In this document: piece by piece, positions 1 through 64,000 of the stretch
How the letters are laid out: each line of letters opens with the position of its first letter
How positions within the stretch are numbered: position 1 is the stretch's first letter
From: an uncultured Desulfobulbaceae bacterium
Lineage (GTDB): Bacteria; Desulfobacterota; Desulfobulbia; Desulfobulbales; BM004
Length of the DNA: 64,000 nucleotides
Direction of reading: 5' to 3'
Assembly (NCBI GenBank): GCA_945787325.1
Contig: CALZHP010000002.1
Span: forward strand, 1 to 64,000
Made by a program: the position numbers and the translations under genes
Notes under the pieces: model-generated
Database searches by the model: none
The model's input: only the letters and a program-made list of their open reading frames with translations
What the model was told of the DNA's origin: nothing

Positions 1-229
1 ACTTTCAGTTGTGGGAAGTCAGGGGAGACAGCTATGAGGCAAGGACAAATTAATTTGAACATGATACTTTCAATGCAATAAAATTTTCAAATCAATTATT
101 CAATTCCTTCTTGCCTGAAATATTGGGATAGATATTTTTCTACACTAACTTGTATTTACTCTCTGATATTGCTACTCTTCTCACCGCTTGCTGCATATTA
201 TAGTAATGAAATATACGACAGGAGATAGA

Positions 230-1237
230 ATGGTTAGTAGTTTGATACTGGCAGCCGGCAAGGGGACACGCATGAAGTCCGACCTTGCCAAGGTTCTGCA
301 TGAAGTCTTTTATGTGCCTATGATCTACCATGTCCTAGATGCGGTCAATACTTTGTCAGTTGACCGGACAGTGGTTGTTGTCGGACACCAAAAAGACAGG
401 GTAGAAGATTCTTTGCAGGATTATTCAGTGTCATTTGTTGAACAGAGAGAGCAGCTCGGTACGGGGCATGCGGTGATGTGCGCGCGTGAACAGCTTCTTA
501 AAAAACCGGGAACAGTACTTATTCTCTGTGGAGATATACCCTTGATCAAGCCGCAAACGCTATCCAAAATGTTGGAAAAGCATCATGCAACTTCATTTCC
601 ATTAACAGTGATGACAACAAAGCTGGAAGATCCAACGAACTATGGAAGGATCGTTTGTGACAGTGATGGTAAGGTTTTGCGAATTGTCGAAGAAAAGGAT
701 GCAAGCCCTCAGGAGAAAATGATAAACGAGATTAATGCTGGCATTTATTGCGCAGATACAAAATTTCTTTTTGAGGCACTTGATCAGGTCGGCAGTGATA
801 ACAGCCAGGGTGAGATTTATCTTACTGATATTGTCGATATTGCCAACAAGAGTGGACACCTGGTGAATGCATTTGTTGCGCAAGAACCACTGGAAGTCCT
901 TGGTGTAAATTCGAGAATAGAGCTTGCCTTAGCTCATAAAAGCATGCAGCAAAATAGAAACGAAGAATTGATGGCCTCCGGAGTTACCCTCATCGATCCC
1001 GATTCAACATATGTTCGCATGCAGGTCTCAATTGAGAACGATACGGTTATTCATCCCGGGGTTCACATCTCAGGAGATACCAAAATTGGTAAACACTGCA
1101 TAATAGAACCTTATACACAAATAATTGACTGTTGCATTGGTGACAACGTTACCATCGGCCCTTTTTGCCACCTGATAAACTGTAGACTGGAGCCCGGAGA
1201 AAAGGTGAACTCTTATACAGTGCGCAGCGGATATTGA
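230..1237 (+). CDS. glmU: GlmU-like UDP-N-acetylglucosamine pyrophosphorylase with short left-handed beta-helix tail (C-terminally truncated relative to canonical GlmU)
   Basis: LILAAGKGTRMKSDLAKVLHEV nucleotidyltransferase motif. ATG at 230 is preceded by GGAGATAGA, a better start than 188. Confidence 0.85.
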   Translation: MVSSLILAAGKGTRMKSDLAKVLHEVFYVPMIYHVLDAVNTLSVDRTVVVVGHQKDRVEDSLQDYSVSFVEQREQLGTGHAVMCAREQLLKKPGTVLILCGDIPLIKPQTLSKMLEKHHATSFPLTVMTTKLEDPTNYGRIVCDSDGKVLRIVEEKDASPQEKMINEINAGIYCADTKFLFEALDQVGSDNSQGEIYLTDIVDIANKSGHLVNAFVAQEPLEVLGVNSRIELALAHKSMQQNRNEELMASGVTLIDPDSTYVRMQVSIENDTVIHPGVHISGDTKIGKHCIIEPYTQIIDCCIGDNVTIGPFCHLINCRLEPGEKVNSYTVRSGY

Positions 1238-1540
1238 TGAACGTTTTATGTTTGGTGGTGTAGTTTCGTCCAAAGTACTTCAGCAGAAAGACCTTGTATT
1301 TTTCTAAATACATTTCTACTTCAGCTTCTATCGCTGTCTCAAATTCAATGATTTGAAAAAAACAACTTTAACAAGCAAATTTTGTGTAATTTTGCTATAA
1401 ATTCCTTTTTGTTTTTAAAGGATTATGCTCCTGCTTTTCGGATTGATTATTGCCATAATAATTTGGAAATTTTCACATTACGGAGCAGTAATCTATAGCA
1501 GTTACACAAGGTTTTAATTCTTAAAAATACAGTTGACCAA

Positions 1541-2344
1541 ATGGATGAAATTGGAAACATGCCGGAAAGTAGAGATATGCTGACCATTGCCGGAAAACAA
1601 TTCCGCTCCCGTCTCTTTCTGGGAACAGGAAAATTTGCTTCCTCGAAAATCTTGAAAGAAACAATTGAGGCATCCGGCAGTGAGATGATAACGGTGGCCC
1701 TCAGAAGGGTGGATCTCAATGATCCCGCCGACGATATCATGAGTGTTCTTGACCGCAATAAGTATGTATTTCTGCCCAATACTTCCGGTGCCAGGGATGC
1801 GGAAGAGGCTGTCCGCCTGGCAATGCTTTCTCGAGCTGCCAGCGGATCAGAATGGCTGAAGCTGGAGGTGACTCCAGACCCCAGGACATTGTTGCCCGAC
1901 CCTGTGGAAACTCTCAAAGCTACAGAAGTTCTGGTTAAGGAAGGCTTTAAGGTCTTACCGTACATGAATGCCGATCCCATGCTGGCTCTTCGGTTGCAGG
2001 ATGTTGGTGCAGCCGCTGTTATGCCGCTTGGTTCGCCCATAGGCACCAACCAGGGCATGCTTACCTCGTTTCAGGTTGAAATTATTATTGAACAGGCCCA
2101 CGTACCCGTAGTTGTTGATGCGGGCTTGGGGGCACCTTCGCACGCAGCCGAGGCTATGGAACTTGGGGCCGATGCAGTTCTTGTAAATACAGCTATTTCA
2201 GTGGCCGGCGACCCGGCTCGTATGGCACGTGCTTTTGCAATGGCTGTCGAGGCCGGCCGCGAAGCATATGAGGCAGGTCTTGGCCCAAGCGGTAAGCAGG
2301 CCTCCGCATCTACACCCCAGACCGGTCTCGATTTTATCAAATAA
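1541..2344 (+). CDS. thiG: Thiazole synthase ThiG
   Basis: [14 protein letters not shown]...[36 protein letters not shown]...[30 protein letters not shown]. Confidence 0.95.
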
Positions 2345-2349
2345 ATGTC

Positions 2350-3483
2350 ATGAAAGAGTTGCCCAATTTTACAGTTCCGGATACTGCCCAGCTTGGCAAA
2401 TGGCTAGAAGACTGCCAGCCACGGGAGGTTGAAAATGCCCTGCGTGTTAATCGCCCGGAAGGGTGCAATCTCGGTGGGCTTGCAGCACTTCTGTCACCGG
2501 TGGCCGATACATTTCTTCAGGAGATGGCTGCCCGTTCATCCGATATAACGTTACAGCGTTTTGGGCGCACCACCCAGGTTTACGCGCCACTGTATCTTTC
2601 CAACCTTTGTACTAATAGATGCCTTTATTGCGGATTTTCGGCGGATAACCGTATCGATCGCCGCCTGCTTACCATAGAAGAAGCAGAAGCAGAAGCGATG
2701 ATCCTTAATGCCAGAGGATTTAATCATATACTGCTGGTTTCAGGTGAAGCGCCTCATGCAATGGGTGTGGACTATTTAGAAGAAATCACACTTCGTCTTC
2801 GTGGTAAGTTTGCAGCCATATCAATCGAAGTACAGCCCCTTGAAACTGAAGAATATAAAAGGCTTTTCGCAGCTGGTGTCACGGCTGTAGCTATATATCA
2901 GGAAACATATGATCGGGCAGTCTACAAGGAAATGCATATGTCCGGTAATAAAACGGATTTTGATTATAGACTGCAGACGCCTGCTAGGGCTGCTGCTGCA
3001 GGTATGCGGGAAGTTGGTATAGGCTCCCTGCTTGGCCTTGCAGACTGGCGCATCGAGGGGCTTGCCCTGGGCATGCATCTGGCCTGGCTGCGTAAAAATT
3101 TTTGGCGAACGGCTTTAACGGTATCATTTCCGAGGCTGCGACCAGCAGCCGGCAATTTTTCACCGCTCGTTGATGTTTCTGAAAGAGACCTGGCCCAACT
3201 GATTTTTGCCTTGCGCATTTTCGATCCCGATGTGGGTCTGTTATTATCTACCCGTGAAGAACCGCGATATCGGGACGGTATGATCGGGTTGGGTCCCACT
3301 CGTTACTCTGCCGGCTCTTGCACTGCACCTGGTGGCTACGGTAGTGAAGATAACAGCGGTGAGCAGTTCAGTGTAGGAGACCATCGATCAAGAGAGGAAG
3401 TATGCCAGGCTATCAGGCAAAAAGGCTTTGACCCAGTTTGTAAGGACTGGGACAGTACTTTTCAAATTGCAAGTAACGGATGA
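2350..3483 (+). CDS. thiH: 2-iminoacetate synthase ThiH (radical SAM)
   Basis: [10 protein letters not shown] radical-SAM motif; adjacent to thiG. Confidence 0.93.
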
Positions 3484-3593
3484 GTGGGATATATTTTCAA
3501 TTCTTTTGACAGCAGAACACCTTATCCAGCTATTTTATTTACTTTTCCCATCTGGTAGGATGCACTACTAATAAACGAAAAAGGAGTGAGAAC

Positions 3594-4883
3594 ATGGCAG
3601 ATCTGAAAAAAATGTACACGACGATTCTAGGCGACCATTTTCCCATGGAAATGAAAATTTCCTTCGGTGAGCAGACCCTTGTCTATCGAAAACGGACCTG
3701 GAAGATTACCATGGAAGATGGTTCAGTTGACGAACGCGGTGTGCGTTACGGTGAAAACCCGGACCAGGAAGCTGCCCTGTACGAGCTGGTCAACGGTAAC
3801 CTGACGCTTGGTGATTGCAAGTTTATTGAGCCCGGACACGGTCTGGTCAGCAACATCGCAGTGGAAGACATGCTGCAGGTCGGCAAGCACCCCGGTAAAA
3901 TCAACCTTACCGACGTGGATAATGGACTCAATATTATCAAGTATATGATGGATAGACCTGCCGCGGTCATTCTCAAGCATAATAATCCCTGCGGTGCCGC
4001 CATTGATGACTCTCTTGTCAACGCCTACAACCGGGCAAACAGGGCTGACCGTATTGCGGCCTTTGGTGGGGCTCTGATAATGAATCGCTCCTGCGACAGA
4101 GATACCGCGGAACTTATCAAGGATAACTATCTCGAAGTTGTATGTGCGCCGGATTTTGAAGACGGTACGCTTGATATCCTGAAGAGTAGAAAAAACCTGC
4201 GTATAATTAAAGTTGACCGCATTGACAGACTAGCCGATTACGAAAATTACAGGTTTGTTGATTTTAAAAGCCTGATAGACGGTGGTATCATTATTCAGCA
4301 ATCTGCAGTCAACTCAATCCGATCCCGTGCAGACCTTACTCCGGCTGTTTCAACATATAAAGATAAAGAATATCGGGCAGAACGTGAAGCAACAGACCGT
4401 GAAATTGATGATATGCTTTTTGGTTGGGCGGTAGAACACGGCGTAACCTCCAACTCGGTTCTTTACATTAAAGACGGATGTACAGTGGGCATCGGTACCG
4501 GCGAGCAGGACAGAGTCGGGGTTGCCGAAATCGCGGTGCACAAAGCATATATCAAGTATGCCGACATCATCTGTTTTGACAAATTCGGCATACCCTATGC
4601 TGACATGGCCCTTGAGATTGAAAAGGGCAAGCGTGACAAGGCGGATAAAGAAGAAATTGATGCCAAAACACAGGCAGACAGGGCAGGATTGCCGGGATCA
4701 GTTATGATTTCAGACGCATTCTTCCCATTCCGAGACGGTGCTGATGTCGGTATAAGCCAGGGTGCTTCGGCTATTCTGCAGGCTGGCGGTTCCATGAATG
4801 ATTACCAGACTATTGAGGCCTGTAATGAAGCTGATCCGAAGGTTGCTATGATGTTTACCGGACAGCGTTCTTTCAAACATTGA
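3594..4883 (+). CDS. Phosphoribosylaminoimidazolecarboxamide formyltransferase (AICARFT-domain PurH-like, no IMP cyclohydrolase domain visible)
   Basis: RYGENPDQEAALY, LKHNNPCGAA, FGGALIMNR, SDAFFPFRDGADVGISQGASAILQAGGSMND motifs; strong RBS aaaggagtgagaac. Confidence 0.88.
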   Translation: MADLKKMYTTILGDHFPMEMKISFGEQTLVYRKRTWKITMEDGSVDERGVRYGENPDQEAALYELVNGNLTLGDCKFIEPGHGLVSNIAVEDMLQVGKHPGKINLTDVDNGLNIIKYMMDRPAAVILKHNNPCGAAIDDSLVNAYNRANRADRIAAFGGALIMNRSCDRDTAELIKDNYLEVVCAPDFEDGTLDILKSRKNLRIIKVDRIDRLADYENYRFVDFKSLIDGGIIIQQSAVNSIRSRADLTPAVSTYKDKEYRAEREATDREIDDMLFGWAVEHGVTSNSVLYIKDGCTVGIGTGEQDRVGVAEIAVHKAYIKYADIICFDKFGIPYADMALEIEKGKRDKADKEEIDAKTQADRAGLPGSVMISDAFFPFRDGADVGISQGASAILQAGGSMNDYQTIEACNEADPKVAMMFTGQRSFKH

Positions 4884-5008
4884 TGGCGTCGTAAAATTGT
4901 CCGATCTACTTTGTCGTAGAGGATTATGGAATGCTCAGAATACCTGGTGTATGCTTCCGCTTCCAAAATCCTTTACTCCTCGGATATCGAAAATTTTACT
5001 TAGCCATC
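4882..5008. repeat. Imperfect inverted-repeat intergenic element
   Basis: Left arm GATGGCGTCGTAAAATT (4882-4898) pairs imperfectly with right arm AATTTTACTTAGCCATC (4992-5008). Inner GTAGAGGATTATGGAA pairs with TTCCAAAATCCTTTAC. Confidence 0.7.
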
Positions 5009-5095
5009 CTTTGTTAATGATTCTAAAGATTTTATAACGATGCTAAACATTGATGGCGTCTAAAAAAAGATACTGTTTTCTCAACCCTATTGCCT

Positions 5096-6832
5096 ATGAA
5101 TACCATTCTTTTCGCAAGTGAGGGTTCATCCCTAAAGCCGGCTATGGCAGCTGCCTGTGCCCGTGCTTATGAGATGCCCTCTTTGCGGATAGAAATCGCG
5201 GCAGGTGAACATGATGTCAACAAGGTTGTAAAGTGTTTGGCGGAAATTTATCTACCCCTGCCGCAAACTGTAATTCCCTTCGATTCGATAATTCTTTCCG
5301 AATACGATCTCGTCGTATGTTTTTCAACCCAAAACAAACCTGTTTTTCCCGATATGCCAGGAAACCCGGCAGTCGTTTATTGGAGTCTTCCCAGTTTTCT
5401 AGGTAAAAGTGACAGTATACCTAATAAGCATGAATGTCGTTCACTGTATGAAAAAATCAGAGGATTAGTTGAAAATCTTATGAAGCAGGGGTATCTGCCA
5501 GCCCTGAGCCAGGCAAGAAAAAATGCCGAACTGGTCATGGATAATCTCCATGAAGGCATAATAGCACATGACATCAACCGCAAAATATTCTTTTTTAACA
5601 GGGCCGCTGAACGGATTACAGGATATGACCGCTCTGAGATCCTGGGCCGAGACTGCCATGATGTTTTTCCGGACAGGTTCTGTAAAAGTGAATGCTCATT
5701 TTGCGATATAAGTGAAGAACCCGTTGAAATCCAAAAACAGTACCCCGTTGTTATAAGTTCAAAATCCGGCGAGACAAAACACATTGAGATGTCTGTTGTC
5801 TCCATAAAAAACTTTCTGGATAATCCAGTTGGAGTTGTCGCATCATTTCGTGACGTTTCCCGTGAGTATGAGCTAGCCTCCCGCTTGGAAGGAGTTGAAC
5901 AGTTTGCCGGTATCATAGGGAAAGATGCCGCTATGCAGGAAATATTCAGAACAATTAAAGATTTAGGCAAAAGCAATGTATCTGTTCTGTTGCAGGGAGA
6001 ATCGGGAACCGGTAAAGAGCTGGTGGCCGCTGCCATTCACAACAAAGGGGACCGGGCTGATAAGCTGTTTGTACCAGTAAATTGCGGAGCGCTTCCTGAA
6101 AACCTTCTCGAATCTGAACTTTTCGGACATGTCAAAGGCGCTTTTACCGGCGCTATACGCGACAAGAAAGGGCGTTTTGAACTGGCCGATGGCGGTACAA
6201 TATTTCTCGATGAAATTGGCGATATAACTCCGTCTATGCAAGTAAAACTCCTGCGGATTCTTCAGGACGGAATCTTCCAGAGGGTGGGGGATGAAAAGAA
6301 CTGCAAGGTTGATGTTCGTGTTATTTCTGCAACTCACAAAAACCTTAAAAAGGAAATAGCCGAAGGCCGATTCCGAGAGGATCTCTATTACAGATTATGT
6401 GTAGTGCCGGTCAATTTGCCCCCACTAAGGGAGAGGCGAAGCGATATACCGCTTCTGGCCCGACATTTTCTAAACAAAGCCATCCAGGAAGAAGGGAGGG
6501 GGCAGGTGTTGTTTTCTCCGGACACGATGGATCAGCTCGTATCTTACAACTGGCCCGGCAATGTGCGGGAACTGCAGAACGTTGTACGTTATCTCCTTGT
6601 GCAGTGCCAGGAGGACTTTATTAAACCGGCCCATCTGCCTCCAGCATTGCAGGAGGTAGCCAAAAGAAAAGTCCGTGTGCTTCCGTCCGTAAAGCGCAAA
6701 AGCAAACTTACTCCTGAATCCGTTCGGGAAGCGATCGATGCCGCCGGAGGCAACCGGGCCAAGGCGGCACGTAATCTAGGGGTTGGGCGAGCAACCCTTT
6801 ATCGTTTTCTTGCCAAACACCCTCTCAACTAA
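5096..6832 (+). CDS. Sigma-54-dependent activator: LMW-phosphatase/ArsC-like N-domain + PAS + AAA+ + Fis HTH
   Basis: GESGTGKE Walker A, GAFTGA, Fis-like C-terminus [25 protein letters not shown] region [31 protein letters not shown] at 5096 preferred over TTG at 5090. Confidence 0.93.
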
Positions 6833-6923
6833 CATTCTGTCACTTTTACCATTATTAATTGTATCCTCAGCAGCACTGAAATCTTAAATCAATAACAAAT
6901 AACATGTCTCATGGTGTCTCTTT

Positions 6924-6963
6924 TTCCATTGTGTCTCGTTTTGTCATATGAGACACAATGGAA
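6924..6963. promoter_or_regulatory. Palindromic candidate upstream activator site TTCCATTGTGTCTC-N12-GAGACACAATGGAA
   Basis: Perfect 14-bp inverted repeat. The GTGTCTC core recurs in the second palindrome at 7056-7090. Confidence 0.7.
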
Positions 6964-7055
6964 GGGGGACTGTTTAAGGATTACTGTACTGAGGATAGGC
7001 CATTGGTTAAATAAGGGTTTGCTTACTTTCCGGAATTGATATGGATCAATACTGG

Positions 7056-7090
7056 AAAGTGTCTCATTATTTGCTATAGAGAGACACTTT
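7056..7090. promoter_or_regulatory. Palindromic candidate upstream activator site AAAGTGTCTC-N15-GAGACACTTT
   Basis: Perfect 10-bp inverted repeat sharing the GTGTCTC/GAGACAC core. Confidence 0.65.
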
Positions 7091-7196
7091 AGTTCTATAA
7101 CAATTTCATACTACTTCCTAAAGTTTATCCGCATAACTAATCGTTATTAATGATAAAATAATTATTTCTGAAATATTTGAAGCTTTGTTTTGAGTA

Positions 7197-7212
7197 TGGC
7201 ATGGCCATTGCT
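7197..7212 (+). promoter_or_regulatory. Sigma-54 (-24/-12) promoter TGGCATGGCCATTGCT
   Basis: One mismatch to TGGCACG-N4-TTGCW with correct GG/GC spacing; downstream of two palindromes and an NtrC-family gene. Confidence 0.75.
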
Positions 7213-7223
7213 TTTTTCTAAGC

Positions 7224-7427
7224 ATGGAAAAGAACAATGCACTCATACAACGAGTTTATGCCCTGACCAGGGACATGATTGTCCTTGCCGACGAGGGGCA
7301 TGCTGTTGCCAATGATGACGGCTGCCGACTACTGTTCGGAGTTGTTCAGGATTGTGCCTACAAAATCCGTATGGAACTGGAGCGTGAGAAAGAGGCACAT
7401 GGCAAAGCGGCATCTGCAGGTGAGTAA
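7224..7427 (+). CDS. Small conserved-type hypothetical protein (67 aa)
   Basis: Intact ORF between sigma-54 promoter and peroxiredoxin gene. Confidence 0.65.
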   Translation: MEKNNALIQRVYALTRDMIVLADEGHAVANDDGCRLLFGVVQDCAYKIRMELEREKEAHGKAASAGE

Positions 7428-7483
7428 TATTTTAAGTTGAGAGAATAAAAAATAATAAAACAAATATTGAGGAGAAAACAATC

Positions 7484-8074
7484 ATGTGCACACTGGTAAC
7501 TAAAGAGGCGCCGGATTTCACAGCCCAGGCTGTTATGCCTGATAATTCAATTGATGAACTTACCCTATCATCATACAGAGGGAAATACGTAGTCATCTTT
7601 TTTTATCCGCTCGATTTCACCTTTGTCTGCCCATCAGAGATCCTGGCTTTTAACAGGGCTTTAAATGAATTCAAGAAGAAAAATACTGAAGTTATCGGTA
7701 TTTCGGTGGATTCACAATTCACTCATTTAGCCTGGAAGAATACCCCGATTAATCAGGGTGGAATCGGTGATATCCAGTTCCCACTTGTCGCTGATCTCGA
7801 TAAGAAAATATCGGACGAATACGGCGTTCTGATAGAGGACGGTATTTCCCTGCGGGGACTTTTTCTGATCGATAAAGAAGGCGTCATAAGGCACGAAGTT
7901 GTTAACGACTTGCCCTTGGGAAGAAATACAGAAGAAGCCCTGCGCATGGTAGACGCTTTACAGTTTTTTGAAGAGTACGGCGATGTGTGCCCAGCCAATT
8001 GGAAGCAGGGCGAAGAGGCAATGACACCAACGGCAGAAGGCGTTGCCGACTATCTGGCCAAACATACAAACTGA
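7484..8074 (+). CDS. 2-Cys peroxiredoxin (AhpC/Prx family)
   Basis: FYPLDFTFVCPSEI peroxidatic Cys motif and VCPANW resolving Cys; RBS aggagaaa. Confidence 0.95.
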   Translation: MCTLVTKEAPDFTAQAVMPDNSIDELTLSSYRGKYVVIFFYPLDFTFVCPSEILAFNRALNEFKKKNTEVIGISVDSQFTHLAWKNTPINQGGIGDIQFPLVADLDKKISDEYGVLIEDGISLRGLFLIDKEGVIRHEVVNDLPLGRNTEEALRMVDALQFFEEYGDVCPANWKQGEEAMTPTAEGVADYLAKHTN

Positions 8075-8104
8075 GACAAGTAAATACTTTCAGGAGGTAT
8101 TCTT

Positions 8105-8533
8105 ATGATGAACTTAGAAGAGCTGAAGGCTGACAGAAAGTTAGTCAATCAGATAGATTGGGACATGACCCAGGAAAAGGCCATTGAGATGTATCTTGAA
8201 TGGGGGTCCGGTTGGGGGCGTGGTAATGATTTCGTGAGCCATCACGGTCAGGAGGCCATATACTTCGTCCTTTATGATTGGGACGATCCTCCCCAGGTTA
8301 CGCTGATTAGAAGAGACATGAAGGACGCGGTCGAGATTGCCAAGATACCTGTCCCGAATGATCTTTTTCTACAGGCCATAAAAGATGACGGTTCAAGGCC
8401 GGGTGTTGGCGTGCATTCATTGAACCTGAAGCTCAAGGAATGGGTCTGTGAGTCCATTGCCGGGCCGAAATTTGACTGCAAATTTGGCAGCCCGCATTAC
8501 GTTGAGGAGTTAATGCGCTCAGAAGTAAACTGA
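8105..8533 (+). CDS. Conserved hypothetical protein (142 aa)
   Basis: Intact ORF with RBS aggaggtattctt; same strand and close behind the peroxiredoxin. Confidence 0.75.
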   Translation: MMNLEELKADRKLVNQIDWDMTQEKAIEMYLEWGSGWGRGNDFVSHHGQEAIYFVLYDWDDPPQVTLIRRDMKDAVEIAKIPVPNDLFLQAIKDDGSRPGVGVHSLNLKLKEWVCESIAGPKFDCKFGSPHYVEELMRSEVN

Positions 8534-8554
8534 CATTCATAAAGCTCTTTCCCC

Positions 8555-8616
8555 GAACAGGTAAGTTACTCTCATGCGGAATTCCCCTTCCTTATTTTAT
8601 AGTAGCTTACCTGTTC
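8555..8616. terminator. Inverted repeat GAACAGGTAAGTTACT / AGTAGCTTACCTGTTC, possible terminator or processing hairpin
   Basis: 16-bp arms with one G-T wobble, just after the stop of the 142-aa ORF; no strong T tract. Confidence 0.4.
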
Positions 8617-8675
8617 TCCTCCTTATTACTGAAAGATGTTAATATAAATGGTCGGAGTCATACCTGATACCGGCC

Positions 8676-9143
8676 TTATTTTTTCAGGATTTCCGGCCAG
8701 TTACGGTCGGCCATTTTAATGTTCCCATTCATGTCCTGCGACCAGCTTTCCTGCACTTTCTCGTTAAGATTCAGGTACAGTCTGCCATCAACTATCGACC
8801 AAAGTGATGGATCTATATCAGCCGTGGTCCCACGGCTCACAGCGAAGGCTCAGTAGCCTCCGTAGCGGGGCGCATATTTTTCAGGGTCATTTTTAAAAAG
8901 GCTTAGATGCTCTGCATTGACAAAATGCCATTTGGCTCCGTTCCATTTATGCTCAAATTCACTGCTACCTTTTACCGGTTTTCCCTGTGTAAAATAAGCG
9001 ACAGTGTCATAACCCTTCATAGCTACTCCATTAGAATCTACATTAACTGGCTGTAGGGTTTTTGGCGAACAGCCCATAAGATTGAACAAAAAAAAGCCTA
9101 AAGTAACAAGAAAAGCTCTGGTGTACATTTGTCTCTTTTTCAT
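8676..9143 (-). CDS. YHS-domain lipoprotein, candidate selenoprotein (in-frame UGA at 8850-8852 read as Sec)
   Basis: ORF stops at YGGY*, but the same frame continues AFAVSRGTTADIDPSLWSIVDGRLYLNLNEKVQESWSQDMNGNIKMADRNWPEILKK to TAA at 8676. The UGA replaces the Cys of YGGYCA(F/Y)AVS in homologs as I know them. SECIS-like hairpin follows. Lipobox LMGC. Confidence 0.82.
8820..8837 (-). promoter_or_regulatory. Candidate bacterial SECIS hairpin AGCCGUG-GGAC-CACGGCU
   Basis: 7-bp perfect stem with GG opening the apical loop; loop lies 20-23 nt after the UGA. Confidence 0.75.
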
Positions 9144-9216
9144 TTTTCACCTCCACATTTTTATTTTCACTGGTTAATCAATTATGTGTTTCCTGTATTT
9201 CTTTATCCGTAACTCT

Positions 9217-9555
9217 TTACGCCTCCTCTTTCCGTCCTTTTTCATTTTCTCTGCACGAACGGCAGCGAACAGCAAGTGAATTTATATTACCCTTAGCAAC
9301 TTCATACCACCATTTCTGGTTTTCTGCAGTCCACACCTCTTCTTTTCCACAATCACGGCAAGTAACAAGTTTATCAGCATAAAAGTAAGGGAGTGGGCCA
9401 TAGGTATTATTGTGCTTAAGTTGAGAATGGTCTGCGCTGATTGCTCCGGCAGGGGGTTGAATAGTATTATCGCAAGTATCTATCCCGGCCATCGCCCTGG
9501 CTCTTTTAAGATGCGCCTCATACAGGCTTTTTTGTTTTGATTTTTTACTGGGCAT
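9217..9555 (-). CDS. Probable zinc-ribbon-containing protein
   Basis: LVTCRDCGKEEVWTAENQKWWYEVAKGN...VRCRSCRENEK: two CxxC motifs. Confidence 0.8.
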   Translation of the reverse strand: MPSKKSKQKSLYEAHLKRARAMAGIDTCDNTIQPPAGAISADHSQLKHNNTYGPLPYFYADKLVTCRDCGKEEVWTAENQKWWYEVAKGNINSLAVRCRSCRENEKGRKEEA

Positions 9556-9583
9556 TTCTTTACAGCACCGAAACAGAGGAGTT

Positions 9584-9958
9584 CTACTTCAACCATTTAT
9601 ATTTGTTATTTTTTTCTTTGGCAAGAATTTCAGCACCCGTTTGGTAGTCACAGCAAAAAATGTAAACTGTTTGCAAGTTGGCAACAGAGTTTCTAATTTC
9701 CGGCACTGAATCAAGCAACTCTTTGAGGACTACTTTTGAGAATTGTATTTTCTCTAATCCCATCTTTTCTGTAGTTTTTTGAGTTGGGTAGTCAGAGTAT
9801 GAATAAACGTGTAGCATTTTTTTTTGTTCGCGAAAAACAATGCCTTTGTAACAGAGGGATGTTTTTTCTTCCAGAAATCCCCCAAGCGCGACTTCATATC
9901 TTTTCCCGGAGAGGGCTTCTATCTTCATTTGTTTCAGATAACAATGAGTTGAGTTCAA
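9584..9958 (-). CDS. Hypothetical protein
   Basis: Intact 124-aa ORF; no family recognised. Confidence 0.5.
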   Translation of the reverse strand: MNSTHCYLKQMKIEALSGKRYEVALGGFLEEKTSLCYKGIVFREQKKMLHVYSYSDYPTQKTTEKMGLEKIQFSKVVLKELLDSVPEIRNSVANLQTVYIFCCDYQTGAEILAKEKNNKYKWLK

Positions 9959-9981
9959 TCACCCAAACACATTTAATTAAA

Positions 9982-10602
9982 TTATTGCTCTGTCAGAGCA
10001 AGCTTAATACCAAGGGCAGCAAATGTGGCAGCAAATGATCGTTGCAGCCAGACAATCAGCCTTGGGGAATTAACAACATATCTGCGAACGCCATTTGCAG
10101 AAATGCCATACAAAATAAAAATTACCAAGGTCATTGTCATAAACAAGGCGCTCAACAAAAACATATCAAACATTGGTGAGGAAGTATCTGGTGAAACAAA
10201 TAGAGGTAGGAAGGCCAGGAAAAATATTGAAAGTTTGGGATTAAGAATATTGATTAAAAAACCTCGCATCACTATCTGCCATAGACCTTTACTGGTAGAG
10301 GATGAGTTGAACTTTAATGCACCAGTTTCACGCCACATTGACCAGGCTAAGTATAGTAAATAAGCAGCGCCGGCAAATTTAACAGCCTGAAAGGCGACAG
10401 CACTTACATGAAGAATGGCAGATAATCCCAAAATACTGGCAGTAAGGTGGGGGATTATTCCTGCCGTGCAGCCGACCGCTGCTGCAATGCTTGCGCGCCA
10501 GCCGAGAAAAAGACCTGTTGATACCGTATATATCACTCCTGTCCCAGGTACAAGAACAACTACCAGAGAAGTTATCAAGAACTCGGTACTGAACATTATC
10601 AT
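9982..10602 (-). CDS. LysE/RhtB family amino-acid exporter
   Basis: VVVLVPGTGVIYTVSTGLFLGWRASIAAAVGCTAGIIPH...FAGAAYLLYLAW. Confidence 0.92.
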   Translation of the reverse strand: MIMFSTEFLITSLVVVLVPGTGVIYTVSTGLFLGWRASIAAAVGCTAGIIPHLTASILGLSAILHVSAVAFQAVKFAGAAYLLYLAWSMWRETGALKFNSSSTSKGLWQIVMRGFLINILNPKLSIFFLAFLPLFVSPDTSSPMFDMFLLSALFMTMTLVIFILYGISANGVRRYVVNSPRLIVWLQRSFAATFAALGIKLALTEQ

Positions 10603-10608
10603 CTCCCG

Positions 10609-11196
10609 TTAAAAGTATTTCTCAACTATCTGCTTAACTTCATTCAGCCATTCATTTCGTTGGTCTTCAGTACTTACAACGATGATGTTGAACATTCTAC
10701 GATAAAATTTTTTCACACCACAAAGGTCAAATATACAGTTTTTCCAAAGAGTTTCGAGAGGGTCGCCAAAAACCTTGTGTTCTCTTCCAGTTTCAGTATT
10801 CGAAGTGTTGAGTACGATCGCCGTTCCGGCTTTTAATAATCCGTATGGTACACCTTCACCATTATCCTCTTCAATAAACTCATAGGCTATACCTGGGCGA
10901 ATAACTCTGTCAATCCATCCTTTCAGGATTGCCGGAGGCTGGCCCCACCAGTTTGGATGGATAATGATAATCCCATCCGCACCGGCTATTTCTCTGCAAT
11001 GTTGAGCAATTACTGGTGGCAGAACAGCTTCTTTTAGTATTTCCTCTTTTGGAAGAATCGGGTCAAACTCTTCCTCATATAAATCATGGAAAAATGTTTC
11101 ATGACTTGCTTTTTTGAGTTGGGTCAGAACAGTTTCAGCTATAGCGTGGTTAAAGCTTTTATTATCTGGGTGCGCAAGGATTACAGATATTTTCAT
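10609..11196 (-). CDS. NAD(P)H oxidoreductase, flavodoxin-like fold
   Basis: ILAHPDNKSFNHAIAE...GIIIIHPNWWGQPPAILKGWIDRVIRPGIAYEF. Confidence 0.9.
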   Translation of the reverse strand: MKISVILAHPDNKSFNHAIAETVLTQLKKASHETFFHDLYEEEFDPILPKEEILKEAVLPPVIAQHCREIAGADGIIIIHPNWWGQPPAILKGWIDRVIRPGIAYEFIEEDNGEGVPYGLLKAGTAIVLNTSNTETGREHKVFGDPLETLWKNCIFDLCGVKKFYRRMFNIIVVSTEDQRNEWLNEVKQIVEKYF

Positions 11197-11292
11197 TGTG
11201 GATAGAATTCGTTTTGAATTAGGGGGGGAATCTCCATGGTGATTACAGGTTGTTGAAGAATTCAGCAGACCTGGTAGACAGGCAAGCCATAT

Positions 11293-11790
11293 CTAGTTGA
11301 AATAATATCCGACCTCAATAACTTGTTTGCTGCCTTCTTGTGAATAAAGGATGCCAAGGGAGATTATATATTCTTTGCCATTATGTATTGAATAGTAATC
11401 TCCGACACTGAGCTTTTCGTAACTGTATTTGCCGCTTTGAAGTAAGTTTTCAATTTCAGAACCTGAAACAAAGTCTCTAAAAAACTCCTTAGTCAATATG
11501 ACCGCCTGCCTGAACAAATCATCTTTATTTAAAATTCCGGTATCACTTGTTGACGTATACGTGACGTTCTCCCCAAAATGAATACATCCTCCTCTTTTGT
11601 AAATCACTGTTCCATTTTCCCAAGGTAACTCGAGAGCTTTCTCGTTTAGGGATACTTTAGAGCCTACGTAATTCTTTTGAAGTTTTAGAAGCATTTCATC
11701 CTGGGGTACAGGGTCAAAGATACATTCTTCTTCAGCATTAGCAGGATTAGTGATGAAGCATAATAGGAAAAAAAACAAAAGATGTTTCAT
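11293..11790 (-). CDS. Hypothetical secreted protein
   Basis: N-terminal signal peptide MKHLLFFFLLCFITNPANA. Confidence 0.6.
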   Translation of the reverse strand: MKHLLFFFLLCFITNPANAEEECIFDPVPQDEMLLKLQKNYVGSKVSLNEKALELPWENGTVIYKRGGCIHFGENVTYTSTSDTGILNKDDLFRQAVILTKEFFRDFVSGSEIENLLQSGKYSYEKLSVGDYYSIHNGKEYIISLGILYSQEGSKQVIEVGYYFN

Positions 11791-11791
11791 A

Positions 11792-12196
11792 TCATTCTTC
11801 TAAGTCTGCAATTTTCTTTTTAAGAATTTTTATTTCCTCACGTAGTTCAATTCGCGGATCATCACTGAATGAAACACTAACGGTTCTATTGGCACATTTT
11901 GGCCGGGCATTATTTACAATATCTGCCATGCGAGTTTCAATTATGGCTAAAAATTCTTCTTTCGCTTTTAATTCTGATTTAAGTTCAGTTAACTCACCTT
12001 CCCGCCCAGGTTTATGTTTATTCCACCAATTTTTTGCTTTTTGAAAATATGATAACTCGCTTTCTTGGTGATCATACCTAATATCATCATTTGAAGCTGA
12101 TTCAGCTTTGTGGGGATAAACAGAAAATGAAACAAAGTATAGTACAATGATTGTTAATATAATGTTTTTTCTGGGCCTACACATATATAACTCCAT
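11792..12196 (-). CDS. Hypothetical secreted protein with coiled-coil segments
   Basis: Hydrophobic N-terminus; heptad-like LTELKSELKAKEEFLAIIE and LREEIKILKKKIADLEE. Confidence 0.55.
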   Translation of the reverse strand: MELYMCRPRKNIILTIIVLYFVSFSVYPHKAESASNDDIRYDHQESELSYFQKAKNWWNKHKPGREGELTELKSELKAKEEFLAIIETRMADIVNNARPKCANRTVSVSFSDDPRIELREEIKILKKKIADLEE

Positions 12197-12289
12197 AGTT
12201 AAATTTTAAATTAAGAGTCATCTGGGCCGTAAAACTGGATGCCCCGGTTTTGTTGATTATTGGAAACACATCTTATATACACGCTATTG

Positions 12290-12771
12290 TCAAGCATTTG
12301 TACTACTTGATGAATTCGCATAAGTTATGAATTCTTTTGAACTCTCGGGAGTTATGATTACCTTGGTTACGGGAGTTTCAATCAGAATTAAATTCGACTT
12401 TTTCCCTGTTGAAACATAGGCCTTGAAAATACAGTACTTTTTATTCCAGAAAATACCGGTGGCGGCAAAAAATCCTCCATTTCCCCATAGACGGAGGCTG
12501 AATGAAGGTTTCTCATCTGTAATTAGAGAACATTTAATACAGGGCCAAATACTTTCTTGTTCATGCGCGAAACAATAGTTAATTGCCTGCTATTTAACTC
12601 GTAGGCAATTGGAGCAGACAAATAACAGTATAGGGCGATCAAAGCCAATAAGATTCCAGCCCATAAAAGTTCAAGATAGAAAAAAGCTCCAATGAGCATT
12701 CCTATTGTAAGAATTAATATTAAAGATGCGATAATTTGTATAGATAAGCTAGGCGCTATATTTTGTCTCAT
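12290..12771 (-). pseudogene. Bacterial PH-domain membrane protein, disrupted by a frameshift
   Basis: ORF 12523-12771 ends ...FGPVLNVL*. The -1 frame continues CSLITDEKPSFSLRLWGNGGFFAATGIFWNKKYCIFKAYVSTGKKSNLILIETPVTKVIITPESSKEF, which resembles the bPH C-terminal half. Confidence 0.7.
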
Positions 12772-12772
12772 A

Positions 12773-13165
12773 TTATCTACTATGCTTTATTGCCAATGCT
12801 GCGACGAACCCCCACACCCAGTTAAAAAACAATACAAACAGCGGAGTGTATAGCCCCAATTCAAGGCCTGCCATCCCTTTATGCGCTTTCAAAGGAAACA
12901 CGATGAATAATTGAACAGCGGTGGGGAATAGACTAAGGATTGTGCCTTTCAATAGTAACCTTGATTTCAACATTGGCAGTACAAAAAACAGCCCCCATAT
13001 ACCTCCCCATACAATTCGAGGATAAAGCCAATTTGGTGTTAAGGATGGTGCAATTGAAACACCAAGTGACGAAGTAATACCGAAGTGTCCAAACAACCAT
13101 ACTGCTAAGCTATTTGCTAAAGCACCTAAACAACCAGCTGCAAAGAAAATTAGTATTTTATTCAT
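12773..13165 (-). CDS. Hypothetical membrane protein
   Basis: 130 aa, several predicted TM segments. Confidence 0.6.
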   Translation of the reverse strand: MNKILIFFAAGCLGALANSLAVWLFGHFGITSSLGVSIAPSLTPNWLYPRIVWGGIWGLFFVLPMLKSRLLLKGTILSLFPTAVQLFIVFPLKAHKGMAGLELGLYTPLFVLFFNWVWGFVAALAIKHSR

Positions 13166-13293
13166 ATTTTTTCCCCCTGAAAAAGGAGTTTATAAGAGAT
13201 CATATTGTTTTTCATAATCCCATGGAGATACCTTCCAGTTCCATTAAATAATGGATAAACACTTTATATGAAAAAATAAAATAGGAGTGCGCC

Positions 13294-13467
13294 TTGAGAC
13301 TTAAAGATTATGGCAGAATTCATCAAAAACGCAAATTATTTGTTAATCACTATGGCCTGCTTTTTGTGGTTTTAGCGATAGTCAGTAATGCAATAATGCA
13401 AGTCTGGCCCGGTTTTGCTAAAAATACCACTAGGGCTCACGGCCCCACGCAAAAGTCTTCTCCCTGA
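13294..13467 (+). CDS. Possible small membrane protein (57 aa, TTG start)
   Basis: RBS ATAGGAGTGCGCC-TTG; LRLKDYGRIHQKRKLFVNHYGLLFVVLAIVSNAIMQVWPGF with one hydrophobic stretch; absent from ORF track. Confidence 0.3.
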   Translation: MRLKDYGRIHQKRKLFVNHYGLLFVVLAIVSNAIMQVWPGFAKNTTRAHGPTQKSSP

Positions 13468-14450
13468 ACAACATTGAAGAAATCATATTGCGATGCGAGG
13501 GTATATGAGAAGTTCACTGGCTGGCTGATGGTTTCTGTCTTTTGGAATGATCCACCAGCGAACTTAAAACCGGCAATTTGAAGTCGGTTTTGGGTTGGCA
13601 CGTAGAGTGTTGTGCCGCTAACCGTTTTGGTTACAACTGAGAGACATTGATTTCTTTCACCAATGGAGTGGTTGCTGTAGTTGGATAACTCAGACAAGGC
13701 TTCAAGTTTGCCCGCCATTATTGTTGTCACTTTTAAAATACCCCCAATGTGAGGAGTCTGGACCCAGGCCAACTCTATAGTCCCATCTCCATCTAGGTCG
13801 TAGATGGCCACTATGTTAAGCCATCTGTATGGTTTCCCTATCTCCTCGACCCAAGCATATTCGGTTAGCACGTTGTTCACAATTTTGTAGATCATGATGC
13901 CGGCGCCCTTCTTCACATGGGTTCGGATCGTAACTATCTCCATCTGTCCATCGTTGTCAACATCGTAGAGACGAGGCTTGATATCCTCGAAGACATAATC
14001 ATCGCTAACAGTCTGTGTATAGGTGATTCCATCCCTTAAAACTACCAATTGCTCAGCATCAATTGTATCACCCAATATGTTATGATTATATTTTGCAGTA
14101 GGTTGGGCATACTGAGCATAAACGGTGTTAGTTTTACTTCTGGTAATCTGTTTTTCTGGGAGTTGATCGAAGTTATCCGTCAGGAATTTGATTGCCAAGT
14201 TACTTTCCATTGAGGGGTTCACTGCCAAAACATTAGTTGTCTCAAAAGTATTGTTGCTGGCAAAGGTACAGGAAAGAAGAATACACGGTGATAGTAGCCC
14301 CAGAAGGAATAGAATAATCCATTGTTTGGTGTGTGACTGATTTCGATGCCAAGAGAATGTTTTCGTGGGTTGCATCTTTGATACTATCCAAACCATAATA
14401 TAGTGAAGTAGACATAAGCCTGGAATAACGTTCCGGTTCAGCGGTGGCAT
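13437..14450 (-). CDS. VCBS/FG-GAP-like repeat protein
   Basis: RLYDVDNDGQMEIVTI and AIYDLDGDGTIELAWV Ca-binding-like repeats; hydrophobic N-terminal segment ending LLSC. Confidence 0.75.
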   Translation of the reverse strand: MPPLNRNVIPGLCLLHYIMVWIVSKMQPTKTFSWHRNQSHTKQWIILFLLGLLSPCILLSCTFASNNTFETTNVLAVNPSMESNLAIKFLTDNFDQLPEKQITRSKTNTVYAQYAQPTAKYNHNILGDTIDAEQLVVLRDGITYTQTVSDDYVFEDIKPRLYDVDNDGQMEIVTIRTHVKKGAGIMIYKIVNNVLTEYAWVEEIGKPYRWLNIVAIYDLDGDGTIELAWVQTPHIGGILKVTTIMAGKLEALSELSNYSNHSIGERNQCLSVVTKTVSGTTLYVPTQNRLQIAGFKFAGGSFQKTETISQPVNFSYTLASQYDFFNVVQGEDFCVGP

Positions 14451-14532
14451 TACGCCTTCCGCTGGAACCGGATGTTAGCTAACCGTATGTTCGCCACTCT
14501 GCCAGGAGCACAAAAAGGCGTTTATGCTACGA

Positions 14533-16749
<2,217 letters not shown>

Positions 16750-16907
16750 TTAAACTTATGCGCTGTACTGTATGAAAATAGTGCCTTGGTGCCCATCTAG
16801 TTCAAATGAGAGATCAGGTAGTTTTGATAAAGTCCATGGGGTTATTTTTCCAAACCCATTACTTATTTGATAACCATTTAAATTCAAAAAAAAAAGGAGG
16901 GTAACTC

Positions 16908-16961
16908 ATGAAATTTATGGAAAGCAAGAAAAAAATAAATGGGATCAAAAAGTTAGACTAA
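16908..16961 (+). CDS. Possible 17-aa leader or small peptide
   Basis: Very strong RBS AAAAGGAGGGTAACTC-ATG; MKFMESKKKINGIKKLD. Confidence 0.25.
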   Translation: MKFMESKKKINGIKKLD

Positions 16962-17189
16962 TAAATCATGTTATGGATGTTTTGCCTTGCTATCATTACG
17001 CTCCTCTTTAGAAGTACTCATAACACCACAGAGGATAAGGAGTATTTATTGCATTGATATGAAGACTTTGAAGGACCTTGGATTGAATAGTGAAAAATAA
17101 ATAGTCTAGAGGTGGGGGAGTTATCGGAATACGAACCTGCCAATGATTACTAGACGAGATGGTGTCCAATAATCATTGGCAAAACACGA

Positions 17190-19481
17190 TTACTTTTTCA
17201 TTTCAGACATCTGTTCCGCGCTGTCGTCTGGCGAGCCGTTGTTATTATTCAGCGGGAAAGATTCCTGGAAAATCTCGAGCAGTTTGAGGTTCTGCTTACT
17301 GAGCATTATGCAGTTGCCGACCAGGGCGTAAAAGAGGATGCTGAGGCGTGTTTTCGAGGTATTGTCCTGGATGCGCTCAATCTGGAGTGAATGGAATTCA
17401 TCGGCCAGGACACGCATTTCCTCAATTTCCCTTGCTATAATGTCTGGGGTGAAGGCCTTCCTTTTTTCGAAGGCAGCTTCCACAGAAGTGAGTATATTAA
17501 GGATAGTCGTTTTGACCATCCTTAACTCCTGAATCTGGTCATCCAGAAGACCCCTGTGATTATTGCTTACATGAACCCACGAACGCAGAACAATGTCACG
17601 ATGACCGTCTGAAAGTTTTTGGATCCTCCTGATAGTCTGTGCGTATTTGTAGGAAACACCATCTTTATCTTTTTGTTGTACGCGCAATACTTTGAATATA
17701 TTTGCAGTTATGATGTTGGCCCACTGCTGGATCTGCTTTGTTTTCTTCCTCTGATTTCCAAGCGCATCCACATCACCAATGAAAAGGGCCTCGAAGGTGA
17801 TATCGAGTGACTCCCGAATTTCCCTGATGAGATTGGCCATGTGCTCGAAGGTATGAACCCTTGACTCTTTGGCGTTTGTAACGTTTCTCAAAATATAAAC
17901 TTTGTCTTGCTCGACTTTCTTGGCACGTTCGCCATGTGAACGGTGTGATCTGATGATGGCGAACGCACAGAAGAAAATCATAAGCAGAACGCCTACCCAC
18001 TGGAGATAATGAATAATATTGGCGAAAACAAAAGCGACGGTAAAGGCGATTAGTGCCGTCATAAACCAGCCGCCTATAACGGTGAGCACACCTGTAATCC
18101 TGTAGACGGCAGTATCCCGGCCCCAGGCACGATCTGAAAAAGAGGTGCCCATTGATACCATAAAAGTGACATATGTGGTGGAAAGGGGCAGTTTCAATGA
18201 TGTTGCAAAGGAGATAACGGCTGAGGCCACCATCAGGTTTACCGCGGCACGAATCAGATCGAAGGATTGCAATCCTTCTTTTTCGGCAGGTTTATAGGCC
18301 TCCGAGTCTAAACGACGTTCAACAAAGTTACGAACGCTAAGAGGGAATATTTGTTTTGCTGATGTGAAAAATGAGTCTACTCCGCGGACGATGACACGGG
18401 AAAGGCCCGTTGATTCAAATACCTCGGTTCCTTCACTCTGGCTGCTCAGGCCCAATTCAGTCTGGGATACGGTTCTTGCCTTGCGTGAAAACCAAAGGGT
18501 TACGACCATAATAGCGCCGGCGATCAGCAGCAGATAGGTTTCCGAAGGTACTTTTTTGCTGAGCGCTCCCATGGTGACTGTAAGCGGATTGGCCGTTTCC
18601 ATGGCTGCTTTAAAGGCATGCAAACCGGCCAGGGGCACTCCGATGAAATTGACCAGGTCATTGGCCGCAAATGCCATAGCCAGAGAAAAGGTGCCCATCA
18701 GGATAATGGGTTTTAAGATATTGACACGAAAGAAGGTTATCAGAACTTGTAAGGTCACTGCCGAAACTGAAAACACTATCAAAAGGATGAGCCCGGAGTT
18801 GGATTTGATCCAGCTATATGTTTCAGGTGTTATAAATGATGCGCCCTTAGCTCCTTTAATGAGAATAAAAAAGACAATAGAGGCCAGCGCAACACCACCC
18901 CAAAGGGCCCCGTAACGCTTGAGCGTTTTTTCGTAATCAAAGGTAAAAATGATACGAGTGATAAACTGGACGATGGCGCCAAGTATGAAAGAGATTACAA
19001 CGGACAACAGGATGCCCATTGTAATCATCATTGCTTTACTGGAGTTAATGTATTGGGAGAGATTAGAAAGACCCTGGTCAGATGCCATGACCTTGACCAG
19101 CGATAAGGCCACCGCCGCACCCAGTAGCTCAAAAACGATCGATACAGTTGTTGAAGTTGGCAGACCCAGAGTATTGAATGTGTCGAGCAGTAGAATATCC
19201 GTCAACATGACAGCCAGAAAAATGGTAATCAGCTCAGGCATGGTGAAAAACTGCGGATGAAAAATTCCCTTACGGGCAACTTCCATCATGCCGCTTGAAA
19301 ACATAACCCCTGCAATGATACCAAAACTGGCAATTATCAGAATAATATAGCGAGGTGCCACCCGGCAGCCGATGGAAGAATTGAGAAAGTTGACGGCGTC
19401 ATTGCTTACGCCGACAATAAGATCAAATGCGGCGCAAAACATCAGGATGGCGACAGCTATTATAAAAAATTCGGGGGCCAT
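17190..19481 (-). CDS. PiT-family inorganic phosphate transporter with C-terminal PhoU-like region
   Basis: DLIVGVSNDAVNFLNSSIGCRVAP, AFAANDLVNFIGVPLAGLHA, KLPLSTTYVTFMVSMGTSFSDRAWGRDTAVYRITGV; ~230-aa helical tail. Confidence 0.9.
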   Translation of the reverse strand: MAPEFFIIAVAILMFCAAFDLIVGVSNDAVNFLNSSIGCRVAPRYIILIIASFGIIAGVMFSSGMMEVARKGIFHPQFFTMPELITIFLAVMLTDILLLDTFNTLGLPTSTTVSIVFELLGAAVALSLVKVMASDQGLSNLSQYINSSKAMMITMGILLSVVISFILGAIVQFITRIIFTFDYEKTLKRYGALWGGVALASIVFFILIKGAKGASFITPETYSWIKSNSGLILLIVFSVSAVTLQVLITFFRVNILKPIILMGTFSLAMAFAANDLVNFIGVPLAGLHAFKAAMETANPLTVTMGALSKKVPSETYLLLIAGAIMVVTLWFSRKARTVSQTELGLSSQSEGTEVFESTGLSRVIVRGVDSFFTSAKQIFPLSVRNFVERRLDSEAYKPAEKEGLQSFDLIRAAVNLMVASAVISFATSLKLPLSTTYVTFMVSMGTSFSDRAWGRDTAVYRITGVLTVIGGWFMTALIAFTVAFVFANIIHYLQWVGVLLMIFFCAFAIIRSHRSHGERAKKVEQDKVYILRNVTNAKESRVHTFEHMANLIREIRESLDITFEALFIGDVDALGNQRKKTKQIQQWANIITANIFKVLRVQQKDKDGVSYKYAQTIRRIQKLSDGHRDIVLRSWVHVSNNHRGLLDDQIQELRMVKTTILNILTSVEAAFEKRKAFTPDIIAREIEEMRVLADEFHSLQIERIQDNTSKTRLSILFYALVGNCIMLSKQNLKLLEIFQESFPLNNNNGSPDDSAEQMSEMKK

Positions 19482-19701
19482 AATTCACCTGTTATTTTTG
19501 TAAATATGAGTAAAGATGAAGTATTTTTTTGGGGGAAGAAAAGAAATTCGGACAAGCCATTTTGTTTAGAAATTTAATCATGATGGTGATGCATTTACAT
19601 GATAAAAGTGATGGCGTCAAGCACTAATTATGTGAAATAAAACGGCCCCATGAAACATGTTGAATTTTTCTGTAATTCCATCTGTTTACTGGTCTGAAAA
19701 A

Positions 19702-22383
19702 TTATACTTCGGACAGGTTGGCGCCCACCTCCATATTGACCACCAGCGGCACATCAAGCGTCATCACAGATTCCATGGATTTCTTCACCAGTTCGCCGGT
19801 TATTTCCACCTCTTTTTCAGGCACTTCAAAGACAAGCTCATCGTGAATCTGCAATAACATTTTTGCCTTAAGATCCGCTTTTTTCATTTCTTCATCCACC
19901 CTGATCATGGCCAGCTTAATAATGTCGGCAGCCGTTCCCTGAATCGGTGTGTTGATGGCGGTGCGTTCGGCAAACTCACGCTGGTTGCGATTGGGGCTTT
20001 TAATATCGGGGAGGTAGCGGCGGCGGTTGAGCAAAGTGGTGACATAGCCATCTGCTTTGGCTTGTTCCACAATCTCCTTCATAAATCTTTTGACGCCCGC
20101 ATAATGGTCGAAATATCGGTCGATAAAAGTCTGGGCCTCCCTGCGGCTAAGATTTAACTGGCTGGCGAGACCGAAGCTGCTCATACCGTAAACAATGCCA
20201 AAGTTGATGGTTTTAGCCACACGCCTCATTTGTGAAGTTATAAGAAGGGGTGAAACGGTGAATATTTCAGCAGCAGTTCGATTATGGATGTCCTCACCCG
20301 AGCGGAAAGCTTCCAGCAGGGCAGGGTCCTGTGAATAGTGGGCCAGTACCCGTAGATCTATCTGTGAATAGTCACCCGCGATAAAACGATACCCTTTTTC
20401 CGGTATAAATGCCTGACGGATACGCTGGCCCTCATCAGTTCGAATGGGAATATTCTGCAGATTCGGGTTGCTGCTGCTCAGGCGTCCAGTCGTAGTGACC
20501 GTCTGATTAAAGGAGGTGTGGACCCGACCGGTCTTCGGATGTATAAGCCCGGCCAGCTTGTCGATATACGTAGTTTTCAATTTGGTAAGAGTGCGGTGAG
20601 CTATAACTGTTCTGGGCAATTCGTGAAATGAAAGCTGCTCCAGAACCTTTGCGTCGGTAGAATAACCGGTTTTAGTTTTGCGGCCGTGCGGCAATTTCAG
20701 CTTTTCGAATAGAATATCTCCCAGTTGCCGCGGCGAATTAATATTGAATTCTTCCCCGGCAATACTGTAAATCTCCGATTCAAGTTCGGTGAGATTTCTG
20801 CTGAATTCATCCGACAGCTTTTTGAGCAGGCCATGGTCCACCTTGATGCCGGCAAGCTCCATATCGGCGAGAATGGGTACCAGCGGCATTTCCATTTTAG
20901 TGAATAGTTTGGCAAGATCATGTTCTTCCAGTTGCGGCCGAAAAAGATCCCACAAACGGCTGGTTCCGTAAACATCTTCACAGGAGTAGTCTTTGGCGGA
21001 TTCCAGAGGAACGTACATAAAGCTGTCGTCACGCTTATCGCCTTTTGTCACTTCAGCAAAACTGGTCATGCTGATATCGAGTAATTCATGGCACAGGTCG
21101 TCCAGCTTGTGGGACCTGCGGGCCGGGTCCAGCAGGTAGGAGGCGATCATTGAGTCACACAGAATGCCGGAAAGCCGGATGTTCTCACTTGAAAGAAGCA
21201 CACTGTAGTCATATTTCAGGTTGTGACCGACCTTGGTGGTTTTGTTACCTTCCAGAATGGGGCGTAATTTTTTAAGCACTTTGTTTTTGTCCGGCTGACC
21301 TTTCAGGAGATTTCCTTCATGGTCTTTATGGGCCAGGGGAATATAGAAAGCCTGCTTCTCACTGACGCAAAGTGAGATCCCGACAAGTTCCGCTTTCAGT
21401 GGATCAAGTGAAGATGTTTCGGTATCGATAGTTATCGAGGTCGCTTTTTTAAGTATGTCGATCAAATGATCCAACTCGTCTTCGGTCTGTACAAGTTCAA
21501 AACCTTTTTTGTCGACTGCGGGCGCGGCAGGTACTTCAGATTTGAGCAGCCTGGTAAAACCAAGCTCCGTGTAAAGTTCCTTAAGTTTATCTGTATCCGA
21601 TTCCTGCATCTGATAGTCATCGGGTAAAGCCGGTACTTTTATATCATCTTTAAGCCTGATAAGCCTTCTGGCCATGAAGGCATCATCTTTGTGGGCCGCG
21701 AGTTTTTCCTTCAGTTTTTTCTGTTTGACGTTATCCAGCTTTTCATAAAGTCCTTCTAGAGATTTGTATTCGTTAATCAGTTTTTCTGCCGTTTTGGGCC
21801 CAACACCAGGGACGCCGGGTATATTGTCCGAGCTGTCTCCGATGAGGGCAAACAAGTCCAGGAGGTGGTCAGGGGAGACATTGTATTTCTTTTCTACAGC
21901 ACCACTATCAAGAACAACGTCTTTCATAGGTTCCCAGACGGTAATTTTATCGTCTATCAACTGCAGCAGGTCTTTGTCGCCTGATAGAATAACGACCTTG
22001 TGACCGTTTCGGGCAAGTGTTTTAGCGGCGGATGCTATAAGATCGTCCGCTTCGACACCAGCCTGCTCAAAGGCAAGAATATTATAGGCATTGACGATCT
22101 GCTTTATATATGGGATCTGGACGGAGAGGTCATCCGGCATTGGCGGTCGGTTGGCTTTATAGTCTGAATAGAGGTCATGCCGGAAGTTTGGGCCCCGGGC
22201 ATCAAATGCTACGGCGAGATATTGAGGATTTTTCTCTCTTAAAAGTCTCAGGAGAATATTGGTAAAACCATAGGCTGCATGAGTGGGAAGACCGCTTTTG
22301 TTTGACAGGGGAGTGATCGCGTGATATGCCCTGTAAATGTATGCGCTTCCGTCAATTATGTAAACAGGTTCTGTGTTCGGCAT
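19702..22383 (-). CDS. polA: DNA polymerase I
   Basis: 5'-3' exonuclease domain, TIDTETSSLDP 3'-5' exonuclease motif, DYSQIDLRVLAHYSQD, RRVAKTINFGIVYGMSSFGLA, QIHDELVFEVP. Confidence 0.98.
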   Translation of the reverse strand: MPNTEPVYIIDGSAYIYRAYHAITPLSNKSGLPTHAAYGFTNILLRLLREKNPQYLAVAFDARGPNFRHDLYSDYKANRPPMPDDLSVQIPYIKQIVNAYNILAFEQAGVEADDLIASAAKTLARNGHKVVILSGDKDLLQLIDDKITVWEPMKDVVLDSGAVEKKYNVSPDHLLDLFALIGDSSDNIPGVPGVGPKTAEKLINEYKSLEGLYEKLDNVKQKKLKEKLAAHKDDAFMARRLIRLKDDIKVPALPDDYQMQESDTDKLKELYTELGFTRLLKSEVPAAPAVDKKGFELVQTEDELDHLIDILKKATSITIDTETSSLDPLKAELVGISLCVSEKQAFYIPLAHKDHEGNLLKGQPDKNKVLKKLRPILEGNKTTKVGHNLKYDYSVLLSSENIRLSGILCDSMIASYLLDPARRSHKLDDLCHELLDISMTSFAEVTKGDKRDDSFMYVPLESAKDYSCEDVYGTSRLWDLFRPQLEEHDLAKLFTKMEMPLVPILADMELAGIKVDHGLLKKLSDEFSRNLTELESEIYSIAGEEFNINSPRQLGDILFEKLKLPHGRKTKTGYSTDAKVLEQLSFHELPRTVIAHRTLTKLKTTYIDKLAGLIHPKTGRVHTSFNQTVTTTGRLSSSNPNLQNIPIRTDEGQRIRQAFIPEKGYRFIAGDYSQIDLRVLAHYSQDPALLEAFRSGEDIHNRTAAEIFTVSPLLITSQMRRVAKTINFGIVYGMSSFGLASQLNLSRREAQTFIDRYFDHYAGVKRFMKEIVEQAKADGYVTTLLNRRRYLPDIKSPNRNQREFAERTAINTPIQGTAADIIKLAMIRVDEEMKKADLKAKMLLQIHDELVFEVPEKEVEITGELVKKSMESVMTLDVPLVVNMEVGANLSEV

Positions 22384-22426
22384 GCGCGCATACTAACAGC
22401 TGCGCGAGGATTTGGCAATTGATGAA

Positions 22427-22453
22427 CAGAGGGGGGAGAGACTCCCCCCTCTG
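22427..22453. terminator. Hairpin CAGAGGGGGGAG-AGA-CTCCCCCCTCTG between two minus-strand genes
   Basis: 12-bp perfect stem in the 22384-22466 intergenic space; no strong T tract. Confidence 0.45.
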
Positions 22454-22466
22454 CGAAATTCCGTAG

Positions 22467-23006
22467 TTATTTCACCGCTCTGATCCAGGATGCACACGGA
22501 CCTTTGTCTCCATGAGACTCGCTAAAGCGGACTTCATCACCTTCATTTAGGTTATCCAGTGTTAGATCCTTCAGAGCATTTTCATGAAAGTAGATTTCCC
22601 TGCCGTCTGGTGTGGCCAGAAATCCGTAAGATTCAAAAGGGTAAACGTGTTTTATTGTTGCCGTGTTGTTTTTAGAAAAGTCGTACTCCTGGATTTTCAC
22701 CCTTTTTTGCGCTTTTTTCCGGCGCTGCATTTCTTTGAGCTGCATGCCCAAGACATCGAATGCTTCAACCAGAAGTGGGCCGCCGCCTTCACCTTTGCGT
22801 TTGACAACAACAGTGTCATTGGGGACGGTTGCTACAAGTCTGAGTTCGTAGCCCCCTTCTTTGTGGTGGGGTGTACGTTCAAATGATACCCGGAGATGAT
22901 GAACAATTCCGGGGTGATGACGAATGAGTCTTTCTTTCTCCTTTTCAATTTTATTTTGCCAAGTGGTCCTGATTCCCATGTTACGAGCTTCGACCTGAAG
23001 TTCCAT
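22467..23006 (-). CDS. HPF/RaiA-type ribosome-associated domain fused to cold-shock-like domain
   Basis: N-terminal HPF-like region; C-terminal TIKHVYPFESYGFLATPDGREIYFHENAL CSD motif. Confidence 0.85.
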   Translation of the reverse strand: MELQVEARNMGIRTTWQNKIEKEKERLIRHHPGIVHHLRVSFERTPHHKEGGYELRLVATVPNDTVVVKRKGEGGGPLLVEAFDVLGMQLKEMQRRKKAQKRVKIQEYDFSKNNTATIKHVYPFESYGFLATPDGREIYFHENALKDLTLDNLNEGDEVRFSESHGDKGPCASWIRAVK

Positions 23007-23271
23007 TAAGCACTCCTTGAAAAATATAATCTGATTTTGTTACTGATTGGCAAAAAATAAATGTTAAGCAGAATATTATTCGAAAATAGCTGTTCACCTC
23101 CTCTTCATTTGATTGCAGGAGCAATCGGCAGGTTTATAAGAGAAATTCGGGCTGCTTCAGCATTGCCTTGACGCAACGCATTGTAATATGTAACTATTCA
23201 GCCCGAGAGCCTTTGCCACAAATACATTATAACTGTTCTCAGGGTGATAATCAAATTTAAAGGTAAAAAAA

Positions 23272-24222
23272 ATGAGTGAAAAAACCGGTGTTATATTGCT
23301 GAATCTAGGAGGACCTGAGCAATTACAGGATGTTGAACCATTCCTTTATAATCTTTTTTCAGACAGAAAAATTATCCGCCTTGGCCCCCGTTTTTTACAA
23401 AAACCCATAGCCCGAATGATCGCTAAAAGGCGTGCGCCGAAAAGTCGTGAATCCTATCGCCTCATCGGCGGCTCTCCACTTAATCGAATTACAGCCGAAC
23501 AGGGTAAAGCCCTGGAAAATGAACTGAACAAACATGGAAACTTTCGTGTTGGAATGGCTATGCGATACTGGCCGCCATATGCTAAGGAAATCCTTGATGA
23601 AATGAGAAGGGAAGGCATCAGTAGAATCATTGCCTTAACCCTTTACCCGCATTATTCTGTTGCAACCACCGGCTCTTCTTTGGACGACCTTAAAAAAGCA
23701 GCCCGCAGATTTGATCCCTCTTTCGAAATTATCGAAATACAACAGTGGCCGTCACATGCGGGGTATGTGCAATGCTTAGCCGATAACATTGTCACAGCCC
23801 GGCAGCGCTTTACTGCCGAAGAAGAGGTACAGGTGGTATACAGCGCCCACAGTCTGCCGGTTAAGTTCATTGAAGAAGGTGATCCATATGTTGATCACCT
23901 GCAGATAACCATACAGGCCGTAGAAGCAATTACCGGTATGGTGGGGAAATTATGTTACCAGAGCCGCAGCGGTCCGGTAGAGTGGCTGGCCCCTTCAACC
24001 CCTGAAATGCTGGAGGAACTTGCAGAGTCTGGTTGTAAAAATATAGTAATGGTGCCGATAAGTTTTGTTTCCGACCATGTGGAGACTCTTTACGAAGTGG
24101 ATATGCTCTACCGTGATATGGCAAAAGACCTTGGCATGCGACTGGAACGCAGTGAATCATTCAATACCCAGCCAGTGTTTATAGAGGTCTTGAAGGACCT
24201 GGTCCTTGGGATTGAAGATTGA
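23272..24222 (+). CDS. hemH: Ferrochelatase
   Basis: GVILLNLGGPEQLQDVEPFLYNLFSD, YPHYS, SAHSLPVKFIEEGDPY, SFVSDHVETLYE. Confidence 0.95.
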   Translation: MSEKTGVILLNLGGPEQLQDVEPFLYNLFSDRKIIRLGPRFLQKPIARMIAKRRAPKSRESYRLIGGSPLNRITAEQGKALENELNKHGNFRVGMAMRYWPPYAKEILDEMRREGISRIIALTLYPHYSVATTGSSLDDLKKAARRFDPSFEIIEIQQWPSHAGYVQCLADNIVTARQRFTAEEEVQVVYSAHSLPVKFIEEGDPYVDHLQITIQAVEAITGMVGKLCYQSRSGPVEWLAPSTPEMLEELAESGCKNIVMVPISFVSDHVETLYEVDMLYRDMAKDLGMRLERSESFNTQPVFIEVLKDLVLGIED

Positions 24223-24370
24223 AGATTGTAAATTGTATAAAAAATAAAGAATACACCTTCGTATTTATTACTCACTTTTCAATTTCAATTCTTAAATTAC
24301 TGATCCCTTCGCGTCTTAAGCTGTTATCTTTTCATTCTTCAATTTTCATTCTACAATCTTAATTTTCAAT
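24213..24370. repeat. AT-rich inverted repeat (GATTGAAGATTGTAAATTG ... CTACAATCTTAATTTTCAAT)
   Basis: Complementary ATTGAAGATTG-type motifs on both sides of the hemH-rodA convergent gap; the hemH stop lies inside the left arm. Confidence 0.45.
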
Positions 24371-24371
24371 G

Positions 24372-25490
24372 TCAGGGCGTCGTTCTTCCCATAAAGCGTC
24401 TCATACGAATATTCATAAGAATACCGATACCCAGCATGGTTGTGAACAGTGAAGAACCGCCATAGCTGAAAAGCGGCAGAGGTATACCGACCACGGGCAG
24501 AAAACCCATGACCATGAAAAGGTTGATAATGGCTTGCCAGAAGATGAGCGAAACTATGCCGAAAGCAAGCAGCAGGCCGAATTTGTCGCGTGATGAAATG
24601 CCTATATTGAGTCCCCAGAGTATCAGGAAAAAATAGCAGGCCAGAAAGAAGAGACAGCCAGCGAAGCCCCACTCTTCGCTCCAAACGGAAAAGGCAAAGT
24701 CAGTATGCCGTTCCGGAAGAAAGTGCAGATGTCCCTGTGTTCCTTTCAGATACCCCTTGCCAACCATATGTCCACTACCAACCGCAATTTTAGATTGCAT
24801 TATATGATAACCAGTGTTCATAGGATCACTTTCCGGATTAAGAAAAGTTTCTATTCTCTGGCGCTGGTATGGTTTCAGGAAATATTTCCAGCCGATTGGT
24901 ATTACTGTTAAACAGGTGCCCATCAGGATAGCCAGAGTTGACCACCTTAATTTGACGAACAGTGTCATCGATATAAAAATAACACAGAACATAAGGGCTG
25001 TACCCAGGTCCGGCTGCTTAAGGACCAGCACGAAGGGGATTAAGGTAAGAATTATAGGTACGAAAAGTTCCTGCAGAGTGAAGCCCTTGCCGGTATCTTT
25101 TCGATAATAATAACTGGCCAGGGTAATAACAAGTATGAGCTTAGCGGGTTCGGAAGGCTGTAACCGAAAGAAACCGAGGTTTATCCAGCGCTGGGTTCCA
25201 GCAACTGTCCCGCCGAAAAGAAATACCGCAATGAGAAGAAAAATAATACAGACGTAAAGTGGGTAGTTCCAGGTGATCAACTGTTTGTAATCAAAAGATA
25301 TTATAAAAAATATAAGCCCAAAACTGAAAACGTAATAATAGAGTTGTTTGGTAAATGGAGAAATGCCGTAAGTGCTTCCCGGGAATGTAGCACTATACAG
25401 GTTTGTAAGTCCCATTATTGCCACTAACAGGACTGCAAGCAGCATTATCCAGTCAAAATTAAATAGGAGTCGGCGGTCAAATCGGAACAT
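24372..25490 (-). CDS. rodA: Rod shape-determining protein RodA
   Basis: FTW/RodA/SpoVE family: GTQRWINLGFFRLQPSEPAKL, LPERHTDFAFSVWSEEWGF, PLPLFSYGGSS. Confidence 0.96.
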   Translation of the reverse strand: MFRFDRRLLFNFDWIMLLAVLLVAIMGLTNLYSATFPGSTYGISPFTKQLYYYVFSFGLIFFIISFDYKQLITWNYPLYVCIIFLLIAVFLFGGTVAGTQRWINLGFFRLQPSEPAKLILVITLASYYYRKDTGKGFTLQELFVPIILTLIPFVLVLKQPDLGTALMFCVIFISMTLFVKLRWSTLAILMGTCLTVIPIGWKYFLKPYQRQRIETFLNPESDPMNTGYHIMQSKIAVGSGHMVGKGYLKGTQGHLHFLPERHTDFAFSVWSEEWGFAGCLFFLACYFFLILWGLNIGISSRDKFGLLLAFGIVSLIFWQAIINLFMVMGFLPVVGIPLPLFSYGGSSLFTTMLGIGILMNIRMRRFMGRTTP

Positions 25491-25533
25491 CTGTTTTTCT
25501 CTTATTCTTGAAACATGTGATTTATATTTCGAC

Positions 25534-27417
25534 TTAAAGCCCGGACATAAGAGCCGGCTGCTCAGTTTCGGTTTCTCTGTTAAAATACTTAGTCATAACT
25601 TCTTTTGCTATAGGACCAGCTTCAGAACCGCCGTGCATTCCATGCTCTACCAGGACGGTTACTGCTATCTCCGGTTTTTCGGCCGGTGCAAAACTGGTGA
25701 ACCAGGCATGATCCCTGTATTTATAGGGTATTTTTTCCTCTGGGATTCCTTTCAGGTGTGCCAGGCGTACCACCTGTGCTGTCCCGGTTTTGCCTCCTAC
25801 GGTAATGTTTTCCATTTTAGCTGCACCACCGGTGCCATGCTTATCGTTTACAGCGGCAACCAGGGCCTTTCGAACAAATAGCAGTGTTCTTTTCGAAGCA
25901 GAAACCTTACCTTCAACAACTGGAGAAAACTCTTCAATAATATTGCCGTCAGGATCAATTACAGCATTAATGAGTTGCGGACGGTAAAGGATCCCCCCAT
26001 TTACAGTGGCAGCCGTCATCTGGGCAATCTGCAAGGGGGTTGTGAGGTTAAAGCCCTGGCCGATGACAACTGACATGGTTTCCCCTTTTTGCCATGGTTC
26101 CTTGTGTTTTCGTTCCTTCCATGCGGAGGTCGGCACCAGTCCTCCTTTTTCATTCTGGAGTTCGATACCTGTTTTATTACCTAGTCCCATACTTTTTGCA
26201 TATCGGGCCAATGTGTCCACGCCCAGTTTCTGACCAACCTGGTAAAAATATACATCACAGGATTCCGCCAGGGCTTTTTTCAGATTGACAGCACCATGGC
26301 CGGATTTTTTCCAGCACCCGTATCTTCTGTTGCCAAAAGAAAGTGATCCAGCACAGTATAATACTGATTCCGTGTTGATGACTTTTTCGGAAAGCGCGGC
26401 AAGAGCGGAAACGATTTTATATGTGGACCCAGGTGGATACTGGCCCATGATGGATTTGTTGACCAGAGGATGTAAAGGGTTATCAAGCAGCGATTTCCAC
26501 GACTTCGAAGAGATACCGCCAACGAACTCTTCGAGCTTAAGAGGTGGAGAGCTGGCCAGGGCCAGAATGCGCCCTGTATTAACTTCCATGGCGACAACGG
26601 CACCAGCTCTACCCTCAATAGCTTTTTCTGCTGTCTGCTGAAGTGCGAGGTCTATATTAAGGCGGATGTCGTTACCGGGCAACGGTTTCTGGCCTTTGAG
26701 ACGGCGCTGTTCAAAGCCGCGGGCGTCTACTTCCATATAATGGCGTCCTTTTTCACCTTTCAGGCTTTGTTCGTATAGCTTTTCAAGGCCGGTTTTGCCG
26801 ATCTGGTCGCCTATCTCGTAGTTGTCCCAGCGTAGTTTATTCAGTTCGTTCTTATTTATTTCTCCCAGGTATCCGACTATATGAGATGATAAATTATTAA
26901 AGAGATAATCTCTTCTCGGCAGAACCTCTATACTTATTCCGGGAAGCTTGAACCTGCTGTTTTCAACATAGGCCAGCATCTGCCAGCCAATGTCTTCTTC
27001 GATGCGTATCGGTACATGCCGCGGATTGTCTGCAGAGGCCCTGATTTTCTGGATAAGATATGTCATTTCTTTGCTCATTATATGAGCCAGTCTTTTTAAT
27101 ACTCCATCGGGATCAGGGGCGTCCTCCTTTGTCCATATGATATTGAAAGAAGGACGATTTGTGACCAGTATTCGGTCGTTTCGGTCAAGAATGTTTCCCC
27201 TTGGCGCGACAATATCAAGGATACGCACCCTGTTGTTTTCGGCCATCTTTTCATATTTACTGCCATTATGGATCTGCAGGAACCACAGGCGGGCTATAAG
27301 CACTGCAATAAATATGATGATGATAGTTGTAGCAACATCGACACGTTTTTTGAGCGCGGCCAGTTCATCTTCGTCCAGCTTTTTTATTTTAACTATGGGT
27401 TGTTGTATAGGCAGCAT
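25534..27417 (-). CDS. mrdA: Penicillin-binding protein 2
   Basis: GQYPPGSTYKIVSAL, SCDVYFYQVG, VGGKTGTAQV transpeptidase motifs. Confidence 0.96.
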   Translation of the reverse strand: MLPIQQPIVKIKKLDEDELAALKKRVDVATTIIIIFIAVLIARLWFLQIHNGSKYEKMAENNRVRILDIVAPRGNILDRNDRILVTNRPSFNIIWTKEDAPDPDGVLKRLAHIMSKEMTYLIQKIRASADNPRHVPIRIEEDIGWQMLAYVENSRFKLPGISIEVLPRRDYLFNNLSSHIVGYLGEINKNELNKLRWDNYEIGDQIGKTGLEKLYEQSLKGEKGRHYMEVDARGFEQRRLKGQKPLPGNDIRLNIDLALQQTAEKAIEGRAGAVVAMEVNTGRILALASSPPLKLEEFVGGISSKSWKSLLDNPLHPLVNKSIMGQYPPGSTYKIVSALAALSEKVINTESVLYCAGSLSFGNRRYGCWKKSGHGAVNLKKALAESCDVYFYQVGQKLGVDTLARYAKSMGLGNKTGIELQNEKGGLVPTSAWKERKHKEPWQKGETMSVVIGQGFNLTTPLQIAQMTAATVNGGILYRPQLINAVIDPDGNIIEEFSPVVEGKVSASKRTLLFVRKALVAAVNDKHGTGGAAKMENITVGGKTGTAQVVRLAHLKGIPEEKIPYKYRDHAWFTSFAPAEKPEIAVTVLVEHGMHGGSEAGPIAKEVMTKYFNRETETEQPALMSGL

Positions 27418-27435
27418 GAATACTTGATGTCCCCG

Positions 27436-27972
27436 TTAAGTTCTGAACCTGTTCCCGGATTTTTTTGTAAATGGTTGCCATCCCGATATTTTTTTGGGTG
27501 TTTTCATCCTGACATAGTCGAACAGTCCAAAAAGCGGGATAGAAATAACCGAAATAAGAAGAACCTGTAGAAGTATAATACCCCATGACCACGATGGAGG
27601 ATTATCCGGAGAAAGGATGGTGACAAAAAGAAAAAGGCCTGTAGCGGCAAAGAGGTAACTTGCGGCAACCATCGGACCCTGGTAGGCAGATTCGCCAATG
27701 GCCAATTGCCTTGAGATTGCCTTCAGGAAAAAAAAGATAAGCAGGTACACCACCGGGTAGAGCCCCAGGAATATCCCAGAAAATATATCCATCAACAGTC
27801 CCAGCATGAAAGTAAGAGCAGCCCCTCGGATAATATCGATTCGATATGCCAGGAAGATGACAAGCAGAAAAACCAGGTCCGGCCTGCCGAGCCAATTTGG
27901 CATCAGCTGGAAAAGAGTTGTCTGGATAGTGAGCAGGACAACGCCAAGTAAAAGAAAGTTTAGAAGCAGCAT
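27436..27972 (-). CDS. mreD: Rod shape-determining protein MreD
   Basis: Small hydrophobic protein in mreBCD context. Confidence 0.88.
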   Translation of the reverse strand: MLLLNFLLLGVVLLTIQTTLFQLMPNWLGRPDLVFLLVIFLAYRIDIIRGAALTFMLGLLMDIFSGIFLGLYPVVYLLIFFFLKAISRQLAIGESAYQGPMVAASYLFAATGLFLFVTILSPDNPPSWSWGIILLQVLLISVISIPLFGLFDYVRMKTPKKISGWQPFTKKSGNRFRT

Positions 27973-27986
27973 AATCCTTGCGATCG

Positions 27987-28823
27987 CTAATCTGTAAGTG
28001 AACTTTTTTTCATGACTATCAAAAGAGTCTCAAGCTGTGAAAAGTCAACAGAAGGCTCCACCTCAATCTGCTGAAACATGCCCCGCCTGTCTTTCTGCAC
28101 CATTGATACAGTACCGACAAGCAGGCCTTTTGGGAAAACCCCGCTTAATTCAGAAGTGACGACACGTTCTCCCTTCTTCACGTCACTGTTTTTAAGTACG
28201 TAATGCAACTGGTAAGAATTTGCTCCTTTGCCCTTAACAATCCCCCTCACGCGAGTTTTTTGGAGCAGGACATCGATAGCGCTGTTAGGATCATTAGCAA
28301 GCAACACCTTGGAATAATGAGGGGAAGTGTCCAATATCTGTCCAACTATGCCTTCAACTGTAACAACAGGCATGCCTTTTTCAACACCGTCACTGCTGCC
28401 CCTGTTAATTATTACCGTACGGAACCACAGTGACGGATCTTTTCCTATGATTTCAGCGGTAAGGGTTGGAGAAGGAAGGGTTTCTTTAAACTCCAGTAGT
28501 TTACGTAACCGGACATTGGTGGCAACAGCTTCACGGTATTCATTATTGAGTGCTTTGGTTTCTTTCAACTCATACCAGAGGCGTTTGTTTTCTTCCCGGA
28601 CATCCCAGAGAGCAGTATAGTCCTCCCATATATCCTTGAAATAGTCCGTTACATGTGTGACTCCCGATTGAACAGGGCCGATTATTTCCAGGGCAAGTTT
28701 GTGCGAAGAACCGAATTCCTGTCTCCCAACCGTTGAAATTATAATAATGAGGAGAAAGGTTAAAAGGCAGCCAAGAAGAACGAAAAAACTGAAATTTTGT
28801 GTTCGTTTGCCGCTTTTTTTCAT
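27987..28823 (-). CDS. mreC: Rod shape-determining protein MreC
   Basis: AEIIGKDPSLWFRTVIINRGSSDGVEKGMPVV. Confidence 0.95.
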   Translation of the reverse strand: MKKSGKRTQNFSFFVLLGCLLTFLLIIIISTVGRQEFGSSHKLALEIIGPVQSGVTHVTDYFKDIWEDYTALWDVREENKRLWYELKETKALNNEYREAVATNVRLRKLLEFKETLPSPTLTAEIIGKDPSLWFRTVIINRGSSDGVEKGMPVVTVEGIVGQILDTSPHYSKVLLANDPNSAIDVLLQKTRVRGIVKGKGANSYQLHYVLKNSDVKKGERVVTSELSGVFPKGLLVGTVSMVQKDRRGMFQQIEVEPSVDFSQLETLLIVMKKSSLTD

Positions 28824-29033
28824 TGAATATACATTGCGGGAGTGCTCGCCAATGTGTGTTGGCCAGTATCCCTGAAAATATGATTAATTAAAAGTCGTTG
28901 CATACAGAGATGCCCCTTTATTAATGATCGGGAGCATGGATATTTTTGGTTGTGCATTCGTGATGATATAACTGCTGTACATGAAAATCTTGTAAGGAAG
29001 GCATACAGTACCGGGAGGCCCTGTAAAGTTGTA

Positions 29034-30077
<1,044 letters not shown>

Positions 30078-30326
30078 TTAATCACCTTTCTGTTAAAGGA
30101 ATGCTGACTTAATCCGAAAAAATTATTTTGCTATGAATAAACCATGCCCTGCAAGATGTCAAACCTTTCGGGAGGGAAGAATAAAACCGAAAAAGGTTTT
30201 TAACGCAAGAACTGCACAACACACTGTTAAACCGTTATAATTTTTTTGAATCGGCGTTACTCTAACAGAGGAGACTTTCATTGGCAAGATATATGGTATT
30301 GCAGTAAGATACGCGGGAGAAAAAAC

Positions 30327-30356
30327 TTGACATATTGCCGGAAAACATGGTATCCA
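30327..30356 (+). promoter_or_regulatory. Sigma-70-type promoter TTGACA-N18-TATCCA upstream of tRNA-Ala
   Basis: Consensus -35, weaker -10, 18-nt spacer. Confidence 0.5.
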
Positions 30357-30363
30357 AGGCCAG

Positions 30364-30391
30364 AATCCGCCGCCGTTTGCGGCGGATTTTT
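30364..30391 (+). terminator. GC-rich hairpin AATCCGCCGC-CGTTT-GCGGCGGATT plus T-run
   Basis: 10-bp perfect stem followed by Ts, between the predicted promoter and tRNA-Ala. Confidence 0.65.
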
Positions 30392-30407
30392 CGTCTTATA
30401 AAAGGAT

Positions 30408-30483
<76 letters not shown>

Positions 30484-30571
30484 TTTCTTATTACAGATGC
30501 GGGTGTAAGTTAATAACCGTTTAATAGTTCTTTAGGGAGGGCCTGGTCGGTTTTTCCTACGAGAAGCAAAG

Positions 30572-30623
30572 CCTCTCCTGTCCCGGTAAAGAACTGGCCT
30601 TCTTCCGACAGGAGAGGTTTTTT
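30572..30623 (+). terminator. Terminator-like hairpin CCTCTCCTGTC...GACAGGAGAGG-TTTTTT whose loop pairs with an upstream segment
   Basis: 11-bp perfect stem plus T6. Loop TAAAGAACT (30587-30595) is perfectly complementary to AGTTCTTTA (30526-30534). Confidence 0.7.
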
Positions 30624-30634
30624 GTGAGAAATAC

Positions 30635-30823
30635 ATGACTGCGAAAAAATCCACCAAAAATGAACAGGACAACTCTCTGAAACCTGTTTCCGAGGAAGCA
30701 ATTCTCAAAGTGGCAAAAGAAATTGTTGTCAAGTTTATTGAGGTGGGCCGTCTTTCTCCCGGCAACTTCGGCGAGACCTTTGATTCTATCTATAAATCGG
30801 TACGGGAAACCGTACGATCTTAG
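30635..30823 (+). CDS. Small conserved-type hypothetical protein (62 aa)
   Basis: MTAKKSTKNEQDNSLKPVSEEAILKVAKEIVVKFIEVGRLSPGNFGETFDSIYKSVRETV; ends 9 nt before mpl. Confidence 0.7.
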   Translation: MTAKKSTKNEQDNSLKPVSEEAILKVAKEIVVKFIEVGRLSPGNFGETFDSIYKSVRETVRS

Positions 30824-30832
30824 CGCGTACCG

Positions 30833-32287
30833 ATGCCGTCCGCGAACCTACTTGACCCTTCCTTAAATATTTTTCCTGAACATCCGCGTCATATTCACAT
30901 AATGGGTATATGTGGCACCGGTATGGCGTCGCTGGCTGGTATGCTGAAAAGCAGGGGTTATCATGTCAGCGGTTCGGACCAGAATGTTTATCCGCCCATG
31001 AGTGATTTTCTGGAAGAGTCTGCAATTGCAGTGCAGAGCGGATATTCCCCTGATAACCTGCATCCGCGTCCTGACCTAGTGGTGGTTGGCAATGTTATAA
31101 CTCGTAAGAATCCCGAAGCGATTGAATTGGCGGCTTTGGGAATCCCCTATGTCTCTTTTCCTCAGGCGCTCAGACACTATTTTCTGAATGGCAAGACTTC
31201 GCTGGTTGTTGCTGGGACCCATGGAAAAACTACAACTTCATCGCTGCTGGCTACTGCGCTGTATGAGGTTGGACTTTATCCCGGCTTCATGATAGGGGGG
31301 CTGGTCCAGAAATTCGGCCGCAACTTTAACATCAGTGAAGGGGATTATTTTGTAGTGGAAGGGGATGAATATGATACAGCCTTTTTTGACAAAGGACCGA
31401 AATTTCTTCATTACCAACCACATATAGCAATAATCACCAGTATTGAGTTTGATCATGCTGACATTTATGCAGATCTGGAGGCGGTCAAGAACTCTTTTCG
31501 CAGCCTGGTTGGTATAATGCCGCAAGACGGCAGCCTTATCGCCTGTTTTGATGATCCGGTTGTTCGTGAAGTGGTCAGCGAGGCTCAGTGCCAGGTGTTG
31601 GGTTATGGCCTTAGGAGTGATCTGGACTGGTCTCTGTCAGAACTGAGTGTTTCACCAAATGGTACAGATTTTACAGTTTCACGCAAAGGAGAGGCATATG
31701 GGAAATTTCACAGCGTACTGCCAGGCAGGCATAACGCCCTCAATGCTCTGGCGGTTATTGCGGTAATGCATGAACTTGGGGTAGAACTGCAGCAGATCGA
31801 TAGAGGAATCAGCAGCTTTCAAGGGGTGAAAAGACGCCAGGAAGTTCGTGGTGAAGTTGGCGGAATCATCGTAATCGACGACTTTGCCCATCATCCCACC
31901 GCTGTACGTGAAACTGTGGAAGCGTTGGGGGTCGCATATGAAAGCCGCAGGCTGGTGATTGTTTTTGAACCTCGCACCAACACAAGCCGCCGTAAGGTGT
32001 TTCAGGATGCCTATGTTGAAGTATTTGATCCAGCAGATGAAGTGATTATCAAGGAGGCTGAACCTTTAAAGAATGTACCCGCTGAAGAGTTGTTCTCATG
32101 CCCGAAACTTGTGGACGAATTGAATGGGCGGGGTCAGAAGGCTCTCTACTTTCCAGTGACTGATCAAATAATTGAACACATTGCAGCTACAGCACGCCAA
32201 GGTGACGTTGTAGCTATTCTCTCCAACGGAGGTTTTGATAATATTCATTCACGTCTTATAGAAAGGCTTAACCTGAATATTTCATGA
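30833..32287 (+). CDS. mpl: UDP-N-acetylmuramate:tripeptide ligase Mpl (Mur ligase family)
   Basis: HIHIMGICGTGMASLAGMLKSRGYHVSGSDQNVYPPMS; GTHGKTTTSSLLA; DDFAHHPTAVRETV. Confidence 0.93.
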   Translation: MPSANLLDPSLNIFPEHPRHIHIMGICGTGMASLAGMLKSRGYHVSGSDQNVYPPMSDFLEESAIAVQSGYSPDNLHPRPDLVVVGNVITRKNPEAIELAALGIPYVSFPQALRHYFLNGKTSLVVAGTHGKTTTSSLLATALYEVGLYPGFMIGGLVQKFGRNFNISEGDYFVVEGDEYDTAFFDKGPKFLHYQPHIAIITSIEFDHADIYADLEAVKNSFRSLVGIMPQDGSLIACFDDPVVREVVSEAQCQVLGYGLRSDLDWSLSELSVSPNGTDFTVSRKGEAYGKFHSVLPGRHNALNALAVIAVMHELGVELQQIDRGISSFQGVKRRQEVRGEVGGIIVIDDFAHHPTAVRETVEALGVAYESRRLVIVFEPRTNTSRRKVFQDAYVEVFDPADEVIIKEAEPLKNVPAEELFSCPKLVDELNGRGQKALYFPVTDQIIEHIAATARQGDVVAILSNGGFDNIHSRLIERLNLNIS

Positions 32288-32527
32288 GTAATTTTGAAAA
32301 ATTTTTATAACTGATTGATTTGTCCATAGTTCCTTACCTTTGCCATGTAGTATTTCAAATCCAATTTGTACCGAGTCGGTTCCGTATTTTTTCATTCAAA
32401 ATTACTCACCCAAAGGGCGAGCCAATTAAGCCGAATCTATTTCGGTTCAAAACAATACGCATACTTCAGTATGGCGAATCACTTTGAACCTCGTATCTTC
32501 AACCTGCTAGACTCGTGAAATATCCGG
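32272..32527. repeat. MITE-like intergenic element, copy A
   Basis: Ends CCTGAATATTTCATGAG ... CTCGTGAAATATCCGG; extensively similar to copy B at 35744-35997. Confidence 0.85.
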
Positions 32528-32584
32528 GTTAAATAGCAATCATAAAGTATACAGACTAACCAAGCTGGTTGTTTGCTGAAATAA

Positions 32585-32625
32585 AAAACCCGCAGGTCGT
32601 TTTATACGATCTACGGGTTTTTTTG
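32585..32625. terminator. Bidirectional terminator AAAAAACCCGCAGGTCGTTTTATACGATCTACGGGTTTTTTT
   Basis: Stem-loop with A-run and T-run, downstream of pntB. Confidence 0.85.
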
Positions 32626-32651
32626 TCTCTTGCAGATTCTGCCGTATCAGG

Positions 32652-34022
32652 TCAGTCGCCCTTGAACTCTGCAACCAGTGCTTGTATGGAGGCCTTTGCA
32701 TCCCCAAAGTACATACGTGTATTCGGATAGAAGAACAAGGCGTTCTGAATACCTGCAAAACCAGGATTCATAGAGCGTTTAAGCACGATAACGGTCTTGG
32801 CCCGATGAGTTTCGATAATGGGCATACCGTAAATGGGACTGGTTTCTTCATCGAGAGCAGCAGGGTTAACAACGTCATTAGCACCGATTACTACACATAC
32901 ATCCACGGAATCCATTCTGGGATTGATGTCATCCATTTCCACCAGCTGATCATAGGGGACATTCGCTTCTGCAAGCAGAACGTTCATATGGCCAGGCATT
33001 CGTCCGGCAACAGGGTGGATCGCATAGGAAACTTCAGTGCCGTTTTCCTCCAGCAGTTCGCCAAGTTCCTGGACAACATGCTGTGCCTGTGCAACTGCCA
33101 GTCCATATCCTGGAACAAATGCGACCGAATCGGCTGCTTCCAAAATATAGTATACGTCTTCCGCGTTGGCCGGCCTAACTTCACCTTGAGGCCCTGTACC
33201 TGCGGCCTGAGTAGTTGCTCCGAAGCCTGAGAATAGTACGTTTGTCAGGGAACGGTTCATGGCCTTGCACATAATGTTAGTCAAGATAATACCGCTAGCA
33301 CCGACCAATGCGCCAGCCACAATAAGTATATTGTTGCTGATTACGAACCCGGCGGCACATGCTGCCAGACCGGAATAGCTGTTAAGCAGGGAAATAACAA
33401 CCGGCATGTCTGCTCCGCCAATGGGGATAACGGAGGTAACTCCGAATATAAGGGCGACGACTACAATTAAAAGGAAAATGGCGTAGCTGTCAGCCGGATT
33501 GATAGCGAAAATCGCGGCGGAAGCAACAGCCGTCAACAGTATAATAGCATTAATGATATGCTGTCCGTTGAAGACTATGGCCTTGCTGGGCATTATCTCG
33601 CTCAGTTTTCCAAATGCGATCATACTTCCTGAAAATGTGATACCGCCGATAAATGCAGAAAGGAAGGTTACGATCGCGATAAAAGCTGTCAGTTCAGGAT
33701 GCTGATGATATTCACCCCAGGCAAGGAGTAGACTTGCTATACCACCAAAACCGTTAAAGAGAGCGACCATTTCTGGCATGGATGTCATCTGTACCCTATA
33801 TGCTGCAAAGAGGCCAATAACAGTTCCGATGGCTACACCAGCTGCAATCCATTTGTAGTCGAGCCCCTGGTTTGCAAGGGTAACAATGATGGCCAGCAGC
33901 ATACCAGTTGCGGACAGGAAATTACCGCGCCGAGCTGTTGCAGGAGAGCTCAACATTTTCAGGCCGAAGATAAATAGGCTGGCCGAAATAATGTAGGCAA
34001 AGTTAATAGCTATTACATTCAT
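32652..34022 (-). CDS. pntB: NAD(P) transhydrogenase subunit beta
   Basis: GPQGEVRPANAEDVYYILEAADSVAFVPGYGLAVAQAQ; GANDVVNPAALDEETSPIYGMPI. Confidence 0.97.
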   Translation of the reverse strand: MNVIAINFAYIISASLFIFGLKMLSSPATARRGNFLSATGMLLAIIVTLANQGLDYKWIAAGVAIGTVIGLFAAYRVQMTSMPEMVALFNGFGGIASLLLAWGEYHQHPELTAFIAIVTFLSAFIGGITFSGSMIAFGKLSEIMPSKAIVFNGQHIINAIILLTAVASAAIFAINPADSYAIFLLIVVVALIFGVTSVIPIGGADMPVVISLLNSYSGLAACAAGFVISNNILIVAGALVGASGIILTNIMCKAMNRSLTNVLFSGFGATTQAAGTGPQGEVRPANAEDVYYILEAADSVAFVPGYGLAVAQAQHVVQELGELLEENGTEVSYAIHPVAGRMPGHMNVLLAEANVPYDQLVEMDDINPRMDSVDVCVVIGANDVVNPAALDEETSPIYGMPIIETHRAKTVIVLKRSMNPGFAGIQNALFFYPNTRMYFGDAKASIQALVAEFKGD

Positions 34023-34312
34023 TTGGAGCCCCCTTCATCTTTCTTCTTGAACATTCCCAGCATTCTGTCGGTTACCGCATAGCCGCCAACAACGTTAATT
34101 GTAGCAAAGGCAACCGCCAGGGTTCCCAGGACTATAGCTACTTTCATGTTGTCTGCTTTCAGCGATGCCAAAGAACCGATGAGAGTAATGCCTGAAATGG
34201 CATTTGAACCGGACATTAGCGGTGTATGCAGGGTAGAAGGCACCTTGGAAATGAGTTCAAATCCCAGAAAAATAGACAGGGCGAATACAAAAGTCAGGAA
34301 TACAGGTTCCAT
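34019..34312 (-). CDS. NAD(P) transhydrogenase subunit alpha, membrane part (PntA2/PntAB)
   Basis: FELISKVPSTLHTPLMSGSNAISGITLIGSL. Confidence 0.95.
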   Translation of the reverse strand: MEPVFLTFVFALSIFLGFELISKVPSTLHTPLMSGSNAISGITLIGSLASLKADNMKVAIVLGTLAVAFATINVVGGYAVTDRMLGMFKKKDEGGSK

Positions 34313-34321
34313 TTTGTCCCC

Positions 34322-35458
34322 TCATTTGTTGATAATATTTTTATATGTTTCGCTGAAGATTTCACCGTCATGTGTAATAAGAGCACCCATGATAATGTCG
34401 TCATCAAGTTTCAGATCGAATTCCTTATTGTCTTTGTCCCAGAAATGATCAATAAAATTGCCAAGGTTTGCCGAGTACATCTGGCTGGCGGCTGAGGCAA
34501 CACGGCCGGGCAAGTTGGCAAGGCCAATAATTTTAACGCCTTCAACTTCAGTGACCTTGTCAAGTTCCGAACCTTCAACATTGCCGCCTGTTTCCACAGC
34601 CATATCGACAATTACACTGCCGGGCTGCATCTGGGCAATAATGGCGTGATCTACAATCCTGGGAGCTTTCCTTCCGAAAACCTGGGCCGTTGTTATAACT
34701 ACATCGGCTTGGGCACAGGCTTTGGCCATCCCCTCTTTTTGCTTGTGGAGCTGCTCCGGTGTGAGCTGCTTGGCATAACCGTCTTTAGTCTGGCCGGTTT
34801 CGCCGAGATCAATTTTGACGAATTTTGCTCCAAGTGATTTAACCTGTTCTTCAACAACCGGCCTGGTGTCAAATGCCTCAACCCGCGCTCCCATGCGCCT
34901 GGCAGTAGCAATAGCCTGCAAACCGGCAACACCAACGCCTATAATGAAGACACGGGCCGGTTTAATTGTACCAGACGGAGTTGTCATCATGGGGAAGATT
35001 TTGTCCAACTGCTCGCATGCTTGAATGACGGCAACGTATCCTCCCAGGTTGGCCTGTGAACTCAAGACATCCATCTTCTGAGCAATGGTGGAACGGGGAA
35101 TCATTTCAAGACTGATTGCATTGATGCCGTTTGTTTTGAGTTTTTCAACCAGTTCATTTTCATTAAACGGATCAAGATAGCTGACATGAATACAACCATT
35201 CTTCATCAGTTCAATCTCATCAATGGGAGGTTTGCGTAAACGCAGAACAATATCTGCAGATTTGAGGAGCGCCTGGCGATCGCTATTGATCTTTGCGCCG
35301 GCATTTAAGTAATCCTCGTCTTCAAACCTGCATGTAACACCCAAGCCTGACTCAACTTCAACCTCGGCACCTAGTTTTACTAGTTTATCTACAGTGGCCG
35401 GGATGAGCGGGACACGCTTTTCGCCCTCATAAGTTTCTTTCATTGCAGCAATTTTCAT
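34322..35458 (-). CDS. pntA: NAD(P) transhydrogenase subunit alpha part 1
   Basis: VPLIPATVDKLVKLGAEVEVESG; LSSQANLGGYVAVIQA; GVGVAGLQAIATARRMGARVEAFDTRP. Confidence 0.96.
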   Translation of the reverse strand: MKIAAMKETYEGEKRVPLIPATVDKLVKLGAEVEVESGLGVTCRFEDEDYLNAGAKINSDRQALLKSADIVLRLRKPPIDEIELMKNGCIHVSYLDPFNENELVEKLKTNGINAISLEMIPRSTIAQKMDVLSSQANLGGYVAVIQACEQLDKIFPMMTTPSGTIKPARVFIIGVGVAGLQAIATARRMGARVEAFDTRPVVEEQVKSLGAKFVKIDLGETGQTKDGYAKQLTPEQLHKQKEGMAKACAQADVVITTAQVFGRKAPRIVDHAIIAQMQPGSVIVDMAVETGGNVEGSELDKVTEVEGVKIIGLANLPGRVASAASQMYSANLGNFIDHFWDKDNKEFDLKLDDDIIMGALITHDGEIFSETYKNIINK

Positions 35459-35743
35459 GACTGCGGCTCCTTATTAATGCAATTAAATTGTTTCCTTCCC
35501 GGACAAGCCAAACCGGAAAAAATACATAAAATTGTTGTATGTGCTTTCACACATTTTAGAATTCAGAACGACTGATTCAGCTCTTAAAAAATCAATACGG
35601 CAAAAAACTGCCTTGTTGTAACACGGAAGTTATGTGTTATCAACCTGTAAGAATAATTTTGAAGAGTTGCTCCAATTACCATAATTAAATAATTATTGCA
35701 TCCCTTAATTGGAACTTTTAAGTACCTGATGATAAAGACTTAC

Positions 35744-35997
35744 CCGAATATTTCATGAGTAAATTTGAAAGTATTATAGGACATAGTATATTTTCAGATT
35801 GTTCCAAAAATATTCATTGTAGTTTTTCGATATCCAATTTGCACCTATAAGTTCAGCATCTCATATTCAAAATTACTCACCCAAGGGCGAGTCAATCAGT
35901 CCAAACCTACCTCGGTTAAAAGCAATTCACATACTTCAGTATAGCGAATCGCTTTTAACCTCGTATCTTTAACCTGCTTGGCTCGTGAAATATCCGG
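35744..35997. repeat. MITE-like intergenic element, copy B
   Basis: Ends CCGAATATTTCATGAG ... CTCGTGAAATATCCGG; same orientation as copy A. Confidence 0.85.
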
Positions 35998-36054
35998 TCA
36001 AAGTTCCGGTCATTTCGTCTTTTGAAGTACATTTGCCAATTTTTCAAAAAAAAA

Positions 36055-36079
36055 GGCCGGCTGAAAGCCGGCCTTTTTT
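36055..36079. terminator. Bidirectional terminator GGCCGGCTGAAAGCCGGCC with flanking A/T runs
   Basis: Perfect GC stem, poly-A left, TTTTTT right; downstream of outer-membrane protein gene. Confidence 0.85.
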
Positions 36080-36099
36080 GAAACTGTGCAAGAGCTGGT

Positions 36100-36696
36100 T
36101 TAGTAACTAAATCTTACTCCAAACATAATATTGCTACTTTTGTATTCACTTTCCGTGGGACCAAAATCAGGATCAGTTGTAGCAAAATATCTGTATGAAA
36201 GGTCAAAAACGGTTGTACTTGATATAGCATAACTGGCCCCCAGGCAGAACTGATATGCCAAGACGGTGTCATCTTCATTGCCAACTGTTACTGGTCCTAC
36301 TGATAAACTGTCTACATCTATATTAGCAAATCCGATTCCAATTCCGAGGTAGGGAGCAAGTGGTGATTGGCTAACAAAATCATAATATCCGTTGATTAAA
36401 AAACTGAGGGCAGTTGTATCACCTGATGCGCCAACTGTATCAAAGTCGTTAGTCCGGTATGCTATTTCCAGCTCGGAGCGGAAGTCACCGTAATCGTGAC
36501 CGAAAGCACCGCTGATTGCAAATCCAGGGTCGTATTCCGTTGAAACCGAGCCGCTGGAATCGGTGAGGGTTCCATCATGCAGAAAGACGAGACCCAGGTT
36601 GCCGCTTAAATAATAATTAGGTTGTGCGCCAAATGCTGAAGTTGAAAAAATACAAAAGATGATACCAACCGAAAATGTCAGGATTACTCTCTTCAT
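36100..36696 (-). CDS. Outer-membrane beta-barrel protein
   Basis: Signal peptide, alternating beta-strand pattern, C-terminal aromatic FGVRFSY. Confidence 0.85.
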   Translation of the reverse strand: MKRVILTFSVGIIFCIFSTSAFGAQPNYYLSGNLGLVFLHDGTLTDSSGSVSTEYDPGFAISGAFGHDYGDFRSELEIAYRTNDFDTVGASGDTTALSFLINGYYDFVSQSPLAPYLGIGIGFANIDVDSLSVGPVTVGNEDDTVLAYQFCLGASYAISSTTVFDLSYRYFATTDPDFGPTESEYKSSNIMFGVRFSY

Positions 36697-36797
36697 TTTT
36701 TTACCCTCCTTATTTATTCATTAGTTATTGGCCATGAAGTTGAGTGAGCTGAAATGTTGACCTATAATACAGAAACTTATAGAAAAATATTATAAAT

Positions 36798-36832
36798 GGA
36801 GTGTCCCGCTTCACATTGAAATGGGACACTCC
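36798..36832 (-). terminator. Hairpin GGAGTGTCCC-N15-GGGACACTCC downstream of cytochrome c gene
   Basis: 10-bp perfect stem followed on minus strand by ATTTATAATATTTTT. Confidence 0.55.
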
Positions 36833-36885
36833 AAGCAGTGAACTGTAGCGTGATAGCATTTAGATGTTTATCAATATTTCCAATG

Positions 36886-37197
36886 CTATAATGACTGTAC
36901 GTACATTTTTAGAGATCGCATATCCACGGATCTGCCGTCGATTTTATCTGCTTCGAGAGCTCCGGTCAAACACTTATTAATTGCCTTGCTGAGTTTTTTG
37001 TTCTCAGCAGCTTTTTCAAGCCCTTTTCCATTAGCATGACAGGAGTTGCAGGATTTATTGTTAGCGGAGCCGGACAAAGATGCGTTATGAAACATCTGTT
37101 TGCCCAATTCAGTAGATGATTTACCTGCCGCCATTGCTAAGCCTCCTACCAATATTACTGCAAGAAAAGCACAAAATACCAATTTAAATTTATTCAT
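36886..37197 (-). CDS. Monoheme c-type cytochrome
   Basis: Signal peptide and CNSCH heme motif. Confidence 0.9.
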   Translation of the reverse strand: MNKFKLVFCAFLAVILVGGLAMAAGKSSTELGKQMFHNASLSGSANNKSCNSCHANGKGLEKAAENKKLSKAINKCLTGALEADKIDGRSVDMRSLKMYVQSL

Positions 37198-37444
37198 TTT
37201 TTTCTCCTTTTAGTTCATCATTTATTTTTTTCAATTACAGTTCACAGCAATTCAATTTATCGCAAAGTTACACCCATGCTCATGAAGAACAGGATCTTCT
37301 TCAAGAATCTTCGAAAGTCCTAATTGTTTAGAATAATACAAATATTCCTTGCAGGTAGTGTGGAAAAATAATTTAAAATTTGCGGTATATGTGTGGCAGG
37401 CCCACATATAACTTTAGGTTCAATTTCACAGTGTGGCGGTTACG

Positions 37445-38866
37445 TTACATAATAACTTTAACAGCCGCTTCTGTCATAGCAACTATCTTTGCAGGCACCA
37501 CTCCCATGATAATGATGAATACCAGCAATGCACAACTGACTACCTTGGTAATGGTATCCACTTCTACAGCAGGCCGATCTTCCGAGTCTGTACAGAAACT
37601 AATCCTTACAACAGAAAGGTAATAGTATATGGAAATTGCGGTATTAAGGGCCGCAAGGATAACCAGGGTAAGATAACCTTCTTTCAAGGCACCGGCCAAC
37701 AACATGAACTTACCCATAAAGCCGACAAACGGAGGTATGCCCGCCAGTGCGAACATGCCAATAAGCAATGTGACGGCAAGAAAGGGAGCGCGCTTGTGAA
37801 GCCCGGTCAGATCGTCAATGGCTACATTTTCGCCGTTTCTGGATACTGAACAGATGACCAGAAAGCAGGCGAGGTTCATCAGCATATAACCGATAATATA
37901 ATACATGGCTGTTGCATAGCCGGTTCCTTTAAGGGTAACGAGACCAAGAAGTACATATCCGGCATGAGCGATACCTGAAAAACCAAGCATCCTTTTGATA
38001 TCTTTCTGAACCAATGCGATGAGGTTGCCGTAAAACATCGAGGCAATTGATAGTATGGTGAGAAGAGTAACTATAGTGCTGTTTCCCGGTGCAGCCATTG
38101 AGGTAATTCTTATCAGCAGAGCAACCGCTGCGATTTTAGGGACTGAAGCAATAAAAGCTGTTGTTTCGTTGGATGAGCCTTCATAGACATCCGGAACCCA
38201 GAAATGGAACGGCGCAACGCCTAATTTGAAGAAAAAGCCCCCCATGACCATTGCCAGCCCAACTATTGCTGCCGGTGTGCTGGAAAGATTGTGCATTGCC
38301 GGGACGAGTTCCGAGAGATATGTGGTTCCAGTGAGGCCAAACAGATAACTCATGCCAAAAAGCATAACACCAGTGGCGACAACTCCGAACAGTATATATT
38401 TGATACCTGCTTCCATTTGGCTTCGATCACCGGTTTCATCGTTGCGCATTGGTACCAGCAGGTAGAGTGAATAAGAAGACAGCTCGAGAGCAACAAATAG
38501 AGTAAGCAGTTCAGTGCTGCTGACCAGCATGACCAGGCCCAGCACACTGAGAGTCAGAAAGAGATAATATTCAGGCCGGACTTCATCTCTGATACCTTTC
38601 AACTCCTTTCCGAAAAGCAGAACAACCGCAAAACCAATACCGATGAGCAGCTTAAAAATCTGGGAAAAAAGATCGACATGATAGGCTGCAAAAAACAAAT
38701 CCCCGTTAAGCTTTAAGCAGAAGAGATTGATGAAGACATTAATAACTGCCAGAACGGCGGTGACATTCCTTGCCTTGCTGCCTTTAGAGGAATTAATGCA
38801 CATCGTAAATATAACAAGGCAGCTGAACAGGAGAAATAATTCAGGGATGAATAATACTGTTTTCAT
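37445..38866 (-). CDS. nuoN: NADH-quinone oxidoreductase subunit N
   Basis: Antiporter-like family; KLGVAPFHFWVPDVYEGSSNETTAFIASVPK; last gene of complex I operon. Confidence 0.95.
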   Translation of the reverse strand: MKTVLFIPELFLLFSCLVIFTMCINSSKGSKARNVTAVLAVINVFINLFCLKLNGDLFFAAYHVDLFSQIFKLLIGIGFAVVLLFGKELKGIRDEVRPEYYLFLTLSVLGLVMLVSSTELLTLFVALELSSYSLYLLVPMRNDETGDRSQMEAGIKYILFGVVATGVMLFGMSYLFGLTGTTYLSELVPAMHNLSSTPAAIVGLAMVMGGFFFKLGVAPFHFWVPDVYEGSSNETTAFIASVPKIAAVALLIRITSMAAPGNSTIVTLLTILSIASMFYGNLIALVQKDIKRMLGFSGIAHAGYVLLGLVTLKGTGYATAMYYIIGYMLMNLACFLVICSVSRNGENVAIDDLTGLHKRAPFLAVTLLIGMFALAGIPPFVGFMGKFMLLAGALKEGYLTLVILAALNTAISIYYYLSVVRISFCTDSEDRPAVEVDTITKVVSCALLVFIIIMGVVPAKIVAMTEAAVKVIM

Positions 38867-38919
38867 CTTTGATCCTTTAGGGATTCGTTAATTAGTTACA
38901 CTCTACGTTCGTCTTTATA

Positions 38920-40449
38920 TCAAGGCAGGAGAAGCTTTGCCAGTTCAGTACTTTGAGGAGCAGCATCTCCCACCTGGGTAAGCAAGTGGTTGACACTGGT
39001 GCTCAGAACATCGATAAATGGAGCTGGTTTCAGGCCTATCCAGAAAACAAATATCAACAACGGCGCCAGGGTTACAATTTCGCGCATGCTAAGATCAGTA
39101 AGATAGCTCTGGTCCGGATTGCTGGTGCCTCCCCACACAACTTTCTGCAGCATACGCAACATGTATGCCGCGGCCAGCACAGCACCTGGTATGGCAAAGG
39201 CTGCGACCACCTTTGTTTTAGCAAAAGCACCGACTAGGATGAGGAACTCACCTATGAAGCTGTTAGTACCCGGAAATGCAAGAGAAGATAGCGAGAAAAA
39301 GGCAAGAAACGTCACATAAATCGGCATATATCTGCCGACCCCCGTGGCCATGGCCAGTTCCCTGCTGTGGGTACGTTCGTATATCATGCCGACGCAAAGG
39401 AAGAGTGCGCCGGTTGTTACACCGTGGTTGATCATTTGCAGAATAGCACCTTCAATACCATTTTTATTCAGAACAAAAATTCCGAGGGTAACAAAGCCCA
39501 TGTGTCCCACACTTGAGTAGGCAACAAGCTTTTTCATGTCGCTCTGGGCCAGGGCAGTAAAACCGCCATATAATATACCGGCAATGGATAGCCAGAGAAT
39601 ATATGGCATGAAAATAAACGTTGCCTCGGGTGTGATGGGCAGACAGAAACGCAGAAATCCATACGTGCCCATCTTTAGCAGGACACTGGCCAGAACAACA
39701 CTGCCGGCTGTTGGGGCTTCAACGTGGGCGGCAGGTAACCAGGTATGGAACGGAAACATGGGAACCTTGATGGCAAAAGCCAGAAAGAAAGCCAGGAACA
39801 CCCATATCTGAAAGACAGATGAATAATCCTGTCCCATCATCTGCGGGATGCTGAAACTGCCGTCATTATGGAGATAGAGAGCGATTATGGCAACAAGGAG
39901 CATAACCGAGCCGGCCAGGGTGTAAAGAAAGAATTTAATGGAGGCGTATGTTTTGCGTGGACCGCCCCACACTGCTATGAGCAGGAACATGGGGATAAGC
40001 ATTGCTTCCCACAGGATGTAAAAAAGAACAAAGTCCAGAGCCATGAACACGCCTAGCATGGATGTTTCCATGACCAACAGGCAGATCATGAATGGCTTTA
40101 CCCTTTTGGTGATATACCGCCATGAACCCAGCACACAAAGCGGCATAAGCAGGGTGGTCATCAGGACGAGCAGCAGGCTGATGCCGTCAATCCCCAGAGT
40201 ATAATGGATATTAAGAGATGGGATCCAGGCATGATGTTCGCCGAACTGATACTTGGCGGTGTTCATATCAAATTTGGTATAGAGAGGTAGTGATAAAAGT
40301 GCCGTCAGTAACGTGACCACCAGGCTCCAGATTTTTGCCGCGTTATCGTTCGGCAGCAGCAATAAAACAGCGGCACCTGCCAGCGGCAGAAAAATCACCA
40401 CGCTCAAGATCTCGTAACCCAAGCTGTTCATGATCAGAAAGTCTTGCAT
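38920..40449 (-). CDS. nuoM: NADH-quinone oxidoreductase subunit M
   Basis: KVPMFPFHTWLPAAHVEAPTAGSVVLASVLLKMGTYGFLRF. Confidence 0.96.
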   Translation of the reverse strand: MQDFLIMNSLGYEILSVVIFLPLAGAAVLLLLPNDNAAKIWSLVVTLLTALLSLPLYTKFDMNTAKYQFGEHHAWIPSLNIHYTLGIDGISLLLVLMTTLLMPLCVLGSWRYITKRVKPFMICLLVMETSMLGVFMALDFVLFYILWEAMLIPMFLLIAVWGGPRKTYASIKFFLYTLAGSVMLLVAIIALYLHNDGSFSIPQMMGQDYSSVFQIWVFLAFFLAFAIKVPMFPFHTWLPAAHVEAPTAGSVVLASVLLKMGTYGFLRFCLPITPEATFIFMPYILWLSIAGILYGGFTALAQSDMKKLVAYSSVGHMGFVTLGIFVLNKNGIEGAILQMINHGVTTGALFLCVGMIYERTHSRELAMATGVGRYMPIYVTFLAFFSLSSLAFPGTNSFIGEFLILVGAFAKTKVVAAFAIPGAVLAAAYMLRMLQKVVWGGTSNPDQSYLTDLSMREIVTLAPLLIFVFWIGLKPAPFIDVLSTSVNHLLTQVGDAAPQSTELAKLLLP

Positions 40450-40488
40450 TCCTTCTATATCCTCTTACGCTTTACTTAGCATTTTAGC

Positions 40489-42309
40489 CTAGGAAAGAAC
40501 GTAGGCAACAATCACTATGGCGACAGCCGTTGCGGCAAAGTAAATGCCGTATTGTAGCTGGCCGCTCTGCAGGGCCCTGGCCTTGCCGCCAACACCCCTG
40601 ACCGACCGGGCGATACCGTCAACGACTCCATCAATGGCATGCCAGTCAAACCACGACCAGAATTTCGCTGTCGTCATCAGCGGAATAAGGCCGATGCCCT
40701 GGTATCCTTCACTTACTTTATCATCTACCCACTGGATCGGCTTCTTGGCAATCCACATAAAGCCGCGGCCGCCCATCCTGTAAAACCAGTCCATATCGAT
40801 ACTGATGGTTGGTTCCGGTGCGAGTTTCTTGGTGAACATAAAGAAACCCAATGCAGTAAACAGCAGAATCTGGAGGGATTCCGAGACGTGATAACTGCTG
40901 TAAACATGGTGAGCGTACTCACTGGCCGCATGCTGAAAGGGAAGCAGGTCATAGAGGTACGGCAGGTAGCAGCCGATGAAGACGCAAAGGAATGATGCGG
41001 CTATCATGGCTATTTCCATGTTCACCGGTGGTTCCGCCGCCTTCTCCCAGGTCTCGTTGGTGCAGTTGTTTTTGCCGAACCAGATAAAGTACGGAACCTT
41101 GAGGCCGGTATGCAGAAATGTCCCCGCCGAAGCCAGAGTTAGCAGAAATGCCGGCCACAGCATATGTTCTTCAAATCCGGCCGCAACGATCATTGACTTA
41201 CTGACAAAGCCGGAGAAAAGCGGGAAGGCGGAGATCGACAACCCTCCAATCAGGGTATAGATAAACGCACGGGGCATCTTCTTGTAGAGCCCTCCCAGTT
41301 CGGTGAATTTGCTCTGTCCGGTCATCTGCAGGACGGAACCACACCCCATGAACAGGAGCCCTTTATATAGGATATGCGCGAACGCGTGGGCGCAGGTGCC
41401 GTTGATGGCCATTTCGGTGCCGATGCCGACACCGGTGACCATGTACCCGACCTGACTAATAATGTGGTAGGCAAGCAGCCGCCGGCAGTCGTTTTCCAGT
41501 ACAGCGTAAACAACACCGTAGAGGGCCATGAATACTCCCAGTGGGATGAGTATATCCATACCGGCGCAGCCGCGGACCAGGGCATAAACTGCTGTTTTGG
41601 TAGTAAAGGCGCACATGAAGACGGCACCGCTGACGGTTGCTTCTCCGTAAGCGTCAGGCAGCCAGGCGTGGAATGGCGGTACCGCGGCATTCAGAATGAA
41701 GCCGATCATGATCAGGTATGTATATAACGTGGGGTTTGTGACATCCATAAGAGTAAATGCCAGGTCGCCGCCGGTCGCCTTGTAACGGAGGATGATACCG
41801 GCCAGCAGAAAAAGGCCGCCAGCGGTATGCACCAGCAGATACCTGTATCCTGTCCACAACGACTCTTTGCGTTTGCGGAACCAGACCAGAAAGACCGATG
41901 TGAAAGCCATGAGTTCCCAGAAGAGGAACAAGGTAATGTAATCACCACAGTAAATAACACCAAGGGATCCTGCAACATAGAGCCAGGCCGCCATATGTTC
42001 TTTAACATCCTTGACGTGCAGGCCATATACCGTTCCTATGAGGCACATCAATGTCATAATATGACCAAAGATGTTACTTAAGGAATCAACTCTTCCAAAA
42101 GTAAGCTGCCAATCCAAGAATTGAAACTGGCCGTGGATAAAAGCGGGGTCCCCATGCGCCGGTACATTCATGAACAGCACGCTCATAAAAGCCAGGGCCG
42201 GGACCGTGACCAGATAGCTTTTGAGAACAGCCGCGCTGCGTGGTATAAACGGCAGGAGACAAGCTCCGGCCATCATGATTATTGCGGGATGAATCCACAT
42301 ATTATTCAT
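40489..42309 (-). CDS. nuoL: NuoL-like proton-translocating subunit
   Basis: VPPFHAWLPDAYGEATVSGAVFMCAFTTKTAVYALVRG; NuoL-like C-terminus DGVVDGIARSVRGVGGKARALQSGQLQ. Confidence 0.85.
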   Translation of the reverse strand: MNNMWIHPAIIMMAGACLLPFIPRSAAVLKSYLVTVPALAFMSVLFMNVPAHGDPAFIHGQFQFLDWQLTFGRVDSLSNIFGHIMTLMCLIGTVYGLHVKDVKEHMAAWLYVAGSLGVIYCGDYITLFLFWELMAFTSVFLVWFRKRKESLWTGYRYLLVHTAGGLFLLAGIILRYKATGGDLAFTLMDVTNPTLYTYLIMIGFILNAAVPPFHAWLPDAYGEATVSGAVFMCAFTTKTAVYALVRGCAGMDILIPLGVFMALYGVVYAVLENDCRRLLAYHIISQVGYMVTGVGIGTEMAINGTCAHAFAHILYKGLLFMGCGSVLQMTGQSKFTELGGLYKKMPRAFIYTLIGGLSISAFPLFSGFVSKSMIVAAGFEEHMLWPAFLLTLASAGTFLHTGLKVPYFIWFGKNNCTNETWEKAAEPPVNMEIAMIAASFLCVFIGCYLPYLYDLLPFQHAASEYAHHVYSSYHVSESLQILLFTALGFFMFTKKLAPEPTISIDMDWFYRMGGRGFMWIAKKPIQWVDDKVSEGYQGIGLIPLMTTAKFWSWFDWHAIDGVVDGIARSVRGVGGKARALQSGQLQYGIYFAATAVAIVIVAYVLS

Positions 42310-42556
42310 CGTAATAATCCTCCCGCGTCATAATACCCAGGTGGCCATACCATTTGGAGAGAAAGATAATCAGCAGACAGGCGATAAAGCCGAATGCCGC
42401 CCAGAAAAAAAACAGGTGTTCCATTTTTGTATGGGCGCTGTGCTTGTCTACAAAAAACCAGTAGTGGACAATCAACAGGGCAAGGACAACATAGCTGATT
42501 CGAATTACCGTCTTCAGCCTGTCTCGTAAGAAATCTATAATTTTAACAAGGTCCAT
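42302..42556 (-). CDS. Small two-TM membrane protein inside complex I operon
   Basis: 84 aa, overlaps neighbouring nuoL start by 8 nt; two hydrophobic segments. Confidence 0.75.
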   Translation of the reverse strand: MDLVKIIDFLRDRLKTVIRISYVVLALLIVHYWFFVDKHSAHTKMEHLFFFWAAFGFIACLLIIFLSKWYGHLGIMTREDYYDE

Positions 42557-42560
42557 GGGA

Positions 42561-44057
42561 TCACCAGCCGTTTATTGGGATTGCCAGTTGAATAAATTTC
42601 ATCAAAAAATCAGGATATATGCCAATAACAACAGATATTATCGCAGTCAGAAACAGCGGAATGACCATGGATAGCGGTGCCTCCTTGACCCCTTCATAAA
42701 CCTCGCCTTCCGGAGGTTTACCGAAAAATGCCTTGAAAGTGACCGGCGCAAAGTAACCGACATTGAGTAAAGTACTGGCCAGCAGCACCAGAAGAATACC
42801 AATGTAATGGGGGGACGGCATGTCCATGGTCCCGACCAGGAGTTTCCACTTTGTCACAAATCCCGCGACAGGCGGTGCACCGATCATGGAAAGAGAGGCG
42901 ATGCCAAATGCTGCGAATGTAAAAGGCATGACTTTTCCTAAACCACCCATTTCGGAGATCGATTTTTTGTGGCTGGCTACATATATGGCGCCGGCGCAGA
43001 AGAACAGTGTGATTTTGGAAAAAGCGTGGTTGGCGATATGTATAATGCCGCCCTGAACGCCGCTAGGAGTGAGAAGAGCAACACCGAGAATAATATAAGA
43101 GAGCTGGCTTACAGTGGAATAGGCAAGCCTCGCCTTCAGGTTGTCCTTAGTGAGGGCGATAATTGAAGCGGTAAGAATTGTAAATGAGACAAAGTATGCG
43201 GTCGGTATCCCGAGATTCAGACGGGTCATGGTTTCAACACCGAAGACATACAACATGACGCGGGTAGTGGCGAAGACGCCGATCTTTACAACGGCAACAG
43301 CGTGCAGCAGGGCGCTGACAGGAGTTGGTGCAACCATGGCGCCAGGCAGCCAGTTATGAAATGGCATAACACCGTTTTTAGCAAAACCGAGTATGCAGCA
43401 GATAAAGAGTATCGTAACCAGGGTTGGGTTGGCATCCACAGGGAAAATACCGGTCATGATATTGTCCGGGAATTCCAGGGTGCCGCACAGCACGTAGGTA
43501 AGGATCATGGCCGGCAGTATCAGGCCTTTGGCTGTGGTTGTCAAGTAAACGATATATTTTTTGCCGCCTTCATAGCCTTCCTCGTCCTGGTGGTGGGCAA
43601 CCAGCGGGTAGGTGCAGATGCTGACGATTTCATAAAACAGATAGAGGGTGAAAAAGTTTCCTGCCATGGCACCACCGACTGCGCCGAAAAGAGCCAACGC
43701 AAAGCAGGAATTAAATCGGGTCTGGGCATGCTCCTCCAGGCCGCGCATGTAACCCGCTGAATAAAATACGGCCAAAATCCACAGGAAAGAAGCAACCAGC
43801 GCGAACACCATTCCGAAAGCGTCCACAATGAATTTTACACTGATTCCGGGCAGGACCTGGAAAAGTGTATACTCTATGCGTGAGCCGCCCAGGATTTCTG
43901 GTACCATTGAGGCAATAATCGCAAACTTGATGATTGCGGCGAAAAGGGCCCACCCTTCTCTGACATTCGGCTTGTTGCGAGATACCATGATGAACAGAAC
44001 GCAAACAAGTGACGCAAGTATTGCCAGAACCGGCTTTATGGAGATGATGGTTTGCAT
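42561..44057 (-). CDS. Additional antiporter-like (MrpD/NuoM-like) subunit
   Basis: GVMPFHNWLPGAMVAPTPVSALLHAVAVVKIGVFATTRV. Confidence 0.9.
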   Translation of the reverse strand: MQTIISIKPVLAILASLVCVLFIMVSRNKPNVREGWALFAAIIKFAIIASMVPEILGGSRIEYTLFQVLPGISVKFIVDAFGMVFALVASFLWILAVFYSAGYMRGLEEHAQTRFNSCFALALFGAVGGAMAGNFFTLYLFYEIVSICTYPLVAHHQDEEGYEGGKKYIVYLTTTAKGLILPAMILTYVLCGTLEFPDNIMTGIFPVDANPTLVTILFICCILGFAKNGVMPFHNWLPGAMVAPTPVSALLHAVAVVKIGVFATTRVMLYVFGVETMTRLNLGIPTAYFVSFTILTASIIALTKDNLKARLAYSTVSQLSYIILGVALLTPSGVQGGIIHIANHAFSKITLFFCAGAIYVASHKKSISEMGGLGKVMPFTFAAFGIASLSMIGAPPVAGFVTKWKLLVGTMDMPSPHYIGILLVLLASTLLNVGYFAPVTFKAFFGKPPEGEVYEGVKEAPLSMVIPLFLTAIISVVIGIYPDFLMKFIQLAIPINGW

Positions 44058-44159
44058 ATTTCTCTTTCCTTCTCCGATTTTACCGGCTTATACGGCCTGC
44101 CGGCATTAAGGGGTGTGATTGACCTGTCAGACAGCCCCTGAAATAATCAGCTTCTTTTA

Positions 44160-44486
44160 TTATCCTTTCATGTCCACCAGGTCTTCAGCATCGATGGACC
44201 TGTAATTTCTGTAAACGGCAATTACTATACTCAGGGCTATTGCTGCTTCGGCGGCAGCTATGCCCATTATAAACAGGGTGAAAATCTGCCCGACAGTGGG
44301 GTCTGGAGCCAGGAAGCGGTTAAAGGCCATAAAGTTTATAGAAGCACCGGACAAGACGAGTTCCGCGGAAATCAACATGCCAATCAGGGTCCGGCGCTGC
44401 ACCAGTCCGTAAAAGCCAAAGGCAAATAACAGGGCGCCCAATATAAGGTATGTGGAAAGGCTGTTTTGCAGGGCTGGTATCATCAT
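44160..44486 (-). CDS. nuoK: NADH-quinone oxidoreductase subunit K
   Basis: LISAELVLSGASINFMAFNRFL; AAEAAIALSIVIAVYR. Confidence 0.96.
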   Translation of the reverse strand: MMIPALQNSLSTYLILGALLFAFGFYGLVQRRTLIGMLISAELVLSGASINFMAFNRFLAPDPTVGQIFTLFIMGIAAAEAAIALSIVIAVYRNYRSIDAEDLVDMKG

Positions 44487-45019
44487 GATTCTGTCTCCGT
44501 CCTGGTTCTGCCTGCTCGTGCCAGGACCAGTGATCCTATAATTGCTACCAGCAGTACAAGCGATATGAGCTCGAAAACCATGCTGTAAGTGGTTAAGAGA
44601 GATTTACCAATTTCAACTACCGAGCCATTATTTATAACTGACGCTGCTGGGGTCCATTCTGTTTTTAGGGCCAAAGCAGCAAGCCCCCAGAAAAGAATAA
44701 CTCCCAGACCTATGCTGAATGGCCCTGCCAGTATATTGCCTTTGCCGTGTTGTCCTTCTTCCGGATCGGCAAGCATTACAGCAAAAACTATGGTTACGCA
44801 GACCGCCCCCACGTAAATGAGCATTTCCATGACAGCCACGAAGGGGCTTTGCAGGAAATAATAGAGGGCTGCAACTCCGATGAAACAGATAGCAAGCCCT
44901 GCGACGGCGCGGATAAGCCGTTCAGTATTTGTGGCAATAATTGCGCCGACAACGGTAACGCCGATCATTGCCATAAAAACGACACTTGTGAGTCCTTCAG
45001 CTGTGAAAAGAGGTACCAT
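44483..45019 (-). CDS. nuoJ: NADH-quinone oxidoreductase subunit J
   Basis: YYFLQSPFVAVMEMLIYVGAVCVTIVFAVML. Confidence 0.95.
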   Translation of the reverse strand: MVPLFTAEGLTSVVFMAMIGVTVVGAIIATNTERLIRAVAGLAICFIGVAALYYFLQSPFVAVMEMLIYVGAVCVTIVFAVMLADPEEGQHGKGNILAGPFSIGLGVILFWGLAALALKTEWTPAASVINNGSVVEIGKSLLTTYSMVFELISLVLLVAIIGSLVLARAGRTRTETES

Positions 45020-45459
45020 CAGCTTTTTTCCCCTAACCTTTTTTTCAGATCGAAGATGAAATCATTCTTATTGGTACTAGCGAGATTGTAATCCTTGGAA
45101 AACGCAATCGCCCCGAATTTGCAGCTCTCGACACAAATCCCGCAGAGACTGCACGTGGTAAAATTCAGAACATAACTGGTCAGCACCTTTTTTTTGGCCC
45201 CTTCAGGTTTTTCGCCAGCCATAGTTATGCATCCAGTCGGGCAGTTTCTCTGGCACATGCCGCAGACGATGCATTTCGATTCTCCGGTCTCATCATCTCC
45301 CACCAGTTCGATGTGCCCCCGGAATCTGGGTGTCATCTTCAGGCTTTCGTGAGGATACTGGAGCGTAACAACCGGATCAAAGAAGGCCTTGATTGTAATG
45401 CCGAGCCCGACAAGCAGGCTCTGAAAACCACCGAATATTTCACCAAAATAATTGCTCAT
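45019..45459 (-). CDS. nuoI: NADH-quinone oxidoreductase subunit I (2x[4Fe-4S])
   Basis: CIVCGMCQRNCPTGCI and CSLCGICVESCKFGAI. Confidence 0.95.
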   Translation of the reverse strand: MSNYFGEIFGGFQSLLVGLGITIKAFFDPVVTLQYPHESLKMTPRFRGHIELVGDDETGESKCIVCGMCQRNCPTGCITMAGEKPEGAKKKVLTSYVLNFTTCSLCGICVESCKFGAIAFSKDYNLASTNKNDFIFDLKKRLGEKS

Positions 45460-45461
45460 TG

Positions 45462-46463
45462 CTAAAACACCTTTAACATGGCAGCAGTTAGGATCAGATT
45501 GACCAGGGAAATTGGAATCAGTATTTTCCAGGACAGGTTTAACAGACCGTAAAATGTTGTACGTGGATACGTCCAGCGAATCCAGATCACCGTGAAAACA
45601 ATGGCATAGAGTTTGAGTAGGAACCAGATGACACCGGGGACAAAAGTCTCACCGAATGGTGACTGCCAGCCTCCCAGAAAAAGAATTACTGTAAGGGCGC
45701 AACCGATAAGAATATTGGCATATTCACCCATGAAAAAGACACCAAAGCCCATGCCGGGATATTCGGTATAAATTCCGGCGATTAACTCGCTTTCCGCTTC
45801 GGCCATGTCAAAGGGCGCCCGGTTAGTTTCCGCCAGGGTACAGATGAAGAATATGATAAACATTACCGGCATCAGAAGACTTGCTTTCAAGTTCAAAACA
45901 TTCCAATGCCAGAAACCGCCCGCCTGCTGTATTACAATTTCATTGAGGTTCAATGTGCCGTAAACCATGACAACGCCTATCACTGTAATCAGCATGGGGA
46001 TTTCGTAGGCGACATTCTGAGAGACCGTACGGGCAGCGGCAATTATTGCGTACTTGTTACCAGAGCCCCATCCACCCAGAAGAAGCCCCAGAACGTTGAT
46101 TGATGCAAAGGCAAAGATCATCAGCAGGCCGATATTGATGTCACGGGCCACCAGAGTCTCGGAAAACGGGATGGTCACGAAACTCATAATGGCAGGCACC
46201 ATGACCATGAGTGGAGCGATCATAAACAGGATAGGATCGCAGCCTTTAGGCAGAAAGAGCTGTTTGCTCATTAGCTTGATGCCGTCAACAATTGGCTGCA
46301 GAAGTCCGAACGGTCCAACTTCCTTGGGACCTATCCTGCGCTGCATGTGACCGGCCTCTTTCCTTTCCAGCCACACCAGGTATGCAGCATTCAAGGCGGC
46401 AAAGGCAATAATTCCCACCAGAAAAGCGAGAACGCGGATGGGTTCAGATTGTAATAAACTCAT
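45462..46463 (-). CDS. nuoH: NADH-quinone oxidoreductase subunit H
   Basis: ERKEAGHMQRRIGPKEVGPFGLLQPIVDGIKL; AETNRAPFDMAEAESELIAGIYTEY. Confidence 0.98.
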   Translation of the reverse strand: MSLLQSEPIRVLAFLVGIIAFAALNAAYLVWLERKEAGHMQRRIGPKEVGPFGLLQPIVDGIKLMSKQLFLPKGCDPILFMIAPLMVMVPAIMSFVTIPFSETLVARDINIGLLMIFAFASINVLGLLLGGWGSGNKYAIIAAARTVSQNVAYEIPMLITVIGVVMVYGTLNLNEIVIQQAGGFWHWNVLNLKASLLMPVMFIIFFICTLAETNRAPFDMAEAESELIAGIYTEYPGMGFGVFFMGEYANILIGCALTVILFLGGWQSPFGETFVPGVIWFLLKLYAIVFTVIWIRWTYPRTTFYGLLNLSWKILIPISLVNLILTAAMLKVF

Positions 46464-46474
46464 AGAACTGCTCC

Positions 46475-47593
46475 TTACCGATCAATTTCGGGAATAACCA
46501 GATCCAAGCTGCCCATCAGAGCCAGAGCATCAGGTAGCAGCATACCCTTGGCGACCTCGCCGAAGAGGCTCAGGTTGGAATAGGTAGGCGAACGGAGTTT
46601 CAGCCGATACGGACTGTTGGTGCCGTCGCTGACAACGCGCACCCCGAATGTGCCGCGAGCTGCTTCCACCGCTGCATAATAGTCGCCTGCCGGCGCTTTG
46701 ATTATTTTGGGGGCCTTTTTGACAATAGTTTCTCCCTCAGGTAATTTGGCCAGCGCCTGCTCGATAATTCGCATGCTCTGCTCCATTTCATCCATGCGCA
46801 CCATATAGCGCGCCATGGAGTCGCATTCAGTGTAAACAGGAACATCAAAATCGAACTCAGGGTAGACGGAATATGGTTCATTCTTGCGTATATCATAATT
46901 CACCCCTGAACCTCTGAGAACAGGGCCGGTAGCGCCATAACGCCTTGCCATTTCCTTGGAAATGGGACCTATTTCTTTAAGCCGTTTCATCAAGATGATG
47001 TTTTTGGTAACCAGGTCGTGATACATGGGCATCCGTGAGCGCAGCCTTTTGATGAAGGCCAGGGTGGCGGGTGCGAAATCATCGTCAATGTCGTTATAGA
47101 CGCCGCCGAAGCGGAAATAACTGAAGGTAAGTCTGGCGCCGGTCACCGATTCCAGGATGTCCAGGATGTGCTCACGGTCATCGAAAGCGTACAGCAGAGG
47201 GGTGAACCCACCGAGATCTAGAACAAAGGCACCGAACCACAGAAGGTGACTGGCTATGCGGTTCAGTTCAACTGTAATAACCCGCAGATATTCGGCACGT
47301 TCCGGGACCTCGATACCGGCCGCCCTTTCAACGGTAAGCACGTATCCATGGTTATATGCCAGGGCATGGAGGTAGTCCATCCGGGCCGTGTTGGGCATGA
47401 ACTGGAGCCAGGTCTTGCTCTCCCCCATCTTTTCGTGCATCCGGTGTATATAGCCCAACACCGGCTCGGCTTTATAAATATACTCGCCATCCATAGTGAG
47501 TATAACCCGTAAAACCCCATGGGTAGCGGGATGTTGGGGGCCCAGGTTGATCTCGAAAGTTTCGTAATTCTGATCCTGTAATAAAACGCTCAT
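46475..47593 (-). CDS. nuoD: NADH-quinone oxidoreductase subunit D
   Basis: INLGPQHPATHGVLRVIL; RSPTYSNLSLFGEVAKGMLLPDALALMGSLDLVIPEIDR. Confidence 0.98.
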   Translation of the reverse strand: MSVLLQDQNYETFEINLGPQHPATHGVLRVILTMDGEYIYKAEPVLGYIHRMHEKMGESKTWLQFMPNTARMDYLHALAYNHGYVLTVERAAGIEVPERAEYLRVITVELNRIASHLLWFGAFVLDLGGFTPLLYAFDDREHILDILESVTGARLTFSYFRFGGVYNDIDDDFAPATLAFIKRLRSRMPMYHDLVTKNIILMKRLKEIGPISKEMARRYGATGPVLRGSGVNYDIRKNEPYSVYPEFDFDVPVYTECDSMARYMVRMDEMEQSMRIIEQALAKLPEGETIVKKAPKIIKAPAGDYYAAVEAARGTFGVRVVSDGTNSPYRLKLRSPTYSNLSLFGEVAKGMLLPDALALMGSLDLVIPEIDR

Positions 47594-48114
47594 GCCACAA
47601 AGTCCTTCAATAGAGGGTGGAAATCAGCATCCTCGGGCAACAGCAGTGGTTTTAGGTCCGGATGCCCGGTAAATTTAATTCCGAAAAAGTCGTGAGTTTC
47701 GCGTTCATGCCAGTTAGCACCGGAATATACTTCGGAAATGGTGGGGATTTCAGGAGTGTCCCTAGGAATCCTGGCTCTGATGACTACCCGGCAGAGTTCA
47801 TCCCAGTGGCTGAAATCATAGACCACCTCCATCTGTGGTGCGGATTTTTCTTCAGGTTCGGTTTCTTCCTGAGGCTCAGCTTCTTCTTCTGTTTTCTTCG
47901 CAGGCTTTTTGGCCGCCTTAGCAAAGGTAAGAAGGTCGACACCGGTAACTGCTTCCAGAGTAAAGAGCTCTTCGTTCAGAACTTCTGCTGCCTGCATAAC
48001 CTGTTCGGGGGCCACTTGTACGTCCAGATGGAACCCTTTGGCGGCATAGTCAGTTTCTGCCATATTTATGGGTTCCAGGGCGGCCATTGCCTTTTTGACA
48101 TTGTCAAGAATCAT
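47590..48114 (-). CDS. nuoC: NADH-quinone oxidoreductase subunit C with charged internal linker
   Basis: VYSGANWHERETHDFFGIKFTGHPDLKPLLLPED; start placed at MILDNVKK. Confidence 0.93.
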   Translation of the reverse strand: MILDNVKKAMAALEPINMAETDYAAKGFHLDVQVAPEQVMQAAEVLNEELFTLEAVTGVDLLTFAKAAKKPAKKTEEEAEPQEETEPEEKSAPQMEVVYDFSHWDELCRVVIRARIPRDTPEIPTISEVYSGANWHERETHDFFGIKFTGHPDLKPLLLPEDADFHPLLKDFVA

Positions 48115-48131
48115 TAAAACGGCCTCATAAA

Positions 48132-48629
48132 TTAACTGGGTTCCACTCGGGGCCACCTGCGTGAGCCCGTAATTTTTTCTTCTAGCTCCAGTATGCCTTC
48201 GATCAGGGCCTCTGGCCTGGGTGGACAGCCCGGGATATAGATATCAACCGGAAGGAACTTGTCAGCCCCCTCCACCACGCAGTAATTGCCGTCGAAGACG
48301 AATGGGCCTCCCGAGATGGCGCAATTGCCCATGGCAATTACCCATTTAGGCTCCGGCATCTGGTCGTACAACGTTTTGATGGCGGGCTCCATCTTTTTTG
48401 AAATAGTGCCTGCAACAATCATGACGTCACACTGTCGAGGTGACGGCCTGAATACCTCGGCCCCGAAACGGGCCAGGTCGAAGCGCGCAGCGCCGGTTGC
48501 CATCATTTCAATGGCACAGCAGGCGAGCCCGAAAGTCATGGGCCACAGGGAATTGGCCCTGCCGATCCCAAGAATTTTTTCCAGGGTGGAGAAATGAACT
48601 ATTGGGGGTTGTATGTTTTCCGTTCCCAC
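48132..48629 (-). CDS. nuoB: NADH-quinone oxidoreductase subunit B
   Basis: [37 protein letters not shown]. Confidence 0.98.
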
Positions 48630-49003
48630 TTAAACACTCCCTTTTTCCATGCGTAAAAAATGGCCAGCGACAGAATTCCAACAAACATCAATACCTCGAT
48701 AAACACACGGATACCAGGGGTAAAATCTCTGTAGGCTACTGCCACCGGAAACAAAAACAGGACATCAACGTCAAAGGCGAGAAACATCAAGGCATAAAGA
48801 TAATAGACGATCCCGAATCGAATCCATGCAGGGCCGATTGGATCGACGCCGCATTCTATGGCTTGAGTTGTTTTTTGGTGAATGTTGCGAGTACCCCGGG
48901 CGGCGAGAAGGTGAGCTGCTATGAATGGACCGATAGCGAAGCCAAGACCGCCCAGGAAAAAGGCGACTACGTAAAGAATATCGAGGAGAGGCTGTTGTTC
49001 CAC
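48599..49003 (-). CDS. nuoA: NADH-quinone oxidoreductase subunit A
   Basis: [42 protein letters not shown]. Confidence 0.97.
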
Positions 49004-49237
49004 GATGGAGCTCCTTATGGTTAAGGTAGCAGGATCAGGTAATATATTGCCGCGTTATATAATTCCCTCTTAGTTTCTTGTCAAGGAAATACTGAATGGG
49101 TGTTCAGAAAATATTCATTTTTTTTTGCTGGCGCGGGTATGCGGCCTGCGCTAAGACTGACACGATGTGGTACAAGGTTGTCAGGCAAAAACGAAAAATT
49201 AATGTTAATTACTGTTTAACACAGGTGATTTTTTGAT

Positions 49238-50446
49238 TTAAGATAGGTTGTTCAAAGCATCTTTTAAACGATGCAGACCCTCTTGAATAATTTCAAGAGA
49301 TGTGGCAAATGAAAACCTGATAAAGTCATCGGCACCGAATGCTATTCCCGGAACACCAGCAAGCAATGCTTCGTCAAGCAGATAATCGGCCAGGTCCAGC
49401 GAATTCTCTATTGGCTTGCCGTCGAATGAGCGACCATAATAAGAAGACATGTTTGGGAATACATAAAATGCTCCCATAGGATTGACACAGGTAACGCCGG
49501 GTATGGAACGAAGTTCCTTTACGAAGTAGTCACGTCTCTCAAGAAACGCTTTGCACATTTCAGCGGGAAAATCCTGAGGGCCGGTAACAGCACACAAAGC
49601 GGCTTTCTGCGCCACGGAAGATGGATTTGAGGTGCTCTGGCTCTGGATCTTATTCATTGCGGCAATAATATGCTGAGGGCCAGCGGTGTAACCGATGCGC
49701 CAGCCGGTCATTGCAAATGACTTTGAGACTCCATTCAAGATGAGGGTCTGGCCTTTGAGTTTTGGTTCTATCTTGAGGATGTGTGGGAGAGCACCATCAA
49801 TGTAGGTTATGGTGTCGTAAATGTCGTCACTGATAATGACCCAGCCGCGTTCAAGGGCCAACTTCGCAACAGCCTGGAGCGCCTCTTCAGAAAATAGGGA
49901 GCCGGTGGGGTTGGAAGGGCTGTTCAGAATAATCGCTTTGGTCTTGCTCGTAACATATTGCGAAAGAGTGGAGGGATCGAGATCGAAATCTCTTTTATCG
50001 GAGAGCGGGACAAGAACCGGTGTCCCCCCCGCCAACTGGATTATTGCCGGGTATGAAACCCAGTAAGGTGTAGGGACAAGTACTTCGTCTCCCGGATTGA
50101 GAAGTGCCTGGGCCATATTGTAGAGGCCATGTTTGCCGCCACAGGAAACCTGAATCTGATCTGGATCATACTGCCAACCGTGGTCTTCGGCAAAACGCCT
50201 GGCAATTGCTTCCCTGAGTTCCGGTATTCCAGGAACAGCAGTATACCTGGTGAAACCTTCATCAATGGCTGCTTTTCCTGCTTCACGAACATGCAAAGGA
50301 GTGTCAAAGTCTGGCTCTCCAACGCTGAAATTTAGGATATCGGCACCAGATGCTTTTAAAGCTTTCGCCTTGGCGTTTACAGCCAGGGTAGGGGAAGGTT
50401 TGATCTGGGTTACTCTATCTGCCAATGAAATAGCCGGGGCTGACAT
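49238..50446 (-). CDS. aspC: Aspartate aminotransferase (class I PLP)
   Basis: NFSVGEPDFDTP; NSPSNPTGSLF; LNGVSKSFAMTGWRIGY. Confidence 0.93.
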   Translation of the reverse strand: MSAPAISLADRVTQIKPSPTLAVNAKAKALKASGADILNFSVGEPDFDTPLHVREAGKAAIDEGFTRYTAVPGIPELREAIARRFAEDHGWQYDPDQIQVSCGGKHGLYNMAQALLNPGDEVLVPTPYWVSYPAIIQLAGGTPVLVPLSDKRDFDLDPSTLSQYVTSKTKAIILNSPSNPTGSLFSEEALQAVAKLALERGWVIISDDIYDTITYIDGALPHILKIEPKLKGQTLILNGVSKSFAMTGWRIGYTAGPQHIIAAMNKIQSQSTSNPSSVAQKAALCAVTGPQDFPAEMCKAFLERRDYFVKELRSIPGVTCVNPMGAFYVFPNMSSYYGRSFDGKPIENSLDLADYLLDEALLAGVPGIAFGADDFIRFSFATSLEIIQEGLHRLKDALNNLS

Positions 50447-50511
50447 GTAAGTTCACCTTGTGTTTCTATTAATAATTAGGATTTACGTTTTATGATTGAA
50501 GGGGACTTTTA

Positions 50512-51354
50512 TTACACAGTCTCTATCATTTTGCAAGTTGAATCGTCAACATTTTTACGTTGGGGGAAACAATCTTTTTCATAGTATATTTTTTTCAGGT
50601 ATAGACCATGTGCCGGAGCTGTGGGACCGCACTTTAATCGATCTTTTGATACAAGGGCATCTTCAAAAGCAGCCACAGTTTTTACTCCCTTGCCGGTTTC
50701 AATAAGAGTGCTCACAATATTTCTTACCATGTGCCGAAGAAACCCATCCCCGGTAATTTCAATAGTAATCTTATTTGGATGTTGTTTATTCTGATTCAAT
50801 GTGGCGGAAAATATCCTGCGGACAGAGCCGCGCTTGCCTGGATTTTCCAGATCTCTTGATCCTTTTGCCTCAAAAGTGGCAAAATCATGTTCCCCTTGGA
50901 TGAATGTCAGGCAGTTTTTCATGGCCGCCAAGTCGAGTGGAGTTTTTACATGGTAAACATACAACCTTTCAGAAGGATCCTGTACTGGAGAGTTGTCAAG
51001 ATAATATATGTATGTCTTGCCCATTGCGCTGAAGCGTGCATGAAAATCAGGTGCAGCTTCCACTGCATGCATAATACGGATATCTTTGGGAAGCATGCTG
51101 TTAAGACCCTTCAGGAATCCGTCACAGGGAATTGTTGTGTTGGTATGAAAATTTGCAACCATACCATAAGCGTGAACTCCGGCATCGGTTCGCCCAGCTC
51201 CATGAAGCACAGGACTTTCACTGGTCATCCTTGAGATGTCTTTTTCAACCACTTCCTGAATGGAAAGTTGATTCAGTTGCTTCTGCCAGCCACAATAGGC
51301 TGTACCATCATAGGATATGACCAGTTTTATGTTGCGTAATTCTAATCCTTTCAA
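50512..51354 (-). CDS. truA: tRNA pseudouridine synthase A
   Basis: GRTDAGVHAYGMVANFHT; GDGFLRHMVRNIV. Confidence 0.96.
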   Translation of the reverse strand: MKGLELRNIKLVISYDGTAYCGWQKQLNQLSIQEVVEKDISRMTSESPVLHGAGRTDAGVHAYGMVANFHTNTTIPCDGFLKGLNSMLPKDIRIMHAVEAAPDFHARFSAMGKTYIYYLDNSPVQDPSERLYVYHVKTPLDLAAMKNCLTFIQGEHDFATFEAKGSRDLENPGKRGSVRRIFSATLNQNKQHPNKITIEITGDGFLRHMVRNIVSTLIETGKGVKTVAAFEDALVSKDRLKCGPTAPAHGLYLKKIYYEKDCFPQRKNVDDSTCKMIETV

Positions 51355-51411
51355 AGCACTGCGGATAATCTAAATTAATTGAATAATTATTTGAGAAAAA
51401 GCTTTTCGATC

Positions 51412-52461
51412 TCAAGGAAACAGAGCAATTGCTTCAAGTCCTTGAGTTTCATTTAAGCCGCACATCAGGTTCATATTCTGGACAGCCTGTCCAGCGGCAC
51501 CTTTTACAATATTATCAATAGCTGAAAGAACAACAACCCGGTTTGTTCGACTGTCTGTCTTGATACCTATATCACAGAAATTGCTGCCACGTACAAACTG
51601 AGTCGCAGGGTAAAAACCTATATCGTTAAGCCGAACAAAAAAATCGTTTTTGTAAAAATCACTGTACAACCCGTGAATTTCATCATCTCCAGCCGGTTGA
51701 TCAAGTGTTGCATAGATTGTGCTCAGTATGCCCCGCGACATTGGCAGCAGGTGTGGAGTAAAGGAAACATTGACCTCACTGCCGCAAAGTTTATTAATTT
51801 CCTGCTCCATTTCCGGAGTATGCCGGTGCACACCGACATTATATGCTTTGAATCCTTCAGAAACTTCGCAAAACAGTGTTGCCGTATTTGCTGCGCGGCC
51901 CGCTCCTGAGGCGCCCGACTTTGAGTCTACAACAATGGTGGACGGGTTAATTTTGCCTGCTTTCAGCAGAGGTGCAAGCCCCAATATAACACTGGTCGGG
52001 TAACAGCCTGGATTAGCAACAAGGCGGGCATTCTTAATACTGTTCCGGTATATTTCAGGAAGACCGTAAACCGCCTCGTTCAAATATTTTTTAGCGGTAT
52101 GAGGCTGGTACCATTTTTCATAGGTACCTGCATCATTAAGGCGGAAGTCGGCGCTCAGGTCCACCACTTTCTTGCCGGCTTCCAGCAAATCGGGGACGAT
52201 TGCCATAGCAGTTTTATGCGGGACCGCCGTAAAAAAGAAATCGGCCCGTTTTACTAGATCAGAGACAGACAAGTTTTCGCAAATAATATCTGTAATGTTT
52301 TTGAGGCTTGGGAAAACAGTGGATAGTGGTTGGCCATCATATTGACGTGATGTTACAACTTTTAAGTCAACATTGGGGCAATTGCTCAGGATTCTGGCAA
52401 GTTCTACCCCGGTATAACCTGATACTCCTATAATGCCAACTTTAATCATATCTTCACCCAT
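51412..52461 (-). CDS. argC: N-acetyl-gamma-glutamyl-phosphate reductase
   Basis: VGIIGVSGYTGVELARIL; ANPGCYPTSVILGLAPLL; VDSKSGASGAGR. Confidence 0.97.
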   Translation of the reverse strand: MGEDMIKVGIIGVSGYTGVELARILSNCPNVDLKVVTSRQYDGQPLSTVFPSLKNITDIICENLSVSDLVKRADFFFTAVPHKTAMAIVPDLLEAGKKVVDLSADFRLNDAGTYEKWYQPHTAKKYLNEAVYGLPEIYRNSIKNARLVANPGCYPTSVILGLAPLLKAGKINPSTIVVDSKSGASGAGRAANTATLFCEVSEGFKAYNVGVHRHTPEMEQEINKLCGSEVNVSFTPHLLPMSRGILSTIYATLDQPAGDDEIHGLYSDFYKNDFFVRLNDIGFYPATQFVRGSNFCDIGIKTDSRTNRVVVLSAIDNIVKGAAGQAVQNMNLMCGLNETQGLEAIALFP

Positions 52462-52524
52462 TTTTCATTATATAGCTTATAAACTGACCACTCATTTCTC
52501 AGCTTGCATATATTGTGCAACAAA

Positions 52525-52563
52525 AAAAGGGGAAGACAATTCAGCGAATTGTCTTCCCCTTTT
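52525..52563. terminator. Bidirectional terminator AAAAGGGGAAGACAATTCAGCGAATTGTCTTCCCCTTTT
   Basis: Long perfect stem, downstream of rplM-rpsI. Confidence 0.85.
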
Positions 52564-52588
52564 GAAAATTTCTTGATTGGAGCTGAAA

Positions 52589-52984
52589 TTATCGTTTTGA
52601 GAACTGGAACTTCGCTCTTGCTCCTTTCTGACCATATTTCTTTCTTTCTTTGCAACGTGGATCCCTGGTAAGCAGGCCTGACTTTTTCAACGAGAGGCGA
52701 TATTCAGGATCTACTTCAAGGAGCGCCCTGGAAATTCCATGACGGAGCGCTTCAGCCTGGGCAGATTTGCCGCCGCCCCGGAGGGTAGCGATTACATCAA
52801 ATTTTCCACTGGTCTCGGTTACATAAAAAGGGGTTTCAATTTTCTGCTGAGCAATACCAGCACCACCGAAATATTCTTCAGGGGTCAGGTTATTTACCTT
52901 ATATGTCCCTTTACCCGGTGTGATCCAAACTCTGGCGACTGCTGTTTTTCTTTTGCCTGTTGCGTAATGTCGGTTGTCTGCCAT
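52589..52984 (-). CDS. rpsI: 30S ribosomal protein S9
   Basis: YATGKRKTAVARVW; C-terminal GARAKFQFSKR. Confidence 0.98.
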   Translation of the reverse strand: MADNRHYATGKRKTAVARVWITPGKGTYKVNNLTPEEYFGGAGIAQQKIETPFYVTETSGKFDVIATLRGGGKSAQAEALRHGISRALLEVDPEYRLSLKKSGLLTRDPRCKERKKYGQKGARAKFQFSKR

Positions 52985-53011
52985 TAGCTTTCTCCATCAG
53001 CACTGTTGCTG

Positions 53012-53440
53012 TTAAATATCTAGTTTTTCAGGTTGTTGAGCTTCGTGCGGATGCTCACCGCCTGCATATATTTTAAGTTTTTTCAACTGTTGACGGCCCA
53101 TGGTGTTTTTGGAGAGCATTCCTTTAACCGCAAGCCTGAGAAGATTTTCCGGTTTTTTCTCAAGGACTTCCTTAGCGGTTTGTTCTGTAATGCCGCCAAT
53201 GTAACCGCTATGACGGTAATACATTTTGTTGTCAAGTTTGGCACCGGTAAGTTTCACTTTCTCGGCGTTAACCACAACAATGAAATCTCCAACATCCATA
53301 AAAGGAGAATAGTTTGGTTTATGCTTTCCCCTTAAAATGGTAGCAATTTCCGAGGCCAGGCGCCCTAGGACTTTACCCTCGGCATCAACGACATACCATT
53401 TTTTTTCAATCTCTTTGACCGGGGTATAGTAAGTCTTCAT
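53012..53440 (-). CDS. rplM: 50S ribosomal protein L13
   Basis: [32 protein letters not shown]. Confidence 0.98.
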
Positions 53441-53592
53441 CGTTTGTTATCCTCAACATATATAATGATGTATCAAATGAAATTCTGCTTATTCCTGAAA
53501 CAGCGCAACTTATAGTGAACAGCTCAATATGTCAACAAAAAAGGCCCGATTACAAGTCGAACCTTTCTCGTGACTTATACGAAATCAATAGG

Positions 53593-53667
53593 TGGAGCGG
53601 GAAACGAGATTCGAACTCGCGACTTCAACCTTGGCAAGGTTACACTCTACCACTGAGTTATTCCCGC
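53593..53667 (-). tRNA. tRNA-Gly (GCC), CCA encoded
   Basis: Minus-strand GCGGGAATAACTCAGTGGTAGAGTGTAACCTTGCCAAGGTTGAAGTCGCGAGTTCGAATCTCGTTTCCCGCTCCA. Confidence 0.97.
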
Positions 53668-53905
53668 TCGTTTTTTTCTTGTAAAGAAAGGCGCGAATAT
53701 AACGAGCCGGGCAATTATTGTCAACAAAAAACATAGCGGAAGCTACTTCTAAAAGTAAGTGATACCAGCATAACGAATATAGAAAAATTAACATATGGCT
53801 ATTGCCACCAAACCGGGGAAATTGTATAGATAGTAATTTGATTGATGCGAGGGTGTATTGATACCCTCTTGTAAGAGTGATTGCTCTCAAAAAGAAATGT
53901 AATCA

Positions 53906-54523
53906 ATGCAATTCGGAGAATTCATGGAATCTTCAAGTGAAAGAAAGGCGCAGGTCCAGAGAAAAACAAAAGAAACAGACATTAACCTGGCATTGAACCT
54001 TGACGGCAGAGGTAAGGCGGACATAGCAACCGGTGTTTCATTTATGGACCATATGCTGACGCTTTTTACCGTTCATGGTTTTTTCGACCTGACAATATCC
54101 GGAAAAGGAGATGTTGAGGTGGATGACCATCATACCGTGGAAGACCTTGGTATTTGCCTTGGCCAGGCACTTAAGTCTGCCCTTGGAGATTTCAGTGGCA
54201 TCTGTAGATACGGCCACAGTATAATCCCAATGGACGAAGCGTTGGCGAGAGTTACAGTCGATATTTCCAATCGCCCCTACCTGAATTACGATGTATCCAT
54301 TGCAGACCAGAAAGTGGGAAGATTTGATACAGCTTTAACCAAGGAGTTCTTACGGGCGTTTTCTTTGCATGGCGGCCTGACTCTTCACGTCGATCTTCTG
54401 CATGGTGAAAATACGCATCATATAATTGAGGCGATTTTCAAAGCAATGGGCCGTGCTATACGGCAAGGATGTACTGTTGATTCCAAGATCAGTGGACCGC
54501 TTTCATCAAAAGGATCGCTGTAG
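53906..54523 (+). CDS. hisB: Imidazoleglycerol-phosphate dehydratase
   Basis: LDGRGKADIATGVSFMDHML; DDHHTVEDLGICLGQAL; GENTHHIIEAIFKA. Confidence 0.97.
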   Translation: MQFGEFMESSSERKAQVQRKTKETDINLALNLDGRGKADIATGVSFMDHMLTLFTVHGFFDLTISGKGDVEVDDHHTVEDLGICLGQALKSALGDFSGICRYGHSIIPMDEALARVTVDISNRPYLNYDVSIADQKVGRFDTALTKEFLRAFSLHGGLTLHVDLLHGENTHHIIEAIFKAMGRAIRQGCTVDSKISGPLSSKGSL

Positions 54524-54558
54524 ATAAAAAAAATTGCACGAAAAAAGGAGGCCCATTC

Positions 54559-55215
54559 GTGAAAACATTTCCTTCCGTGTCCTGTTTCATTGCCACCATG
54601 GCATTAATTTTTACATTGTATGCCTGCGCTACTATTACTCCTGGCGATCAAGTCGAAAAGATTGAGGATAATCTTCTGCCAATAAATTCAATTGTAGTAA
54701 TGCCGGCAGAGATGCTGCTTGATCATGACCACAGCGGTCTGGATATTGAAACGCACCAGCTGGAAGAAGGATTGCAGGTGTTTGATGGACTTCTTGCAGA
54801 ATTTTTTGCAGATGTTGAGGGGGTTACAATTTTAACACCCGGAAGAAAAGAGAGTATGGAGGGTGAACTTACCGGCAGCAGGTTGGATGTTGCTAGGGGG
54901 ATTGGGAAAAAACTTCAGAGTGATGCTGTGCTTATTACGACAATAAATCGATATTTTCCCAGGAAAGGCACGCAATACTCCATTGATCGCCCCGCATCTG
55001 TTGCCTTTGATTACAAGCTTGTTTCTGTTAAGACAGGTCAGACGTTGTGCGCTGGGGTTTACGATCAGACGCAGCAAACAGTCATGGAGAATATATTTGC
55101 GTTACCAAAGGCTTTTGGCAGGGGGTTCAAGTGGATCAGTGCTGAACAGCTTGCCAGGGAGGGAATTGGAGAAAAATTTAACAAATGTCACTATCTGAAA
55201 CGCAAAAAAAAATAG
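54559..55215 (+). CDS. Putative lipoprotein
   Basis: Signal peptide with lipobox LYAC; RBS aaaggaggcc. Confidence 0.7.
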   Translation: MKTFPSVSCFIATMALIFTLYACATITPGDQVEKIEDNLLPINSIVVMPAEMLLDHDHSGLDIETHQLEEGLQVFDGLLAEFFADVEGVTILTPGRKESMEGELTGSRLDVARGIGKKLQSDAVLITTINRYFPRKGTQYSIDRPASVAFDYKLVSVKTGQTLCAGVYDQTQQTVMENIFALPKAFGRGFKWISAEQLAREGIGEKFNKCHYLKRKKK

Positions 55216-55219
55216 GTCT

Positions 55220-56008
55220 ATGAGTGTACTCTCTAAACCTGTCAATCGCCGGATCGGGCAGGCTATGCATCTTTACAAGATGTTGCAGGACGGCGACCGG
55301 GTAATAATCGCTGTCTCCGGTGGCGTAGACAGCCTTGTGCTTACCTGGCTTCTCGCCAACTGGAAAAAGAAGGCACCCATTAACTACGAACTGCTGGCCG
55401 TTCATATTGATAACGGCTTTGGCGAGCCGGAGAACAGAACATCTATAAAAGTGGGTGAACAGCTGGAACGGTTGTCTGTGCCCTACCTTGTTGAAGAGAC
55501 TGATTTCGGGAAAAAAGCTCAGGAAGCTGAAGATGGCAAAAGCACATGTTATCATTGTGCACGTCAGAGGAGAAATCGGCTGTTTGAACTAGCTCAGGAA
55601 AAGGATTTTTCTTCCATTGCTTTCGGTCATCACAAGGATGACCTGCTAGAAACCTTTTTCCTTAATCTGCTATACGGGGGTAACTTAAGCACCATGGTGC
55701 CGCGGCAGGATCTTTTTGAGGGAAAGATGAAGATTATCCGGCCTATGGCTTTTATTGATAAAATAGAAGTTCAGGAAATAGCTGCTGCGCTCGATCTTGT
55801 TCCCGTGAAGAATCCATGCCCGATGGACAGCGACTCCAAACGTCAGGATGTAAGAAGTTTGCTCGCATCATTGTATGACAAAAACCCATCACTAAAGGCC
55901 AACATTTTTTCTGCACTGAGTAACGTTAGAGAAGGGTATCTCCTGAAACCCTACACGATGAAGCAAAACCCAGAAAAAGTAATCAATTTTCATGCGGACA
56001 GCCCTTGA
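55220..56008 (+). CDS. TtcA-like PP-loop tRNA thiolation enzyme
   Basis: AVSGGVDSLVLTWLL PP-loop; CYHCARQRRNRLFELA; FGHHKDDLLETFFLNLLY. Confidence 0.88.
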   Translation: MSVLSKPVNRRIGQAMHLYKMLQDGDRVIIAVSGGVDSLVLTWLLANWKKKAPINYELLAVHIDNGFGEPENRTSIKVGEQLERLSVPYLVEETDFGKKAQEAEDGKSTCYHCARQRRNRLFELAQEKDFSSIAFGHHKDDLLETFFLNLLYGGNLSTMVPRQDLFEGKMKIIRPMAFIDKIEVQEIAAALDLVPVKNPCPMDSDSKRQDVRSLLASLYDKNPSLKANIFSALSNVREGYLLKPYTMKQNPEKVINFHADSP

Positions 56009-56900
56009 ATGTCTGCCGTGTTTTCTTATGCAGACCCTCCATACAGTCAGGCTCAGTACTTCTGATCCTTCCCTGCAATTCGAGGTAATGGCGCAGGTTT
56101 CGCGACTTCTTTCCCGGATCGACCTTGATTTGTCTCCTCCCGAAAATTCTATTGCCGTATATAATCTAATTGCAGAAATATCAGGTTGTGCAGATCCCTT
56201 TGCTGATATCAAAGAAAAAAGCAATGCTTTTGCTATGAGACTAGTTCCGGAACTGCGCAAGAAGATACAAGCCTCAGAAGATCCGTTGCTGACAGCAGTA
56301 AAATTTGCCATTGCCGGTAATATTATTGATTATGGATCGCAACAAAAATTTGATGCTCAAAAGGCAGTTGACAATTGTATTGAAAGCAAACTTTCCATAG
56401 ATGATTATTCCATCTTCCGCGAAGATCTTGCAGAGGCGGAAACCATTCTGTACCTGGGAGACAATTGTGGGGAAATTATATTTGACGCACTTTTGGCGCA
56501 GCTTATTTCTGAGTCCGGCAAAAGCGTAATTTTTGCAGTAAAAGATCGCCCGATAATAAATGATGCAGTAATTGAAGACGCGCTTTCATGTGGACTTGGA
56601 GAATACTGCGAAGTAATTTCCAATGGTACTAACTGTCCGGGTACACCGCTTGAAAGTTGCAGCCCAGCTTTTCAGAAAGTGTTTCGAAATGCCGATCTCA
56701 TTATAAGCAAAGGGCAAGGCAACTTTGAGACATTATCAGAAAACCAAGGTCCGATCTATTATATGCTGACTGTAAAGTGTCCTGTAGTGGCCAGCCATAT
56801 TGCCGGTCATGCCTGCAGAACAAAAAATGTGGCAGAATTCGTTAAAGGGAATGGAGAGCTGGTATTATACAAAAACAACCTGTTCACATCGTCTTCTTAA
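55992..56900 (+). CDS. DUF89/ARMT1-like protein
   Basis: N-terminal CLPCFLMQTLHTVRL; LYLGDNCGEIIFD; overlaps ttcA-like gene. Confidence 0.85.
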   Translation: MRTALECLPCFLMQTLHTVRLSTSDPSLQFEVMAQVSRLLSRIDLDLSPPENSIAVYNLIAEISGCADPFADIKEKSNAFAMRLVPELRKKIQASEDPLLTAVKFAIAGNIIDYGSQQKFDAQKAVDNCIESKLSIDDYSIFREDLAEAETILYLGDNCGEIIFDALLAQLISESGKSVIFAVKDRPIINDAVIEDALSCGLGEYCEVISNGTNCPGTPLESCSPAFQKVFRNADLIISKGQGNFETLSENQGPIYYMLTVKCPVVASHIAGHACRTKNVAEFVKGNGELVLYKNNLFTSSS

Positions 56901-56939
56901 TGAATTGATAAGATAAGAAACTGAAATATTCGGGATAAG

Positions 56940-58172
56940 ATGTCGCTTTTTAATAGTATCGCCATACTGCTGACCCTGGCAGCTGTGCTCAGTTACATAA
57001 ATTACCGATATATACGTTTGCCTACTACTATCGGCTTGATGCTGATAGCGCTTGTTCTTTCCATGGGTTTGGTATGGCTAGGTAAAATGGGTTATGGAAT
57101 TGGTAAAGATGCTGAGCTGTTTTTGCGGGGCATTGATTTTGAGGAAACATTACTGCATGGTGTTCTCAGTTTCTTGCTATTTGCTGGGGCATTGCACGTA
57201 AATATTAATGATCTTGCAGACCAGAAGAAGGTTATCGGGCTTCTTGCCACAGCTGGGGTAATAGGTTCCACCTTTATTATCGGTGGAATGGTTTATTTTC
57301 TGTTCAGATTTATGGGATTCGATGTACCAATGATATTCTGTCTCCTGTTCGGCTCACTTATCTCACCAACTGATCCAATCGCCGTATTGGGAATAATGAA
57401 GACCGCCGGCGCTAAAAAAAGTATTGAAACAAAAATTGTTGGTGAATCTCTCTTTAACGATGGTGTAGCCGTCGTTGTTTTTCTTGTTTTACTGGAAATT
57501 GCTACCGGGCATCAGGATGTCGGTGTAGTAAAAGTTGTGTCGCTTTTTGCCACTGAAGCAATCGGGGGTCTTTTATTCGGGCTTGCCGCAGGATTCCTAG
57601 TATATCGTATGTTGAAGAGTGTCGATAATTACCAGGTGGAGGTATTGATCACGCTGGCTCTGGTAACAGGCGGGTATGCCATGGCGGAAAAATTACACAT
57701 TTCTGCTCCCATAGCGATTGTGGTGGCCGGCCTGCTTATAGGAAATCATGGTAGAATGCTGGCCATGTCCGATCGTACCCGTGATAATATCGACACTTTC
57801 TGGGAACTGATTGATGAAATATTGAACGCTGTGCTGTTTTTATTGATTGGCCTGGAAGTTCTTGTGATTACCTTTACCACGAAATTTATTCTTGCAGGAC
57901 TGCTAGTCATCCCCATCGTTCTTCTGTCTCGCTTTATAAGTGTTAGCATCCCGGTGATGCTGCTCAAACGTTTCCGGTCTTTCAGCCCAAGGATTATCAG
58001 GATATTGACCTGGGCGGGGTTGCGAGGAGGTATATCAGTGGCAATGGCTCTGGCACTGCCAATTAATCCGCACCGGGATATTTTGATCGCCGTTACCTAT
58101 TCAGTTGTGGTTTTTTCTATTGTCGTTCAGGGGTTGACGGTCGGAAAGATGTTTGCAGAAAATAAACAGTAA
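56940..58172 (+). CDS. CPA1-type Na+/H+ antiporter
   Basis: SPTDPIAVLGIMKTAGAKKSIETKIVGESLFNDGVAVVVF. Confidence 0.95.
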   Translation: MSLFNSIAILLTLAAVLSYINYRYIRLPTTIGLMLIALVLSMGLVWLGKMGYGIGKDAELFLRGIDFEETLLHGVLSFLLFAGALHVNINDLADQKKVIGLLATAGVIGSTFIIGGMVYFLFRFMGFDVPMIFCLLFGSLISPTDPIAVLGIMKTAGAKKSIETKIVGESLFNDGVAVVVFLVLLEIATGHQDVGVVKVVSLFATEAIGGLLFGLAAGFLVYRMLKSVDNYQVEVLITLALVTGGYAMAEKLHISAPIAIVVAGLLIGNHGRMLAMSDRTRDNIDTFWELIDEILNAVLFLLIGLEVLVITFTTKFILAGLLVIPIVLLSRFISVSIPVMLLKRFRSFSPRIIRILTWAGLRGGISVAMALALPINPHRDILIAVTYSVVVFSIVVQGLTVGKMFAENKQ

Positions 58173-58201
58173 ACGATAAAATTTGCAAGATATAGTTGTC
58201 A

Positions 58202-58975
58202 TTAAATCTGCAATAATTTCCCGGGTTTGTCTTGCGTACCAATGGATATGTCGGGCTGTCGGATTTCACCGTTTTTTAGGATACCTGTTACTGTCTTGAA
58301 GGCAAGATCAGGTCTGTTGTTGGTCTCGCTTATGTGTGCCAGGACTACGTGGGCAAGCCTATCGTGAACAAGATCTTTCAAAAAAGTTGCAGCGTCTATA
58401 TTTGCCAGATGGCCTTTATTGCCGCGCACCCGCTGTTTAAGGAAAGGAGGGTATGGACCGTTATTGAGAATTTCCGGATCGTGATTGCTTTCCAATATAA
58501 TCCCGTTGCACCCGAAAAGTCGGTGATGCATTAGTCGTGAAACAGTACCTGTGTCCGTGCAGTAGCCGATGGAAGACTTACCGTCCGAAACTATAAATCC
58601 CACAGGATCAGAAGTGTCGTGAGAAATGGAAAAGGGGTGGATTTCAAAGTCTTCAAAAGAGAATGAAACACCGGTGGTGAACTCTTCGAAAGAATAAAGG
58701 TTTTTAAAGTTTTTACCAGCGGCGGAGTGGGTTGCCCTGTTCGCGTAAACAGACATTTTCCCTTTTCTTGAAAGTACGGGCACACCCTGGATATGATCGT
58801 TGTGTTCATGGGTTACAAGAATTGCAGAGAGTGAATCAAAGTCTATACCAACAGCTGCAAGTCGTCGCTGGACCTCAATTCCAGAGAACCCGGCATCAAT
58901 GAGTATAGATGTTTTTCCGGAGGATATGTAGGTGCAGTTACCCTTGCTGCCGCTGCCAAGTACGCAGAATTTCAT
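58202..58975 (-). CDS. MBL-fold metallohydrolase (YycJ/WalJ-like)
   Basis: VLGSGSKGNCTYI; VTHEHNDHIQG; CTDTGTVS; ESNHD. Confidence 0.92.
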   Translation of the reverse strand: MKFCVLGSGSKGNCTYISSGKTSILIDAGFSGIEVQRRLAAVGIDFDSLSAILVTHEHNDHIQGVPVLSRKGKMSVYANRATHSAAGKNFKNLYSFEEFTTGVSFSFEDFEIHPFSISHDTSDPVGFIVSDGKSSIGYCTDTGTVSRLMHHRLFGCNGIILESNHDPEILNNGPYPPFLKQRVRGNKGHLANIDAATFLKDLVHDRLAHVVLAHISETNNRPDLAFKTVTGILKNGEIRQPDISIGTQDKPGKLLQI

Positions 58976-59020
58976 GAGATGAAGATTATAAATATATGCA
59001 AGATTTTCAGGCGTATCGGC

Positions 59021-59476
59021 TCATATTCCTGTGTGGCCGAACCCCCCTTCCTGGCGGACGGTTTCATCGAGAGAATCGACAACAGTCAGCTTGGCCCTGT
59101 TAACCGGGGCCAGAACAAGCTGGGCAATACGATCACCCCGATTAATTGTAAAAGTTTGATTGCCGAGATTTATCAGTCCGATTTTTACTTCTCCCCGGTA
59201 ATCAGAATCTATGGTTCCAGGCGCGTTGATTACCGTGATTCCATGTTTAATAGCCAGACCGCTTCGCGGCCGTACCTGTATTTCATGTCCGGCTGGAATA
59301 GCAATAGCAAATCCGGTCGGAACCATTGTTATTTCACCGGGTGAAAGGGGGAGGGGTAAGTCAATTGCAGCCGCAACATCCATGCCCGCGGCCTCATCAG
59401 AATGGTATAAGGGAAGCGGCAGATCCTTTGCGGATTTCTGGTTGAGCCAGCAGAAGTTTACCGTTATATGATTCAT
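59021..59476 (-). CDS. dut: dUTP diphosphatase
   Basis: [48 protein letters not shown]. Confidence 0.96.
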
Positions 59477-59544
59477 AACCTTCCCCTCTGTGTCAGTAAT
59501 AAAATATCGTCTATTTTATTATAGCAATTGATAATTACTCAGAA

Positions 59545-60804
59545 TCAGCCTAACTGATTCCAGTCGATTTCGTTGGAACTTAATGGCCCAACCGCGGCCA
59601 CAGTCAAGTCGTTGTTCTTGAAAACATTTTCTGCAAGCCTGCAAATATCTTCGTTGTTTACCTTGTTGATTTCCGTAGCTACTTCATCAAGAGAAATATA
59701 ACGGTTAAATGCCATTTCATTTCTGGCAATCCTCGTCATAATTGATTCCATGTTTTCTGCAGACAGGTATAGACCGCCTTTGATGAACTCCTTGGCATTA
59801 TCTAGTTCTGCTTCCGTGACCGGTTCTGCTGATATTTTACTGATTTCGCGTTGGATCAATGAAAAAGCCTTATTTACAGCCCCATGATCAATGCCGAGGT
59901 ATGTGGCCATGTATCCGCTATCCATGTAAGATGCAATGTATGAGTAGACTGAATAGGCGAGGCCTCTTTTTTCACGTATTTCCTGGTATACTCTCGAGCT
60001 CATATTGCCACCGAATATGGTATTCAGTAACAGATAAGCGTAGCGGTCCGGAGAAATATTCGATAATCCGTAAGTGCCTAGGATTATGTGAGTTTGCTCC
60101 AGGGGTTTATGATATATGGTTCGTTTAGCCTGACAGGTTACAGGTACTTCTCTTTTGATGCTATCATCTCCATTGCCACTCATTTTAGAAAATTTGCTCT
60201 CGCAAAGTTCCACAAAAGTTTCGTGATCGATATTGCCTGCAGCAGCAATCAGGATTTTCTCAGGCTGGTAATGCTGTGCAATATAATCCCGGAGTTTTTT
60301 GGAATCCATGGAGGAAATCACTTCTCTTGCCCCAAGCACTGTTTTCCCCAAGGGGTGCATTCCCCAGAGTTGGGCCGCGAAAAGATCGTGAATGTGGTCA
60401 TCGGGAATATCTTCCACCATATTTATTTCCTGGTGGATCACCTGGCATTCCTTGTCTATTTCATCATCGCTCAGTTGAGAGTTAAGGAAAATGTCTGACA
60501 ATAGTTCAACAAGTTTTGGGAGGTGATTATCTAGAACAGTGGCGTAATAGCAAGTGTTTTCCCTGGAGGTGAAGGCATTGGCTGTTCCGCCAAGAGCATC
60601 AAACTCCCTGGAAATCTGCTGGGCGGAACGGTCGGCTGTGCCCTTGAAAAGCATATGTTCCACGAAATGAGCACAACCATTATTGAGATCGTGCTCGTCA
60701 CGGGATCCTACGTCGACCCAGATTCCGACTGAGATGATTCTGGAATGAGAAAAGCGCTCGGATACGATCCGAACGCCATTGGAAAGAACAGTTTTATTAT
60801 ACAT
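59545..60804 (-). CDS. M16-family zinc peptidase
   Basis: HFVEHMLFKGT zinc motif; start placed at MYNKTVLSNG. Confidence 0.94.
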   Translation of the reverse strand: MYNKTVLSNGVRIVSERFSHSRIISVGIWVDVGSRDEHDLNNGCAHFVEHMLFKGTADRSAQQISREFDALGGTANAFTSRENTCYYATVLDNHLPKLVELLSDIFLNSQLSDDEIDKECQVIHQEINMVEDIPDDHIHDLFAAQLWGMHPLGKTVLGAREVISSMDSKKLRDYIAQHYQPEKILIAAAGNIDHETFVELCESKFSKMSGNGDDSIKREVPVTCQAKRTIYHKPLEQTHIILGTYGLSNISPDRYAYLLLNTIFGGNMSSRVYQEIREKRGLAYSVYSYIASYMDSGYMATYLGIDHGAVNKAFSLIQREISKISAEPVTEAELDNAKEFIKGGLYLSAENMESIMTRIARNEMAFNRYISLDEVATEINKVNNEDICRLAENVFKNNDLTVAAVGPLSSNEIDWNQLG

Positions 60805-60836
60805 TATTCCTATTATAGGAGTTCCAAGCAATAAAA

Positions 60837-62933
60837 TCAGTCATTTTTCATCTCAGCCAGAGCCGCCTTGCGGCTCAGTCTAATTTTGCCGCGTCGATCA
60901 ATTTCTAGAACTTTGACATTAACTTCGTCTCCCTCTTTCAGGACATCGGTTACTTTTTCAACCCGTCTGTCCTCAAGTTCGGAAATGTGAACCAGCCCGT
61001 CAGTACCAGGTAGAATTTCAACAAAGGCACCAAAATCCTTAATGGTTTTGACTGTTCCTTTGTAAATTTTGCCTACCTGGGCTTCTTGGGTCAGGTCTTC
61101 AACACGGCTGATTAATTGACCGGCAATTTCACCATTGGGTGAAAATATCTTGACGACACCTGAATCATCAACTTCAATTTTAGCACCGAACTCAGCGGTA
61201 AGGCCCTTAATTACTTTACCACCAGGGCCGATAAGGTCACGTATTTTGTCCGGATTTATAGAAAGTGTGAAATACTTGGGTGCATGCTCCGCAATTTCTT
61301 CACGCGGTTCGGAGATAGCCTCCTGCATTTTTTCAAGAATATGAAGACGACCGCCTTTTGCTTGTTCAAGAGCTGTTCCCATGATCTCGCGGTTAACTCC
61401 GGTTATCTTGATGTCCATCTGCAGTGAAGTGATACCTTCTTCGGTGCCTACCACTTTGAAGTCCATATCACCTAGATGATCTTCATCACCAAGGATGTCG
61501 GAAAGCACAACTATTTCATCGCCTTCCTTGATCAGGCCCATGGCAATGCCCGATACGGGTTTCTTAATGGGGACTCCGCCATCCATTAGAGCAAGACTTG
61601 CGCCGCAAACAGTTGCCATGGATGATGAACCGTTTGATTCCAGCACTTCGGAAACAACCCGCATGGTGTATGGAAAACTGTCCATATCAGGAAGCACTGC
61701 ACGGATTGCCCGCTCCGCCAGAGCACCGTGGCCTATATCCCTGCGGCTGGGACCACGCAAAAAACGAACCTCGCCCACGCAATAGGGTGGGAAGTTATAA
61801 TGCAGCATAAACTTTCTGAAGGAGTCACCTTCCAGGGTTTCAATTCTCTGCTCATCCCCTTCACTACCCAATGTTGCCGTGACAATGACCTGGGTTTCTC
61901 CGCGGGTGAACAGGGCTGAACCATGTGTTTTAGGCAAACAGCCAACTTCACAAGTTATGGTACGCACTTCATCAAAGGTCCTGCCGTCAATACGGGCGTG
62001 TTCTTTGACGATGCGGTCACGCATCATTTTCTTGTTGAGTTCCTTGAAAAGACCTTTGGCATCCTCGGTGTTACATCCTTCGTCTTCTTCTTGGAGCTGA
62101 GTGATAACTTTTGATTTCAGCTCGTCAAGGGCGCTGCCACGCTCCATTTTGTCCGCAGTTGTAATAACGGACAGCATTTCTTCAGAAGCCAGCTCAGCGA
62201 TCCTTTTTTGAAGCGCTTCGTTGATTTCAATCGCGGACACTTCCATTTTTGGTTTGCCCAAAGCCGAACGCAACTCATCCTGCATGTCGAGAATCGGTTG
62301 CATTTCACGGTGTCCGAAAAATATACCTTCCAGTATCTCATCTTCTGAGAGACTGTCTGCTCCACCCTCAACCATGACTACGGCATTGCGGGTACCAGCA
62401 ACAATCAGGTTCATCCGTGACTGTTCCAATTGGTCTGCTGTGGGGTTAAGAACGTACTGGTTGTCGATGTATCCGACACGCACACCTGCAACTGGTCCAA
62501 GGAAAGGGATTTCGGACACCATCAGGGCCGCAGATGCGCCAATAATTGATAAAACATCAGGATCGTTCTGCTGGTCTGCCGATAGAACTGTGGCAATAAC
62601 CTGGGTTTCGTTAGTGTATCCGTCAGTAAATAAAGGCCGCAGCGGACGGTCGATGAACCGGCATGTCAGTGTTTCTTTTTCACTGGGGCGGCCGATTTCT
62701 CGACGAAAGAAACTTCCAGGTATTCGACCAACGGAATACAGTCTTTCCTGATATTCTATAGTCAATGGCAAAAAACCTAAATCTGGTTTTGCCTCTTTAG
62801 ATTTGGTGGCAGTAACCAGAACAACGGTCTCGCCATATGATACCAGCACCGATCCGTTGGCCTGTTTGGCCAAACGTCCGCTTTCAATAGAAAGAGTGCG
62901 GCCGCCAATATCGGCTTCAACTTTTTTAAACAT
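60837..62933 (-). CDS. pnp: Polyribonucleotide nucleotidyltransferase
   Basis: RNase PH duplicates, KH (IGPGGKVIKGL) and S1 domains. Confidence 0.98.
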   Translation of the reverse strand: MFKKVEADIGGRTLSIESGRLAKQANGSVLVSYGETVVLVTATKSKEAKPDLGFLPLTIEYQERLYSVGRIPGSFFRREIGRPSEKETLTCRFIDRPLRPLFTDGYTNETQVIATVLSADQQNDPDVLSIIGASAALMVSEIPFLGPVAGVRVGYIDNQYVLNPTADQLEQSRMNLIVAGTRNAVVMVEGGADSLSEDEILEGIFFGHREMQPILDMQDELRSALGKPKMEVSAIEINEALQKRIAELASEEMLSVITTADKMERGSALDELKSKVITQLQEEDEGCNTEDAKGLFKELNKKMMRDRIVKEHARIDGRTFDEVRTITCEVGCLPKTHGSALFTRGETQVIVTATLGSEGDEQRIETLEGDSFRKFMLHYNFPPYCVGEVRFLRGPSRRDIGHGALAERAIRAVLPDMDSFPYTMRVVSEVLESNGSSSMATVCGASLALMDGGVPIKKPVSGIAMGLIKEGDEIVVLSDILGDEDHLGDMDFKVVGTEEGITSLQMDIKITGVNREIMGTALEQAKGGRLHILEKMQEAISEPREEIAEHAPKYFTLSINPDKIRDLIGPGGKVIKGLTAEFGAKIEVDDSGVVKIFSPNGEIAGQLISRVEDLTQEAQVGKIYKGTVKTIKDFGAFVEILPGTDGLVHISELEDRRVEKVTDVLKEGDEVNVKVLEIDRRGKIRLSRKAALAEMKND

Positions 62934-63116
62934 GGGGTCTCCTTGTTTTGGTTAACGAGTGGGAGCAGTGTTCAGTTTAGGATAATTACAAAAAGCAACG
63001 TGCCGCTATTTTCGAAAGAACTGGCAAGGCACTATTTTTCGTAGTCAGCAAAAGTTCCGTATAGTGGAAGTTTCTGCAGATATAATTGAACACCGTTCAC
63101 AGACTTCAACCGATCA

Positions 63117-63386
63117 TTACTTCCGGATACTTAGATCCTGGATAAGCTTACGATACTTGCTGATGTCTTTTCTCATCAGATAGTTCAGTAACCTGCGTCT
63201 TTGACCGACCAGTTTCAAAAGCCCTCGCCTTGAATGGTGGTCTTTCTTATGAACTTTGAAATGTTCAGTCAGGTAAGTGATCCTGTCACTCAAAAGAGCA
63301 ATCTGCACTTCTGAGGAACCGGTATCTTTTTCATGTGTTTTGTAATTTTCGATTATTTCTTGTTTTTTTTCAGCTTGTTGTGCCAC
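63117..63386 (-). CDS. rpsO: 30S ribosomal protein S15 (GTG start)
   Basis: [46 protein letters not shown] directly upstream of GTG. Confidence 0.96.
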
Positions 63387-63500
63387 GATTAGCCTCCTAC
63401 GCATTTTAAAAACTGGAAACCTGATCGATTGATACAGATATTAAGTTATGTTTTATGTCAGTTTCCATTATTAGTTTTGAAATTTCCTTTATACATCCAT

Positions 63501-64000
63501 CTAGTTATTTACAGCCGTTAGAACACGTTCAACAGTCAGGAGGTGCTGTTGAAGTATCTGCCGACTATGGCCTGAGTTAACTAATTGCTCACCGTCCACA
63601 GCGTCATTAACGGAAAAAGGTCCGTTTTTCGTTCTTCTGAGGGCTGAGAGATGGGCGCCACAGCCAAGGGTTTTTCCAATATCCGCGGCCAAGGTACGGA
63701 TATATGTTCCCTTGCTGCATAGTACTTTGAGACTTAGGGTGTGTCCTTGAACAGACAGACATTCAATGTCCTTTATCTCAATGCGCCGTGCTTCTTTTTT
63801 CACCTCTATACCTTTTCGGGCATAATAATAAAGAGGCTTTCCATTATGTTTTAGCGCTGAATAACGGGGGGGGATCTGGAGCTGTTCTCCCTTAAAGCCC
63901 GCCAGACAGCAAGTTATTTCTTCCATGCTAATGACCGGAACCGGTTTGGTCGAAACAACTTCACCTTCCGGATCATGTGTATCGGTTTCAACTCCCAGGT
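63501..64000 (-). CDS. truB: tRNA pseudouridine synthase B, 5' end beyond window
   Basis: Open frame to the window edge: LGVETDTHDPEGEVVSTKPVPVIS...QIPPRYSALKHNGKPLYYYARKG. Confidence 0.95.
   Translation of the reverse strand, partial: LGVETDTHDPEGEVVSTKPVPVISMEEITCCLAGFKGEQLQIPPRYSALKHNGKPLYYYARKGIEVKKEARRIEIKDIECLSVQGHTLSLKVLCSKGTYIRTLAADIGKTLGCGAHLSALRRTKNGPFSVNDAVDGEQLVNSGHSRQILQQHLLTVERVLTAVNN

Follow-up and report, generated by a model that had tools for sequence, protein, structure and literature searches.

The GOS selenoproteome (PLoS Genet 2008, PMC2398784) includes an entry named "YHS domain protein (OS)," and Sec-containing YHS proteins also appear in a 2022 review. A 2026 review (PMC13188914) lists these proteins under the NCBIfam family NF041384, gives GxU as their motif and traces them to a 2007 study of the Olavius algarvensis Delta 1 symbiont. 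No established function for the NF041384 family was found in the literature. The YHS domain of the Mycobacterium phlei adenylyl cyclase has been described as a copper sensor, which probably acts through one Asp and three Cys residues (PMC4626032).

The DNA analyzed here (the window) is a stretch of 64,000 nucleotides from the metagenome-assembled genome (MAG) of an uncultured Desulfobulbaceae bacterium. According to our analysis, it carries a well-supported further example of this known selenoprotein family. The initial annotation had already suspected that the family might not be new, and this is borne out by the NF041384 name, "YHS domain-containing (seleno)protein," and by the Sec forms listed in the 2008 selenoproteome and the two later reviews. 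The gene and its signals are as follows.

8676 to 9143, minus strand: YHS-family lipoprotein gene, encoding 155 aa with Sec as residue 98; its UAA stop occupies 8676-8678
9143 to 9141, minus strand: ATG start of this gene
9150 to 9154, minus strand: GGAGG, the ribosome-binding site, 6 nt ahead of the ATG
9069 to 9143, minus strand: signal peptide with the lipobox NLMGC; codon of the putatively lipidated Cys25 at 9069-9071
8850 to 8852, minus strand: UGA codon of residue 98, predicted to specify selenocysteine and located where the family has its invariant Cys

The reading frame proposed in the initial annotation is exact to the base: 97 sense codons are followed by the UGA (8852-8850), 57 further sense codons and the UAA (8678-8676). 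The claimed signal sequence and lipobox were likewise recovered at the start of the protein, with FNLMGC at residues 20–25. On the general lipobox rule, we take NLMGC to be a lipobox; read in this way, the 155-aa product begins with a signal peptide that ends in the lipobox Cys. Close relatives have lipoboxes of the ACS/ACT type. As had been pointed out, the ORF track stops at the Sec codon and 37% of the protein is lost from the gene model, a cut made by standard ORF calling that is put right here. Mechanical readthrough of UGA codons gave 140 candidates in the window, 12 of which were left after the overlap filter; the YHS gene was judged to be the sole convincing one among these, and the others resemble adjacent genes or spurious short ORFs.

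The 155-aa readthrough product matched the NF041384 model with 171.7 bits (cut-off 70), and the match covered residues 40–151 and profile positions 2–113 of 113, running across the UGA. The score against the Pfam YHS model PF04945 was 29.7 bits, just under the gathering cut-off of 30.3, with the match at residues 48–93. The designation "YHS-domain" thus stands as far as NF041384 is concerned, but not in the classical sense: the protein falls below the Pfam YHS cut-off and the metal-binding cysteines of YHS/TRASH domains are absent.

The protein was present in 10 of the 12 genomes of the taxonomic family, in seven cases with UGA (including the window) and in three with Cys. A scan of genome contigs yielded 80 relatives, among which two genomes of the taxonomic family appear to have been found again. 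New UGA copies came from two MAGs, one from Nitrospirota (L052) and one betaproteobacterial (L065), and the other copies that were read all had Cys at this position; since the scan pattern ended in GYC, Sec forms were under-sampled and the ratio of Sec to Cys is not an estimate of frequency. The claim that the UGA stands at a conserved Cys was confirmed, as residue 98 was Cys or Sec in all 95 aligned sequences. As expected of a selenoprotein gene, the UGA is in frame, lies in the column of a conserved Cys and has conserved coding sequence after it. Differences between the window gene and its UGA relatives mainly affected third codon positions, to the same extent on either side of the UGA; in comparison with the relative L009, differences at codon positions 1/2/3 numbered 12/6/27 upstream and 11/9/27 downstream. 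The readthrough frame is not a product of chance, because the NF041384 match spans the UGA and the codon-position pattern is alike on both sides. The place where mechanical ORF calling ends would be a true stop if the gene encoded a truncated 97-aa protein or were a nonsense-mutated pseudogene. This is very unlikely, given that the UGA is kept in nine genomes whose proteins are otherwise about 40% divergent, that the coding constraint downstream equals that upstream, and that a SECIS-type hairpin and the Sec machinery are present.

Two further loci were of a different kind. A distant UGA copy (L037/L048, G044:C151:10990-11324) was left out, as the reading frame moves by 2 nt at this codon; a Cys codon into which 2 nt were inserted would explain its DNA just as well, and the copy resembles either a Cys gene that carries a 2-nt indel or a decayed gene. 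The genome of this copy has tRNA-Sec. Another homologue of the family (L030, G094:C48:13803-14135) is broken by one TAG and one TAA and is probably a pseudogene.

Seven MAGs of the taxonomic family and L052, eight UGA members in all, grouped together in the phylogenetic tree with support of 90/84, and the ninth, L065, stood apart from them. The fewest changes between Sec and Cys labels on the tree numbered two, and a single origin of the Sec form would still be compatible with the sequences.

Directly after the UGA, the main UGA clade has a conserved hairpin, a feature that the initial annotation does not mention, of the form AGCCGUG(GGAC or GGUC)CACGGC(U). In the window it is located as follows.

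8820 to 8837, minus strand: SECIS-type hairpin AGCCGUG(GGAC)CACGGCU, 19 nt from the UGA to the apical loop, with GG at loop positions 1-2

The published constraints for bSECIS elements are a loop of 3–9 nt, a stem of 4–16 bp, a G in the first two loop positions and a spacing of 16–37 nt; we also took a minimum free energy of −7.5 kcal/mol or lower. The hairpin of the window, with the loop GGAC, 7 bp and a spacing of 19 nt, lies within these constraints, and a folding energy of −17.9 kcal/mol was obtained for the 54 nt that begin with the UGA. Among the codons for conserved residues, 4 of 5 were invariant inside the hairpin, synonymous sites included, vs. 2 of 37 elsewhere (Fisher p = 6e-4, kinship ignored); the eight main-clade members are related, so this test overstates their independence. 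When synonymous codons of the same peptide were resampled, an equally strong hairpin with a G in the loop appeared in 50 of 20,000 cases. A simple stem score of at least 17 was reached by 9/9 Sec forms vs. 1/85 Cys forms, and a score of at least 18 by 5/9 vs. 0/85; the score of the window hairpin was reached by none of the 85 Cys homologues. The main-clade hairpin hardly varies and thus offers little covariation, so that independent support comes only from L065, where a hairpin of unrelated sequence, UGGCGGCAA(GUC)UUGCCGUCG, has its loop at the same position. The Arg (CGU) of the UGA clade is mostly replaced by Gln in Cys homologues, and its Ser or Thr often by Tyr; this suggests that the hairpin shaped the protein sequence at those positions. 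A change of TGC or TGT into TGA by a sequencing or assembly artefact, of which the distant copy in G044 could serve as a model with its apparent indel artefact or frameshift beside the codon, is extremely improbable for the window gene, as its UGA is common to independent MAGs and is accompanied by a hairpin that is absent from the Cys forms.

The check for Sec machinery suggested along with the initial prediction gave a positive result. The source genome, a MAG of 2.78 Mb with 90% completeness, encodes tRNA-Sec (SelC; 75.3 bits, anticodon TCA), SelA (614 bits), SelB (373.5 bits) and SelD (333.5 bits). All nine UGA genomes contain at least one of tRNA-Sec, SelA or SelB, and most of the genomes compared are incomplete MAGs. 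L065 has an intact tRNA-Sec (75.9 bits) and a SelB that is seemingly split over contig ends, and no SelA above the cut-off was found in its genome. The open frame alone would also be consistent with the UGA being read as another residue, e.g., Trp, by a variant code or by nonsense suppression. However, the column is Cys in the homologues and never Trp, ordinary genes in the window end in UGA, and the anticodon of the encoded tRNA-Sec is TCA, which leaves this reading hardly any plausibility.

The SelD gene lies on the same contig, about 13.5 kb past the end of the window (L021, G000:C2:77530-78456), and has an in-frame UGA of its own (...LARTCGUAAKIGP...). We take the UGA in TCGUAAKIGP to be at the usual Sec position of SelD, and the SelD of the source genome is itself a predicted selenoprotein.

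Overall, the window gene very probably encodes a true bacterial selenoprotein and represents the Sec form of NF041384, and the gene and its relatives indicate that Sec is almost certainly inserted at the UGA. SelB would bind the hairpin that closely follows the UGA and deliver Sec-tRNA(Sec), and the ribosome would read the UGA as Sec, giving a 155-aa pre-lipoprotein. This precursor would then be exported and, presumably, lipid-anchored through Cys25. In the periplasm, the product may work as a one-Sec redox protein with Sec98 as its reactive group; it would reduce peroxides or disulfides and draw on an external thiol as the reductant.

The genes around the selenoprotein gene are listed below.

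9217 to 9555, minus strand: upstream gene for a probable treble-clef zinc-binding protein (PF13451); the adjacency is not kept in relatives
8105 to 8533, plus strand: orphan ORF of 142 aa without a Pfam match, in convergent orientation to the selenoprotein gene
7484 to 8074, plus strand: gene for an AhpC/TSA peroxiredoxin with a 1-cysPrx_C domain, near the selenoprotein gene; the adjacency is not conserved

No conserved operon or neighbors were found between the window and the relatives. In relatives of the genus g2, the neighbors were a carbonic anhydrase and a TrkA-C protein. A DoxX-like gene was seen near six Cys-form loci (L057, L080, L107, L114, L115 and L130), a weak hint at a redox context.

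The AlphaFold2 model of the protein had a mean pLDDT of 92 and a pTM of 0.77, and comparison of the fold with solved structures gave no match at E ≤ 0.001. Asp46 was invariant (95/95). The columns matched by hand to the three classical Cys residues were occupied by Ala at 49 (94/95), by Ala, Ser or Val at 75, and by Asn or His at 79; of the classical ligand set of one Asp and three Cys, only the Asp is thus kept, and the three Cys are absent across the family. One Cys/Sec was the sole such residue of the domain in 90 of the 95 sequences, and no invariant His was found in the 95-sequence alignment.

Because the metal cysteines have been lost and 90 of the 95 domains have a single Cys/Sec, the role that we prefer for Sec98 is that of a single redox residue in thiol or peroxide chemistry, to which we give an even chance; an external thiol would be the reductant, as there is no second Cys in the domain. 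The main rival is that the protein is a sensor or scavenger in which Sec98 and Asp46 together bind a metal or metalloid (e.g., copper or mercury). The distant homology to YHS/TRASH domains, which bind metal, the copper-sensing mycobacterial YHS domain (PMC4626032) and the invariance of Asp46 are consistent with such a site. Nevertheless, a metal-binding role is rather unlikely, since the three Cys ligands are missing throughout the family, no His is invariant, and two invariant side chains alone would make a poor metal site. On the preferred redox reading, a broader scenario can be put forward only tentatively: a metal-binding fold deprived of its metal cysteines may have become a single-chalcogen periplasmic redox enzyme, in which Sec was gained independently at least twice (in the desulfobacterial/Nitrospirota clade and in the betaproteobacterium), and a separate SECIS hairpin would have arisen at the same position in each case.

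With the window gene, a family for which few Sec forms have been documented gains another well-supported one. New in our analysis are the conserved SECIS, a tree that includes both Sec and Cys forms, and the observation that the classical metal ligands are missing. Sec and Cys forms occur as close pairs and the YHS metal ligands have been lost; taken together, these observations argue for one reactive residue and open the function to direct tests.

In comparison with known systems, the closest likeness is to NF041384 (YHS_seleno_dom): the match covers the whole domain, Cys or Sec stands at the same column and 15/15 aligned members match. Nothing structural differs; the window gene is the Sec form and a lipoprotein, whereas most homologues found are Cys forms. 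The YHS selenoprotein of the Olavius algarvensis Delta 1 symbiont and the GOS dataset bears the same family label, and the motif GxU corresponds to G96-Y97-U98 of the window protein; the Delta 1 protein belongs to another organism and is likened to ours by family label and motif. With PF04945, as in the copper sensor of the M. phlei adenylyl cyclase, the protein shares a weak sequence match at residues 48–93 and the common Asp, but it scores below the cut-off, lacks the three metal-binding Cys and is longer by about 60 residues, among them the invariant Cys/Sec. The best, albeit weak, sequence or fold matches were to the YHS-like repeats of adenylate kinase 9 and axonemal proteins (9d2f, 9fqr) and to the YHS region of toluene/o-xylene monooxygenase; none of these is a redox selenoprotein.

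Follow-up and report, generated by a model that had tools for sequence, protein, structure and literature searches.

Comparative evidence for a bacterial SECIS hairpin behind the in-frame UGA of a YHS-domain selenoprotein gene

A gene on the minus strand of the DNA stretch analysed here (the window, 64,000 nucleotides from an uncultured Desulfobulbaceae bacterium) carries a UGA at codon 98. A standard-code annotation would end the protein at residue 97, and the second half, which begins at this codon, would be lost if the UGA were a stop. This raises the question of whether the codon is read as selenocysteine (Sec), and whether a hairpin just behind it, noticed as SECIS-like in a preliminary description of the sequence, is the element involved. 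Judging from sequence comparison, the hairpin is very probably a bacterial SECIS (bSECIS) of a YHS-domain selenoprotein mRNA, with Sec inserted at UGA98 in place of release. This reading is supported by membership of the NF041384 family, a UGA at an invariant Cys and complete Sec machinery, and further by a hairpin found in every UGA homolog but nearly no Cys homolog, with synonymous conservation confined to it. Coordinates are collected in Table 1.

Table 1. Features of the putative YHS selenoprotein gene and its hairpin (window coordinates)
Feature	Position	Strand	Basis
Putative YHS-domain selenoprotein gene, 155 residues if UGA98 is Sec, TAA stop	8676..9143	(-)	translation; NF041384 match at residues 40-151
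In-frame UGA (predicted Sec98), invariant Cys position of the family	8850..8852	(-)	Cys or UGA in every aligned homolog
N-terminal signal segment, lipobox-like LMGC, Cys25 probable lipidation site	9069..9143	(-)	sequence reading; similar C-S motifs in orthologs
First YHS half (about residues 45-95), invariant Asp46	8859..9009	(-)	PF04945 at 48-93 just under cut-off; 9d2f repeat match
Probable second YHS/L24e-like half (about residues 96-155), begins at Sec98	8679..8858	(-)	model, weak structure matches, half-vs-half profile match
Predicted bSECIS upper stem-loop AGCCGUG-GGAC-CACGGCU	8820..8837	(-)	sequence, fold, no synonymous change in codons +5 to +9
Apical loop GGAC, opening with two Gs, 20-23 nt past the UGA	8827..8830	(-)	

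On the minus strand, the sequence 3' of the UGA (8852-8850) is GCCTTCGCTGTG AGCCGTG GGAC CACGGCT, the codons from 8852 being TGA GCC TTC GCT GTG AGC CGT GGG ACC ACG GCT GAT. The 5' arm (8837-8831) and the 3' arm (8826-8820) form seven pairs, all Watson-Crick, and the loop starts 20 nt after the UGA; the perfect 7-bp stem and GGAC loop of the preliminary description are exact, positions included. The hairpin is present in the MFE fold (-18.1 kcal/mol, z -2.38 versus dinucleotide shuffles). The published bSECIS rule specifies a loop of 3-9 nt, a stem of 4-16 bp, G in the first two loop positions, a loop 16-37 nt from the UGA and an MFE of at most -7.5 kcal/mol (PMC13188914), and the hairpin agrees with it throughout (4 nt, 7 bp, GG, 20 nt, and -15.8 kcal/mol for the 45 nt 3' of the UGA).

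How often such a structure arises by chance depends on strictness. The two strands of the window together hold 2445 TGA triplets. A rule-type stem of 7 bp or more (with one G-U permitted and a loop of 3-8, 16-37 nt from the TGA) lies behind 1.7% of them, and an all-Watson-Crick 7-bp stem with a loop of 3-6 at 16-26 nt behind 0.16%. When the peptide is recoded with the codon usage of the window, a rule hairpin of at least 7 bp appears in 0.9% of draws. With chance at about 0.2-2%, the hairpin taken alone is suggestive as SECIS evidence. Its conservation in relatives makes a chance origin untenable. An Rfam scan of the window gave two tRNAs only and no SECIS family match, which says little because bSECIS elements differ greatly in sequence.

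The protein matches the NCBIfam family NF041384, 'YHS domain-containing (seleno)protein', with 171.7 bits against a cut-off of 70. Its alignment covers profile positions 2-113 of 113, with the UGA at the Cys column. The gathering threshold of Pfam YHS (PF04945) is not reached (29.7 versus 30.3 bits, E 6.6e-7, residues 48-93), and by Pfam alone the protein would be only a relative of the YHS domain, because its score is just below this threshold. Residue 98 is the last position of a GxU motif (YGGYU) and is Cys or UGA in all aligned homologs. Five columns are invariant among 40 aligned homologs (D46, F74, F83, P92 and C/U98), and therefore the UGA falls on an invariant Cys. Export as a lipoprotein is likely because of the lipobox-like LMGC at the N terminus.

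The genome encodes tRNA-Sec (75.3 bits, cut-off 47), together with selA (614 bits), selB (373.5 bits) and selD (333.5 bits), each above its family cut-off. The selD gene has an in-frame TGA of its own, in the motif CGUAAK, with the hairpin CCGACA-GUUC-UGUCGG behind it, and this combination is an internal positive control. This selD gene (L059, G000:C2:77530-78456) is on the window's own contig. selA was found in 10/10 other UGA genomes searched and likewise in 15 of the 19 Cys-form genomes searched, so that its presence alone is weak evidence. The frame, open through the UGA, would also suit an ordinary amino acid inserted through a global code change or near-cognate suppression, with the hairpin unrelated, but this can hardly be credited. 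TGA terminates 20 of the 53 non-overlapping window ORFs of at least 100 aa, among them dUTPase-like and PntA-like frames that stop where such proteins normally end (families recognised from sequence), and since ordinary window genes end in this way, TGA is not globally reassigned. All non-UGA homologs have Cys at the position, tRNA-Sec and SelB are present, and no conserved genes of the genome broken by TGA at non-Cys columns were seen. Further selenoproteins were sought among the TGA-ended window ORFs of at least 100 aa; in the five whose frame stays open longest past the TGA, this codon looks like an ordinary stop. A dUTPase-like ORF (59021-59476, minus strand) ends in TGA, and a metallo-beta-lactamase-fold-like ORF lies downstream in frame with it; the pair was rejected as a candidate, as it looks like two ordinary genes.

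Homologs were sought in relatives, the phylum and the class, the class-level set comprising 257 genomes and being identical to that of the order. The first UGA clade consists of the window's own gene (L011) and six further orthologs with one TGA (L009, L010, L012-L015), and a second clade of four orthologs (L071-L073, L080). The TGA is at the same codon in all UGA homologs, including a frameshifted copy. That copy (L033/L044, G089:C151:10990-11324), from another family of the phylum, has its TGA where Sec is expected, with a rule-type hairpin behind it; the reading frame shifts immediately past the TGA, and the copy is either a broken gene or an assembly error. A contig scan added three Cys-form homologs; one more match, only partial, was too weak for use.

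In the first clade, the hairpin GCCGTG-GG(T/A)C-CACGGC is present in 7/7 members, three of which also have the seventh pair. Among these seven genes, the hairpin codons (+5 to +9) are identical in 99/99 synonymous comparisons, compared with 676/1359 outside codons +1 to +12, and codons +3, +4, +10, +11 and +12 vary freely. This limitation of synonymous conservation to the hairpin is the strongest single result. As judged from the codons, the hairpin is under RNA-level selection, because they are invariant though the peptide does not require them. Several hairpins have competing MFE folds.

These comparisons bear on two further explanations. The first is that the UGA is a real stop, produced by a nonsense mutation, an assembly error or a decaying pseudogene, with the hairpin coincidental. 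The assembly is fragmented (144 contigs), and a chance hairpin at the above frequency is not vanishingly rare; however, the identical codon occurs in ten intact relatives, which with the window's genome represent three families of the order, the protein is conserved beyond the UGA, and only the hairpin shows synonymous conservation. A real stop is thus very improbable, and is in practice refuted by the independent orthologs. The second is that the stem is conserved through protein-level constraint on SRG(S/T)TADI rather than as RNA. This peptide hardly changes across the first UGA lineage, but the explanation is extremely unlikely. The motif is written in unchanging codons, whereas the Ala, Val, Asp and Ile codons on either side vary freely; the Cys homolog L078 spells SRGTTADI in different codons and lacks the hairpin; and a second lineage retains the hairpin with another peptide. 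L078 (G613:C19) is a partial sequence in which almost the same peptide follows the Cys, and is possibly a Sec-to-Cys reversion.

In the second clade, the peptide after the UGA differs (ARNLATAGKVAGVNP) and the hairpin is CCGGCA-AGGU-UGCCGG, except in L080, where it is CACCGGCA-AGUC-UGCUGGUG; the loop is 26 nt from the UGA. Comparison of the hairpin across related YHS genes, as had been proposed, thus reveals an equivalent hairpin made of different bases in another UGA lineage. In a loop-anchored alignment, which favours structure, 92.9% of cells pair, versus 75% when shuffled and at most 60% when slid. Cells changed on both sides number 12, versus 3.7 in shuffles, and the score is 0.54, versus at most 0.09 when slid. 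The stem hardly varies within the first clade, and between the clades 4/7 pairs change on both sides. The pair changes correspond to about one event between two clades, indicating that the form of the hairpin was kept, not that many independent compensations took place.

When one rule is applied throughout (a perfect stem of 6 bp or more in which one pair may be G-U, loop of 3-8 nt with G in the first two positions, 16-37 nt from the codon), a hairpin is found in 12/12 UGA homologs versus 3/39 Cys homologs (Fisher p ~1e-8 for 11 UGA homologs, the frameshifted copy left out, a value that overstates independence because the rows are related). Orthologs with the UGA but no hairpin, which would have counted against a SECIS, were sought, and there are none among the 12. 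In the tree, the UGA genes form two separate groups with three state changes (2-3 in bootstraps), although the two groups may derive from a single origin followed by losses.

It could also be supposed that the UGA ends one protein, that the second half is a separate ORF (starting, for example, at a GTG four codons on) and that the hairpin regulates reinitiation or termination. The UGA is indeed near the boundary between two YHS-like halves. However, the Cys homologs are single continuous proteins, the hairpin that accompanies the UGA is lacking in nearly all of them, the sequence before the GTG is without an evident ribosome-binding site, and the structure model is one compact fold (AlphaFold2, pTM 0.80). 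Two separate products are accordingly a highly improbable outcome of this locus.

With the hairpin read as a bSECIS, the G-bearing apical loop of the stem-loop would be bound by SelB carrying Sec-tRNA-Sec when the UGA occupies the A site, and Sec would enter at position 98 instead of release. The product would be the full 155-residue protein, presumably exported and probably lipid-anchored, in which Sec98 would take the place of the family's invariant Cys.

The model of this protein is confident (pLDDT 93, with about 98 in the second half). Residues 36-93 superpose on the YHS-like repeat of 9d2f (VIA-align Z 8.0, 1.8 A over 58 residues). Residues 95-155 have weak matches (Z at most 4.5) to the region of toluene monooxygenase holding its YHS domain and to apparent L24e-type ribosomal chains; these could reflect a common arrangement only. 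A PDB sequence search with the single protein gave no match and a Foldseek search none at E <= 0.001; with the profile, PDB gave weak hits to YHS-like repeats of axonemal proteins and to toluene monooxygenase. The profiles of the two halves align end to end over 53 columns and pair GYD46 with GYC98 (score 18.3); 1/100 column-shuffled controls scored as high, over a short stretch. The model and profiles suggest that a YHS-like fold has been duplicated, with Asp46 and Sec98 as equivalent positions of the two copies, and D46 and U98 would correspond to the first YHS/TRASH metal-ligand position. This ligand is Cys or Asp, and YHS domains often have Asp there (PMC4626032). As a hypothesis, Sec98 would have a metal-binding or redox role, its selenolate acting, probably together with Asp46, in transition-metal binding or redox chemistry. 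As the mature part contains no other Cys, it has no classical CxxU or UxxC redox pair. The combined proposal, that a duplicated YHS/TRASH fold with equivalent Asp46 and Sec98 forms an envelope selenolate-carboxylate transition-metal (or redox) site, and that Sec and SECIS were acquired at least twice, is a tentative one, and doubtful as a whole.

A YHS domain protein (OS) has previously been listed as a selenoprotein (PMC2398784), and the family is also listed in PMC9312934 and, as NF041384 with the motif GxU, in PMC13188914, which cites Zhang and Gladyshev 2007. Reviews trace it to that study and to an Olavius algarvensis symbiont (PMC2398784, PMC9312934, PMC13188914). As the family is already published as such, which the preliminary description did not mention, the gene is a further member of a known selenoprotein family, from which it differs in nothing of kind: the profile match is full-length, there is a single Sec at GxU (here GYU), and other members have Cys. 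The hairpin likewise resembles the bSECISearch consensus in loop size, GG at positions 1-2, 7-bp stem, spacing and stable fold; the difference is that this one protein family has two sequence-unrelated hairpins, sequence divergence among bSECIS elements being normal (PMC13188914). In its first half the protein shares the YHS fold with YHS/TRASH metal-binding domains (the adenylyl cyclase YHS of Mycobacterium phlei, PMC4626032; toluene monooxygenase; L24e), where Asp at the first TRASH metal ligand is common too (PMC4626032). It differs in missing the further conserved Cys ligands, with one Sec only in the mature part, in its probable export and in its two YHS-like halves.

The present analysis contributes the conservation evidence, the recognition of two lineages of the hairpin, and a confident model that suggests a protein of two YHS-like halves in which the invariant Asp46 and Sec98 match in position. 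This provides strong comparative evidence for a selenoprotein family that reviews list without function. Its SECIS is under RNA-level selection, has two forms unrelated in sequence, and distinguishes UGA members from those with Cys. Should the duplicated fold prove true, Asp46 and Sec98 are a testable site for YHS selenoprotein function.

A conserved neighbourhood was sought in loci of about 3 kb; the window neighbours recur beside none of the same-clade UGA orthologs, and gene context therefore gives no function. Seen beside none of the UGA orthologs, a 2-Cys-type peroxiredoxin gene (Cys, not Sec; 7484-8074, plus strand) is separated from the YHS gene by about 600 bases and is encoded on the other strand.
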